This document shows positions 1 to 64,000 of a stretch of 64,000 bases of DNA, piece after piece. Made by a program: the position numbers and the translations under genes. Location of the stretch: the NCBI RefSeq assembly GCF_019649055.1, contig NW_026570285.1, positions 620,001 through 684,000 on the forward strand. The letters are read 5' to 3'. Under the pieces are notes generated by a model. The model did no database searches. It saw nothing but the letters and a program-made list of their open reading frames with translations, and was not told where the DNA came from. The DNA comes from Paramacrobiotus metropolitanus. Lineage: Eukaryota; Tardigrada; Eutardigrada; Parachela; Macrobiotidae. The first letter of the stretch is position 1. The number at the start of each line of letters is the position of its first letter.

Positions 1-1004
1 GGTTTGGCTTGATTTGTTGCGCAAACGATTTATCGTTTCAACACCATATTCGATGTCTGGGGGCAGTAACAACGTAGGTGACGATAACGCAGTGACGATT
101 CCCAACTGGATCACTTTCTTAGGTAAAGGGTACCATGTTTTTTATGACTTTCAGTTTAATTCGGTTGATTTTGTTCTGTAGCAAAACGGTCGAGTAACTC
201 AAATTTACCATGGTGTTGAAAACCTAGTGACCGTTTCAGGCATAAAACAGTGGTTAGCAATTTACGGTCGCTTTTGGTCTTGACGTGCTAACTTAGCTCG
301 ACCTGGTGCAAAAAGTGTTTTGGTGCTTGGATGTTGATTTGACTAATCTCGCCAGAATCTGCGGTCTACAATAAAGTTCATGAATCGCGTAATTTTCTAA
401 AAAATATGTCGACAACAATTTATGAAAGTTTTAAAAATTTGTGAATTCTGGTAAGAGGCGTTTCAAAAAGGGAGAATTTCACCACTCTACTTACCATGTT
501 GAAAGTTACCTATTATACGCAAAGTTCGTGAGGGCAAGGCCACGTCACTAAATCTCTGTAAACACCGGTGTATTTAATAGTAATAACCTTTAACGCAGAT
601 CCCCTTTCTTTTTCTCCGCAAAAGAAAGAAAAACGGTAATCGCTGAGGTTTATTTTATTTGTACTTAAGTATTCAGATTTATGCAAACCTTTATGAATGA
701 AACTGTTTTGAAGTTTGAAATAGGGTGTTGTCGCACAAGGCAAGAAACTTCGACCAAGCAATCAAATAAATCGTTTTTCATTTTCAAAAATGACATCTCA
801 GTTTCATGCAGATTTTAATAAATTTTGTTGCATTTATTGAAACAAAAGTTTGAAATAGAAAAAATAAATCTTCCGTTCTACTTGATGCTTCAATTGCGAC
901 GCCGCTCGGATTTTCCTTCGGTTTTCCTCGAAACAATAGTTCGCTACCGAATTTCGAAATGGCAACGGAAATTTCGTCCATAAAAACTTTTTTAATGAAA
1001 AGGA
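1..1004. other. No gene recognised
   Basis: No reading frame here has a recognisable domain. Short open frames at 513-761 and 784-1098 have no homology that I can see, and the second runs into the GC-rich repeat that starts near 1005. The first 300 bases contain scattered GTAAC/GGTAAC-like words that recur at 9.6-10.3 kb, so this is probably repeat-derived intergenic DNA. Confidence 0.5.
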
Positions 1005-1775
1005 TAATGGAATGCTTTTGTTTTACTTGCTGCTCGCTGCGCTGCGCTTGCTCGCGCCGCAGCTCGGCGTAGCTTTCGCCTCCGCTTTCGGTTTCCACTT
1101 CCGTATCATCACGGTAACAAAAAGTTCAAGCGGAACTGTAAGAAGAATCTCTTCTGAATGAAAGGACAATAGCATCCTGTCGCTTTATTTGCTGCTCCGC
1201 TCATTTTCCTGCGCTCGCTCGCGCCGCAGCTGGGCATCGCCCTCGGCTTTGCCTTCGGTTTCCGTGGAAACGGTAGTTTGCTACCTTAGCATCATGTGAC
1301 AAAACGTTTAAGCTGAACTGTAAGAAAAATCTCTTCAAAATAGCGGGACAGTAAAATCGTCTCGTTTTACTTGCTGTTTCGCTCGCTGCGCTGGGCTTGC
1401 TCGCGCCGCAGCTCGGCGTAGCCTTCGGTTTCCACTTCCGTATCATCACGGTAAAAAAAAGGTTAAACTGAACTGTAAGAAAAATCTCTTCAGAATAGCA
1501 GAACAATAAAATCCTCTCGTTTTACTTGCTGCTTCGCTCGCTGCGCTGGGCTTGCTCGCGCCGCAGCTCGGCGTTGTCTTTGGTTTCGCCTTTGGTTTCT
1601 GCAACCGTATCATTACAGTAACAAAAAGTTTAAGTGGAACTGCAAGAAGAATCTTTTCAGATTAATGGAACAATAGCCCTTTTGTTTTACTTGCAGCTCC
1701 GCTTGTAAGTTTTACTGCGCTCGCTAGCGCCACGTTTTGCGTCGCCCTCGGCTACGCCTTTAGTTTCCACAGTAA
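1005..1775. repeat. Degenerate GC-rich tandem repeat (about 5 units of 150-190 bp)
   Basis: Each unit contains a TTTTACTTGCTGC box, then CGCTCGCTGCGCTGGGCTTG and CTCGCGCCGCAGCTCGGCG, then a TTTCCACTTCCGTATCATCA box, and an ACTGTAAGAARAATCTCTTC box. Units start near 1015, 1185, 1360, 1515 and 1680 and have diverged by substitutions and small indels. A related single unit lies at about 10.1 kb, on the other side of the LTR element. That suggests the retrotransposon inserted at the edge of this repeat family. Small open frames across the array are by-products. Confidence 0.75.
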
Positions 1776-1793
1776 AGAGACAGGATACACTAC

Positions 1794-2366
1794 TGTCGTA
1801 TTATGTGACTGCCAACGGTACTAAGAAGTACGCGATTAACTAACAGCTCTCCGGACGGGATCGCCGTAGTCACTATCCCTCCCTTGCTCAGTGGGTAGAA
1901 CAACTCCTAAATCAACTGTTACAGTAAATACGGACGGAACTAATCAGGAACACGAACCTACAGGAATCTCTAAGCAATTGTGCTGAGATAACTTCTAACC
2001 TCCGGTCGTTACACATGCGGGTCGGACGAAGCACGAGCAAACCGTGTTTACCACGCTATAATCCGATACAAATTACGAACGTCGATAATCACAGAAGATG
2101 CTTTACTTCGCTAACACACAATCATATGCACAACACCAGGAAAGTTAAAAGCAGGTTACCAGTCAAGAATGATCGAGACTGATACGTTAAACACAGGAAG
2201 CAGGATCTTATATAGACTTCTAGGAGCACGAGATACATCGCTATCAAGATGAGAACAGACGAATCACAGATAGCGATAATGAACAACCGCAGTGACGTAG
2301 GAGAAAGGCGTACAGTTATTACAGTAATTATAAGTACGTACGGATGTGTGTAGCTCCCATACGTCA
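1794..2366 (-). repeat. 3' LTR of the retrotransposon
   Basis: This is a 573-bp copy, nearly identical to 9015-9587 (about ten mismatches seen). Its outer edge abuts target duplication CTAC at 1790-1793. Inside, next to 2367, the expected polypurine tract is weak on the minus strand: there is an A-run and a GTGGCGG stretch but no clean purine block. Confidence 0.9.
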
Positions 2367-3657
2367 CCGCCACAAACGGTTTTTTTGCTCCCGCAAACAC
2401 AAACAAATCCATCCGTTCCATCCTGTGATTGTGCGACGCTCCATCCTGATCCATCTCCGCGCAATCCACACGTGTCCATCCGGTGCCCATAATGACTGTA
2501 CGCCTAATCCGAGTGAAATGTGACTTGGTGGGATCTTTGGCGCTTGCTGGCATCCGGAGGTCCACGGTGATTGACATGGCGGGAGATCCAGGAGGCGTCC
2601 GAAGTCCAAAGGGAAGAAAGCAAAACGAAAACAAACAGAAAAACGAAAATGCAACGCGCTGTGCAACACGTCCAAGAAGCAAGGTGCAACCGCACAGTAC
2701 TGCAGTTACACGGAACACAGCACTTCCGGTAGCGAAAACTGCACGCTTTCAAAGCACTCTTTTCCATTTTCTTAAACAGTTTGACTGTGTTATTTTAAGC
2801 TTTAAAATAGTGCAGTTTTGAACGCATTTTTCAACAAAATTATTATCAGTACTATTTGGGACGTCCAAATTAGAAGCTATTCTTTGGTCTGTTTGGAATC
2901 TGCTGGGAAGGAAAGACATCTTCGGGATTGCTGTGTAGTGCGTATCGGGAACCCACTGCACAGTACTGCTGATGCTGTCTGCCGTCGTTCTTTTGCTGCG
3001 CTATCGGGTACCTCGCAACCGCTATTCGTATGGACTACCAGGAACCTCGTTTTGCGGCTAGCTTATCGTAACAACATTTTGCTGATATCCTGCCATACTG
3101 ATTTTCCAACATCCATTCACAGGTAAGGTTTTCAACTTTTTTGCAGTATACTGTACTCTGCAGAGAACACTGGGATATGCTACTGTGTCGCGCTTGCTGT
3201 ACATCTCGTGGCCAACATTATTTTCCACGACTGTTTGAGACTTCACCAGAAACCTTACGTTTTTTGGATTTGATTTAAGCAACAGGTAAGCGTTTTACTT
3301 CAAAAATTTTCGTCAACAACTTGCTGGGATATGTTCAGGATATTGCTGCGTACATTGCAGGCTACCGCTAACGGGGAGACAGTCAGCAGTGCGGATTGCA
3401 ATCCGAGGATGGCAACCACCCAAAATGGCAACGACAAATTCTCTCACTTTGCTACTTGCGAAGTTGCACGTTCACGTCATTGCTTGCCAGTGTAGGTAAT
3501 TCATTACGCAGTTCTGCCGTTACAAAATTATTATTAATAATAAAACCTTAACATCTTTCAAATAGGTTGTTAACCAAAACCAACGTTTTACGTATCCGGA
3601 AGTTAATCTGCGAATATTTTTACGAGAAACTGACATTACTCAGCCAGGACATCAATA
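2367..3657 (-). other. Internal 3' region of the retrotransposon, no coding function seen
   Basis: About 1.3 kb lies between the integrase scrap and the 3' LTR. Short frames exist on both strands (2483-2821, 2818-3126, 3058-3282) but none shows integrase-core, envelope or other retroelement motifs. It may be untranslated element sequence or decayed coding sequence. Confidence 0.5.
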
Positions 3658-3978
3658 TTAAATTTTTCTCTTTTTGTAGATTGGCTGCTGACAACTTACG
3701 GGCTCATTGTCTTCCGCCACGACGGCCGCACTACTTCTTCGCACAACACTGACATTTGGTCGACATTCCGTACATTTCTTTGCGAACTCTTCAATGTCAA
3801 CACCCATATTCGGCCAAAAATACCGCTGCATTAGAAACTGAGACAATTCAACACTGGGACCATACACTTGGTTGTGTACAATTATCTCATGGAAGCGTGT
3901 AATCAACTCTTTACGCCACTGACAAGGTACATAGATTTTCGGAGATTTGCCATTGTGGTCTGGTTTTCGGCATACCAA
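3658..3978 (-). pseudogene. Integrase zinc-binding (HHCC) fragment
   Basis: This frame carries FHEIIVHNQVYGP, then QRYFWPNM, then FAKKCTEC: the His-His-Cys-Cys zinc-binding domain that opens Ty3/gypsy integrases. Spacing and the YFWPNM signature are typical. The catalytic DDE core that should follow is absent, and the frame ends about 60 residues later. It follows the gag frame after a 1-base slip in a G-run near 3978. Confidence 0.75.
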
Positions 3979-5786
3979 TCCCTCAGTAAAAACAAACTGA
4001 TCAGTTCCTGCGATAGGAAGAACGGATGTATTCTTTTCTGATTTTTGAGAGTTCTGTACCAGCTTTTACTATCTGCACACTGCTTCTGTACATCCCTCCA
4101 AAACTGAAGATTGAGAAACTCCTGCGTCGTCGCACATCTGTTCTCATCTGTTGAACTTTCCTTAGGTTTCATCCCGGACAACGAGTTCGGACTGCGAACG
4201 CACCGCGGTGATTTCGGACGCTCGTGTACGTTGTCAACGTTTCTGTGATCAGCCGATACAGGTACAACATTAATTCTTTTATTTCCAATCAACATACACT
4301 GCGCTTCTACACTGTTCACTGTTTGTTTAGGCGGACTCGCCGAAGTTTTACCCCCACAAACTTGACTGGATCCCGTAGCTGTACGACTAACATTTGGACT
4401 ACCGGGTTTTACATCACGCACAGGCGCAGTTGTTTTACCGCACCCCCACAAACTTGTCTGCACAGTATTCTGTTTCTTTTGTGGATGGACACCACCCCCA
4501 CAAACTTGACTGGTACTGACTGAACAATTCTTTTTTACAGGTGATGTTACGACATCAGAAGCGGGAAAAACCTTCATCTTCATAATCTCCATTATATTGC
4601 ACTGTGCCCGCGACGGAGTTGCCTGTTGCTGCGACTGTGGACCAACATTACACCGTGCCAATATCTGCGGATTAGGTTCATACAACCGGGGAAGAACAAG
4701 CTCATTGCGGCAGCTATGTGCCGAATGTAAACCGTGACAGCGGTAACAAATTTCAGCTCCGTAATTCGTGTACCATTTATCTTTATAAATTTTACGTTCA
4801 TCAAATACGGACTGATTTTTTACAGGTGCACCGGGATTCTGTGAATTTTGGTTGACATTATTGTTTCCGTGGTACGGTTGTCGAAAACCACCACTGTTTC
4901 CCCCACGGTAAAAATTGTTTTTGCGATTATTATTATTCGGCGGATAATAACCTTGGTTGTAACCGGCATTATTGTTTACAGGTTCATTCAATGGGAAGTT
5001 ACCACTTGGGCTCTGCAACTGCGGAACGGGCATATTACCATTAACCGAAAGCTGCGGCGCCTGTCCGTACTGCATTGGCCACTGCGGATACTGACCATTC
5101 TGCGTCACTGCTGACTGATACATCGTACCGTGATTATTCTGGTAAGCAAACTGCGGCGCGTTATCATAATTCCTATTTGATTGACGCTGCTGGTAATTAC
5201 CGTTATTACTGTTATTATTAAAATTCCCGCGATATCCAGAATTACCATTTCTCTGTACATCACTAGGCGCAACACTCTTTTTCTCGGAAATTAAAGACAC
5301 TTCCATTGTCTCTAACTTTTGTAACCGCAAAATCATTTCATCCATTGTTTTGACATTTTGTGGATACAATTGTGTAAACCAATTTTCCTTATTTTGTTTT
5401 AGGCCATCCAGAAGGATACCAACGCGCTCTCCTTCAGACATCTGCAGTACCTCAAACCAGTGCAGAAAACTGTCTGTGTACGACGCAACTGTGTCGTCGG
5501 CGCGGAAAATACGAGCATTCATCTCGCGACGTAATTCGGCAGGCGTGACAGCCGAATTAAAATGTTTCAACAATTTGGGACGGAAGAAGGTAATCCATTG
5601 CTCGTTTGGATTATCTTCAAACAATTTTTTAAACCAAATCGCAGCATTATTTCTGAGAGCAGCAGCTACTTCTCTGCACGTCCTCTCGTTATCCCAGTCA
5701 TTCGACAAAATACACGTATCGACATTGTTCAGCCACTGGTCGATTGGGCCAGATTTTTTTGTATTTTCGTAGCGCTGCAGATTCAT
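3903..5786 (-). pseudogene. gag: Gag-like polyprotein of the retrotransposon, broken at its 3' end
   Basis: This is a 627-codon frame. Residues 1-160 resemble the retrotransposon gag capsid domain, with a conserved Trp-rich start (GPIDQWLNNVDTC), the NAAIWFKKLF segment and FRPKLLKHF. Residues 170-340 are Asn/Gln/Gly-rich. A Cys/His cluster near residue 343 (CYRCHGLHSAHSC) looks like a slightly irregular zinc knuckle. Residues 390-540 are Ser/Pro-rich. The last 60 residues resemble the linker just before an integrase zinc domain and then run out of frame at 3975-3980, where integrase sequence continues in another phase. Capsid and integrase ends are therefore joined with protease, reverse transcriptase and RNase H missing. 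Confidence 0.7.
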
Positions 5787-5901
5787 AAGCTTTTCAGTTC
5801 TTTTCGAAGAACTTTTATTTTGAGCGATAATATTCCAGCATTCTACTCTGATGCTCTACTAACGACTGGACTGTAATTTCCAGAGGAGCACTGGAACGAG
5901 T

Positions 5902-6318
5902 TTACAAAACGGGACTTCCACCACGAGGTGAGAGTACATCATTATCAACAACACCTGGATGAGTATTACCCACACCACCAACATTTTCGGGGGAAACATT
6001 TTGGACCGGATGTGCGTTATCACGAACGCTCCACCGACTCTCCAGACGTGCTGCATCTAGTGAAACGGAACTCGGACGCACAGGAGCCTGTGGCTGCGAC
6101 TGCAGATGCACCGGGACAAGCGGTACAGCTGAATTGTTATTTAATATTACCGAACCCTGCTGCGGGCTGACTTGCTGATACGGCTGGGATAAATTCAGCT
6201 CAGAAGGACCAAGGTTTTGTCCGTCATATTGCGACATACGCGGGGGTACTCGGACTCCACCCGTGCCAACAGGTATTTCTGCTTGATGAACTGCTTGACC
6301 ACCGCCATAGCGCACGTT
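5902..6318 (-). pseudogene. Retroelement linker frame after an in-frame TAG
   Basis: This frame continues in phase with the coiled-coil frame above, directly after the TAG at 6319-6321. It encodes a Gln/Pro/Ser/Val-rich linker and ends at a TAA near 5902. The same phase continues past that TAA with protein-like sequence until close to 5830, and the gag frame takes over through an A-run. The pattern fits one originally continuous gag polyprotein broken by two stops and a 1-base change. Stop read-through is possible but not needed to explain it. Confidence 0.4.
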
Positions 6319-8195
6319 CTAATTTCGGTAATGCATTAGTTCCTGCTGAAAACCAGCAAATTCTGCTTGCATATTTTTAACCGTTTGTTCACCCTCACGA
6401 AGAGCCGTTGTTAGCTGAATTTTTTCTCTCTGCAACTGGGTGACTTCTTCCTGTTTCTCAAAAGCAGCAGCTTGCGCTTTTTCCTTGGCTGTAACTGCCG
6501 AATCACACGCTGCGCATTTTTTATTCTTAGCAGCAGACAGTCTTTCTGCGCCTTTTCTTTCGCTTGTTTTTCATTCGCGAAATCAATTTTAAATTGCGCT
6601 ATTTGTGCCTGTAATGCTTCTTCATTATCTTTACAGGTTGCTGGCAACACTGTACGCGCCGACTGGTGCATGAAATCGTTTTGAGAGCGACAAATCGCTA
6701 ACTCTTCTTCCAACTTGGACACCCGTTCGGACTCTGGTACGAATTTCTGTTTCCATTCTTGCAGCTCATCCCAAAATTTCTTACGCTGCTGCGCCACATC
6801 ATTAAAATTTCTCGTTGTTTTAGCGTGATTATATTTTTCAGTTTTCAGTTCGTCCTGGACTTGATCGAGCTGAGCTTTTAACGACGATACTTCATTTTTT
6901 AGAGTGGCACTAGACTGGACATCCTGAGACTGTGCCAGCTCGGAGTTGCGAAACTCATCCAACTCTCCTCCGGTATCTTCCAGGTGAGTTTCCAATCTGC
7001 GATTCACATCTGTTAATAAATCTCTTTCCTTGTATATTTCATCCAGTTCAGCTTTCAAATCTTTTATATTATCCCGGTAATTTATCAGATTTTTCTCGCT
7101 TGACCGGACTTTCTCATTCCAACGAAATATTTCTTCGTTCGCTTCATTCAACTTAACTCGCGTCTCATTATACTTTGCGCGAAAAATATTTTTATCCTTC
7201 TTTTCTTGATCCAGGTCAGTGTTCAACTGCCGGATCTGACCCATGGACTGGACACTGCTGTTGAAAGAGCCAATGAGTTTGCGAATGCTCTTAAACATCG
7301 TGCCGCTTGACTGCCGTGCAACTTGCGCAACATCATTATCCGTTTCTGTCGCTTCAAGTGCTTTGTCGACTTGCACCACCTTCTCCATAAATGCGTTATC
7401 GGGAGGAGCGAAATCTGTTTCCGCCAAAATTTTTCTCAAATACTGTTGTGAAGGATGAACTACCATCACTTCCGACTCTTCAGCAGTATGGCCGATTACG
7501 GCCTGATTTAACTGACTATGTTCCGGTGAACCGGGCGCTGACAGGAAATTTTCTTCACCGGATATCGGCGATTGTACTACTGATTCTCTTCTCGAAATCT
7601 TTGAAAAATCTATAGGCTTTGCGCCATCTGACACCACTTCCCGCTGATCATCCAAAAGGTTGAGCTGATCAACTGGAATGTTAGTTTCCTGTGCCTTATT
7701 TTCAACCGCCTCTGTCAGTGCATTTCCACTAGACAAATCCTGCGTACTTCGTGTTTGACGAGTCGATTCCATTGGCTGCGGCTGCTCGCTTGCAGATACT
7801 GCTGCTTTTCGCTCTTCCGTTTTCTTTTTATACTCGGGTAATTGTTCATATGCCCGTTTAACCGCTTCCTGAAACTCTTCGTCTGAAATTTCCAGGTACG
7901 CTTCCGGTATACACTGTTCTGATTCTACCCAACCACGGTAGTAGAACGGTGCTCTCGGTTTCGGGTTCGAAAACTGTCCGATTTCCTGGTATTCAATCCA
8001 GGTTTTTCCACAAAATGCTTTCGGCTGGCTAGGAGGTTCAACTCCTAGTACCTCGTACATCAGTCCCAAAGGAATTACTTCCGCATTAAATTTGAATATT
8101 TTCTGTTGTGATATTGCCTCACAGGGGCCTAATATCACTCGCTTCGGGTCAATTGTGACCAGCTGGGTAGTGTTTTTTTTCACTGTATCCGACAT
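6319..8195 (-). pseudogene. Retroelement ORF1, long coiled-coil protein with one frameshift
   Basis: The first open frame of the retrotransposon starts at ATG 8195. About the first 130 residues form an ordered-looking head with aromatic and proline motifs (LGLMYEVLGVEPP, FYYRGWVESEQCIPEAYL). An acidic/Ser-rich linker follows, then about 300 residues of heptad-rich coiled coil. The original frame ends near 6411, but the coiled coil continues in another frame (CAACDSAVTAKEKAQ and EEVTQLQREKIQ) to a TAG at 6319-6321. The switch lies in an A-rich run near 6570, so one base is probably missing. I do not recognise the head domain. The position between PBS and gag suggests an N-terminal extension of gag or a separate structural protein. 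Confidence 0.6.
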
Positions 8196-9000
8196 TATTG
8201 TCCGATTTTTCTTTTATCGACCTTTAAGGTTTCGATGAAAGAAAACAGCAGCAATAAAGCTTCCGGTACACTACGCCTATTGTGCCCAAACAAGCAGCTA
8301 TTGTGCTACTGTTCACAAAAGCAACGTCTCTTCTTTAAGGTTTCAGACGTTGACCACTACCGCAATTTGCTGCAGTATCCTTATAATTAATTACTATGGA
8401 CAACCTTTGCGGTTATTCCACAATTAAAATTTAGTTTCCTCTTGTCTCAGGTCAGTCACCGACTGCCTGGATTGTTTACGTTTTACTAGCCAGCTATCAC
8501 TGACTGCCAATCAGGCTACCGATTACGGCTTGCCTTTTGTGTGCAGCTAGTGAAGATTTTATCTAGCCTTGCCACTGACAATGGCTCGGCTACTGCGTTA
8601 TCACTGTTTACAATCCGACTGCAGCCAGGCACGCTGACACTGCAGATCTGCTTTATTCACCGCGATCACTGCTTTGCGCAGACAAACCCGGAAATTACCC
8701 ACAGTTTACGCGGTTTATCCGCCAACACAGTCGACCTTTAAGGTTTCGACTGTGAATTTACTGCTGACTTCGGTCCGATTTTAATTATAATTTATATGGC
8801 GACTAAGCTCAGCTAATTATTGGGCGAGGAAGCTCAGCCCGGGGAGGAAGCTCACCCAATAAAAACCTTAGGTCAGATCAGGAACGCTGACCTCCTTCGG
8901 CGTACCATACGGTTCAACGCCTTTCTACGGACCATTCACACACATTCACACGTAACATACCATCCACAATTTTACTGTAACATCAAGAAAATCACGAACC

Positions 9001-9014
9001 ATCGGTGGGCGCCA
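9001..9014 (-). other. Primer binding site of the retrotransposon
   Basis: Read on the minus strand, TGGCGCCCACCGAT begins at 9014, directly against the LTR end at 9015. TGGCGCCC is a common start for PBS sequences complementary to a tRNA 3' end ending in GGGCGCCA. I did not assign the tRNA. Confidence 0.75.
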
Positions 9015-9587
9015 TGTCGTATTATATTACTGCCAACGGTACTAAGAAGTACGCGATTAACTAATAGCTCTCCGAACGGGATCGCCGTAGTCACTATCCC
9101 TCCCTTGCTCAGTGGGTAGAACAACTCCTAAATCAACTGTTACAGTAAATACGGACGGAACTAATCAGGAACACGAACCTACAGGAATCCCTAAGCAATT
9201 GTGCTGAGATAACTTCTAACCTCCGGTCGTTACACATGCGGGTCGGACGAAGCACGAGCATACCGTGTTTACCACGCTATAATCCGATACAAATTACGAA
9301 CGTCGATAATCACAGAAGATGCTTTACTTCGCTAACACACAATCATATGCACAACACCAGGAAAGTTAAAAGCAAGTTACCAGTCAAGAATGATCGAGAC
9401 TGATACGTTAAACACAGGAAGCAGGATCTTATATAGACTTCTAGGAGCACGAGATACATCGCTATCAAGATGAGAACAGACGAATCACAGATAGCGATAA
9501 TGAACAACCGCAGTGACGTAGGAGAAAGGCGTACAGTAATTACAGTAATTAGAAGTACGTACGGATGTGTGTAGCTCCCACACGTCA
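9015..9587 (-). repeat. 5' LTR of the retrotransposon
   Basis: This is a 573-bp copy matching 1794-2366 with TG...CA ends. The minus-strand transcript would start inside it. It abuts CTAC at 9588-9591 on the outside and the primer binding site at 9014 on the inside. Confidence 0.9.
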
Positions 9588-9591
9588 CTAC

Positions 9592-10480
9592 CAAAAACTG
9601 ACACAGTTACGGTACCTTGTTACAGTTAGGCAGAGGTAACATTTATTACTGGTAACGCTTGGTTTGAGTAGTAACGGTGGTAGCGGTAACACGCAACGAT
9701 GAACCATCATAATAATTATGAAAAACAACAGTGGCAATGCAGGTGACAGTGTTAACGTTAGTAACGGTAGTAATGACTCCTGGCTTCGCTGGGTTTCCTA
9801 AATAGATGTTTCGCTATGGCAACGCTTCAAAACCATTTCGAACAATTGCTCAGAAGCCTTAGAATCCTTTTGATTTTGTTTAGAATTTTACCCTTTTGAT
9901 TTTGTTTAGAATTTTACATCTTCTCGAATGTGCGCTTCTTAAGCGTACCCCTTCAAACAAATTTGTAACTTGCAATTTCGTGAGCGCAAATTTTTGTACT
10001 TCATCCTCGATGAATACCGGTGTTAGTCATTCTGAATCCATTTCAGGTTATCTTTTTTCAGGATTTTTACATTCAGTTTATTTAAGCAACAATCAAATGA
10101 TTGCTCGCGCTGCAGCTCGGCGGCGCCCTCAGCTCCTTTATAAAAGCAGTTAATCATTAAAGTAAAAGCGTTTTATTAAGGCATTTGTTTATGAAAAGGG
10201 TAGCAGCAACCCGAAACGGTGACAAAAACATGCACGGTAATCCATTACGGTAACGGTTACAATGACCTTATCCCGCCATAGTAATCCATTACAAAACTGG
10301 TTGCGGTAAGGGTAACCCGTTACCCTATGGATTAATCATTATAGAAATTTAGTATTGATCACCCGCTGCATAAAAAATAATCTGTTATGATAACAGTAAT
10401 CCTCGTCTAAAGTAACTTATTGCGGTTACGGTAATTTTACTGATAGCATTTCGAAATGGTTGGGAAAGCTTTTCATAGTA
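9592..10480. repeat. Intergenic DNA rich in GGTAACGG-like words, with a 27-bp duplication
   Basis: GTAAC/GGTAACGG words recur at 9600-9790 and 10190-10330. The sequence CCTTTTGATTTTGTTTAGAA and its next few bases are tandemly duplicated at about 9867-9920. A unit related to the GC-rich repeat of 1.0-1.8 kb lies at about 10100-10140. I see no gene. Confidence 0.55.
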
Positions 10481-10609
10481 AAAGTTACCTGTTACGGGAC
10501 CAGTAAAAATAAAACACCCCACCACCAACACCGGGTAAAATTTTCGGACCGGGTCCATAAAACGAGCTACTTCTACAATTGTACGGCGGACTCTGCATAA
10601 AAATGCATA

Positions 10610-11127
10610 AGTATGTAAGATTGAAAAACGTATAAGTATTTCCCCAAACGTCAATTCCCTAAAACGACACCCACCAAGGGTCGTTAAAAAACCCTTGACG
10701 GGTCCAAATTTTACGACCACCCTAATATCACTGCTAGTTTGTCAGTAATGACCGGGTTATTATTTACGTCACGGTTCCCCAAAAACGATCCACCCGGGGG
10801 CCGCTAAAAAAATCTGGCCCGGGTCCAAATTTCCGGACCCCTCGTACATTATTACGGCGGGTTCGTCAATAATGGCCGGTTATAATTTACGTCACGGTTA
10901 CCCAAAACCGCTCCACCAGGGGGTCGCTAAAAGATCCGCCCCGGGTCCAAATTTCCGGACCCACCGTACATTACTACGGCGGGTTTGTCAATAATGGCCG
11001 GGTTATAATTTACGTCACGGTTCCCCAAAAACACTCCACCAGGGGGTCGCTAAAAGATCCGCCCCGGGTCCAAATTTCCGGATCCCCGGTACATTACTAC
11101 GGCGGGTTCGTCAAAAATGACCCGGTT
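10610..11127. repeat. Satellite-like tandem repeat, about 123-bp unit
   Basis: The marker GTTYGTCA occurs at 10737, 10861, 10983 and 11106, so the period is 122-124 bp. Each unit also holds ATAATTTACGTCACGGTT, a CTCCACCAGGGGGTCGCTAA box and GGGTCCAAATTTCCGGA. The three central copies are close to identical. A more diverged copy lies to the left (10480-10735), so at least four units are visible. Confidence 0.85.
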
Positions 11128-12173
11128 AGGTTTTGAATTTTAGACTACCTTCTCAATTGTTTCAGCGGGGGCTGCGCTCCCCGCACCCCCTGCTTATTGG
11201 GGCTCCGCCCCAAACCCCGGCCAGCTGCTTCGCCCCTGGACCCCGGGAACCCGGCTCTCCGGTTCGTCACGTCACACATTTTAAATTAAAAACGCTTCGC
11301 TCGCTTCGCTCGCTCGCTTGATTATCACATTTAATGTACATTTAATTTTTATACGTAATGTACAATATATATTTATTTATGTATATATATGCTAATTAAT
11401 TATTCATTTAATGTGCATAATCTGATGTTCATAATTTATATACTTACAGTACATATGTTGAATAGTGCGCACACGCGGCTGACGGCTTTGATACCGGTGC
11501 GTCTGCAAGCTGCTGATAAAAATTCGTCCTACAAATTAATACAGTATTATGGTTAATAATTAAAGTTCAACCTGCAGCCGGCACGTGCAGCGGTGCCCGC
11601 GTACAGATGCAAAATTATTATTCATATTTGGCTGGTTTAGCACTGAAGGGTGTGTTGTATAATTACACGTGGAATTCAGCCGGCATTTCTCACAGTCGTC
11701 TTTTCTGCGCCGTACACCTCGCATTGCATCACGCTCATTTACAATACCGGTTCCGAGAGATCAGCGTGGTTTTTCTGCTTACAAAATGCCGACATTTACG
11801 ACAATTCTCGTACACATTAATGCACCAAATGCTTAAACGCTCACCGGTTTATTGCATAAAATTTCACACGCATTGCATATGCAGCCGGCTGAAAAAACAG
11901 CAACAGAAATAAATGACGGCTGCCGGAATTTTTTCCTTCCCAGTCATTTATTTATCGGCGCTAGGATTTTTTTATGCCACTTGTGCCCGGAAATTTTTTG
12001 GAGCCACACTTGCTCTCTCGTTCCTCTATCGCGGTATGACTCAGCGTTCATACGCTCGCTTTGGATAGAGTCCAGTCTGCGCATCGCATCACGCATCCGT
12101 TGCCAGTAGAGATCGTTTTATTTCGTTGCTGCGCAAAGACGTTGCAGTAAACAAACACCGGTTCGCCGGTATT
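11128..12173. other. Intergenic region upstream of gene A
   Basis: This stretch contains a short CGCTTCGCTCG direct repeat (11290-11320) and AT-rich DNA at 11330-11460. I see no convincing gene; frames at 11607-11912 and 11852-12109 have no domain signature. The promoter of gene A presumably lies in the last few hundred bases, but I see no clear TATA box. Confidence 0.4.
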
Positions 12174-15100
12174 ATGTCCAGAATTCCCTTAGCCGCGCTC
12201 CTCCTGCTGCTGACCCGGCACCCGCCCGCGGTAAGCAGCGCGCGGGCGAGCAGCAGCTGGTCCAGTTCCCCATCCTCCCCGTCTTCCTCTAGCTGGGGCA
12301 GCAGCAGCCGCTCCAGCTCGCCGTCTTCCTCCTGGAGCAGCTCCAGCCCGTCGTCCTTCTCCCGCTCCAGTCCCTCACCATCTTCTTGGTCCAGCCCGTC
12401 GTCCTCCTCCCGCTGGGGCAGCTCCGCCCCCTCTGGCGCCTCCAGCCGCTGGTCCAGCCCACCTTCCCCATCATCCCGGATCTCGTGGTCCAGTCCGCCG
12501 TCATCCTCCCGTCCCAGCCCATCCCCGTCTTCCTGGTCCAGCCCACCGTCGTCCCCGTCCAATTGGGGCACCTCCCGGCCGGCCGGACCCACCTCCTCCG
12601 CCTCCCGCGTTCCGTGGTCCAGTCCGCCGACACCCTCCCGGTACAACCCATCCCCACCGTCGTCCTCGTCCAAATGGGGGACGTCCCAGCCTTCCGGACC
12701 GCCTTCCCGCGTCTCCAGCCCTCCGTCGTCCTCCTGGACTTCCCGGTGGCTGCCCTCTCCCCCATCTTCACCTCCGGCGTCGCCTAAATCCAGCTGGTAC
12801 CGGGTCCCCTCTCCGGCGCCATCCTCCAGTAAATGGGGCAGCAGCGCCCCAAGCGGCAGTCGCCCGGCGTCCGCTTACGCCGCCGCCGGTAAAGCGGCCG
12901 TCAAGAGCGCCTCCAATCGGCCGCTGGTCTCCCCCGGCAAAGCCGCACCGGTCCGCGTGGTCCCGGTCATCACTAACCCCGGCGTCACCGTCATCAACAA
13001 CTACCGCACACCCAGCAGCTACGTGGTCACCAGCGACGGCGGCTTCTATAACGGCTACCTCCTAGGGCGGATGCTGTCCGGCTCGTCACGCCATTACTAC
13101 TACGATTATGATTATTATAACTACTATGTTCCGTATCGCTATAATTACCGCCCGTACGATACGTACGACGCGTACCCGCCGCCCTCTCCGGTGGTGGTTG
13201 TCAATGCACCCGGCACGGCGGTTCCGTTGACCACCACGTCGGCACCTGTAGCAAAGTCCAAGAGTTTTTGCGCACTGGCGCGCTGGAATATGGAGCTGCC
13301 GTTTAGCGAGCTGCCCAATATGGCGCTGCAGTTCCTTTCCAACGACAGCGTTTCCGGTGCAACGTCTACCGACAAAGCCAAGTAGGCGCAGCATTAATCT
13401 AAGTAGTTCGTACAACAGAAATTTCGCTTTTAAAAAATGTATATGCTAAGGGTGACTTTTATATACGTATACCTTCGAAACGTTTATATTATATCCTTTT
13501 GAAATGGGCTTTTATATACGTTTTGGTGGCCTGTGTTTATATTTTTCGGTAAACTTTATAATTATGTAATTTTGTGATAATCTTTACATATATTTGTCCA
13601 CCTTTATCAGTATGTAAATATAATTTATCTTTTTATGTGCATATTTTATATGCGTATGCCATGTACCTATGTATTTTTTATGACCTTTTGTATATATTTT
13701 CGTATACCTATTTCACATGTACACATGTGTTTGTTGTACGTACCGTACGAGCATTTTTTATTCTCTTGATATATACGTATATTCAGGATGACCTTTATAT
13801 AATTTGTGTAGGTTTATGTTTGAACTTTTGAACGGGACGCTGCAGTCGTACGGCGACCTGCCGGTGTCCGCGGATGTCTTCCAACTGGACAGCAGTTTGA
13901 GCGTCAGCCAATGCGGCTTCCGCACACCCAACCCGCGCGCCCGATACGCCGGTGCCCAGCGCGCCGCTGCACCAATACAGGAAAAGAAGGCCGTCATCTG
14001 TGGATTTTCCCAGAAAGACCAGAACGTAATAACCACACGTTTAATTTAAATTGAGTTAATGATCAAACTGAATAAATTTGTCCGTTTATGGATGTATTAC
14101 CCTACTCTATTTTTTGCAGGGCGTTCGGTCGGCATTCGATGTGGACTGTGATCGATCCAATGCGAGTAATGCACCGGAAGTGGACGAACCATTTGTTATC
14201 AGTAAGCAGCAGAATGTCTTGTATCCGCAACGTGTTTATTAAAAGATAAATTAAACCACAGGTATTAATAATCTGCTGGCCAAATACGCCAGCCCCGCGG
14301 GCGACACCTCGGACCTTTTCTCCGGTATATTGCACAACGCTTATTTCGCATTAATACGAGCCGGTATCTTCCTCGTATATAGCCGGTTGCTTAACCGGCA
14401 TATTTCTGCTGCAGACGTCGTCAGCGCGAGCAAGGCCTGCCTGGGCGACCCGCAGCGCCTGAACAACTGGCCGGCGTCGTTGTACCCGTGTCTGGACTTT
14501 GCCGTAGACGCCGCGCAGACGACCGCGTTGCACAACGAGGACTCCATGTTCGGCAACGAAGAGCTATGCCGGTACGTATCATTATCGACCCGCATTACTC
14601 GCGTAACAGCCATCACTGGGCGGGTGTCGTAAAGGTCGACTGCACAAATATATTTATTATTCTATACCAGATTTATCAGTAGTTATTTATGGCATTCAAC
14701 CGGCCGGGTTAATGAAAATGTAACCGGTTATTGCTGTTGGATAGAAAACACCTGAATCCCGATATATCACAGTGCCTCCGTGGCGCCACGACGACCAGCT
14801 GCGGTTTGAACGAACTGACCAATCTGCAGGTCCTGGCGCGCAATTTTTATCTGTGTGCCGAACCCGTCGGTAGCAATCTTGTACGTACACATAGGCAAAT
14901 ATTATACCAACCAAATAAAATACCAAAACAGCAATAAATCGTGTAATTAACAAATTAATTAGAAAAAATACATATATATTTATTCTTATTTATAATTCAA
15001 AATTATTATGAGATCAGTTAATACACGTACATAGTAATTATTGTTGTACTGTAGCTTGATTACGCGAATAACCGTCCGTCGGCCCTGTCTGCCGCTGACG

Positions 15101-15410
15101 CAGTACCCACCGAGGACAGCACCACATGGCGGTCGGCCGCGGTGCCGCTAGTGCCGCAGGTGGTGGACGCCGCGGGCGACAATTCCAACCGGATTTATCC
15201 TTACCGCTCCGGTACGAAAGCTGCCTGATGGCCCGCCGACAGCCGGCGGATACCTTGTACTGCCGTTGTACTTACTCGTATTTCTACTTTTTTCTACTTT
15301 GCGCTTGCATAGGCTCGGTGCGATGGCCCGTGACCTTTAACTGTATACTGCTGTCCCTTTGGATATCCGTGTACAGCATGCCTTTCCTCTTCCGGATGCC
15401 GGTGGGATAG
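12174..15410 (+). CDS. Secreted Ser/Trp-rich protein, paralog A (8 exons)
   Basis: Exons 12174-13381, 13812-14025, 14120-14201, 14262-14324, 14415-14571, 14745-14880, 15055-15211 and 15313-15410 add up to 705 codons. The start is the ATG before a signal peptide (PLAALLLLLT, residues 5-14). Residues 25-225 are a low-complexity Ser/Pro/Trp/Arg tract with SSW and KWGS words. Then comes a conserved block: VTNPGVTVINNYR-like, NGYLLGRMLSG, Tyr-rich VPYRYNYRPYD and a Cys-containing domain (ARWNMELPFSELPNMALQF; SYGDLPVSAD; QCGFR; SMFGNEELC; LCAEPVG). Exons 2-7 match paralog B exon for exon, but B lacks the 430-bp AT-rich intron 1. The last exon is the weakest; it is hydrophobic (VTFNCILLSLWISVYS) and unlike B's, but a homologous copy lies at 30.37 kb. 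I do not recognise the family; extracellular or GPI/membrane-linked is the likely location. Confidence 0.75.
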
Positions 15411-16512
15411 CGCACCATCAGGCTATGACAGGTTCCAAAAAAGCCTGCACAGTGATTTTTTTGATTATGTATTTGCAGTTGTAAGGCACGTTTACCGAAT
15501 TACGATTGTGAATTATTTCTAATTGCCTCGCGACAGGCATTACTGCAGACGCAACTGGTGGCAGTTTGTCAAAGTTTTTGTACGTCGCACTTTATACTGT
15601 GATTTTCACTCTTTGATTAAGCGGGCTATCGTCGACATTTGATCGAGCATACATCGTCACGCCGAATGCACATTGTTGTACTAATCGCACAATGCAACTG
15701 CCCATATTCGTGCGCAATAATACAAATGCTTAATTACACTGAAAGCTCCTATGAAATGCTGCCAACGGAAATCACACGTACGGTAGGTGTGGGAATTATT
15801 CATGAGAAAATGCGGAAAAGAATTGAAATGTTTTTTTAATTACTGTGCTGTGGGTACATGGACTTCGTAAGGATATTAGCAGTTTCAGTTTACGGGCCGA
15901 GGTTGTATTCCTGCCACAAACGGACTGCAGAATCGAAACCAGCGAATTTCCCTGATCTCCAGAGTAGAAGCGGCTTTGCTAAATCGGGAAAGGTAAAAAA
16001 AAACAGTGCCGTAACGTACAATACAGAATACATTATAACAATATCATCAGCTACTTTATAAATAATCTCGTGAAGTATCACATGTACCGCGATATACAAC
16101 ACTTCCCGCTATAGAGTCATGTTTCACGATAACTTCCCCTCAACGCGCTTAACTCCGCATTGTACAGTAATGCGTACCGTGTGTAGTTCTAAGGCCATTG
16201 GCGCAACGTACCCAGGCAGCAGGAATACCACAATTAATCTGGCGCACGGAAGAGAAGTTTTCACTATAAAAACTGCCGATTAACGTACGAAATTCCAGGG
16301 AAATCTGTGAGAATCAGTGAGATGAACCATCGTTATTTTGTTGGTACGTATTCTCTATCTCTTGCTTTTGAGTTGGGCCGGGGCGGCCCGAAGGATCACG
16401 CCCATATCGACGGCGGTATACCTGTCCGAGCTGGTGAGCAGGAAGTCCGGTAAGAGACCCTCGGTGGTGCGGATGTACATCCCGTTCCAGTGGTTCCACG
16501 CGGAACATACGG
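15411..16512. other. Intergenic; one possible small coding exon at about 16340-16512
   Basis: Most of this stretch has no recognisable feature. At 16340-16512 (plus) a frame without its own ATG reads as a hydrophobic leader (LYLLLLSWAGA) followed by protein-like sequence (VYLSELVSRKSGKRPSVVR, MYIPFQWFHAEHT). It is interrupted by the foldback element that starts at 16513. It may be an exon of an unrecognised secreted protein; support is thin. Confidence 0.3.
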
Positions 16513-17176
16513 GCACCGCGACATTTCGCCGCCGACAACTCGTCGCAGGACTTTTAGTCGCAGACATTTCGCCGCAAGGCCATCTCGTCGCGCGACTTTC
16601 CGTCGCACGGCAGCTTCGACGCAAGCAAATTTTGCCGCAAGGATATCTCGACGAAGCGACATTTCGCCTATCGGATAAATGATTTACTGAGCTAAATAAA
16701 ACAGTCAGAAAATGGAAAACTAAAAAACAAAACCAAACGAAACCTAAAAACCTAAGAAAAAAACCAAAGAAAACCTAAGAAACCTAGGAAACCAAAGAAA
16801 CCTAAAAAACTTAACAAACCTAGAAAACTTAAGAAGCCTAAGAAAATTAAGAAACCATAAGAAGACCTAAAGATAGTCTAAGGAACCTAAAAAAACTAAG
16901 AACAAGCCTAAAAAAACTGAAAATCTAGTGAGAATTAAGCGCGGTGAATTAGTTTTGCGGCGAGTATTCGCATCGTTCGAAAAGTCCCGAAACGAAATGG
17001 CCGCGACCAGATGTCTTGCGTCGAAATGTCGCAAAGGTAAAATGTCTCAAAGCATAATGTCCGAAGCCGAAATGTCCAAGCGTGCGAATGTCCGGTGGCG
17101 AAATGTCTTCATGGCGAAAAGTCGCGCGTCGAGTCTGGGTGCGGCGAAATGTCACACTTCCCATTGTCCGGGTGCG
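16513..17176. mobile_element. Foldback/MITE-like element, copy 1 (about 664 bp)
   Basis: The left part is built of degenerate GACATTTCGCCGC words and the right part of their reverse complement GCGGCGAAATGTC. The ends are GCACCGCGACATTT on the left and, reverse-complemented, GCACCCGGACAATGGG on the right. The centre (16700-16920) is an AAACCTAAGAA-like A-rich minisatellite. Copy 2 at 35854-36425 has the same architecture and near-identical left end. No coding capacity, so non-autonomous. No clear target duplication is visible around this copy. Confidence 0.75.
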
Positions 17177-18299
17177 ACGCAGCATCAGCGACTGGTTGAC
17201 AAAACAGGGAAAGTGACTACAACATCGTCGCTCACGCTGCTGATACAGCTTCCATGTTGCATCTGTATAACACATTTAATTGGGAATGCCATTAGAGTAG
17301 TGCGGGTGCGAACTTGCCTGGAGAAACGCAGCTGACTGTACAAATCGACACCAGTCAGAATGCACGCCGACGGTTCATTTAAGGACATTTTTTCTACGTC
17401 TTGTGAGCATTCCTGGTTTTCAGGAAAGTATCGTATCCCGGTACATGGCATCACATTCGTCTACATGCACAAAAACTTCGCTTTCTCGCACCCCCAAACA
17501 CTTGTTTGTTTTGTTTTATGACATTCTCTAGCCAGGTTCTTTGGATATACATTGGCGTGAAAACCGTTTGTGCACGCAGCAACCGGTTCGGGAGTTATGG
17601 CTGTAAGGAAATTCCAAAAAGTTCAAACGCATTCCGGCGTACCAAAAGTCTCATTTTGCACCGATCTGCTTTAAATTTCGCACTTAAATGTACGTAAGTA
17701 TGAAAATCGTTTTTACACCGAATCATGTTTTTCAAATTTTACCATGGATTTCAACAATTATAAATTCATTTAAAAAAATATCAGAACGGTGGTCCCGTGT
17801 AAAAACCATGATCAATGATCTGGTAGGTCACTTTCCTTAAGAACGAAACATAATAATATGACAAAAAATCCACAGCCGCAGTCTCACAGATATGCACTGT
17901 CCGCACCTAGCAATTGTGCGCACCCATGATTTGAACTCCACACTCACGATTTGTGGACGTAGGCTTGCTGCGGTAATCGGTAGCCAGGCAACCCGCGGAA
18001 AAAATATCCACCCAGTGACCCCCTGCTCATTACATCTTGAAGAGCAAAATAAGGAATATACTTACTTTAGTGTACTTACCTATATGAAAATAATCCGGGC
18101 TTTGCGTTGCTACTTGTATGCTACACAACTAAGGACCCATCAATACAAGTTACGCCATGGCCGAACCCACAATGCGGCGATTCGCTGCCGCGCAAATTAG
18201 ATCTGTGCTTGGGTGAGGGCGGTGCCAAAAATGCATACTCGTAAGAGCCTTACGCGTATGTATGTAACTCCACCCCCTAGCATGCATACATACACGAAA
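17177..18299. other. Intergenic, nothing recognised
   Basis: No ORF with a domain, no tandem repeat and no RNA gene was recognised here. Short frames (17185-17454, 17506-17697, 17892-18200) have no supporting features. Confidence 0.45.
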
Positions 18300-18715
18300 C
18301 TGATCGAACTGCCAGTGGATCTCGAAATTTCAAACGCTCGTCTTTCGTTTATTTCTCAACAGAACTTCCAAATCGATATATCAAAAGATAGAGTATTAAT
18401 TTTCAAACTTTTGACAGTGGAAATCTATGGCAAATGAAGAAAGTTATGGCTGTTTTAGTTTCTCATAGACTTAGCATAGGATGCAAGCAACGCCTCCTCA
18501 CACGGGCCTATGCTTTGTTTACGAGAAACCAAAACAGCCATAACTTTCTTGATTTGCCATAGATTTCCACTATATACCAAAAAGTTTGAAAATTAATTCT
18601 ATCTTTTGATATATCGATTGGGAAGTTCTGTTGAGAGGCAAACGAAAGAAGCGTGCTGCAAGTTTTGGGGATTGACTGGCAGTCAGGTCGGCTACTTATG
18701 TGTTTATGAGCGAGC
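18300..18715. repeat. Long imperfect inverted repeat (hairpin element), copy 1
   Basis: The arm at about 18300-18480 pairs with the arm at about 18507-18710 around a short spacer. The best-matched part is 18340-18480 against 18507-18655: GTGGAAATCTATGGCAAAT on the left, and its reverse-complement counterpart ATTTGCCATAGATTTCCAC on the right. Arms extend outward with decreasing identity through an ACTGCCAGT box. A related structure lies at 20495-20990. It could be a MITE with long TIRs, and a transcript would fold into a long hairpin. Confidence 0.8.
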
Positions 18716-19369
18716 TGGTCACATCTACACGCGCGCCGCACACCAGCTCGTTTTAAGCCATACGCACAAACCAATTTCGACGGCCGGAAGTCTTACTTAT
18801 ATAGACGGGTGCAAACTTATGTGACATACAAGTTGCAACGCAAAGCCCCTAATATTTTAATGCGTTAGTCGTTACGGTGCGCTGCCAAAAAAAGGGTTTA
18901 GATTCGCCACTGGGCCTCTTGCAAATCATGATAGAGCCTGTGTAATTTGAAATCATGTGTAATTTGAACACCTAAGTACGTTTCCTACGAAATTGTTCAA
19001 TGTAAAGCAGCTGTTCAATATTCGTAGTAGAATTCGCAGTCTACGAGACACTACGGTTCCTAACTTCCTACCCTGGTGTTCAATATTCGCAGATGTTCAA
19101 TCTCCCAGAGTTGACTGTAGCAGGAATGATGCGGCCAAATAGCGCTGGAAGGCAACCACTGGGCCTGGACGGTGCTGTCATGGAAGTCCACGAGGAAATC
19201 CTGTCCTTTGAACTGGCTTTGGTCGTCAATGGGGGCTGGGATACGTGCAGGACGTCAAAGTAATGTAATTAGACACCCTGCCCGTATCCCAGCCACCATT
19301 TTTGCACCACCACACACGGCCCTGTCAGCAGGGCGCAATCCGAGGAAAACCGAGAAACGGCTGAAAAAT

Positions 19370-19441
19370 GCACCGATGGGGGCATCGAACCCCGGCTACG
19401 TCGTTAGATCCGCGGTAGGCAGTACCACTGCCCCACGGCGC
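19370..19441 (-). tRNA. tRNA-like sequence (probable pseudogene or SINE head)
   Basis: On the minus strand a 72-base stretch has an A-box-like TGGGGCAGTGGTACTGCC, a perfect B box GGTTCGATGCC, and ends that can pair in 6 of 7 positions (GCGCCGT with TCGGTGC). A TTTTT run follows, as in a Pol III terminator. The anticodon stem does not pair well and position 33 is not T in the best fold, so a functional tRNA is unlikely. I assign no amino acid. Confidence 0.4.
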
Positions 19442-19683
19442 AATACGCTGAAATCATATGAAAGACTTTATCGCTGTACGTGAGCCGCTTCTCTCCTTAC
19501 AGCCCGTAATGGGCTTCCCGCGCACCCGACCACATCTCGCGAAAGAAGCGCTGCGTGGTGCTGCCAAGACAACGGAGAGGGATAACAGAACACAGAGAAC
19601 ACCAGACAACTTAATAACCTACTTATAACTTACAGTCGCGACCCACTAGTCAACTACCCAGCAGAATGCCACTCATTCGGAGG

Positions 19684-19706
19684 GCAGGCACACGCGGAGG
19701 AAAACT
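19684..19706 (+). repeat. Left terminal inverted repeat of the KDZ-like transposon
   Basis: The 23 bases start GCAGGCACA and end GAGGAAAACT. They match the reverse complement of 29667-29689 at 20 of 23 positions, with mismatches only at positions 10-12. They sit 4 bases inside the element edge, the same offset as on the right side. Confidence 0.85.
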
Positions 19707-19744
19707 TTTTCTATGACATTCCCAGTGTAGGTGTAGTGTGACCA

Positions 19745-20140
19745 CTGCTCAATTATAGCCAATTACTGCCAATACTGATCAGTATAGCCCAATATTTGCC
19801 AATATTAACCAATGCTGCCCAATAGTGGTCTCTATTAAGCAATATTGCCCAATAAAGGCCAATATTAGCCAATACTGCCCAAATAATGACCAATATTAGC
19901 CAATACTGCCCAATAATTACCGATATTAACCAATATTGCCCAATAATGGTCTATATTAACCAATAATGCCCAATAAAGGTCAATATTAGCCAATACTGCC
20001 CAATAATGACCGATATTAACCAATATTTCCCAATAATGGTCTATATTAATCAATAATGCCCAGTAGAGGTCAATCTTAGCCAATAATGACCGATATTAAC
20101 CAATAATGGCCAATGTAGGTCTATACTAACCAATATTGCT
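19745..20140 (-). repeat. Left subterminal array of ~30-bp units
   Basis: Units read CCAATATTAACCAATACTGC then CCAATAATGA with variation; about 13 are visible. It is the reverse complement of the right array. Copies here are more diverged than on the right. The array starts about 40 bases inside the terminal inverted repeat. Arrays like this are candidate transposase-binding sites. Confidence 0.9.
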
Positions 20141-20494
20141 ATGTGATAATGTATCACAGCAACATGGAAAAAAAGTTCAAACAACAACCAATGCGAGGAA
20201 CTCAGTTTGTGTACTGGAACCTCTAAAAACAAATTTATTCAGCGTTTTTATTATTGGAGATACCTGAAAATATTTAGCACCACAACTGTCAACATCCAGA
20301 TTTTATTGAACTGAGGACTGTGGTACTCCATACAAGCTTATTTCAATTCTAACCGGATACTGCAGACTCAAGCGACTCCGCCTGAGGAAATCAAGGTAAG
20401 GTCAACAGTAATGTTCAACCTTTCGCTTACGAAGGCACTTTTTCCGGGTGTAAATTTAAAAAAATCACATATTCTTTCGTAAAACGATTTGTAC

Positions 20495-20990
20495 TCGTAG
20501 TATACTACCGCTTACAGAATACACTTTCACGTTCCGTCCACCGGTCTGCATTAGTAAACTCCCCTGCGCGCGATTTTATTTCCTACGTAGCACAGCTTTC
20601 GCTTACTGTTAAATCTACATCATTCGCTCACTTCAAACGCTCATTCCCCATGTATTACGGAAAGATATCACTCAACCAATGTACTAAAGGATGCAGAAAA
20701 AATTTACAAGATTTTTGATTTTAGATAAGTGGAAATTTATGGCGAATAAGAAAAGTTGTAGTCATTTTCTCGTTTGCTCGTAGACAGACCATAGAATCTC
20801 TGCGTGGAGCTCTTTGCCGTTTATTGTATGCTTAAGCGCACGACAAATCGCCGACACTATAACCTAAAGATTTCCATGAATTGCCACTTACTTATAATCG
20901 AAAAATTTATGATTTACTAATGCAGACCAGTGGTCGGAACGAGAAAGTGTATTCTGTAAGCGGTCGAAATGCGAGTAAAAGCAAAGTGTG
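20495..20990. repeat. Imperfect inverted repeat inside the transposon, hairpin copy 2
   Basis: The arm CCGCTTACAGAATACACTTT (about 20510-20560) recurs inverted at about 20925-20975, with the CTGCATTAGTAAA boxes also paired. Inner parts (GTGGAAATTTATGGCGAATA near 20735, and its inverted match near 20880) resemble the hairpin at 18.3-18.7 kb. It is a second member of the same hairpin family, located in the transposon's left non-coding region. Confidence 0.7.
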
Positions 20991-21621
20991 CCTGTAACAG
21001 TCTTGCAGTGCTATGTACGGCGCTCGTTAAATTTTTGTTTGCATACCTCTTATTGTCCATGGCAGATGAAATAATTTTGCCTTTCACGTTCCCATGAGCA
21101 TTACATAATAATGTTATTATATTAATTTATTGTATGAAGTCGTGCTTTTACGTGTAGCTGAGCATGTCAGATGTGGTGTTATTTACAAAACAGCGGAAAA
21201 CTAGGATAATGCACGTTCTTGGTACAGTCAAGCGAGCGAACTAGTCAGAACTAGTTACCAATTCCGATTTTAGATTAGGTTACCGATTTTATTCGTTCCC
21301 ACTATCGGCTTAGAAAATCAACTAAAATCTTACATGTTATATGCATCTTAGCAGAACAGAAAGCATAGTTAACTTTCATGGCGCATTGGTATTTGTTACC
21401 AAAGTAACTTAAATGTAAGAACTAAGAACGATGAGTCGCTAGAATAAAATAAAGCTCTGCAATAAAACTCAATATAACTTTGTTTTATCACACAAAAAAT
21501 TTTTTGCTGACGGAAAAACGGCTTCGCAATTCTCGTAACCAAAAACTCAAGCCGCATAATAACTTAAGAATAAAACTTTGTTTTACAACCCAGAAAATCC
21601 GTTCACTAACGCAGGTTTCCG

Positions 21622-22161
21622 CTAGTGTCCTAGGCACCCGGGGCGGGCGCCAATTATTTCCACATGGGAAACAATGACTTCATAGGTGTCGTTGCAGCAG
21701 CGGGGTTCGTGCGATCCTGGTGTTTTAGTACGCCGACCACAAGGGATTTTTCTTTCAACAAACAGACAGCCGCATTCCCAGAACACATGATAGTTTCCGC
21801 AAAAACAACCTGCTGCTGGGTTCTCGATAATCCGCATTAAATGAAAATTTTCTCGGGCCACAGCGATTCGTTCTTGAGGTACCGGAACAGGCGGCAGACC
21901 GGGGTGCATGTCTGCAACATTGCCTACCCGATGCTGCGGGCAATTCCCAGCTATTAACAGAGGACTGTTCCGAACAGGATAACGGCGGTGACAACATCGA
22001 GCCGACGCTCCGATAATCTCCCCCCTTAGACAGGGCATTCGAAAATCTGCATAAATGCACCGGCACTGGGCCCATCGTACGTGATAGACTCCGCAGTAAC
22101 ACTGAGCGGGGTTTCCCACGACTCGGAAAACGTGAAAGTCTAATCTTTGAATGACATTCAT
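21622..22161 (-). CDS. Cys-rich protein with two tandem repeats, transposon-borne
   Basis: A single-exon frame of 179 residues starts at the ATG at 22159-22161. It consists of two ~75-residue repeats with the shared pattern NPA-x-CxCG-x-YHV-x-W-xx-CxC-(9-10)-PC-(13)-CC-xxxY-x-V: first NPAQCYCGVYHVRWAQCRC, then NPAAGCFCGNYHVFWECGC. The spacing of Cys/His suggests zinc binding. I do not recognise the family. It lies head-to-head with the ATPase gene (start at 22580), about 420 bases away, so the two may share a bidirectional promoter inside the transposon. It could be a DNA-binding accessory or regulator, but that is inference. Confidence 0.6.
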   Translation of the reverse strand: MNVIQRLDFHVFRVVGNPAQCYCGVYHVRWAQCRCIYADFRMPCLRGEIIGASARCCHRRYPVRNSPLLIAGNCPQHRVGNVADMHPGLPPVPVPQERIAVARENFHLMRIIENPAAGCFCGNYHVFWECGCLFVERKIPCGRRTKTPGSHEPRCCNDTYEVIVSHVEIIGARPGCLGH

Positions 22162-22579
22162 TAGCAATCAAATTCGAAGAATAAAAGATAAAAAAGTAAA
22201 TCGAAAGGAACTTTAGTTAATCAAATTCGAAAAATAAAAATAAAAAAGCAAATCAAAAGGAACATGTAATTTTAAACATCGTTGCCGTCCATTTTGTCCG
22301 AAAACAACCAATGACCACTTACGCTGACCGTAAAGCACTGAGCACTCGTAGAAGTAGTATGGGAAATATGGCAAACAAAAAAAGCGCTCACAATCTAAAA
22401 TACCCGGATCTTAATCGGCATACCAAAAGCCAGTTGTTAAGCGGTGGCTGCCTTTTAGTATGGGTTCTTGAAGTTTTTTCTAAAATACGGAATGGTAGTA
22501 AAAATGTCATATTTGTTAAACACTGAAATTGTGACTTCCTTTTTCTCTTCTTAATTTCAGAGATCTTGTAACCAGCAAG

Positions 22580-25500
22580 ATGACGCGATCGCGAGACTCC
22601 GACGATGATGAGACCGATTCAGTGCTGAATCGCACTAAACGGAAGACGGAGACCGAAGAACAAGCCGAGGTAAATATGTAACAATTTTTAGAAATTGCAA
22701 AACTTGCGTGATTTACTGGCAGTTTAGAGTGTTTATTTGAAATTAAATTTTGGTTTAAACTACGGTTTAATATCGGCGAACTGTTTCAGGATCATCCCGA
22801 ATTTTCTGAAAGGCAGGATGAAACGGGGAATTTCGAAACATTTGTCATCTTGAAGAACAAAAAAAAGAATCGGAAGCTTTTTGCTAATTTTGTCCTCCAC
22901 CTAGACTACCTACTGATCTGCCAGTCGGAGCCAGCACGGGGCGGATGGCGGGTGACGGTTGTCAGCTCCTCCGCCAGGAAGCAGATGTAACTTCGCTTGT
23001 TGTTTAATTTTTTTATGGAATTGCTGCAACATTTAACGTTGTTTTTAGTGTATTGGCTGTTCCCTCCAGCAACCTGGCAAACGCCGAGGCTTTCGAGAGA
23101 TACCTTAGAACCGACGCTGAATTAGCAGCGCGCGGCGTGGCTATTAGTGAACGGAAGTATTACAAAGAATACATAATGCAGAAGCAAAAGGAGTTCTATG
23201 TGTAAGTGAGCTACAATTCGGCTAGAAAATCTAAATGCTAATATCTGATAATATAATACTGGTATTTATTATCATTTTCCATAGGAAGCACGGCCAGTCC
23301 CTCGACAAAAACATTGTCAAAAAACTCGGCATGCAACATGATGGCAGAACAATTATTCTTGGCCCCAATTCGATTGGTACGTACACCGGAGACGACGAAT
23401 CCATGGAGTACCATCCATCAACTTTTCCGGGCAGCCAGTTTTATTGGGACAATTCAGTGGGCCTACCGGATTTTGCTGCAAAATTTGGTGGTCACGGTTC
23501 CGAGATGTTTCTTTTAATCAAGGAAAATTTTTCAAGTGATTTTGCCTTGAAGTTTTGCTCGTTACTGGGTAGGTTTTGGGTTTATGTAAAACTGCAACGC
23601 TCAAACTATTTTAAAGGCTCCCTTAACATTGAAGTTTTTTTGCAGGGGCGGTATTGGAACCACTTCACGATTCGATGATACGAAATGACTTGTCTCTTGC
23701 CGTGCCGGTTTTGTGTATTTTCGGCGACACTAGATGTTTCAAATCGAAAATGTGCGAATGGGCATCATCTATTTTGGGCTACCTCAATGATAAGGTCAGC
23801 GCATTCAGTCAGATGAATTTTAACCGGACCACATGGGCTGGTATAAATGTAAGTTTTTGTTTTTTTATTTACTAAGCTTTTAAATAATAATTATTGTGCT
23901 CAAGTACGCTCGCTAAAGAATACTTTGAATTGGAATAATTTGAATTGGTGTCTCTATAGATCGTCAACCAAATCCATGATTTTGCCGTGTTCTGTTTTGA
24001 CTTGGACCCTGATACTATGGTGAAGATGGAGCTGAGGGTCAAGCAGTCATTCGATGGCGGTAGTTCCGTTACGAACAACGGGATCAAAGATGCCGGAAAT
24101 CCGTTAATATTTTGCTCCAACAAAAAGCCGATGCATGCCTTTTTGAACGGAATTGAGTAATATTGACTTTTTAGTGAGTTTGTTTAAGTTCTTATGGCGT
24201 TGTTTTTCAGAGAATCCACACGGGAGCGGCTTGTACTTTTCGAACAACCCAATCCGTTGCGAGACGGCATCGTTTTCACCCAAGAACTCAAGACAAAGTT
24301 CAACGAAGCCCGACGGAATTTTTCGAACAACCTTACTGTGTTGGCCAATCCAGCGTCGAATAACCCTATCAAAAGAATTTTGAAACACCATTTCGAAGAT
24401 TTTCGAAGCCGTTTCACAGATATTTTGGCAGAAAGTGGATTAGGATTGCAACGTTATAGGCTCGCGGAGTCATATGCGCTTTACGCAGCCTTAGGAACTG
24501 CTGTATATCACTATTTACCTGAAGACGCAGACGCACAGTTTAATACATTTTTATTTTAGATATATCATACTCTGGATGCTAGCAGCGGAGGCACGACGTC
24601 CATTGAAACCATCAAAAGCATGTACACAAAGTACTTCCAAAATTTTCAATGCCGCACTATTCTGCAAATCCAACTGAGCAATGAGCCATCACTGGATAGT
24701 CCTTTCGGAGGCGTAGCCAGTCATTTCGTTGAGCTTATGGTTGCTTACATGCAAATTAAACAGGTGGGTTGTTTTGAATGTCTTGAAATAAATCTTTACT
24801 GTTTTCTTCCGTGTGAACATTTGCCGGCAAATAAGATGGTATTACAGGATTGGCATAAAGCATTAACATGGCCAGTTAAAAACAATTCCCTGGAAAAGGA
24901 ATGCGTCGGCGTTAGGCTTACCCACGTTTATGCTTTTTTGAAAATCAAAGAAGCGGTCAATGAAGTCCTTGCACCACTTCTGAAAAAATGTCCCGAGGAA
25001 GCAATGGAACTGTGGTGCAGTGGGACAGTGAACGGCAGAAAGAAGACGCTAGCGAGCACCGTGAATGGGTTCTGTGATGGGATACCTTATCATGGGCGTT
25101 TAATCCCATTGGAGTACTTCTCTAGCAGCTGGATTCTCGTGGAGAACGGTAAAAACTTTAAAATGTTAAATAAAAAATGAAAAAATTTATTTGCTATCGA
25201 AAAAGGTAAACAAATAGTTTATCCAACAGAGGCTAGCCGTCAAAACCATATTCCCAAAGAATTGAAGTGCTTTTCTACGAAACAAGCTCAGAAGCGGGCA
25301 AACTCCAAGTAAGTATTGCGAAGTTCATATACATTTTTTTTATTGCAGTCGTTTCTATAATGGTCGTCTTTCAGAGCACTTCCAATAACCGGCGCGGAAG
25401 AAAGCGAAAAAACGGGAACCCCAAAAGTATCATGTCATAACTTTTGTCTCTATGAGCACCGAATGCTATAAACATTTCCCTTTTAGGAATCGGACACATC

Positions 25501-26340
25501 GGGCGCCTCGGATCCTGCGCCTCGACAGCCGGATTTGAATGATGACAGTGGTACACCAGCGGCGCAATGCAACGGGAATGGAGCTGTCTTGGTATTATCT
25601 TACAAATTTTGTATAATTATATCAACAATTTTGCGCTTTATATAGACTTTATTAATTTTTAGAAATCCTCCAGCACTGCGACAACAACGAATACACTTGT
25701 TCCTCGACAGCCGGATTTGAACGCTGGAAGTGATGCATTTGTGGCGGAATGCAGCGGAAATTCTACAGTCTCGGTAAAAATATCATAATCAAACAATGTT
25801 TTTACAAACACATAAACAGTTATCTGATATTCTGATACGAACTTAATATTTTGGCTCTTTTAATTGGTTTTTGTGTGGTCCCCAGCGTCTCTCGGCTCAA
25901 GAAACGGTTTGTCCCCCAAAGCTGCCGGCAAGCGAGCTAGTAGTTGCAGATGACATTGCAAAAACAATGGAAATCTTTGGCCTAGGTGATCACCATAGAA
26001 TGCTATCAGTCAATTATTTAGCTCATGAGTTTAAATTCTAGGTGACAACGCAGCGACTACCTGCAGCACGAGCGTCATCCCGAACGGAAGACGCGTTCTA
26101 CGTAAACCGATGCAATCTTCTAGCGAAATTGTTACACCAAAAGAAAAAGAACAGAGGAAGGCCGTCTGCGGGGTCTGTGAGAGAACGAAGCCTGGTTCTG
26201 CTAGAAAAGCAGGAGCAATGTTGCTGTGCCGAAAATGTCTGAAATGGATCCACAAAATCTGCACTGGACTGTCTTCCGCTGATTACGAGCTTTATTCCAC
26301 AGGAAATATGAAAGGATCGTATACTTGTGCTAACTGCTGA
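22580..26340 (+). CDS. SF3/DUF927-like ATPase with C-terminal PHD finger (15 exons), transposon-borne
   Basis: Exons 22580-22669, 22790-22986, 23049-23201, 23285-23568, 23646-23848, 23960-24156, 24211-24502, 24560-24763, 24848-25148, 25230-25308, 25375-25426, 25487-25591, 25663-25773, 25886-25985 and 26042-26340 give 889 codons with GT/AG at every junction. Residues 1-30 are charged. An ATPase-like core follows: a P-loop variant GDTRCFKS (268-275; the usual last Gly is Phe), a hydrophobic strand ending in acidic residues (AVFCFDLD, 318-325), and PLIFCSNKKP (357-366), which resembles the sensor Asn of SF3 helicases, followed by ESTRERLVLF. Residues 685-755 hold two similar PRQPDLN segments from duplicated exons 12 and 13. 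The C-terminus (about 831-888) is a C4HC3-like PHD finger (CGVC, CRKCLKWIHKIC, YTCANC). An upstream AG at 22559-22560 suggests a spliced 5' UTR. The role is probably in transposon replication or targeting; family assignment is tentative. Confidence 0.75.
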
Positions 26341-26512
26341 TTTTTTTGTTTTAAAGAAATATTGCATGTTCTGTTTTTGACGTCTTTCAAATGCTTGCTC
26401 TCAATAACAACGCTAACGAATTATAATAGGGAGATACTGCAATCACACTGTGTTAACTACTGCTGAAGGCGGTTACTTGTTTGATTAAAGTTATGGCCGT
26501 TATTTATCAACA

Positions 26513-28881
26513 ATGGCCGTTATAATGGCCTTAAATTTGTGGCCGTTATTCAGCGATCAGATTTACGATATTTGCGATAAAATTCAAACATTTGTTAGAA
26601 AAATGTCTCAACATGAAACATCTCGTGAAGATAGCTTATTTGAAAAGTTTGGTGCAACTGCAGTACGGAAAGCTGTTCGTGGACTTCAAATATGGCCGAA
26701 TTTTGAGCAACATTATGGCTTAATCACAAAGGTATTGTGCAACAAACACTTAAACGTTTCAACGCCTGCAGAAATTCTTTTTTAGAAATTATCTGACTAT
26801 CTGGAGCTTGACACCGCACGGCTTTTCGCGATCATGGAGGAAATCAGGAATACGTGTTTATTCCTCGTCCAACAATACACAAACATCCAAGCGGACCCAA
26901 TTATCTTACTGCCTCCAACGAATGTTTGTTTGTGGGGTTGCAAACAGAAGATCAAGAGCAGAAGCGGGGAGCCAGGCTCGTTGTCACGGCTTTATACAGA
27001 TCACGACTCTTCAGAAAGTGTAAGGAAATTTCTACAAATAAAATTTTGCAGAAGTATAAGAATCGAACATTTTTATTTTAGTGCACACTGAACGACATTG
27101 ACGGTTCGCAGAAAAAATGCTGGAAATTCTCGCTTTTGTGCAAACGCTGCGGCTCCCGCTATTCCTACGCTACTTATTCAGAGCCGACCTTGAAAGGCCC
27201 AGAAAATATTTCGCATTCCAAGCGGCATTTTTTCTATGACACTGAAAGAGCGTATGTAGCTGTGTCAAATGAAGTTTTTTGGACAAGGCGATTGTGCAGA
27301 CTCTTGACATCTGACATGTAAGGCATCATGTTTTTTTATTATTTATCTATTTTTATAGGAACCTTTTTGCAGTTACTGGAAACATTCCAGTTTTCAAGGT
27401 TTCGCAGCATCTATGGCTTGGAGTTATGCGATTTCGGAAGGTATTTTTGTCTATATCTGTGTTAGTTGATTCGCCAATCGAAAGATTATCTTTGATTTAC
27501 AGATTACAATCGAAAACAAACTGCCGAGGCCTTTTTTCGGTTTCACATTGAAGCAGAAATCCGTGAGCGAAGACTTTTGAAGACTCCATTTTCCGAACAT
27601 AACTACGATTTGCTCCTACCGTCTCTTAATGAGTGGAATCGGCAAAGTCTGTACCCCCACATCCACACCACTGAATGTCTCGCGAAGGGTTGCCGATTTT
27701 GCACTTCATTTGATGGAATTTGGAAACTTACACATTTGACCTGCTCGTTTAAAATAATAGTAAGCAGGCAATTTCTGCATGTAGCTGAAACTCCAATGGT
27801 AATTTGTTTAAAATAATAATACGATGTATCCGTTGCATTTTACAGACCAAAAACCCAGCTTTCGGGGATCTGAATTTTCCATCTGACTGCCCTGAAGAGC
27901 CCCTGCCAGGGCTTTTATTTTGTGGACGACATGCAGGTGTTGCCGCAGAAAACAATCTTCCATTAACACGCAAAGAGCTCAAGCTATTGACAAAAACTAA
28001 AGTCAATTCGAGTTCCACAGAAGTTACTGCTCTGTCGTTCTCGTCCTGCAACAAGAATCGGGGCTTGCGTAAATACAGAATTGCAAGATCTAGAGGTTGG
28101 CTGTTTGCTGTTTCTTCTGCTGGAATCATCCGGACGTTTCGACCGCTTTATGGGTAACATTAAGTAGTTATGGATAATTTGCACAGAGCGCGAAGCGCGA
28201 AGTGCTGCAATTTGCTGATTGCTAAGAGCATAAATTTGTCTAACACCACGAAAAGTGTCATGGCTTACTTTTCCAAACCACATACCCAGTACCATTACTC
28301 AGTGGTATTGGCGCTCGCGCTCGTGCAATGCTGTAGTTAACGATCACCGCTAGTATAAATTAAACCGCAAATTACTCTGCAGATCAGAATCTTCCTCTCA
28401 AGTTTTTTACGCAATGGCACAGTATTTGCTCCTGGAAATTGGAGATGACGAAAAGTGGACCGAAGAGGAACGGCGAAAATTTGTGGTTGCATATGATGAC
28501 ATTTGCCACGTTGATGGATTGCTGCAGGCAAGAAACGACTTGCCGTTTTCTGGGAGCGGAATCAATTTATGGCGAAATGTGGTCAAAATTATTGATCGCT
28601 TCCACATTGGAAATCACAAAAAGCAGTGTCAAAGTGTGTATAATCCGTCAAAATTACTTGACGTTCATGGTCTGAATTGCCAGTTTAACACTGAAACTTG
28701 CGAACAAGTCTTGTCTAAATTTGGTAAATACAAACAAAGCGCTTTCATGATGGGAAAGCAACGTCAAGAGTTTTTTCTGAATCGAATGGTTAAAATTCAT
28801 AATTCTATTGTGGAACAATCTTTAGCGCAAGGAAGAGAGCATCTGCATTTCAATGGTAGACGAAGATGTAACAATTTCTAA
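26513..28881 (+). CDS. CxC5/CxC6-KDZ-like transposase (7 exons)
   Basis: Exons 26513-26731, 26786-27019, 27082-27317, 27373-27440, 27503-27798, 27846-28153 and 28383-28881 give 620 codons. The acceptor at 27371-27372 is needed: the alternative at 27358 breaks the frame. Residues 130-230 carry a cysteine cluster (PPTNVCLWGC, LLCKRCGSRY) followed by an FFYDTERAYVAVS strand pattern, as in CxC5. Residues 300-400 have CLAKGCRFC and, after a Cys-Pro, FCGRHAG, as in CxC6. The last 200 residues have the KDZ-like catalytic layout: SRGWLFAVSSAG, YDDIC (Asp492), DRFHIGNHKKQC (Asp525) and NTETCEQ (Glu561), which I propose as catalytic acids. It starts 173 bases after the ATPase stop on the same strand. 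CxC modules are known as companions of KDZ transposases; family assignment is from memory of these patterns. Confidence 0.75.
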
Positions 28882-29070
28882 AAATTGCTGCTGTGTTGCG
28901 GATCTGTCCTCGTTACGAATTAAAAGGTCAACAATTTTAGCTTGATTGCTTTTTTTGGATCTGTCTATGTTATTAATCTAAGATAAAGGTTTAAAGCTAA
29001 AGCCTGTTCAAGTTAAAAGGTCGCCAGAATATCTAAAGTACTGGCTACTGGTTAGAAAGGCCATATATTG

Positions 29071-29580
29071 GGCAGAAGTGGTTAATATTGGTCATTATTG
29101 GTTAGTATAGGCTATTATTGGGCAGTATTGGTTAATATTGGTCAGCATTGGGCAGTATTGGTTAATATTGGTCGTTATTGGGCAGTATTGGTTAATATTG
29201 GTCAGCATTGGGCAGTATTGGTTAATATTGGTCGTTATTGGGCAGTATTGGTTAATATTGGTCATCATTGGGCAGTATTGGTTAACATTGGTCGTTATTG
29301 GGCAGTATTGGTTAATATTGGTCATCATTGGGCAGTATTGGTTAATATTGGTCGTTATTGGGCAGTATTGGTTAGAATCGGCCAATATTGGGCAGTATTG
29401 GTTAATATTGGTCATCATTGGGCAGTATTGGTTAATATTGGTCGTTATTGGGCAGTATTGGTTAATATTGGTCGTCATTGGGCAATATTGGTTAATATTG
29501 GTCGTTATTGGGCAGTATTGGTTAATATTGGTCATTATTGGTTAGTATAGGCCAACATTGGCCATTATTGGACAGTCTTG
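29071..29580 (+). repeat. Right subterminal array of ~30-bp units
   Basis: About 17 units of TTGGGCAGTATTGGTTAATA followed by TTGGTCRTYA. They alternate in a 60-bp higher-order pattern (GTCAGCA/GTCATCA against GTCGTTA), so recent unit expansion is likely. Long open frames through the array on both strands are artefacts of a period divisible by three. Confidence 0.95.
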
Positions 29581-29666
29581 GCTATTGGCCATAATCGTAT
29601 GTTTGTAGCCAAAATAGTTGTGAGAGTATTGGTTACACCAATACTAATCAATATTCACCGTTACAC

Positions 29667-29689
29667 AGTTTTCCTCCCTATGTGCCTGC
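29667..29689 (-). repeat. Right terminal inverted repeat of the KDZ-like transposon
   Basis: This is the inverted partner of 19684-19706, four bases inside the right edge at 29693. Beyond the edge lies the second CTCATTCG. Confidence 0.85.
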
Positions 29690-29701
29690 TATGCTCATTC
29701 G

Positions 29702-30048
29702 ATGCAATACAGCTGTATTCAAGTGCCAAAACGATGGTACCATCTCAAAGAAAATGCAATGCTCTGGCACGCACGCTGTTTGGATCAAATGTCGGGAGAA
29801 ATGAAAGGAGGAGACTTCGTCTCCACGACAACAGAACCTGCTTTCCAGCTTTCAGGCAAAACATTCGCAAAAATTCAGCTGCTGACATGTGACTGCAGTG
29901 CGCACAGTCACACGAACGGGTGGAGTAATTCAACTGCCGTCTCGCAAAGGTTGTACAGTGCGCACACTCATTACTCTGTCTTTCCGATGATACTAGTAGC
30001 AGGCCGACAGCGGCTTGCGCCGTATTTAGCGCAGTAAAATTACCGCAG
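29702..30048. other. Host sequence right of the transposon, no gene recognised
   Basis: A frame at 29702-30037 (plus) is open but has no domain signature and runs straight from the target duplication. It may be old coding sequence of the insertion site; I cannot support that. Confidence 0.35.
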
Positions 30049-30119
30049 TTATTCGTACGAGTAGTCTTCCGTGACCACCCAGTTGATTCCCTTGTATCCA
30101 CCTGTTGCTTTGTACGTGG
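30049..30119 (-). CDS. Possible terminal exon of an unrecognised gene
   Basis: A minus-strand acceptor (TTTAATTTAATAG) precedes an open stretch encoding TYKATGGYKGINWVVTEDYS and ending at TAA. Composition and the clean acceptor look like a real last exon. I could not find its upstream exons to the right, so the gene is incomplete or the match is fortuitous. Confidence 0.3.
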
Positions 30120-30291
30120 CTATTAAATTAAAGGCTTTCGGGGCCATACAATTTCGCATTAATAAATTTATTTGTAATGTAATTAATGATTAAAAAATGG
30201 TAAACAAAAAAAGAACAATTTAATTTTTTATTAATACTTATATTTAAAAAAATAGAAAAGTACCTCATGCACATTATAATTATCGCTGTAG

Positions 30292-30480
30292 CTGGATTAC
30301 GCGCATCCGCAGAATTTTTCTTCGACAATCATTTTTATTGCCGATTAATTTTTAACTCATGCGCAGGTTCGGTGCGGCTGCAAGTGACCTTTCAGTGCTT
30401 TTTTCCTACTGTGTGGATGGTGTGTCGAGCATTCTTTTTTTTCGGCTGTCAACGTGATAGCGCACAACTGTCGTGGACCT
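30292..30480 (+). pseudogene. Remnant of a third paralog of genes A and B (exons 7 and 8)
   Basis: CTGTAG then CTGGATTACGCGCATCC at 30291-30310 matches the acceptor and start of gene A exon 7 (CTGTAG then CTTGATTACGCGAATAACC at 15050). At 30367-30480 an acceptor and a coding stretch GSVRLQVTFQCFFPTVWM match gene A exon 8, GSVRWPVTFNCILLSLWI. Even the sequence after it (GATAGCGCAC) is shared. Exon 7 is internally deleted and the earlier exons are absent, so this is a 3' relic lying 5' of paralog B. Confidence 0.65.
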
Positions 30481-31355
30481 GCTTTTATTTTCGCATCTGC
30501 AAAACTGACCGTAAATTATTTTCTGTGCTTTCTATAACTTGTCGGAAAATTAAGGAGTGCTCTGAGAAAACGTTGACGATATTTTAATTTAAATAATAAA
30601 ATAATCTGCAATATTCGTTACGTTAAATACACATACAATATTATGCAGAAACGAAAAATGGTTTATACTGTAATGACTAATGAATATACAATAAGTGGTT
30701 TTTTTTAAACGTACACGTAAAAGTGAGAACGAAGCCAATTCACGCAGAACTGGCATTTAAATCGCGCCTTCGAAGAACGGTTACACATTCTGTAATCACC
30801 TAACTTGTGAGTAGCCACCATCGTTTTGTTTATTCGTGTTATAAAATAATCTACACGCAGAAAATGTGGGTAGAGCAACAGAATTATACGCACTGCGGCA
30901 AGGTGTGTTGCCGGTACAAAAAACACCTGCGAACAACCGGCTAGCTGCTTCGCGTAAAACCTGACAAGCCGGCCGCTGAATCAGCGGACTGACGCGCTTC
31001 GCTCTGCCTCATGCAAGGTGCCACCGCGGCCGGCACAATACGCCGACAACCTGTTCGGCAGCGTTTTCTCCTTAACACTAATCAGAATCATACGGAAAGA
31101 ATGCAAATAACGTCAGCCGCAATATGAGTGAGAGACGCCGCCTCGGTTTTACAGCGTACGTTAAGTATAATATTCCAGCCAGCGGCCGTATAAGTAAAAG
31201 CGTTATATATAAATGTACAGGCGCACAGCAAAGCCCGCTCATTTCTGTTATTAAGCGCGATACGCGATGCACGAGATTTATAAAGCACATTATAATCTAC
31301 AGATAATTATGTTTAATGGGGTGCTTTTTTTCTTGCAATAACTTATAATTAAAAA
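30481..31355. other. Intergenic, upstream of gene B
   Basis: No gene is recognised. A TATA-like TTTATAAAG lies at about 31269-31277, some 80 bases before the gene B start codon, followed by TTATAATCTACAG, so it may serve as the gene B core promoter. Confidence 0.4.
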
Positions 31356-34300
31356 ATGGCTCAACTAGCGGTATTAACCGTGTGTATATTATTGGCGACT
31401 CTGCTCCTTTTTTATCCCGAAGAAGTCGACAGCCGCGGCAGCAGTGGGCGTGGCGGAGGCGGACGCAGCAGCAGCAGCGGGCGCAGTAGCGGCCGCTCCT
31501 CCTCTTCCCGCTCCAGCTGGGGCAGCAGCAGCCGCTCCGGGTCTTCCCGTTCCTCCTGGTCCAGTTCCTCCTCCTCCTCCCGTTCTTCCTGGAGCTCCCC
31601 TTCCAGCTCCCGCTCGTCCTGGAGCTCCCCGTCCAGTTCCCGCTCCTCCTGGAGCTCCTCCCCCTCCAGCTCCCATTCCTCCCGGTGGGGCAGCTCCAGC
31701 CCGTCCGGCTCCAGCTCCCGCTCCTCCTGGTCCAGCCCCGCCTCCTCCCGGTGGTCCTCCCCGTCCAGTTGGTCCTCCCACTCTTCCTCATCCTCGCGGT
31801 GGGGCAGTTCCGATCCCAGCGGCTCCGTCCGCGCCGGCGTTCCCGATTATTCAGCCGCCGGGCGGTCGGCGGTCCGCAGCGCCGTCAACCGCCCGACGGT
31901 GGCGGTCCGCTCGGCGCCCTTCCGCCCGGTGGCGGTGGTAACCAACCCCGGGTTGACGGTGATCAACTACCGGGCACCCGGGTACTTTGTATCCGACAAC
32001 GGGTTCTTCAACGGCTACCTCCTGGGGCGGATGATGTCCGGCAGCAGTCACCACTACTACTACTACAACTCCTACGTCCCGTACCGCTACAACTACCGGC
32101 CGTATGATTATACCTCGACGACCGCGCCCCCGGCGGCGGTCGTCATCAGCAGCAACGCCAGCGGGTCCTGGGTCTTCAGTCCTTCCGGGTCCACGTCCCC
32201 GCCGCTGCGGACGAAGAACATGTGCACCCTGGCGCGCTGGAACATGGAGCTCCCGTTCAGCGAGCTGCCCAACATGGCGCTGCAGTTCCTCTTGAACGAC
32301 ACCGTGTCCGGCGCGACGGTCACCGAGAAATCCGGCTTCCTCCTCGAGCTGTTGAACTCCTCGTTGGCGTCGTACGGGGATCTACCGGTGTCGGCGGACA
32401 CGTTCCAGCTGGACGCCAACGCCAACCTCGGCGAATGCGGCTTCCGTCCCCCCAACGCCCGCGGGCGGTACGCGCAGAAACCGGGCAACGCGGTTAATCA
32501 GAGCAGCACGACGGTGTGTAGTGATTCGCAAAACCACCAGAATGTACGTACAAGCTTCACTTCGTGTTACCAACCGGAAGTGTATCCTTGAGATTAATTA
32601 TTTTGTATCTGTAGGGTGTGCGATCGGTGTCGGCAAGCCACTGCATCGGGACCGGTTCGTCTTTAATCGCGCCGGAAGCGGAAACGGAGCCGTTTGTTCT
32701 TAGTAAGTGAGCACTCATAAAAGGCGTATTTATACGCACGTATTTGCGCATACGCCCCCATATACATATTTGTATAATATACGTGCATGTAGGCATATAC
32801 TATATACTCTTTTTATACACATGTACATTTATACATGCGCCTGTTTTTATATTTACAATTGTTTTATTATTTTAGATAGTTATAAATCATTTATATAAAG
32901 CACATGTTTTATATGTACATTATGTACATATGCGTGTCTTAGCATTCTCACTTATACTATATCTACAGAGTATATTTCTATACCTACATTGATAATCGGT
33001 TCAAACGTATATGCACATTTATTTTCCATATACGTATGTGCATTGTATATACGCTCGTACAATCAGTATCTGTATATCCGTAATAATGTACAGAGTACTG
33101 TATGTGATTATTTTATTGAAATTGTAAAATTTTTGCTTCTGTATAGACATAAAAATTATGTAGCTTGTATCTACTAGACTGCTACGTATGTATATACGGT
33201 AAGATTACGTTAACTAGGTAATTCTTACAGGTATCAACAATCTGCTGGCGAAATACAGCAACAAAAGCGACAGCCTTGACCTTTTAACCGGTACGTTGTT
33301 CCGCTTAGTAATTATTATTAACAGCGGCTGTGCAAGATCCTTCGTTGTCTACAGATTTGATCAGTTCGGTGAAAGCGTGTTACGTCGAACCGGAGCGCGT
33401 ACACAACTTCCCGGCATCACTCTTCCCCTGTCTGGACTTCTCCGTGGACTCCACCCAGATCTCCGCCCTCACCAACGAGGACTCCATGTTCGGCAACGAG
33501 GACCTCTGCCAGTAAATGCATATTCGCGACTGTAGCAAGATTTACCGAAAGGTCACAGTTTTATTTAAGCAGAACTAAGACAGCCATAAAAAAAACATAA
33601 TGTATTACAGGAAGCATTTGAACCCGGATGTGGCTGGCTGTCTCGAGGGAATTCCGGCGCAGTTGCCGGCCAAGGCAACGTGCCGTCTTAACGACCTGAC
33701 GAATCTGCTGGTGTTCGCCCGGCATTTCTACTTGTGCGCCGCACCCGTCGGCACCCGATTGGTAAGTACCGTAGCTAAATTATTATTATTATTGTTACGG
33801 CCCAAGAGCAGACAACCCCCAAGGGACTTCAAGTCTGGTCGAACAGAAACATTTATAAATGCTATGTAAAGAGTTAAGACAGATCGACAGACTTGAGTAC
33901 GAACTTAAAGGCAGGTACAGAACTGGCATCAAGAATTTTAGGGTTAACAGCAATAATTTTATCACGCAGGCACATTAAACGCATTTCCATTCGACTCTCC
34001 GATAACGATAATAAATACGCCGGTATTTGATATTATTTTATTTATGTTTTCTTCGTATTTCACATTTTCTAAATTTATGGTATTTTATTTTTGCGTTTAC
34101 TAATTTTTTTTACAATTTTATTTGCCAGAATTTTTTTTATGATTTTCTTATTAATAGTTGGATTATGCATTGAACCAAGTGACGACACCGGCACCGCCCG
34201 CGGCCGCTCCGTTCGTCCCACTCATCATCGACTCTTCCGATCACGAAAGGATCTCCGCCTACCGCTCGGGTACGCAGTTGCCGGCTGTCAACTGAACACC

Positions 34301-34443
34301 AGCAACTTCCATTTATTTAGTTCTCATTAAAATAAATCAGTGCATTATTCCATGATATCACAGCTGCCTCGTTCGTCGCCGGCGCGGGCGTTGGATTGAC
34401 TTCCCTGGGACTGACACTGTTTATGGCCGTCCTCGCCTACTGA
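31356..34443 (+). CDS. Secreted Ser/Trp-rich protein, paralog B (7 exons)
   Basis: Exons 31356-32543, 32615-32702, 33231-33290, 33355-33511, 33611-33761, 34158-34269 and 34364-34443 give 612 codons. The signal peptide is clear (LAVLTVCILLATLLLF, residues 4-19). Residues 28-165 are a Ser/Trp/Arg-rich tract of SSSRSSW-type words. The conserved block follows as in paralog A: NPGLTVINYRAPGYFVS, NGYLLGRMMSG, VPYRYNYRPYD, ARWNMELPFSELPNMALQF, SYGDLPVSADTFQLD, CGFRPPNARGRYA, then SMFGNEDLC and FYLCAAPVGTRL. The last exon is a hydrophobic tail (VGLTSLGLTLFMAVLAY) ending directly at the stop, as in GPI-anchor signals or a C-terminal membrane anchor. The family is unknown to me. It is a tandem duplicate of A, now 16 kb away with the transposon between them. 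Confidence 0.8.
33781..33925 (+). repeat. Dispersed repeat, copy 1 (in gene B intron 5)
   Basis: An (ATT)n run is followed by GTTACGGCCCAAGAGCAGAC, AAGGGACTTCAAGTCTGGTC and GACAGATCGACAGACTTGAG. The same order occurs inverted at 37180-37320, again with a trinucleotide run at the same end. It is probably a short retroposon or MITE. Confidence 0.65.
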
Positions 34444-35742
34444 ATCAATCGTGTGCGATTCCTTCCGGCCGAACAAGAGCGCAAAAATGCCGGCGCATAA
34501 ATAATTTCTTTAGTAAAAAAAATCTTTTTTATTCTTCAATACACCCGTTGTTTTTCCCTTGCCGGACTGAATGACAGTATTATGCCCGTTGAATTCATGT
34601 TGTTTGCTGTTTATCCATGCCGACAGTTATTAAGAACACTTTGATGAGTAAATAAATAGCGTAAATACTAACGCTATAATGTAATTATGCAGTTCATTAT
34701 GAAATCAAAAACACAGTGTGGCATACATTGTGCAATCCGTGCTCAGGACGTGTAATCGGCGAATTGCGGACGGCGCTGCCGGCGACGCGAGCGCCATAGA
34801 AATTACTGCGCATGCCACGTCAACACAGCATTTTGCGTTGCGACCTCTTTTACCGATCTGCGCAATTATACTATAATTACAATTATTTACAATACGTTGC
34901 CGTGCATTACATGCACTTGCGAGTATTTGAGAACAACGGTGGCGGTGCTGTGGATTGCGGTCGGAAGTCGATGGGCGGGATTAACGGGATTAACGGTGTT
35001 CACGGTCCAGTCGAGGGTTGCCGCGTCGCAACGCTCCGGATGGGTGAGAAAAAAGGTGAGCTTCACAGCAGAAAGTGTACCCGTAACGTAGCATTTAATT
35101 AACCGTCACTTATTGGCGCATTATATTACACATTACGCCGGCGTAGCTGCGTAATTTCATTTATTGTAATTCGAGTCCGTGCATGTACGTACAGAAAAAA
35201 ACATTACTTGTATAAAATTCTGTACATGCAAAAAAAAGTGTACTCGTCAGAAAAAAAGTTACCTTTCTGATGGCATTTCATGGATGTTCATCGACTGGAT
35301 CCGAGCCAAATATGTGGTGTCGCCTTCTCCATTTGCTGATTTTTTCTCCGCCGAAAAAATAATTTGTCTACAACAACTACTGCCACGATGTGCGCAGCCA
35401 TCGCCGGCATTGAAATGTATTGGTAAGGGCTGCCGTGGACAGGAAAGGAAAGGAGGAGGAGTGGATAAATGGATAAGTGATGGAAATTGGAAATGCCGAC
35501 CGTTGTAACGAATGTTTCCTATGTTCTTTGGCGGGATATCTGCTGGCTTTTATACGTATAACAAATGGCGATAGTGAGCTTGCTATTTTGTCGGACGGTT
35601 GCAGTATAATATTACGGTGAAGATGAGTATTAATTACTATTTTCTTTCCCCAGGACTTAATTTCTTCCTTAACCAGTCTTTCCGCTGTTGCGAATGCCAG
35701 CTTCCCAATAAAACCACCTTTTTAATCCAAATGACGTCCACC
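34444..35742. other. Intergenic, nothing recognised
   Basis: Apart from the 3' end of gene B (AATAA-type words near 34500 and 34650) I see no gene, repeat or RNA. Frames at 34812-35102 and 35179-35508 carry no domain signature. Confidence 0.45.
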
Positions 35743-35789
35743 GTACACAACAACGTCGACATAATTATTATGTCGACGTTGTTGTGTAC
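35743..35789. repeat. Perfect 47-bp palindrome
   Basis: Two exact 23-base arms, starting GTACACAACAACGTCGACAT, are separated by one central T. The site lies about 65 bases left of foldback copy 2. A partial third arm copy (TACTACGACGTTGTTG) follows immediately. Confidence 0.9.
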
Positions 35790-35844
35790 TACGACGTTGT
35801 TGGTTTAATATATTATAACCGGTGAACATAAAGGATGTGCATCT

Positions 35845-36434
35845 TATTTAATGGCACCGCGACATTTCGCCGCCGACAACTCGTCGCAGGACTTTTGGTC
35901 GCAGACATTTCGCCGCAAGGTCATCTCGCCTTGCGACGTTTCGTCGCCGGACATTTAACCGGCAGGACATTACGCCGCGAGACATTTCGTCGTCCGGCCG
36001 TTTCGACGCCGAGACATTTCGCCAAAGGGCTGTTTTGACGAAAAGTCCATTCTAGCAGGAAAACATTTAAAATACGAAGGCTAAGAACCATAAGACAACC
36101 CTAAAAAACCTGAGAATGACCTAAGAAACCTAAAAATAACCTAAGAATAACCAAGAAACCTAAGAATAACTTGAGAATAACCTAAGAAACACTTAAGAAA
36201 ACCTCCCAAGAAACCCGGAAAACCTGCAAAAGTTAAGCGTGTCGAATGCTTTTGCGGCGAAGTGTCCGCGACCAGACGTCTCGCGTCAAAATGTCTCAAT
36301 GCTAATTGTCCCTAACCGAAGTGTCCCAGCGTCAAAATGTCCCGCGGCGAAATTTCTTCGCGGCGAAAAGTCGTGCGTCGAATTTAATTGCGGCGAAATG
36401 TCACTCTCCCAAATGTCCGGGTGCGTATTTAATG
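35845..36434. mobile_element. Foldback/MITE-like element, copy 2 (572 bp) with 9-bp target duplication
   Basis: The element runs 35854-36425 and is flanked by TATTTAATG at 35845-35853 and 36426-36434. Its left end (GCACCGCGACATTTCGCCGC) is identical to copy 1; the right end, reverse-complemented, reads CGCACCCGGACATTTGGGAG. Left-half GACATTTCGCCGC words face right-half GCGGCGAAATGTC words around a CCTAAGAAACC-type centre. 9-bp duplications are typical of Mutator-like elements, so a MULE-derived MITE is a reasonable guess. No coding sequence. Confidence 0.8.
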
Positions 36435-36688
36435 AAACATTGGCTTGTCTTGTCTTGTCTTGTTTTGCTCATGCAGCAGGCGACGCTGATTACACGGACA
36501 CATCTAAGGCTATCCTCCACCGCTGGTTGACGTCGCGATGAAAACGGGCCGGGAGCCGGTGTCGGTCTCAACAGGCCAACAGAGCAGTGCATATTAACGC
36601 CTCTGTTGGAATCCCGCGAGGAAAGTGCTCAGCGCGTTAGTATATATGTATCTTAGACATGACAAGACTTGCCATTTCCAAGACTTGT

Positions 36689-36762
36689 CACCGCCGTCGA
36701 TTATGCTACCAAAAGAAAAGCTGCACTTCGCTTCTCTTATGGTGGCATAATCGACGGCGGTG
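36689..36762. repeat. Hairpin, 23-base arms
   Basis: CACCGCCGTCGATTATGCTA (36689 on) pairs with TGGCATAATCGACGGCGGTG ending at 36762, with one mismatch near the loop and a 28-base loop. No gene is nearby. Confidence 0.8.
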
Positions 36763-36863
36763 GCTGAGGCTGGACGATGTTTGTTTCTACGGTTATTACC
36801 TAGATAAGAACGCCATATAACGGCTTATCGGACAGCTGTACATACCTCTCTGATATCTCTTAC

Positions 36864-36940
36864 GGCTTTTCAATGGTCAACTGAGTTGACCTTGAAAAGC
36901 CATAAAGCTATCAGATGGGAGTTGGCTCAACTCCAATCTG
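36864..36940. repeat. Two adjacent short hairpins
   Basis: GGCTTTTCAATGGTCAACT pairs with AGTTGACCTTGAAAAGCC (36864-36901), and CAGATGGGAGTTGG pairs with CTCAACTCCAATCTG (36912-36940). Together with 36689-36762 this makes three hairpins in 250 bases, which could be the inside of a decayed foldback element or a structured RNA. Confidence 0.65.
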
Positions 36941-37179
36941 CATTTGGCAGCGCCGCGTCGGAACAACGCATGCCAGTGTTACATACGCTGACTGACCGGT
37001 GCCACGGAATCGGATGCCGGCAAGGCATCAGCCGTGAATTATATTCTTATGCCGGCATCTCCGGGCTGTTTTACACCCCTGAAAACAACGCTATACAGTG
37101 CAGCGGTGATGTAGGAGAACAGTGAGGGGTTATGACATCGTATGCTACTGTGAGTATCACTATAATAGTGGCACTGGCT

Positions 37180-37325
37180 TCTTTCAGATTTCTACTCAAA
37201 TCTGTTAATCTGTCCTAAGTGTTTTTGTTAGCAGAAAACTGTTTATATTCGACCAGAATTGAAGTCCCTTTGGACTTGTCTGCTCTCGTGCCGTAATGAT
37301 AATAATAATAATAATAATAATTATG
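37180..37325 (-). repeat. Dispersed repeat, copy 2 (inverted)
   Basis: This is the reverse complement of the 33781-33925 repeat: (ATT)n run, then an AGAGCAGACAA box, an AAGGGACTTCAATTCTGGTC box and GACAGATTAACAGATTTGAG. The AAT run at 37296-37322 marks its end. Confidence 0.65.
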
Positions 37326-37784
37326 GTGTTGTCGGTTCACTTGCATAATTATGTGATCTGTATCACGAGTAAGTGCGGCTGCTCTGTCTGTACTTGGACA
37401 CCGTCGAGGCAGTTCCATGGCCACATATCTGTAGAAGCGAAAGTGCAAGAATATCACGAGGAAGATACTCATATATGAGTACGTGTGTTGTCCTTAGTGA
37501 GCGCTTCCGGCGTGCTTACATGCTAACTCATAATCAGCAGAAGAGCGGCCTTTTGTGGGACTTTTCGTGTGCCTGTTTAATTTGCGCTTAAACCGTCATG
37601 TGGCAGTGTGGCATCCGGATTTAACCAGATCATACATGTTGCGCTCACACACGCTTTTCCCGCTAATGTATACAAAACATTTCGCAGCCATGTCAATGTC
37701 ATAAATTAGACGACGCAAAACCATATTGACATGTGCGAGTGTGCGAAAGCCGACGTTCCGGTGCACGTACACGATTTTTCCCTT

Positions 37785-37885
37785 TGAGCAATAATATTAT
37801 GGCAACGAAATAATATTATGGTATGGCGAAAATAGAATAATATTATGGTAACGAAACTTGTGCACATCAAATTGATGTGCGTTGG
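37785..37885. repeat. ATAATATTATGG repeat and a short palindrome
   Basis: Three copies of AATAATATTATGG with short spacers lie between 37786 and 37852. They are followed by the palindrome GCACATCAAATTGATGTGC (37862-37880). A 31-residue frame with a hydrophobic start at 37916-38011 is too short to support. Confidence 0.6.
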
Positions 37886-38450
37886 CAGAAAAGAAGCAGC
37901 GTTCGACGTGTGATAATGTTATCTGTACTCTGCTCATTGGCGGCGATTGTAGAAGCCAAACTTCACAACGCCGGCATTTTAGCCACCGGCGACATGTATT
38001 GTACATATTGAACGACATTCCCGTGTCATTACGGCGCGTCCGTACCATGCACCGCATAAACCACAATTAACACCAGACAAGCGATAACTAATGTACTGGA
38101 AAAACAACTGCGTTGACAAGGTAAGGGAATGATTATTACATGTTGTGGTTATGACATTGTACACAAAGGTCACCAATTCACGTCCATTCACTGTACAACA
38201 AACACAGGTGAGCAAATGTTTCTAGATGCGTGGCGTTACGCTTAATTCACCGATATGTATGCAAATACAACGGGGAAACGCGATTTGTGTAATGGGTACG
38301 ATCCCCCCCGATCAAGATAGCATAGAGGAAGTGTTTCTGTTTCGTTTTAATTGGTACATAGTTTGTACTCGTATCATGATACTTAGTAAAGGTCTGTGAC
38401 CGAGTAGCGGTTGTTGCGGTTAGTTGACGGTGTTGGCCGGGATGGCGTAC

Positions 38451-38624
38451 GTTGGGCTGCGTGGCGCTGCGGTCCTTGCATGCGGTGTCGCAAACAACCA
38501 GCTTGTCAATGCTGATGGGGCACTCGATGCGCGCGCAGCACAGGCTGTCGTCCGTCAGGATGCCCGGAGCCGGGCCCTTCAGGACTTGGCGCGGACCGTA
38601 GGAATTTGACGAGCTGTAGGCCAG
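38451..38624 (-). CDS. Probable exon of an unrecognised Cys-containing protein
   Basis: A GC-rich 58-codon stretch on the minus strand is bounded by an acceptor (GTCTTTTAG) and a donor (AAC|GTACGC). It encodes LAYSSSNSYGPRQVLK, then GILTDDSLCCARIECPISID, then VVCDTACKDRS: five cysteines in 26 residues. Composition contrasts with its AT-rich surroundings and matches coding exons of this window. I could not settle the flanking exons; a start near 38730 would give a leader that does not join in frame. Possibly a small secreted protein or a decayed gene. Confidence 0.45.
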
Positions 38625-38859
38625 CTAAAAGACGCCCACGCGCCAACCGGGCGCCGGTGGCGGCTGGTTGAACCGGCGACCTTTAACCGACCCGCAATCA
38701 ACAGTTGCAGCACCACTGTTTGGGCCCCGTACATCACAGCAGCCAGCAGACCTGGGCAGTTATGGAATATGCACCCAGCGAATACAATTATGCCAAAACC
38801 TGGTACTCTGTATTGCCGTTTTTGGAAAGTGAAAAGAAGGAAAATTGGCAACAAGTGGC

Positions 38860-39397
38860 TTGTTGTATGTTGGGGTCTTCGTATGATTTTATACGCAAAA
38901 TGCGGTCGATAGCTTACCGAAGCTGATTGTCGGATCTATTAACGGTAAATTAGCCCTGTGGTCTGACCGCACAGTAAACTGGTGTTTCTCGATTCTGGTA
39001 ATCGTAATCAAAGCTGCTTCGTGACCTCGCATCCTTTTCCAACCTGAACAGTCGTCAGCTCGCTGGAAGCGCTGAGTAAGCAATTCCAGTTGAGATGCAT
39101 CGTTTTAACACGAACGCTACGTTTTCACAAGACTTTTTATTAATTTTATTATTCAGCATACTAATGAAATCAACTACACAATACGCCGGTATAAGGTCCA
39201 CAGCAGTCACAGCAATAGCCATATAGATGCATAAATAAGTGCGATTAAAGTATCTTTATTATCAGGGCTCTTATAAACGATACTGTTCAAATGCTCAACC
39301 CTGACCACAATAATTTGACAGCCCGGAAGAGACTGAACAAAATCTAAGTTCATGGTGCATAAACGAACAGCCCCCTCTGCCGCCGGAAGTGCGCCCT
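38860..39397. other. Intergenic, downstream of the P450 gene
   Basis: No gene is recognised. The GATAGCAT(A/T)GAGGAAGTGTTTCTGTT word near 38315 recurs at about 40723 in P450 intron 2. Confidence 0.4.
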
Positions 39398-42193
39398 TCA
39401 CTGCGGCGCCCCAGGAATATGCTCCTCCTCCTCCTGGAACGATACCCGCGCGGCCTTCCCGCCCGCCAGATCCGACATCCGCTTCCCCTTCCCGCCGTTG
39501 ACCATGACCCCAGCGCCGGTGCCCGTCGACGTCATGGAGCTTTGGCGGCGCGGCGGGATGTACTCGCTGGGCCACACCGTGCTGCGGCGGTGCAGGAACC
39601 TTCCATCCAGCGTATCGCACCGCACCTCCACCTCCATCTGGAACGGGCGCTGCGACATGGTGATGGCGAAGCCGTTGCTCTGGATGTCCAGGGACGGGAG
39701 GTCGTCGTCCGCGGGCGGGTGGACGCTGACGCGCTGCATTAGATTAGCCACGGTCAGGAAGAGATTGGCGCGCGCCACCCGCTCCCCGATGCACGCCCGC
39801 TTCCCGGCGCTGAAGGCCACGAAGGCCTCCGGGACGCGCAGCTGCCCGTCGACGATGAAGCGTTCGGGGCGGAATTTGTGGGGCGCCTCCCACAGACTGG
39901 GATCATAGTGGATCGAGAACAGGTGCGCCACTAAACGGGTCCCTAGAAACACCGTAAAGGTCACCACCTCCGACCTCCGTTATATAAGCACGCCACCTAG
40001 TGACCTTTGGGGATGGCGTAGCCGGCGATGGTGGTGTCCACCTCCGTGTAGTGCGGGATGCCGATGGGACCGCCGGGGAACATGCGCATCGTCTCCAGCA
40101 CCACCGCTTCCGTGTACCTACAGCGAGGGGCAACGGTGACCTTTGTATAATTATAAGAAGAACGCGGTGGTTACGTACGGGAGGTCGTCGCGGTAGTCCA
40201 GCGTGATGGGCGTGTTGCGGCCGACCATCTCGTCGATCTCCATCTGCATGCGGTACTGCACATCCGGTTTACGCAGCAGTATCGCCAACAGCCTACACAG
40301 TATAATAAGTACGCATATACTACGTATATATAGACATAATTATGTATTATTATTATTATATAAAAATTATGTATGTTCATTTATTACACATTTAACACAT
40401 CACAAAAAATATAAAACTTAAAAAATATTTATATAAGCATGCACGTATTTCTATAGTGTATGTAAATAATATTTTATATGCTATGTAAATTTTTGATTGT
40501 ATAATTATACAACCAAAAATTTATATAATACATAAAATATTATTTATATACATTTTACATTATAAATACATTACATTGTATACATTATATCTATAAATTT
40601 ATTACATTATATACATTATATTATATACATTTATTACATTATATACATTATGTGCATTAAATGCGCATGACCTTTATATAAAGTTCTGTACATAAACATT
40701 GTACAGACACAATTTCCGAGCAGGATAGCATTGAGGAAGTGTTTCTGTTATAAAATCTGTTTTGTTTTATAGTGACACTAACGAAATGGTTAATCGCACC
40801 AGGTGAGCGTCAGCGTGCTGGTCTCGTATCCGGCGATAAACAGCGCCAGCATGGCGATGGGCAGGCGCTCCATGGCGAAGGCCTCCCCCTCCAGCGCGCT
40901 CCTGACCTCGCTCTGGCGGTCCATCCACACATCCATGAAATTCCTGGCCATCCCCTTGACCCAGGTCTCCGCGTTCTCCCTGACCTTTTGCCGCATGAAC
41001 TCCGTCACCAGATAGAACCCGTCCATGCACTCCTTCCGGGACTTGCGGGGGATCCACTTGAGGATCGGGAAGGCCTCGTCCATCTTGGAGTCCATGAAAA
41101 GGTCAATGGAGCGCGAATAGGAGCGGATGACGGTCTGGAACTCCTCGTCGTCGTAGTCGAAGCGCCGGCCGAAGAGGATGGAGGCGATGCTGTTGGCGGT
41201 GGCGTTGGCGAGGTAGGAGCGCGGGTCGAAGGCCTCGCCGTCGTGCCGTTGGAAGGCCTCGACGAGGAAGCCCACCTCCTCGATGACGCGCTCCTGCATC
41301 TTCTGATCGACGAAGCCGGTGCTTTTTAAGCTGGTTAGGACGAATTTGTGGACTTCCTTGTCCACCGGCGTGATACCGGCGAAGGCCAGGGTGGGGTAGT
41401 TCTCCCGGGACAATCCCGGGATCATCATTTCCGGGGGTCGGCCGGCGCAGTCCCAGCCGCGCTGGACGAAGGCCTCGCGGAAGTGCTTGAACGAGGTCAG
41501 CCACACCGTCGGTCTATACCATAATTAACGTGCCGGACATACTATCATGATTATTTTATTTACATCAACAGCAAACTACGGAATTAAGGGAATTTTTTTC
41601 GAAATTATTGGCCCAATAATTCTATTTTTATTTATATTAAACCGCCTTGTATATAACAAGTACTGAGACATGCATGGCTTAATCTTTGTGCATACATTTA
41701 TATTGCCATAATCAATGCATACGTTCAATTTATTACACAATTATAAACCTTTTATTTTTGTTACCGTTTCCTGCGTATATAGCAAATACTGAGACATGCA
41801 TGACTTGACCTTTGTGCATACATTTAGAAATATCATAATGATTTTTTTATTACATATTAATAAAATTATTTTCCTAATATTTTAATTATTTTATTTTTTG
41901 ACACCAAATTTTTTTACAATTTATTACCCAATAAATCCCACTTACTGGTCGCCAATGAAGAGCGTAAAGATGCCCTTGTACTTCTTGCCCATCTCCAGCA
42001 GTTTAAAATGCGAGCTCTTCTCGCTGGCCCGCAGCGTGAACAAATTCCCGACGACCGGATACGGCAGCGGTCCGGGCGGCAGTCGGGCGTGGCGCGTCCA
42101 TAAATAAATATACCAGGCGACGGTCAGCAGCGCCGGCACCACCCACGCCAACGTCCCGAAATGCTCCATCACGAAAGAACCAATTACTCCCAT
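39398..42193 (-). CDS. Cytochrome P450, CYP2-clan-like (5 exons)
   Basis: Exons 42193-41946, 41513-40800, 40292-40179, 40117-40005 and 39942-39398 give 578 codons. It is a haem-thiolate monooxygenase anchored in the ER by its N-terminus (residues 10-32 hydrophobic). The proline-rich hinge RLPPGPLPYPVVGN follows. The core has the I-helix oxygen-activation motif AGYETST, the K-helix ExxR as ETMR, FRPERF, and the haem loop FSAGKRACIGE with the Cys ligand. All hallmark residues are present, so it should be active. Hinge and I-helix fit the CYP2 clan; substrate unknown. The C-terminus extends some 80 residues beyond the usual P450 end and is Ser/Lys/Glu-rich, which is unusual. Intron 2 (40293-40799) is very AT-rich; introns 3 and 4 are only about 60 bases. 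AAAGGTCA words lie just upstream of the start and in introns 3 and 4. Confidence 0.93.
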
Positions 42194-42569
42194 CGCAATG
42201 CTGTAAAGGTCACCAACACCCTACCTATTCTCCAAACACACTTCGATCTATGCAAGCGACGAAATGCCGGCAAAATTCGTCTATATTCTGTCTTTAAATC
42301 GATTAATGTGTGTTTACGTGGAAGTAATCGAACGTTTTATTATTATTATTATTATTTTTCATCAAGTGTGTATTGTGATTCGGGCGCTATTCGGATTTAT
42401 TCGCAGCACCAAAATAATCAGCCGCCACTTTAATGCCCATTCCGTTGCGCAATGCCCATCAGCGCGTAAATCAACAAAATTAGCGAGACACCGCTAACAA
42501 GCGAACATTCAGGGAATTAATCGACCCACTGCAACGAATAAACCCGCGAAAAATGATCAAAAATCGCAA

Positions 42570-45500
42570 TTAATAGGCGTGCCAGGAGACGGCCGTCTGC
42601 GGGGGGAGCGGGACGCCGTAGGGAGGCGGTGGGGCCGGGGCCAGGTGGGGAGGGGGGCCGGGACACCGGCCGTAGGGGGCGGATACCCGGGGAACGTCAT
42701 CGCCGGCTGACCGACCGCGTACAAAAATAATCATCAAAATCAACAAAATATTCAGAAAAATTTGAAAATAATTTAGAAAAATAGCGAAATATCCATAAAA
42801 ATTACCAGAATATGCAGTTAAATTAGCAGAATATTCGAATCAGTAAAATATTCAGAAAAATTAGCAGAATATTCAGAAAAATTAGCAGAATATTCGGAAG
42901 AATTAGTAAAATATTCAGAAAAATTAGCAGAATATTCAGAAAAATTAGCAAAATATTCGGATAAATTAATATTCAGAAAAATAAGCCGAATATTCATGAA
43001 AATTAGCAGAATATTCAGGAAAATTGGCAGAATATTCAGAAAATTTCGCAGATTATTCAGAAGAACATTCCTGTCGCTATACAACAAGTTTTCGAGACTG
43101 ACCATGACGGGTGCGGCGGGGGGCGGCACGCCCAGCATGGGCGGCCAGGAGGGCGGGGCGACGGTCACCGCGGGGTAGCCGAGCGGACTGGCCAGCGGCA
43201 CAACCGCGGGGGTCGTCATGGGCGTGGTCGGGAGGCTGGAGGGCGCCTCGAAGGGCTTCTTCACGCTGCTCTCCCTAAAATAAATCAACAATAAACTGCC
43301 AATAATTATTTCAAAATAAATACCAAATTATATAAGTCAAAATTACATTTCCATTACTTTGTTATATTATTAAGAGCAATAATTAGTCAACAAAAATAAA
43401 GAAATCAATACAAAATTAATCTAGAAGAAAAAATTAAAAAACCCTTGACTGCTAATAAACCCACAATGAACATGCTAATATTTATTAAATAGAAAAACTA
43501 AATATGAAAACTTAAACAATTTTTTAAAAAAATGTCATTAACATTCGCAATATATCGGAGATAATTTTAGAATATTGACTGACCCGGTCAGCTCGTCGTC
43601 GTCCTCCCCGAAAGCCCGCTTCTTCCCGCGCGTCAACTGCATGGACAGCGCGTAATACTGCTGGTGCGCCGCGTGGATTCTGCCGGCAAAAACACACCGT
43701 CAAACCCCAATCCCAGCTAACAAATATATTTTCACCCACTCTTTGATATCCAGACTGAAGTCCTCCAGATTGTGCAGTTTCCGCTCCAGGAACTGCATCC
43801 GCTGCTCCAGCCCCAGCTCCGGGATGGCCAGGATCTCCTCGTACAGCGCCACCAGCGCCGGCACATTCAGCGGCATCTGCTGCAGCTCGCAGTCCAGCAG
43901 CGCCGTCAGCAGACCAACACTCGTCTGCCCAACGCCATAAATCAATTAAAAAAATTACAATAATAACGAAAAAATTAAAATAAATCATAATAACCAGTAA
44001 TAAAACTTTAATTAAATTAAACGCGTGATAAATTTCCATAAAAATTTTTTTTAATCAAATCAGCAAATAAAACAATAATTAAACTGAACCAGTAGCACAA
44101 CTAAATAAAATAATTACCTCATTAAATCAGCAAAAAAAATAATAATTTAATTAAACCAGCAACAAAATCAGAAATAAAAAATACCAATTTTAAGTACGAA
44201 ACAATTTACATTCAAATGCACAGCTGATTAAATTACATAAAAAAATTACCTGATTATATCAGGAATAAAATATTAATTCCAATAAACCGGTAATAAAATC
44301 ATATAAAATAATTATCCAATTAAATAGGTAATTAAATAATAAATATAAATTCTTGGCCGCTTACCGGGTCCTTTTTGAGGCCCAACCGCAGGATCTGCAT
44401 GGCGCGCTCCTTGTCGTTCTTCAGTTTGAGCTGGTAGCGCGCCTCCTTGACGAGGAAGAACTCCACCAGGCCGGCGTCCTCCGCGCTGCTGACGTAGCTG
44501 TCGAAGGCGGCCATCACCTGCTCCGGGTCGCTCTGCATGCGCCGCAGAATCCCCACATGCCGCAGCGCCAGGATGGGCTTCTGCGGCAGCTGTTTCAGAC
44601 CGTTCTGTACCGCCAGCACCGCGTTATCCATGCTGCCTGTGCACACACATCGCGAAAATCAAAATAAAAATCAATAAAAAATATTAAATAAGTTTTTTTT
44701 TGGTAAATTCGACATTAACCAAAATATAAAATTATAGATATGCCAGGAAGAGCAATAAATACCATCTGTAGAAATTTAAATAAACAAAAACCTATATTAA
44801 AAATAAATAGTGATAAATACAAAGTAATGGACGAATATTAATTACAATATAAAATTAAATCGGCAATAATTAAAAATAAATCCCGCCCACCTTCTTCCTC
44901 CTCGAACGCCGCCCACTCCAGATGCAGTCCCACCCGGTTAGACAGGTGGTACGTGCAGACGCGCTGGTAGGCGTAGCGAATATAATCCGTTTGATTTTCA
45001 CTCTTCAAGTACGTCAAATACTGCAATGCATTTAATCAACATTAATTCAACGAAAATTAAACCACAATAAATTTAAAAAATCAACTAACTGATTTATATT
45101 AATTTCTTCTGATTTATTTGGTGTTAAAATCATCCCACACCGACTGCAGTCCGTTTAATTTTCTACGTCAAATACTGCAATTAATTTAGTTACTATTAAT
45201 TCCACGAAAATTAAATCAAAATAAATTTAAAAAAGCCATTAATTTATATTTTCTGATTTATTTGCGTTTAAAATTCAGTGAGAGCCTAACCTTTCGCCAG
45301 AACTCCTCGTACAGCGCACAGGCCACCAAGCAGCGCTCGAAAAGGAAGACAATACGGTTCATCTGCTTCTCCTCCATCTCGAAGGCCAGATACTCGCTCC
45401 AGTTCTTCAGCTGGCTGGCTTCCAGCGGTTTGACATGGAAATACGGCCGGCGGATGTTGCTCTCGAAATTCCAGCGTTTAGCCACTTCCGCCTCCGTCAG

Positions 45501-48500
45501 TTTGTATATCGGGCGGCGGGACTCGATGATCATCTGTCGCATCGACGAGTCGGGATCTTCTCCCTGAAAAAAAAATATTATTATTCATATTTTTTTGGTA
45601 TTCCATTCACGCCGCATTTTTCGATTGATTTTGCATTGATACTGGTACCAAAAAACGTTGCATGTTTTTTGCAATTTATTTTCAATTTTTTTTTAATACA
45701 AATAGTACAGAGAAAATTAATTTTTTGTGGCAAAAATCAAAAGGAAAAGAACGGGAACTGGTCCAAAAAAAATCAAGATAAACTGATTGGCATTAACACC
45801 AACACCGGGCGGCTGCAACTGCGTCAAGAGCCGGAAGTCCCTGAATTTCCATCATGTAAAATGTTCAGCTTGAAAATTATCGTGAAACAAAACTAATATT
45901 TGACTTACGAATTTTTTGTTAAATTATAAATTCAATTCATAATTATAAAAATATTTTTAAATATAAATCGCATCGTTTAAATTTTATTCTAATTCACAAC
46001 GAATAAAATTCATCCTAATAATTATTTAAATTTAATTAAATCAGGATAAATAACAAGACTAATATAATAATACATAACTAGGACCAGTTTTATCCTAATT
46101 TTTTATCAAAATTATTGCAGAAACAGCCGAAAATTATTGCAGAAACATGACGAAAATAAGAATGAAGAATTCGGGAAATTTCAAAACCTTTAAAAAAAAT
46201 GCCGAGAAAATTGCCAAAAAATCAAAACGGCTGCAATTGCCTCACGCGCCGAAAATCCCTGCATTTCTTTTCCTGTGAAAATGAAGCTGACGCACCTCGG
46301 GAACGAGCGGACGCAGTAAATCCAGGTCCTCACTGGACATGACCTCGGCGGGCGCGGCGCCCATCACCAGCTTCTGGAATCTGCAAAAAAACGTGATGAA
46401 AAACGTGGAAAAATGCGTGCATTGCAAAGCCGAAGTGATGATTAAATGGCCAGTACCGGTGCCAGCTCTACACTCTCCGCGAAGGACACAGCCCGCTTCC
46501 TAGCCGCGTCTACACTTGCAGCAAACTACCAACAAAACACAAGCTACACCGCGCCGACTAAATCAGCAGCATAAGCCACAGAAAGCCCACAGAAAACGAT
46601 GCGAAATGCGCAAGGCGTACTCTTCGAAGTGGCGGTGGTAGTGCAGCGTCGGGACGCGCAGTAATCGCTCGTAGATGGTGAAGACGTTGCGCCGCTGCCC
46701 GATGCTGGCCTCCCACTCGATGTACGCGTCCCACAGCTCGTCCGATTTGAAGTCCAGCCCCATGGCCTCCACGGCGCGTCCGAACAACCTGGCGCAAGAA
46801 TTCGCTTATTCAAACAATTTCGTACACATTTTTGCAATGATTTTATGTAAAGCAGGCGAAGAAAAATGCAAAAAAATAATTATTTTAAAAACATTTATTT
46901 TTTATTTTATTTTTTTTTCGTTCCAAGATTCTCGTTATAAATTACAGCACAGCATTCAATTCAGTTTCCTCGTCTAAAATAACCTGAGCTTAATTTTATT
47001 AAATAAAAAGAGTTACAACAAACAGAAAAACGAAAACAAGGTTAAACGTACATGGCAATTATTTCATACAAATTAACATCACATTTCCCGCTGATTATTA
47101 ACAAAACAGCAATTTCTCCATTCGCCTCGCCTATTACAGCTTTCATTTAAATTTATTTAAATTACAACAAGAATTTTGGTCATTAACAAGTTTTTGGCGA
47201 TTTTTTGAAACCACTCGTCTGCGAAAAAAATCAATTATCGACAAGAATATTACATAAATCTTTAATAAATTTTTTCCAGCAGTTTTGGTTGAATAATTAT
47301 TTTTCTCACTGAAAAAATTCAAATTAAATTGCGTTAAATTAGAAAAAATTCCCAAACACTACCGATGACTGGTAATTTTTTTCTGTCAAGGAAAAAAATC
47401 ACTTACTGTCGGATGAGGCCTTCGCCGGCGACGCCACGATAGCGTTCCTTGGCGAAATTGATATAATACATCCATAAATCGATGCTCAAGGGAATGGCCG
47501 TCACGCCCTGCTCCAGCACCTGTCATTGCCGCAAAAAATACGGTAAAACACAGCTGTCGATTCGTGGTTAGGTGCGAATGAGAGAATAATGAGGGAGGTG
47601 GTGCGTTACCAACGAATAACCCAAGCGCATACTGCCTCTGACAGCAATCATGAGTGATATACAATCATTCATTTCCTATTACGCTGCAGAACAGCGAGCC
47701 AGCCCATGATCAATGGCAACTAATCTATATAAGCAACATATACACGCTCTACACCAAGTACCACAAATGAAATGTGCGGATGCAAACGCAAAAATGCGAC
47801 AAAATGCGGACAAACCCGTTCGCTTTGCTCCGCCTGGCCGAAGCGCTTCTCCAGCTCGTGATATTTCTTCCAGTAGCCGTAGCAGTACGGGTAGCGCAGT
47901 AGGAACCCGTCGTACGCTTCCCGCATCGCCTCCACATTCTCCTGAACAACAACACAACGCAAATCAAACACATTCCAATAATAAACTGCATTTAACTAAC
48001 CGTGTCGCTGTACTGCACTGCTGAGTTCAGATAGACATTACAGGGAACCACTAACAACCACTGAATTTAAACTATTTCTTATCAAAATCCAGCCTAATCA
48101 ACCGCGTTCCTGTACCACGCTACAGCCTTCAGGTAACAACTACAGGGAAACCACCAGACCACACTCAATATTACAACTTAAACAGCATCAGATTTTACAA
48201 AACTCAGAGTGATTAACTGTGTCTCTGTATTCACTATACTGTTCTCTACCTAATGCTACAGGGAACTACGAGACATCGCTGTAATTATTAACCACACAAT
48301 TTTTTTGTAAACAAATCAGCCACTTCTCAATCGCTAACGGGTTATTTCCTTGTCAACATTATTCCTTGTCAACATCAACGGGTTTGTCAACATTATTAAA
48401 AATTTCAAAATACAAATTCTACGATAAAAACCCAAACATCTTCCTCACCTGGAGCTCAACGTAGGTCAGCAGAGTGGTCCACGCGTTGAAATCCGTGTGA

Positions 48501-48934
48501 TTCGTCCTAACGGGCTTCCACAGTTTCTTCAACTCGGGCGGTTTATTGGCATCGGGATCCTTGTTCACCACGGCGTTCGGCGTCCCGCCCCCCTCCACCC
48601 CTGGCGGGGGGAGGGCGGGGGGCGACTGCGAGGCGGTGCGGGAGAAGGAGGGGGTGGAGGCGCTGCTGAGGAACGTGGAGTCCCGGTCGCGGTCGTTGGT
48701 GAGGTTGTGGTCCAGCGAGGCGGAGGTGCGGGTGGTGTCGGAGGTGGGCGAGGCGGAGACGACGGAGGACTCGCTGTGCTGGTTGTGGAAGGGCATGTTC
48801 AGGGGCTCGGGGGCCGCGACGGCGTTGCTGTAGCGGCCGTTGGTGTACAGTCCGACGCTGCTGACGGTGGCGTTGCCCGTGCTGTCCGTGGACAGGTCCG
48901 GGTCCATCAATTCGGGAGGGAGCGGGATCTCCAT
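42570..48934 (-). CDS. PRPF39: Pre-mRNA-processing factor 39 (12 exons)
   Basis: Exons 48934-48449, 47941-47816, 47519-47407, 46788-46621, 46380-46296, 45563-45291, 45020-44891, 44636-44365, 43924-43740, 43679-43584, 43274-43103 and 42706-42570. PRPF39 is a U1 snRNP-associated HAT-repeat protein that helps 5' splice-site recognition. Residues 1-130 are disordered; from LKKLWKPVRTNHTDFNAWTT the HAT repeats run to about residue 600 (YPYCYGYWKKYHELE; SIDLWMYYINFAKE; DELWDAYIEWEAS; LKNWSEYLAFEME; GLHLEWAAFEEEE). The linker SSMRQMIIESRRPIYKLTEA is typical of the family. The tail is Pro-rich. In the last exon the frame seems to lose one base in a C/G run (42647-42657): the phase inherited from exon 11 gives an Arg-rich end, while a +1 shift gives a Pro-rich end terminating in WHAY. 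About 747 residues if corrected. Confidence 0.9.
42780..43065. repeat. Intronic minisatellite, ~21-bp unit, in PRPF39 intron 11
   Basis: Units of AGAATATTCAGAAAAATTAGC repeat about ten times with variation. The core ATATTCAGAAA resembles the ATATTTAGAA decamer of 54.87-55.15 kb and the words at 56.33-56.42 kb. Confidence 0.85.
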
Positions 48935-50095
48935 CGTGGGATTAAAATAATCACGTCAATCACGAAATAATCCGATCAGCATATCCCGAGAAAACTCCTG
49001 GAAAACAAGCGAAGGTGGACAAAAACAGCACCACAAAAATGGAAAAATGACAAAAATTGCAAGAATGATTTTTGCAGGCATTCCGTACGGGGCAGTAGTA
49101 CACGCACACCCCTAACGATACCATTCTACACTTGACAGACGACTGTCGCCGTATTTGCCGCCCTCGGGCGCTCACACTTACGTATCAGGCTATCAGCTCT
49201 CGTTTTTTGTGTCTTCTTTGTCGTTGTTCCGCTTTGACGGCGCCCCATTATGGCAAAAAATGACAACATACACCTTCAAAATTACGTATACAAAAAACGT
49301 GTAATTTCAGTGTTTCCATAGTTTTAATTTTTAAACGATCCACTGTAACCTAAGCTTGTGTGACAACAAGCAGCGACGAAAATAATTTCCATACAGCCAG
49401 CGCCCTGAATGTTGCAATGTGAGCCAGCCGGAAGTGGTTGTTATTGTACTCACGTATCGTTAACATAATTACCAAGACTTAGTGTCTTTTCACATTGTGG
49501 ACAGTTTCTCAGGTGAAATTTTTATAATGTATGGTCATTAAAGTATAGATTAATTACTTAACAGAACAAAATACAAAATCGTACGCCACTCGTAAACTAC
49601 TGAGTATACGTTTTACCGGACGTAACGTACAGTAAGCGCTATTTAAATTATTGTAGTTAATCATGTATACCGAGAGGTATCATGTTAAAGTCGTACTCGT
49701 ACAAGTATTTACAACAGTTACTGCTTACTACGTTTTTACCCCAGCTATGCAAATTTTGAAAGGTAGTTGAAGATCCCTGTTTCTCTGTAACGGAGACAGT
49801 ATTATGTACGTACGGTCCGGTGTTACGGAAGCTGTAGTTAACTCGCCGGAAGTGGTAATAAATCTTCTGTCGTTGCTGCAATAATCGTGTTTTTCGCTCA
49901 TTACTGTCACATTTCTGTTATTCTTATGTTTTTTCCATGCCGTAATATTACGTACGTTATACAATATATTGTATGCCGACTACAGTTATTCACTTTGTAA
50001 TACAGTATTGGTACTTCCATATAAAAACATAATTACAGATTATGAAATAAATCAGCACACAATTCTTTCGTATTCAGAGTATAAGAAACCAGGCG
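48935..50095. other. Intergenic between PRPF39 and the NADPH oxidase gene
   Basis: No gene is recognised. It probably contains the PRPF39 promoter and 5' UTR (adjacent to 48934). Frames at 49657-49964 on the minus strand have no domain signature. Confidence 0.4.
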
Positions 50096-50767
50096 ATGAC
50101 CTCGATGCGTCTGGACATATACAGTATACGGCATCTCATCTGTTTAACGAACAATAATAACGGAACTGCGTACACCTGGCTGGAGAGATTAATAAAACAA
50201 TCCAACACAACAGAAGCGGGTCACTTCCGGGATGTAACTGTCACAACAGCGCACGGGACAGTGGAATTTTCGCAGCACCTCATTGTTACACCGGCGTCGC
50301 ATAGATACGAACATATATATGGGACAACATCAGCAGGAAGTCGTTACCAGAACCGGAATAAGCACTTTCGTCGGCGTCTGTTTACTTTTCAACGGCCAAG
50401 TGCAGCCGCATCAGCATGTACGTACTGCCGCGGGGTACGTAGCAGCCAATTAGGTGTAAGAAAAAAAAACATTTTCCTACCGCGAAACGACTACTCAGAG
50501 GCAAATTTGCTTATACACACTGAACCGGCAACGTGCACTTCGCAAATGTTCTTAAGGCCGCAGTCAAAATCTCACGTCAAGTATGCACTTGCTCACGTTC
50601 TGAATATTGTTTCCCGTAAACAAACACACCGCACCGTCGTTCAGCAGAAAATTAATTTCGCCGACGTTGGCATGAACTGGGAATTCCTGCCAATCTTCAC
50701 TTTAACCGAAAACCTGCACCCATTGAATTTATCTGTTGCAGACAAAAGCCCCGCTTTACACCCTTGA
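50096..50767 (+). CDS. Hypothetical 223-residue open frame
   Basis: This is the longest open frame in the 49-51 kb interval. It has no signal peptide, membrane segment, repeat or domain that I recognise, and its codon composition is closer to the intergenic background than to the GC-rich exons next door. It could be chance or a fast-evolving gene. Confidence 0.2.
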   Translation: MTSMRLDIYSIRHLICLTNNNNGTAYTWLERLIKQSNTTEAGHFRDVTVTTAHGTVEFSQHLIVTPASHRYEHIYGTTSAGSRYQNRNKHFRRRLFTFQRPSAAASACTYCRGVRSSQLGVRKKNIFLPRNDYSEANLLIHTEPATCTSQMFLRPQSKSHVKYALAHVLNIVSRKQTHRTVVQQKINFADVGMNWEFLPIFTLTENLHPLNLSVADKSPALHP

Positions 50768-51060
50768 TTTATCTCATTCTGGCAAACCAGAAAGACCATG
50801 ATTATACCGGCCGAAGAATGATCACGCGTTGTGCGGCCATTGTGCCGGCTGACCGTGAAATCAATCGGGTGGAAAAATTCTCACGTCAGTCGGCCGCATG
50901 AATATTCCGGCCTATTATGCTGGGACGCGCTGAGGAATGCCGGTTCTTTTTTTTATATTTATACATACGAAGAATATTCAGCCAATTTGCCGGCGCCGCA
51001 CATATATGACGGATTAATTCGAGAGCGTTAAATCTCATTTATCATTTAACGGATGTATTA

Positions 51061-53579
51061 ATGAAAATGGCGACTTCCGGTCAACCGCCCATGGACGCCG
51101 GCAAGCGTCCCTCCCGGCTGGACACCCTCCGCCTCGCGGCGCCCCAACCCAAATCCCTCCTGCAGACGGCGCTGCTGCGCATCCGCTTCTACCGCCTGCA
51201 GATCCTCTGGACGCTCCTCTTCTTCCTCTTCCAGGCCTTCCTGGTCGGGATGGGCGTCCTGGAGTACTACGAGGAGTATGAGCGCGTCAGGGCGCGCCGG
51301 CCCTTCAGCGTCTTCAACCTGGTGGCCTATGCCTTCGGTAGCGTCATCCGCGTCAACGCCGCCGTCTTCCTCTTGTTCCCGGCGTACCGCGGGATCCTCA
51401 GCTACCTCCGCCGGAGCGTGCTGTCCCGCGTCGTCCCTTTTGATTCGTGGATCCTGTTTCATATGATCGTGGCGTACACCACCGGGGTGTGTGTGGTAAT
51501 CCATGTCGGGTGCTTCGTGGCGCATTTCTGTAAGTGACCTTTGGCGGTGAATCTAGGCATCTAGCTGATTATGCTTAGCGTAGCTTCCGGTGCACTTTCG
51601 CTGTTTGCACGTCACAGCCGTTGAGCTAGCACCCGGAGCCGGTATTATATATTTTTGTTTTATTGTCGCTCCCCCCAAAGCCCAGATGATTAAAGCCTAA
51701 AGCATTATTTTATTTGATTTATTTATTTTATTCCATAATTACATTTATTTTTTGTTTTACTTTAAATCATTAAAATTTTTATTTATTCGTGTAATTTCTC
51801 TGACCGGCTTTTGTTAATGCTTAGTTAATTGATTGTCACCGCCCTTATTTAACGCGCGATGCCGGTAATTATGCGATGACCTTTAACACTGACCCTAGCT
51901 GATTATGCTTACTGGTTAGCGTAACTGCCGATGCCATTTCGCTGTTTGTACGTCACAAATGTTGAGCAGACAACCGAAGCCGGTGTGTTACAGATCGCTC
52001 CGCCCAGCGGCCGGACGCCATCAAGGGCAACCGCACGGTGTGGACGTACCTCTTCAAAGCCGGCTCCGTGGGCTCCGAGTACCTGGGCGCCACGAACATC
52101 TCCGGGTGGGTGATGGTGGGGGCGCTGCTGGTCATGTTCGTGTGCTCGCTGCCGCCGGTGCGGCACTCCCGCTTCTACGACCTCTTCTACTGGACGCACA
52201 AACTGCAGTTCGTCTTCTGGGCGGCGCTCATCGTCCACGAGCCCATCTTCTGGCGGGTCTTCGTGGCGTTCTGTGTGTTACTACTAGCTGAAAAAGCTCG
52301 AGTGTACTTCAACGCGTTCCGGTGGGCTTGCCAGCCGGTCCACATCCGCCACGTTACGCTACTTCCGGCGCAGGTATATTCGGTCGTCTTTTTAAAGAAT
52401 ACCGTTGCACCGGAAACAGTGTGGATTATTTTTGATAGGTGGCGCGCATCACCCTTAATCGTCCATCATGTTTTTCTTATAATCCCGGCGACTACGTGTT
52501 CCTTAGAATTCCCTCGCTGGGACTCTTGTCCTGGCATCCGTTTACTCTAACCAGCAGTCCTGACAATAAAGGTGCCGGGAAACTAATTTAATTGAATTAC
52601 AAAAATAAATGAAACAATATTAAATAATTAATTTTATTTCAATAAATAAAATAAAATAAAATAAAATAAAATAAATTAAATTAAATTAAATTAAATTAAA
52701 TTAAATTAAATTAAATTAAATTAAATTAAATTATTAAAGATGCGTTTATTATATAGAAACGATCTCCTTCCACGTCAAGGCTGCCGGCAACTGGACGCGC
52801 CGGCTCCCGAAACGCCTGCAAGCCTCCTCCCTGAACGCCGACGACGCCCTGTCCACCGCATCGCTCCACGCCTCCTCCAGCAAAGTAGCCATCCTCGAAC
52901 TGGACCAGATGGACCCCCCGACGCCGGTCCTGGGCGCCCGGGACCCCAAAGGTCACCCTCCGACCCTCCGCCACTCCGTCCTCGTCAACGGCCCGTACGC
53001 CAGCTCCTCCACCAACCTCCGGTGGACGCGCCACGCCCTCCTCGTCGCCGGGGGCATCGGCGTGACCCCCTTGCGTCCATCCTGCGGGGCCTGCTCTCCC
53101 AGTACAAAATCCTGACCTCCCGGGAACGGTGTCCCGGGTGCGGGAACACCGCGCCGGTGTTGCACACCGCCTCCCGTCCGTTCCAGTACGCCGGCCGCCC
53201 GCTGCCCCTGGAGCAGGTGGACTTTATCTGGGTGTGCCGGGAGATGGAGGCCCTCCAGTGGTTCGGTGACCTTTGGCGGGAGTGGGCGTATGTGCAGCGG
53301 GAGCATGCCGACGCCTGTCCCGGCCGGTTCTTGGTGGCACAGGTGTTCGTCACGCAGAACGGGAAGCTGCCGCCCGACAGCGGAGTGGCGGTGCAGAAGG
53401 GGCGTCCGGAGTGGGACCTCCTGTTCGGCCAGATTCTGGCGCGGAAGGCCGGCGTTACGTTGAAGGAACGCCGGGCCGGGATGCGGGTGTTCACGTGCGG
53501 ACCGCGGCCGTTGGAGGACGCGGTGCGGGAGAAGTGTATTCTCTACCAGCTTCCACTGACCTGGGAGGTGTTCGCTTAG
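51061..53579 (+). CDS. NADPH oxidase (NOX family), 4 exons, one apparent frameshift
   Basis: Exons 51061-51529, 51994-52373, 52439-52571 and 52757-53579 would give about 601 residues. NOX enzymes pass electrons from NADPH through FAD and two haems across a membrane to make superoxide. Haem ligands fit: FHMIVAYTTG to VVIH (His 14 apart) in helix 3 and WTHKL to IVHEP (His 13 apart) in helix 5. The FAD site is HPFTLTSSP after YNPGDYVFL; NADPH site parts are VAGGIGVTPL, FIWVCREMEALQWFGDL and VFTCGP near the end. No EF-hands precede helix 1, so it resembles NOX1-4 in layout. After GGIGVTPL the frame breaks: one C appears to be missing from the run at 53066-53070, because the next base phase continues ASILRGLLSQYK exactly as expected. 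Either an assembly error or a recent null allele. Confidence 0.88.
52640..52737. repeat. (TAAAA)n/(TTAAA)n microsatellite in NOX intron 3
   Basis: A pentanucleotide run of AAATA then AAATT units fills the end of intron 3, about 20 bases before the acceptor at 52755-52756. Confidence 0.9.
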
Positions 53580-53802
53580 CCTCATTTATTTCGAGGTTAA
53601 CTAATTGTTATAATTGTATATATAATTATCACTAATACTGGCTGCTGATTTTAATTATAATTTATGTTCTTTCGCCACGTTAATGACTGTAGAAAAATTC
53701 CTTTATTTGTTTCGGATCGTTACTACACAGAATTATTTAGCAAACATAATAAAAAATGTATCAGACGTCAGAAAAAGTTCGATACTAAACGTTTTGGACG
53801 AG

Positions 53803-55276
53803 TTAGAAAGCCGGTTCGCGAAGGAAGTCGAGGAAGCAGTTGCCGAGCATGGTGTTCATCTTGATACACGTTTCTATCGACGAGTCGTTGCCGTTGACGT
53901 AGTCGGTAAAGTCGGACATGCCTTTAGCCACGGTGATCCAGATCTGCAGGTACTTGCCGGGATTGGGATGGTTGGCGTTGGCCTGGCCCAGCCGCACCAG
54001 CGGGTTGAAGGCCGCCGCGTTGGCCTGCAGGGTGTGGTGGTAGTACGCTGCAACACAGCCATATATAAAGCTCAAAAGGTCACATTTAAAAATATTATAG
54101 GAAACTCGATACAAAAGTGTTTACACAAAAGTATATACATTTTATGAATAAATCCTGTATATTTTATATAAATTTAATATGTACACATTTATAAGCAATA
54201 ATTTGCAGAATTATATAAAACTAAATATTCACATACATATATGGGACTGCTTAATGTATATATATATTCTGTGATGCATACTTACATAAAAGTAAACCTG
54301 CGGTATACGTGCGTATAATTATTATATCCGCGTATATGTACGTACGAGTATATATGTGCCCGTATATATAAAGGTCACTGCACATTTATATTCATTCGTA
54401 TCTGTACTGAAAGCAGACGCATATAATTTGAGGTCAACGCACGAAAGTATAGACATATTATATGTACTACAACGAGACATTACATATACATATGGCGTAT
54501 CCATAATACACGGGACTTACGTTCGCCCTCGAGCATGATGCCGCCGTTGGTGTTGCTCTCCGGGATGGTATCGTTCTCCGACGCGACCACGTCGCCAATG
54601 GCGGCGAAGTCGGCCTTACTCTGCGCGAAGCACTCCGGTCCGGTCATGGAGAAGTTCTTGTTGTTGGCGTGCAGGATCAGGCGCTGATTGGCAAAATCCT
54701 TCTTGATGATCTTTGTCAGGTACGGGCCCGGTGTCGGCGTGGAATTCCCCTGTAGGATATTGATCTGGTGTGTGGCGCTGTCGTAGTAGGCCTGGCCGCG
54801 GGTCAGCACGCGCAAATAGGCTGCAATATTCAGGGCACACCATGATACAGATGACAACTCTGCGCGTAGCCTATTTAGAAATATTTAGAAATATTTAGAA
54901 ATATTTAGAAATATTTAGAAATATTTAGAAATATTTAGAAATATTTAGAAATATTTAGAAATATTTAGAAATATTTAGAAATATTTAGAAATATTTAGAA
55001 ATATTTAGAAATATTTAGAAATATTTAGAAATATTTAGAAATATTTAGAAATATTTAGAAATATTTAGAAATATTTAGAAATATTTAGAAATATTTAGAA
55101 ATATTTAGAAATAGTTAGAAATATTTAGAAATATTTAGAAATAGTTAGAAATATTCACCTTCGTTGTTGGGGTCAATATTCCCGTAGAAACTGGGACAGC
55201 CGGCCCCGGAGTACGTCTGCGCCGTGATCAGCCGCAGTGCCGCGAAGAAAATCAATCCCCAAAACGCGTGCGCCAT
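53803..55276 (-). CDS. Small secreted protein of unknown family (3 exons)
   Basis: Exons 55276-55159, 54820-54521 and 54047-53803 give 221 codons. The signal peptide is clear (FWGLIFFAALRLITA, residues 5-19). The mature part has four cysteines (GAGCPSFYG, GPECFAQ, IETCIKMN, GNCFLD), enough for two disulfides, and N-glycosylation sequons (GNSTP, KNFSM, ENDTI, GNDSS). No domain is recognised. Intron 1 is filled by a ~280-base ATATTTAGAA decamer array; intron 2 is AT-rich with AAAGGTCA words. An extracellular role is likely; more cannot be said. Confidence 0.75.
54868..55155. repeat. Intronic decamer array (ATATTTAGAA)n
   Basis: About 28 nearly perfect tandem copies of the decamer ATATTTAGAA lie in intron 1 of the secreted-protein gene. 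Two copies near the right end have TAG changed to TTAG-type variants (ATAGTTAGAA). High homogeneity implies recent expansion. Confidence 0.97.
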
Positions 55277-56042
55277 GCTTTTAGGCAGTTATTATTATTA
55301 TGATATTATTTAAAAGTTCGACTGTGCGGCCGGTAGACTGTCGACGGCGCTCTTTTGTACCGGCGACCACCGACAAAATTATACGGCGCACAGCGGGGGT
55401 CTCTGTTCGCTCGCGTTCGTTGAGAGGCTGGTTTCGCATTAGTCTAATTAATGTCATGCCTACATAATATAGTTACACACAAATTGATTTCCTACGTAAT
55501 GGTACAGCGAGAAATACAGGCTTACCATGCAGTTTTCTGTATCGTTGTTTTCTTCGTTAAATAATATGTATGTAGGCTATTAATTCTTAACGGTGCATTC
55601 GTACACTCTAGTGACATTTCCCGAAACATGGCGGACAAATAAGAATTGCCACCGTCGTGTCAAAAAAAATATTATTAGATATTTATTACAAATAGATTTA
55701 TTATTAAAATATTAACAGATACATATTACAGATATTTTGCTACAATTTTGCGACAATATTTTTTGCTTAGTAAAAATTTTATTGTAATTTTTTATATATG
55801 AAAAGAACCAGTCAACCATGGCCGCGCAAAATAAAGGAAGAAATTAATCATGAGCAAAATCATTCCAACAAATTCTACCAAATAATAAGCAGCACCGCAA
55901 TCGTTTTTCCACCGCACATACACACACCATCGGTCACATTTTGCACCAAGAGATACATACAACGGAGACCGCTGAACCGAGAAAAAAATTAATAAAGAAA
56001 AAAAAACGAAAAAAATGCCGATTAACGCGGCTGTTCATAAAT
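55277..56042. other. Intergenic, nothing recognised
   Basis: The left part should carry the promoter of the secreted-protein gene, and the right part the 3' end of the helicase homologue. No ORF or repeat stands out. Confidence 0.45.
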
Positions 56043-59000
56043 TTATCCGGCCGGCTGCTGCGCGGACACGGCGCCCGCCGCGGGCAGCAGGTGCCGGCGC
56101 AGCACCTCGCCGGCCTCCTCCGTCCCGCTCAGCGCCACGCAGACGCGCCGCTCCTTGGCGTACTTCTCCAGCTGCAGCCACACGCCCGAATCCTGTCCGA
56201 AAAACGCAAAACAATTATTTAAAACAATCTTCTCGGACAATTTTGTATTCAAAGACATTTAAAAATATTTGCAACTGCTGAAACATTTTAACTCAATTTT
56301 TTCTGAAGATTTCCACATTTATTTGCTTATTCAGAATATTCAGAGATATTTAGAAATCTTTTAGAACTATTTAAAAATATTCAAAATTATTTAGAAATAT
56401 TCAGAAATAGTTAGAAACACTTCTACGAAACCTTAGCAAATTATTTAGAAATATATATGTTTTCTCTGTTTATTTCTATGTTGAATATTTATGTGCAGCA
56501 AAATATGATTATCACTTTTTTACATTATTTATCCAACGGAATTTATGTATCTTTTAAATTACATATAAATACTTTGAATAATTGTACTGACTTTTATATC
56601 GCATATTTATGTAGACGAAATACTAAATATTTATAGAATATTTTATTCGAATAAATATTAACAACATATTCAATTTACCAGTACATTATTTACAGAAACG
56701 ATTTTGGATAATACATTCCATACGATATTTCCTTCGAATAAATTCACAAAAACTCTAAATAGCTAAAATATATTTTTTTAATTTTTGTGGAATATTTTTC
56801 CTGTGGAATATAGCATACCCGGATGGTGTTGGCCTTGGCGACGACGATGAGGGTGTGGAGCGCGCCGCACATGGCCACGAACAAGCGCCGGCGCTCCTTG
56901 TCCTCGGCGGCGGCCAAACACGCCTCCCCGGCGGCGCTGAAGAGCACCAGCGGGCTGCGGTAGCCCTGGAAGGCGCACACCGGCAGCACCTTCACCCCGG
57001 GATCACTGCAATATTTTCACACATTTTCGCATCATTTTTCTCAATATTTTTCACTACTTCGACACAGTTTCCCAATTTTTCTTTAATATTTTTTTATTTC
57101 TGCCTTGTCCTGTTTCCTATTTTTCGGTTTTTATGGGTACAATATGTTTCAATTTTTCGGTTCCTTTTTTTTTCTGTATAATATATCTTTTATGTATTTT
57201 TTATGTACTCTGGTTTTTTTCTTTTTTAAATGCAGGCTTCTCCGTAATTGCCCACCTGGGTGCGGTGCGCTTGAGATGTTCCCCGAGCGCCACCAACTGT
57301 CGCGAGGAGCGTGTTAAAACACTAACACTGCTGGCGGAAATATTTCGCAGCAATATCTGCTTGACCAGTTGCGCCACGAAGGCCGCTTCGTCGACGCGGG
57401 CATCATTGGGCAGCAGCAGCATTTTCAGCGGGGCAAACGGCCACGGCGCCTCCCCGGCTTTCCGCTCCATCGGCCTGTCGGAACAAATCAACCCATTACA
57501 TTAATTAATCCACCAAAAAATAAAACAATTTTTTCCAGCAATAAATAATATTTAAAGAAACCTAATAATAATAAAATAATAGTAAAGATTAAAATAAATT
57601 TTATTCGCAATAAATGATAAAAACATAGTATTAAATATTATTAAAAAAATATTAACAATAAATACTGATAAAAAACATAATCATAATACATTTTTATTAG
57701 CAAAAAAAAGAAAATATAACGATAATAAACAATATCCGTAATAGGAGAAAATTAAAGAATAAATATTAATAATAAATTTAGCGATACGTAAAATAAATAA
57801 AAATAAATGGTAATTGGGTAGTGAATAATAATTTTTCAATAAATACCGGTCGACGGTGCAGCCGGCATAGAACTCCTGCCCAATAAACCCGCCAATCTGC
57901 GGATCGTTGACATACTGGCAATTTAACGCCGGAATGGCTTCCGTCACGCTGGGCGGTTGGCGCCAGAGCCGCGCCAAAAAGGACTCGTCCAGGCCGCCGC
58001 GGCGCAGCTCCCGGCCGTCCTCGCAGTGCAGCGGGATCTCGAAGGGGCAGCCCAGCAGCACGGCGTGCCGCACCCCCGGGAAGGCCGTCAGCGCCATCAC
58101 CAGGTCCAGCTCGCTCATGCGCCCCGCCTGCACATTCAATTTTGACCGGATTATTATTACTACTATTATTTTATTTTTACAAACTAAACTAAGCAATTAA
58201 TTGCCAATTAATTAAAATAAATTACCAATTAAATTAACTTGATTCTTATTACCCTCAGAATTCAATTAACTAATTAACGGGCAATTAATTCAATTAAAAT
58301 GCCCATTACACTGACCTGACCTTTTTGATATCATTATTTTATTATTAAATTAACCAGTACACTCTCAATTAATTACAACAAATTGCCAATTAAATTTACC
58401 CGATTATTATTATTATTATTATTTTTCTTCTTACAAACTAAACTAAGCAATTAACTGCCATTTAATTAACGCAAAAATTACCAATTAAATTAACTTGATT
58501 CTTATTACCATCAGAATGCAATTAACTAATTACCTGGCAATTAATTCAATTAAAATGCCCATGAAACTGACCTGACCTTTTTGATATCATTATTTTATTA
58601 TTAAATTAACCAGTACACTGTCAATTAATTAAAATAAATTGCCAATTAAATTATCCTGATTATTATTATTACGAATAATAAATGTATCACTGCGTTGAAT
58701 AACGCGCTAATTTATGGCCCACCTCGGAGACGATGATGCAGGCCAGGGAGCCGGGATCCAGCGCATCCTGCAGCGCCGCACTGACCGCCTGCTCTACAGA
58801 GGTGACCAGCACGCGGCACTGCGCCAGCCGCTCGCGGGCGGCGGCGCCGTGCTGCCGCTGGTTCAGCAAAAACGCGGCCACGTCGTCTAATTTGTTGTGC
58901 TTCTTCTCCCAGAAACGCTGATTCTCCCAGAACGCCACCGGCGCCGACGCCGCACCGTCTTTCTGCAAATAAGACAATTTATATTACATTTTTATTACAT

Positions 59001-60421
59001 TTATTTACAGTACATTTTTATTTAATTTATTAGCAAATTTATTATTTATTTTAATATCAATTATTTTATTAATTATATTATTTAATTCAATATTGGTTAG
59101 TTTTTTTTAATTGAATATTGGTTTAAAATTAATTTTTTAAATTTATTTTAAATTTGTGAAGGGATTGGCTGTTTGTGTAAAATTACCATGATGGTCTTCC
59201 AGAGACTGGCGATCCGCCGGACCGCCCGCAGCGCCGCCTCCTCGGTGGGCAGGACGACCAGAGCTTTGCGGCCGGGACAGGCCCGGCCGAGGAAGAACAG
59301 CGCGGTGACGAGGACGAGGTGCTTCCCGGTCCACGGCTGGCCTTGCACCACCAAGAGCCGGGGCTCCTTCCCCTTCACCGCCTGCACGATCCAGCAGACG
59401 GCGCGCCGCTGCTCCGGGTTCAGACGGGCCTGTACAACACCGCATATTTATTATTATTATTATTATTATCGCTCTACAGTAGCCCAACCGGCAAAAACAC
59501 TGCGTTGTCTTACGTGGACGACGCCGACACGGTCCAGCTGGGCGGGGTCGACGGCCGGGGGCCGGAAGGCCTCGCGGTCTAAGGTCACGATGGGGGTGCG
59601 GAAGGGGCAGGCGACGCGGTCGCTCTTGCACAACCGGAACAATCCCCTAACCGAGCACAGTTTTTTACAATTTATTTTCAAAAAAACAATTTTTTATTCG
59701 AATTTAGTTTGCAAATTTCTGAACCAAATTTTTAAATCCATTTACGAATTATTTCTCTACCAAATTTTTTTTAAATCAATAACGTGAATAATCTTTTCAA
59801 AATTTACTTGCTTTATCCTGTTTACCGCACAGTTATAATAATCCTTTTCGAATTTATTTTTGTTTTTGGATTTATTTTGCTGAACGTACTTCTTAACGTT
59901 AAGTTAATTTAATCTGCTACTGTAAAATAATGCCTTTTCAAATTTACTTGATTTTTTAAATATTTTTAAGATTTCCTAATTTTTTTATGGAATTTTTAAA
60001 TTTTTGTATTAATTTTACTTAGCCTGCATTTAGATTTATTTTGTAAATTTAGTAAATTTAAATCTGACTTTGTAAATTTCGTAAAATAAATTTATAAAAA
60101 CAGAATGAGCAATTCTATTTTTTAAAAATTGTGGAATTGTAAAAATTGCTTACTTGGTCTGGAACTGCGCCAGCTTCAAACTGGTGAGTTTCCGGTGCAC
60201 CCGCACGGTCTGCTGCAGCGGCAACGGCTCGCTCTGGCCGGACAACAGTATATGCATCTCGCCGCCGCTGACCAGCACGACACAGCCCAGGCACAGTTTA
60301 GCGAAGGGCCCACTGCCGGCCTGGAAGATGCCGCCCAGCACCACCAGGTCGTAGGGTTTGAAGGGCCGTAATGACTGGGCGGAGCCTGTCACAACCGGCA
60401 AATTCAGCGTGAATAATTGGA

Positions 60422-60453
<32 letters not shown>

Positions 60454-63247
60454 TAATAATAATAATTACCGGTTAGGCGGATGCGCGGCAAACGCGCCAC
60501 CCCGTTCTGCTTATCCGGCGAGTGCCGATTGTCCTCCACCAGCAGCAACTCCACGTCGTCCTCCGTTTTCGCCGCTCGCACGTTCGGCTAAACAGCGTTC
60601 TTACTTATTTCTTAACAATTTATACCCCATCCAATTAAACGTTAAATGGAAAATATATTATGAATTATTAAATGGAAAATACTCCGTTTTTCTTTACAAT
60701 CCATGTAAAATTAATTAATTTAAAGTATCACCGGTACTTCCTAAATTATTTCTTTACCAATTGTATTACCGGTATTTTCTTACTTATTTTCTTGCCAATT
60801 ATAAAGGTCAAGTAACTAAAATACTAAATTTTTTTAATTTACTGGAAATCTGGAATTAATAATCTTATTTACCTAGTTGAGTGAACACTTGCATAATCAA
60901 ATAAGAAAACTTACCGGTTGATTGTTAATCCGGGTGAACAGCTCGCGCACCTCCCCGATCAGCACCCGCGCGACATGCAGCAGCGCCGCGTCATAATACG
61001 CCGTGACCTTATCGTTACTGTACCGCGGCGCCTGTCCCGGCCACTCGCTCATCTCCCACTTGCCGGCGCCGCCGCGGCTGATGTGCCGCGCCAACAGATG
61101 ATCCAGCACACGGTTATGGAACTCCAGATCGCTCAACGAGAACCCCTCCAGCGGCTTCGGCGGGGACGCCGGCGGCTTCGACGGAGACGCCGGCGGGGGC
61201 GGCGGCACGGGCGCCGGCTCCGTGAAGAAGATGGAGCCCTGGACGCCGGTCAGCCGCGGGTCGGCGGGATGCGGGGAGGGCGAGGCGGGCGCGGGGATCT
61301 CCACCGCCCAGGGCACCGGCTGCAGGATGGCCGCGGCGGGTTCCGGGGCGGCCTTCTCCGGCGCGGCCGCGGCGAACATCTCCCGGCTCCAGGGCAGCGG
61401 GGCGGAGGGTCCCGGGTCCGGGTGGCGGGGCTCCGCCGGGAGGGGGATCAAGCGCAAGGCCTCGACCGTTCCCGTCGGCGCGGCGGGTTTCGGCGGGGTT
61501 CCCACTTCCGGAGTCATTTTCTCGTCGCCGGACGGGCCTTCACTGGTCTCGCTGGACTGCGGCGAGGGCGCCAGCGGCGGCCGCTCCGTTTCCGCCGCCA
61601 CGGGACTTCCGGTCGCGACCGCGGGACTTCCGGTCGCCGTGGTCGTCGCGTCTTCGGCGGAGAAGATCGGATGCGGTCGCGGCCGTTCAAAAAAGCGCCC
61701 CAGCGGCGGATTTGCGACCACCCGGGGAGGCGGTCCCCGAGCGGCCAGTGCCAGCCAACTGGGACGCGTTGCCGCGGCTCCGGCTGGTGGAAAATTGAAA
61801 CGCCCCGATTTATCCGGGGAACGGGGCGTATCCAGGGAAGAAAACTTCGGGGTCGGCGAGATTCGCTGATTTTTACTGGCGAGCGATGCATCGATTTCCA
61901 CTGGTGGCAGATCCGTTGCGAGCGGAGTATCTGGCCGCGGCGAGGGCGGTTGGCTGGGCGACAGATCAGCCGGGGATTGCACGTCAATGCGGAGTTGATA
62001 CGGCGACGACAGGGAGTCAACTGGCGATGGTGCGGGCGACTGGCTGGGCGACAAATCAGCCGGCGAGTGGATTTCCATCGGGGTGGCCTCCGTGGTTTCA
62101 ATGTTAGTGGCAACCGCACCAGCGGCGGCAGTTATGTCCGCTAGTGGAGAAATAACAGCACTGGAGTTTGGCAGGTTGTATGGTGAGACCGAGGGCGGTT
62201 GGCTCGGCGACAAGTCAGCCGGTGATTCAATTTCCATTGGCGTAGGCTCACTGATGTCAGCGCTAGCAGCAACCGCACCTGGGGTGGCATTTATATCCGA
62301 CAATTGAGAAATAACACTGCTGGTGCTGGAGAGATTATCTGGCGAAACACAGGGCGGCTGGCTGGGCGACAAGTCAGCAGGTGATTCAATTTCCATTTCC
62401 ACGCTGTCAGTGCTCATGGCAACCGCCCCGGGCGCCGCATTTAAATCCGTCGGCTGAGAAATAACAGCGCTGGTACTAGGCAGGCTATCTGACGAAATAC
62501 AGGGCGGTTGGCTAGGCGACAAGTCAGCCGACGAAGAGATTTCCATTTCTGCGCTGTCAGCGCTCGCGGCAACCGCCCCGGGCGCTGTATTTTCTTCCGT
62601 TGGTGGAGGCAGCTTTTCTGACGACAACGCGGGCGGTTGGCCGTGCGACACATTATCCACCGACTGAATTTCCATTCCCCCCGTCTCTGCGCTGACGGCA
62701 ACCGCCCCAGCCGCTGCAGTCTGTCGCCACGCAGCAAACAACCCCGCCGCGCCTGCTCGCGAATCGCGCCATGCAGCGACGCGGCAATCAGCTGCCGCAT
62801 ACGCTCCGGTGTAGTGAACACATACGGCGTGTGTTCCGCCGAGCGGGGACGCACCGGCTCCCGGGCGGGGGGCGGGGCGATCGGCGGTGCCTCCACCACT
62901 TCCTCCTCTTCCAACTCCATCTCCTCGTCCTCCTCGGGGGAAACGGGGATATTTTCCGAGGGGGAGGGGGTGGCGGGGACGACGACCGCCTCGGGGGTGG
63001 GGGAACGCTCGGGGCTGCTGCTGTCCAAGGGGGCATGGCAGGGGGTGGCGGGGGCCAGGGGGCGCTGCTGCAGAATGCGCAGGAGCAGCTGCTCGGTCTC
63101 CGCGGGGAATACTTCGATGCGCGGCTGGCAGACTAACACGGAGGTGGGCCGGATGAAGTCGGCGGGCAGGCGGATGGGGAGACGGCGGTCCACGCCCCCC
63201 GGGGGGTGCGGGGGGCTGGAAGTGTCGGTCGATTGGGGCACCTCCAT
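56043..63247 (-). CDS. UPF1-like SF1 helicase homologue with degraded catalytic motifs (10 exons)
   Basis: Exons 63247-60915, 60587-60470, 60385-60154, 59646-59514, 59429-59187, 58962-58723, 58127-57847, 57474-57256, 57005-56819 and 56192-56043; about 1378 residues if one base is restored in exon 1. Residues 1-700 are disordered, Pro/Ser/Glu-rich, with a repeated MEIESPADLSPSQPP unit. The C-terminal ~440 residues follow an SF1B layout: LNPEQRRAV, motif I GQPWTGKH, KALVVLPTEEAALRAV (Ia), motif II VSEAG, LLGCPFEIP (III), LNCQYVNDPQIGGFIGQEFY (in place of QYRMHP), VCAFQGYRSPLVLFS (V) and RRRLFVAMCGALHTLIVV (VI). Key residues are altered: the Ser/Thr of motif I is His, DEAG is SEAG, TRA of motif VI is CGA. 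It is probably a pseudo-helicase acting as an RNA or protein scaffold. Exon 1 changes frame in the C-run at 62742-62745. Confidence 0.8.
58145..58665. repeat. Tandem duplication of ~256 bp within a helicase-gene intron
   Basis: The word CCTGACCTTTTTGATATCAT occurs at 58315 and 58571 and the flanking sequence (ACCAATTAAATTAACTTGAT, TTATTAAATTAACCAGTACA) repeats in register. The intron (58128-58722) is therefore almost entirely two copies of one ~256-bp unit. Confidence 0.9.
61930..62680 (-). repeat. In-frame coding repeats MEI.S.ADLSPSQPP
   Basis: At least six partial or complete copies of a roughly 45-50 residue unit lie in exon 1 of the helicase homologue. Each contains an APGAVA-like stretch, MEIESPADLSPSQPP and a short Ser-rich linker. 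DNA copies remain in register, so the tract grew by unit duplication. Confidence 0.85.
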
Positions 63248-64000
63248 TTTTCCGTAGGTTTCCACACTAATCAGCACGGCTCATTTTTCCGTTCAAGTTT
63301 TCAACGAATTTTAACTGCAGTTAGCTAAAATTATGGCCAAACAGTCCGCAGTGAAGGTTTACGAGGAAATAATTCAGGAAAGGCGTTCGAATGCTGCCGT
63401 GAAATCGGAATAGAGCAATCCAGACTGATGAAAGCAAGGAACTGAGAAAGAGCAATGAACTGCAGACATCAACAAACTGAATTTCTCCCTAGTTGTGTAA
63501 CAACTTGTGTTGGCGTTGAATGTGGGCTGGCAACGGAGTAGCGTGTTGTCAGTGGTTCTGCTCAACTTTTGATGACATGGTAATCATTCTAGGCCAAAGT
63601 TCAATCGAAAACGAAAAAACAATCGCAGAAGAACAGGAGCTGCTGCGATTCGAGATCTGATCGCGTCCAAATTCCAATCGAAACCCAAACGACCGAGTGA
63701 CCGAGTCATCGTCAGCTGCCAACTGCCAAGCCTGCCATCATCGGCTCGCCATACTTTCCCACACTAGCTGGTTGCTCCGTCCGGCTCGCCACAGGCATAA
63801 AGAAGACGACTGTGTAGCACTGTACTCGTACACAGTGTGAGTGACGCTGTTGCGTCCGAATTAAAATTGTTAAGGTTTTGCATTTTCCGCTGGTCTAATG
63901 TTTTTCCTTCTTTTAAAATATTCAAATCCCAAACCAAACCCAATCCCAAACCTGCTAGAACAGTGGATGGGTGTAGGAAGTACTAGGAACATTCTTCGTG
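63248..64000. other. 5' flank of the helicase homologue, no other gene seen
   Basis: The stretch next to 63247 should contain the promoter and 5' UTR of the minus-strand helicase gene. Frames at 63374-63565 and 63764-63949 have no supporting features. Confidence 0.4.

What the first reader, a model, noticed from the sequence alone, without database searches (positions are those of the whole stretch)
19672..29701. Complete 10-kb KDZ-like DNA transposon with three genes
Directly seen: identical 8-bp flanks CTCATTCG; 20 of 23 matching bases in inverted repeats four bases inside each edge; inverted subterminal arrays of a ~30-bp unit; and inside, two long multi-exon genes whose 22 exons stay in frame plus a Cys-rich ORF. 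Zisupton/KDZ transposons are known for 8-bp target duplications and CxC-type cysteine clusters. The combination with an SF3-like ATPase-PHD protein and a two-repeat Cys-rich protein is one I do not know as described.
Basis: partly seen in the sequence, partly recalled or inferred. Interest (0 to 1): 0.9.

Follow-up and report, generated by a model that had tools for sequence, protein, structure and literature searches.

The report
Tardigrade jumping gene with partner protein
A complete 10-kb jumping gene in a tardigrade genome carries, besides its cutting enzyme of a known family (KDZ), an undescribed partner protein with a chromatin-reading type of finger, and some related elements in the same genome carry the same gene pair.

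Summary
The window lies in the genome of the tardigrade Paramacrobiotus metropolitanus. A 10,014-bp element (19680-29693) is flanked by exact CTCATTCG repeats and has 20/23 inverted termini and inverted 30-bp arrays. Its downstream gene (7 exons) matches Pfam CxC5 and KDZ above their cutoffs; its upstream gene (15 exons) ends in a PHD finger. New here: relatives in the same genome define the ends. Elements on C57 and C367 and a 532-bp derivative on C49 each have a different exact 8-bp duplication. The PHD protein is not a chance neighbour: a diverged homologue with the same intron phases precedes the KDZ gene inside the C57 element, and pieces precede KDZ exons on C206 and C7. Two other KDZ elements read in full lack it, and it was not detected at most of 47 KDZ loci. 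No profile supports the "SF3 ATPase" label; the P-loop is atypical (GxTxxFK[ST]). The Cys-rich ORF belongs to a family found elsewhere without KDZ genes. Best reading: an autonomous KDZ transposon with an element-borne partner protein, perhaps a targeting or assembly factor (inferred). A new variant of a known kind.

The parts
19672..19679 (.). left target-site duplication CTCATTCG
   Evidence: exact repeat with 29694-29701
19680..19706 (+). left terminal inverted repeat, 'GAG' type: GAGGGCAGGCACACGCGGAGGAAAACT
   Evidence: 20/23 match to the right end; 28 bp at 96% in the TSD-flanked 532-bp C49 element
19769..20135 (+). left subterminal array of a ~30-bp unit
   Evidence: TRF; inverted relative to the right array
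20507..20987 (.). nested multi-copy repeat with 52-nt inverted ends
   Evidence: inverted repeat 94%; six genomic copies matching about 400 bases at 79-86%, more partial ones
21625..22161 (-). Cys-rich ORF, 179 aa, two C-x-C-[GA]-x-YH-type repeats; probable passenger
   Evidence: relatives at C346 (51%), C141, C250, contigs without KDZ matches; no Pfam or NCBIfam match
22580..26340 (+). upstream gene, 15 exons, 896 aa: P-loop-like region and C-terminal PHD finger (RefSeq LOC129593993)
   Evidence: exon model; RefSeq isoform X2 97% identical; homologue with same intron phases in C57 element
23723..23746 (+). P-loop-like motif GDTRCFKS; C57 homologue has GPTISFKT
   Evidence: alignments A1 and A3; atypical Walker A, function inferred
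26167..26337 (+). PHD finger
   Evidence: Pfam PF00628 28.2 bits in the whole protein, 32.7 in the last exon, cutoff 24; nearest solved relatives by sequence MLL1 PHD3 and Pygopus
26513..28881 (+). KDZ transposase gene, 7 exons, 606 aa (RefSeq LOC129593998)
   Evidence: Pfam CxC5 and KDZ above cutoffs; 42% identical paralogue P0003 on C367
29079..29581 (+). right subterminal array, 16.8 copies of a 30-bp unit
   Evidence: TRF
29667..29693 (-). right terminal inverted repeat, 'CAT' type: CATAGCAGGCACATAGGGAGGAAAACT read inwards
   Evidence: 136 bp of this end recur at 97% on C61 and 90 bp at 87% on C29
29694..29701 (.). right target-site duplication CTCATTCG

Best explanation
This is a complete, probably autonomous KDZ-superfamily DNA transposon of the tardigrade Paramacrobiotus metropolitanus. 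The 606-aa CxC5-KDZ protein is the transposase: it would bind the termini and the subterminal arrays, cut the element out and insert it with a staggered cut that leaves 8-bp duplications (8-bp duplications shown; binding and cutting inferred from the family). The upstream gene is an element-borne partner protein that has travelled with KDZ transposases in more than one diverged lineage in this genome (shown by co-residence in the TSD-flanked C57 element and by pieces at C206 and C7). From its P-loop-like region, helical C-terminal half (low-confidence model) and PHD finger, the most likely role is a helper that assembles on DNA with the transposase and docks the complex on a particular chromatin state, as RAG2's PHD is thought to do for RAG1 or MuB/TnsC do for bacterial transposases (roles recalled; the parallel is inferred). 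The Cys-rich ORF is most likely a captured host-family gene.
For: Pfam CxC5 and KDZ above cutoffs. Exact 8-bp TSDs in 4 of the 5 elements whose two ends I read: window CTCATTCG, C57 TAATAACA, C367 CACCATAG, C49 GACAACAA; the fifth, C19, has none (best 5 of 8 within 4 bases of its ends). The termini share GGNAGGCACA across lineages; of 9 exact genome matches to GGNAGGCACACTTCSG, 6 are ends of the C19, C57, C206 and C367 KDZ elements. Partner gene: C57 homologue E 1.4e-21, 34% identical over the aligned part, all five exon-exon junctions compared in the same phase. Pieces precede KDZ exons on C206 and C7. 896 and 606 codons open across 22 exons. RefSeq annotates both genes.
Against: Of 47 KDZ loci found (91 matches clustered within 10 kb, a lower bound), partner-gene sequence was detected beside KDZ at 3 (window, C57, C206), plus C7, where only a first KDZ exon remains and which is not among the 47. 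The C367 and C19 elements, read in full, carry a KDZ gene and no detectable partner, so the partner is not needed by all KDZ elements here. The other loci were not read around the KDZ gene. With one mismatch allowed the terminal pattern gives 72 matches against 12 for the reversed control, but 44 of the 72 are one GGNAGGCTCACTTCCG family that looks unrelated, leaving 28 (my count). The C57 partner gene appears broken by frame changes after about residue 420 of the window protein (read by eye). No PHD finger in C57: no match of that part at E up to 10 and no C-x2-C/C-x2-C/H-x2-C pattern in its forward frames; in C7 it is sub-threshold and its similarity to the window PHD equals shuffles. A search with the left 601 bases listed only this element's own two ends, and there is no empty site for this insertion. 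Structure models were of very low confidence. The role of the partner is untested.
Confidence: 0.72

Rival explanations
1. The upstream gene is not a transposition factor but a counter-defence or cargo gene (for example a chromatin or silencing modulator) that the element carries, as fungal KDZ elements carry TET/JBP dioxygenases.
For: KDZ elements of fungi carry TET/JBP genes (PMC12730594, passages read) and many giant transposon families of the brown alga Ectocarpus, KDZ among them, carry additional genes (PMC12477816, passages). C367 and C19 elements lack the gene. A PHD finger fits a chromatin effector.
Against: The gene keeps the same place and strand just upstream of KDZ in the window and C57, whose partner proteins are 34% and KDZ proteins about 42% identical, and in the remnants on C206 and C7, more like a long-standing module than a recent cargo.
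Confidence: 0.35
2. The upstream gene is an SF3-type helicase that helps replicate or unwind the element.
For: Order of a P-loop-like motif, an acidic strand end (CFDLD) and NPLIFCSN, which resembles SF3 motif C (recalled); a low-confidence model puts strands before the first and at the other two.
Against: The Walker A glycine before lysine is Phe in both homologues and only one of the two acidic residues of the B-like motif is kept in C57. No supporting match in Pfam, PHROGs, NCBIfam or PDB sequence searches.
Confidence: 0.2
3. The two genes are host genes that a KDZ pair of ends happened to bracket, or domesticated transposon genes.
For: No second intact copy was found; multi-exon genes annotated in RefSeq; a nested repeat shows the insertion is not brand new.
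Against: A homologous gene pair sits inside an independent TSD-flanked element on C57. The transposase-domain gene lies between inverted arrays and a TSD.
Confidence: 0.06

Closest known systems
KDZ (Kyakuja-Dileera-Zisupton) transposons, Zisupton/CxC5-type members
   Same: CxC5 and KDZ domains above Pfam cutoffs; 8-bp TSDs as stated for Zisupton in PMC12730594; multi-exon transposase; terminal inverted repeats
   Different: Short transposase (606 aa; up to 1400 aa in Pristionchus per PMC9297572, where no TSD was detected); separate upstream partner gene; the outermost bases differ between the two ends (GAG versus CAT) in five elements read
KDZ elements with accessory genes (fungal TET+ Dileera/Kyakuja/Zisupton, giant KDZ of Ectocarpus)
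   Same: An extra gene mobilised inside a KDZ element
   Different: The extra gene here has no TET/JBP match; apart from the PHD finger no family reached its cutoff and no database protein but itself was found
RAG1-RAG2 / TransibSU transposons
   Same: Two-gene transposon in which the second protein bears a PHD finger (PMC4411706, passages)
   Different: KDZ, not Transib transposase; no kelch match; 8-bp TSD (Transib 5 bp, recalled)
MuB / TnsC ATPases of bacterial transposons
   Same: Proposed role only (recalled): nucleotide-binding helper of a transposase
   Different: No sequence match found; eukaryotic, PHD-bearing; P-loop atypical

Membership tests
KDZ superfamily | KDZ transposase domain PF18758 above gathering score | tested here: met
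   39.5 bits, cutoff 26.6; the paralogue P0003 is below it, 21.1
KDZ superfamily | CxC-type cysteine cluster N-terminal to KDZ (CxC5, PF18718) | tested here: met
   43.1 bits, cutoff 26.9; P0003 36.2
KDZ superfamily | CxC6 cluster (not a requirement of the superfamily; one of several CxC types, recalled) | tested here: not met
   no CxC6 match reported at E up to 10
KDZ superfamily | conserved acidic residues (DG.W, YDD.C, NTE..EQ) of an RNase H-like core | tested here: inconclusive
   invariant between P0002 and P0003; that these are the catalytic residues is inferred; fold model too poor
KDZ superfamily | 8-bp target-site duplication | tested here: met
   exact in 4 of 5 elements with both ends read; C19 without
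KDZ superfamily | terminal inverted repeats | tested here: met
   20/23
KDZ superfamily | transposition activity | not testable with these tools
   no expression or excision data; one assembly only
SF3 helicase | Walker A GxxxxGK[ST] (recalled) | tested here: not met
   GDTRCFKS and GPTISFKT: Phe in place of Gly
SF3 helicase | profile match to an SF3/AAA+ family | tested here: not met
SF3 helicase | motif C ending in [ST]N after the B motif (recalled) | tested here: inconclusive
   NPLIFCSN in the window, NPLAYGCN in C57
PHD finger | PF00628 above gathering score | tested here: met
   28.2 bits, cutoff 24
PHD finger | aromatic-cage tryptophan typical of H3K4me3 readers (recalled) | tested here: inconclusive
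   W aligned with W of MLL1 PHD3; tyrosines in the N-terminal part of MLL1 PHD3 are not matched

The most novel reading that the evidence does not exclude
An animal DNA transposon superfamily (KDZ) has, independently of RAG, evolved a two-subunit recombinase in which a nucleotide-binding partner with a histone-reading PHD finger chooses the target chromatin; the partner is a protein family so far seen only in these tardigrade elements.
Probability: 0.28. Interest if true: 0.75.

Novelty: new variant of a known kind. Interest (0 to 1): 0.55.

Why it matters
KDZ transposons can be large, and the accessory genes I found described are in fungi and algae. A two-gene KDZ module kept across diverged lineages in an animal, with one partner carrying a PHD finger, would be a second case beside RAG1-RAG2 in which a transposase travels with a PHD-bearing partner. 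It makes the idea that such partners steer insertion to chosen chromatin testable in a system unrelated to V(D)J recombination. The ends, duplications, a 532-bp derivative and an intact gene pair give the parts list for an excision assay.

Tried and rejected
Tried without result: AlphaFold of the 870-aa protein (mean pLDDT 34.4) and of the KDZ protein with one relative (33.1); I ran no fold search because such models give meaningless matches. Protein database searches of the upstream protein, alone and as a two-row profile, found only itself (only the 7,995 and 7,994 candidates sharing most words were scored, so distant relatives can be missed). Viral contigs: 320 pattern stretches, none a relative. 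Joined flanks: no empty site; the left flank holds a separate dispersed repeat. The papers by Bohne 2012 and Iyer 2014 are not held, so what they say is recalled or cited through other papers. Literature searches listed no title or abstract on a KDZ element with an ATPase-like or PHD partner; this covers only open-licence papers, those search terms and the listed rows.

Considered and rejected: chance TSD/TIR. Considered and left open: PHD finger unique to one copy (C7 has a C-x2-C/C-x2-C/H-x2-C pattern, with a sub-threshold Pfam match, but its match to the window PHD is no better than shuffles, 21.9 bits against a maximum of 21.9); asymmetric ends as a rule (five elements read have one GAG and one CAT end, but a pair on C19 near 631.4 kb, listed and not fetched, has the same three letters at both ends). 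Rows left out of printed lists: one search printed all hits only for L041-L044 and, for other loci, only those of the upstream and Cys-rich proteins; one search printed hits below E 0.5.
Full report
WHERE IT IS. A protein search with the upstream gene returned RefSeq LOC129593993 of Paramacrobiotus metropolitanus on a contig of 820,167 bp, the length of the window's own contig C65; the KDZ gene returned LOC129593998 of the same species, on a contig of the same length. The species is a eutardigrade, family Macrobiotidae.

THE OBSERVATION. The 8-bp flanks are identical and the inner 23 bases match at 20 of 23. Scored against every pair of identical 8-mers 3-20 kb apart in the window (29,696 pairs), this is the top pair, and the two runners-up lie within the element's own inverted arrays. 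The arrays and their inversion are real. The 15 and 7 exons splice in frame, all 20 introns GT-AG, to 896 and 606 codons. RefSeq isoform X2 of the upstream gene lacks 18 and 8 residues of this model, so two junctions differ there. The element proper is 10,014 bp, 19680-29693.

THE TRANSPOSASE. The 606-aa protein passes the Pfam gathering scores for CxC5 (43.1 against 26.9) and KDZ (39.5 against 26.6). In a set of 5.8 billion proteins the search found, besides itself, one relative: LOC129602237 (P0003) of the same species, 42% identical over 94%, on a 36,485-bp contig, the length of C367 (the search reaches only proteins sharing exact 5-residue words). P0003 used against the own genome gives 91 matches in 47 clusters, a lower bound (77 of 149 candidates scored), so this genome has a rich KDZ population.

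RELATED ELEMENTS FIX THE ENDS. On C367 a 4,609-bp element with a KDZ gene is flanked by CACCATAG; a sequence similar to its left flank, lying near the C19 element, runs on where C367 is interrupted, as an empty site would (read by eye). On C57 a 14,925-bp element (492,913-507,837) is flanked by TAATAACA. On C49 a 532-bp derivative is flanked by GACAACAA and shares 27 of its first 28 bases with the window's left end. A C19 element (250,594-253,575) has two ends but no duplication (best 5 of 8 within 4 bases of its ends). In all five elements whose two ends I read (window, C57, C367, C19, C49), one end begins GAG and the other CAT, so the outermost four bases, which do not match each other in the window, follow a pattern rather than decay; a further pair, not fetched, does not show it. 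The window's right end recurs on C61 (136 bp, 97%) and C29 (90 bp, 87%), which suggests close relatives moved not very long ago (inferred). A search with the left 601 bases listed no other copy (that search skips common words).

THE PARTNER GENE. The upstream protein has no database relative but itself in the searches run (scored candidates were limited). Inside the C57 element, however, a homologue lies upstream of the KDZ gene on the same strand (E 1.4e-21). The counterparts of exons 2-6 end in the same phases as the window's (2, 2, 1, 0, 2; lengths 197/206, 153/153, 284/296, 203/209, 197/191). It then appears to lose frame, and 2.4 kb of the element including the 3' part of this gene and the first KDZ exons is duplicated at 99%. 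C206, 96% identical to C57 over 4.3 kb, keeps only the end of the partner gene before KDZ; no left end of that copy was seen in the 8 kb read. On C7 an end, a subterminal array, partner-gene pieces, a PHD-like cysteine cluster and the first KDZ exon follow in the same order, and then the element is cut off; four of the five C7 pieces score above 200 shuffles each, the PHD piece does not. C222 holds a fragment 50% identical to the window's protein. So the pair is an old module, yet the C367 and C19 elements carry KDZ without it, and whole-genome searches with C57 partner pieces listed no further clear places than C57, C206, C65, C222 and C7 (the search with the window's own protein did not complete). 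Besides the window, only C57, C206, C367 and C19 were read around the KDZ gene.

WHAT THE PARTNER IS. Its C-terminus is a PHD finger above cutoff, closest by sequence to MLL1 PHD3 and Pygopus among solved structures. The middle has a P-loop-like motif with the pattern G-x-T-x-x-F-K-[ST], kept in both homologues, then a hydrophobic strand with one shared aspartate and an N-P-L-x-x-x-x-N motif. This resembles SF3 helicases to the eye (recalled), but the glycine is missing and no library agrees. I therefore call it P-loop-like and leave the fold open. The C57 homologue shows no PHD finger.

THE CYS-RICH ORF. Its best relative (C346, 51%) is in a 20-kb stretch without the other two genes; weaker ones on C141 and C250 show one such repeat. 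None of these contigs has a KDZ match, and the fetched C57, C206, C367 and C19 stretches lack it. It is most simply a captured or passenger gene.

HOW IT PROBABLY WORKS. Shown: ends, duplications, gene pair, open spliced frames. From family knowledge: KDZ proteins act as transposases with 8-bp staggered insertion. Inferred: the arrays bind transposase; the partner helps assembly or target choice through its P-loop-like region and PHD finger. The parallel with RAG1-RAG2, where the partner also carries a PHD finger (PMC4411706, passages seen), is one of function, not descent.

KNOWN OR NEW. Zisupton has been listed in a tardigrade repeat study (PMC11071193, one passage; no Paramacrobiotus mention in its main text). 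Extra genes in KDZ elements are known from fungi and algae (PMC12730594 and PMC12477816, passages). I found no description of this partner gene in the searches. I file the element as a KDZ member and the module as a new variant.

Noticed in passing
window:20507-20987: A ~480-bp repeat with 52-nt inverted ends, with six genomic copies of about 400 bases at 79-86% and more partial ones, is nested inside the element; no target duplication was seen by eye.
   Followed up: partly
window:19327-19505: The left flank just outside the element contains a dispersed ~180-bp repeat with 52 other matches listed at 89-94% (40 of 343 candidates scored), perhaps SINE-like or a satellite unit.
   Followed up: no
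window:25487-25773: Exons 12 and 13 of the upstream gene encode two copies of a PRQPDLN-type segment, which looks like an exon duplication.
   Followed up: no
G000:C57:492913-507837: A 14.9-kb TSD-flanked KDZ element with a 2.4-kb internal duplication (99%) enclosing about 4 kb with another long open frame.
   Followed up: partly
L076 (C222:16001-20000): A partner-gene fragment, 50% identical to the window's protein, lies next to reading frames that look by eye like those of a retrotransposon.
   Followed up: partly
window and C57, C367: The gene module points towards the CAT end in the window but towards the GAG end in C57 and C367, so the inside seems flipped relative to the ends, possibly by recombination between the inverted arrays.
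   Followed up: no
G000, 44 of the 72 places (GGNAGGCTCACTTCCG): A repeat family resembling the terminal motif turned up in the pattern search; by the flanks of those cut out it looks unrelated to these elements.
   Followed up: no
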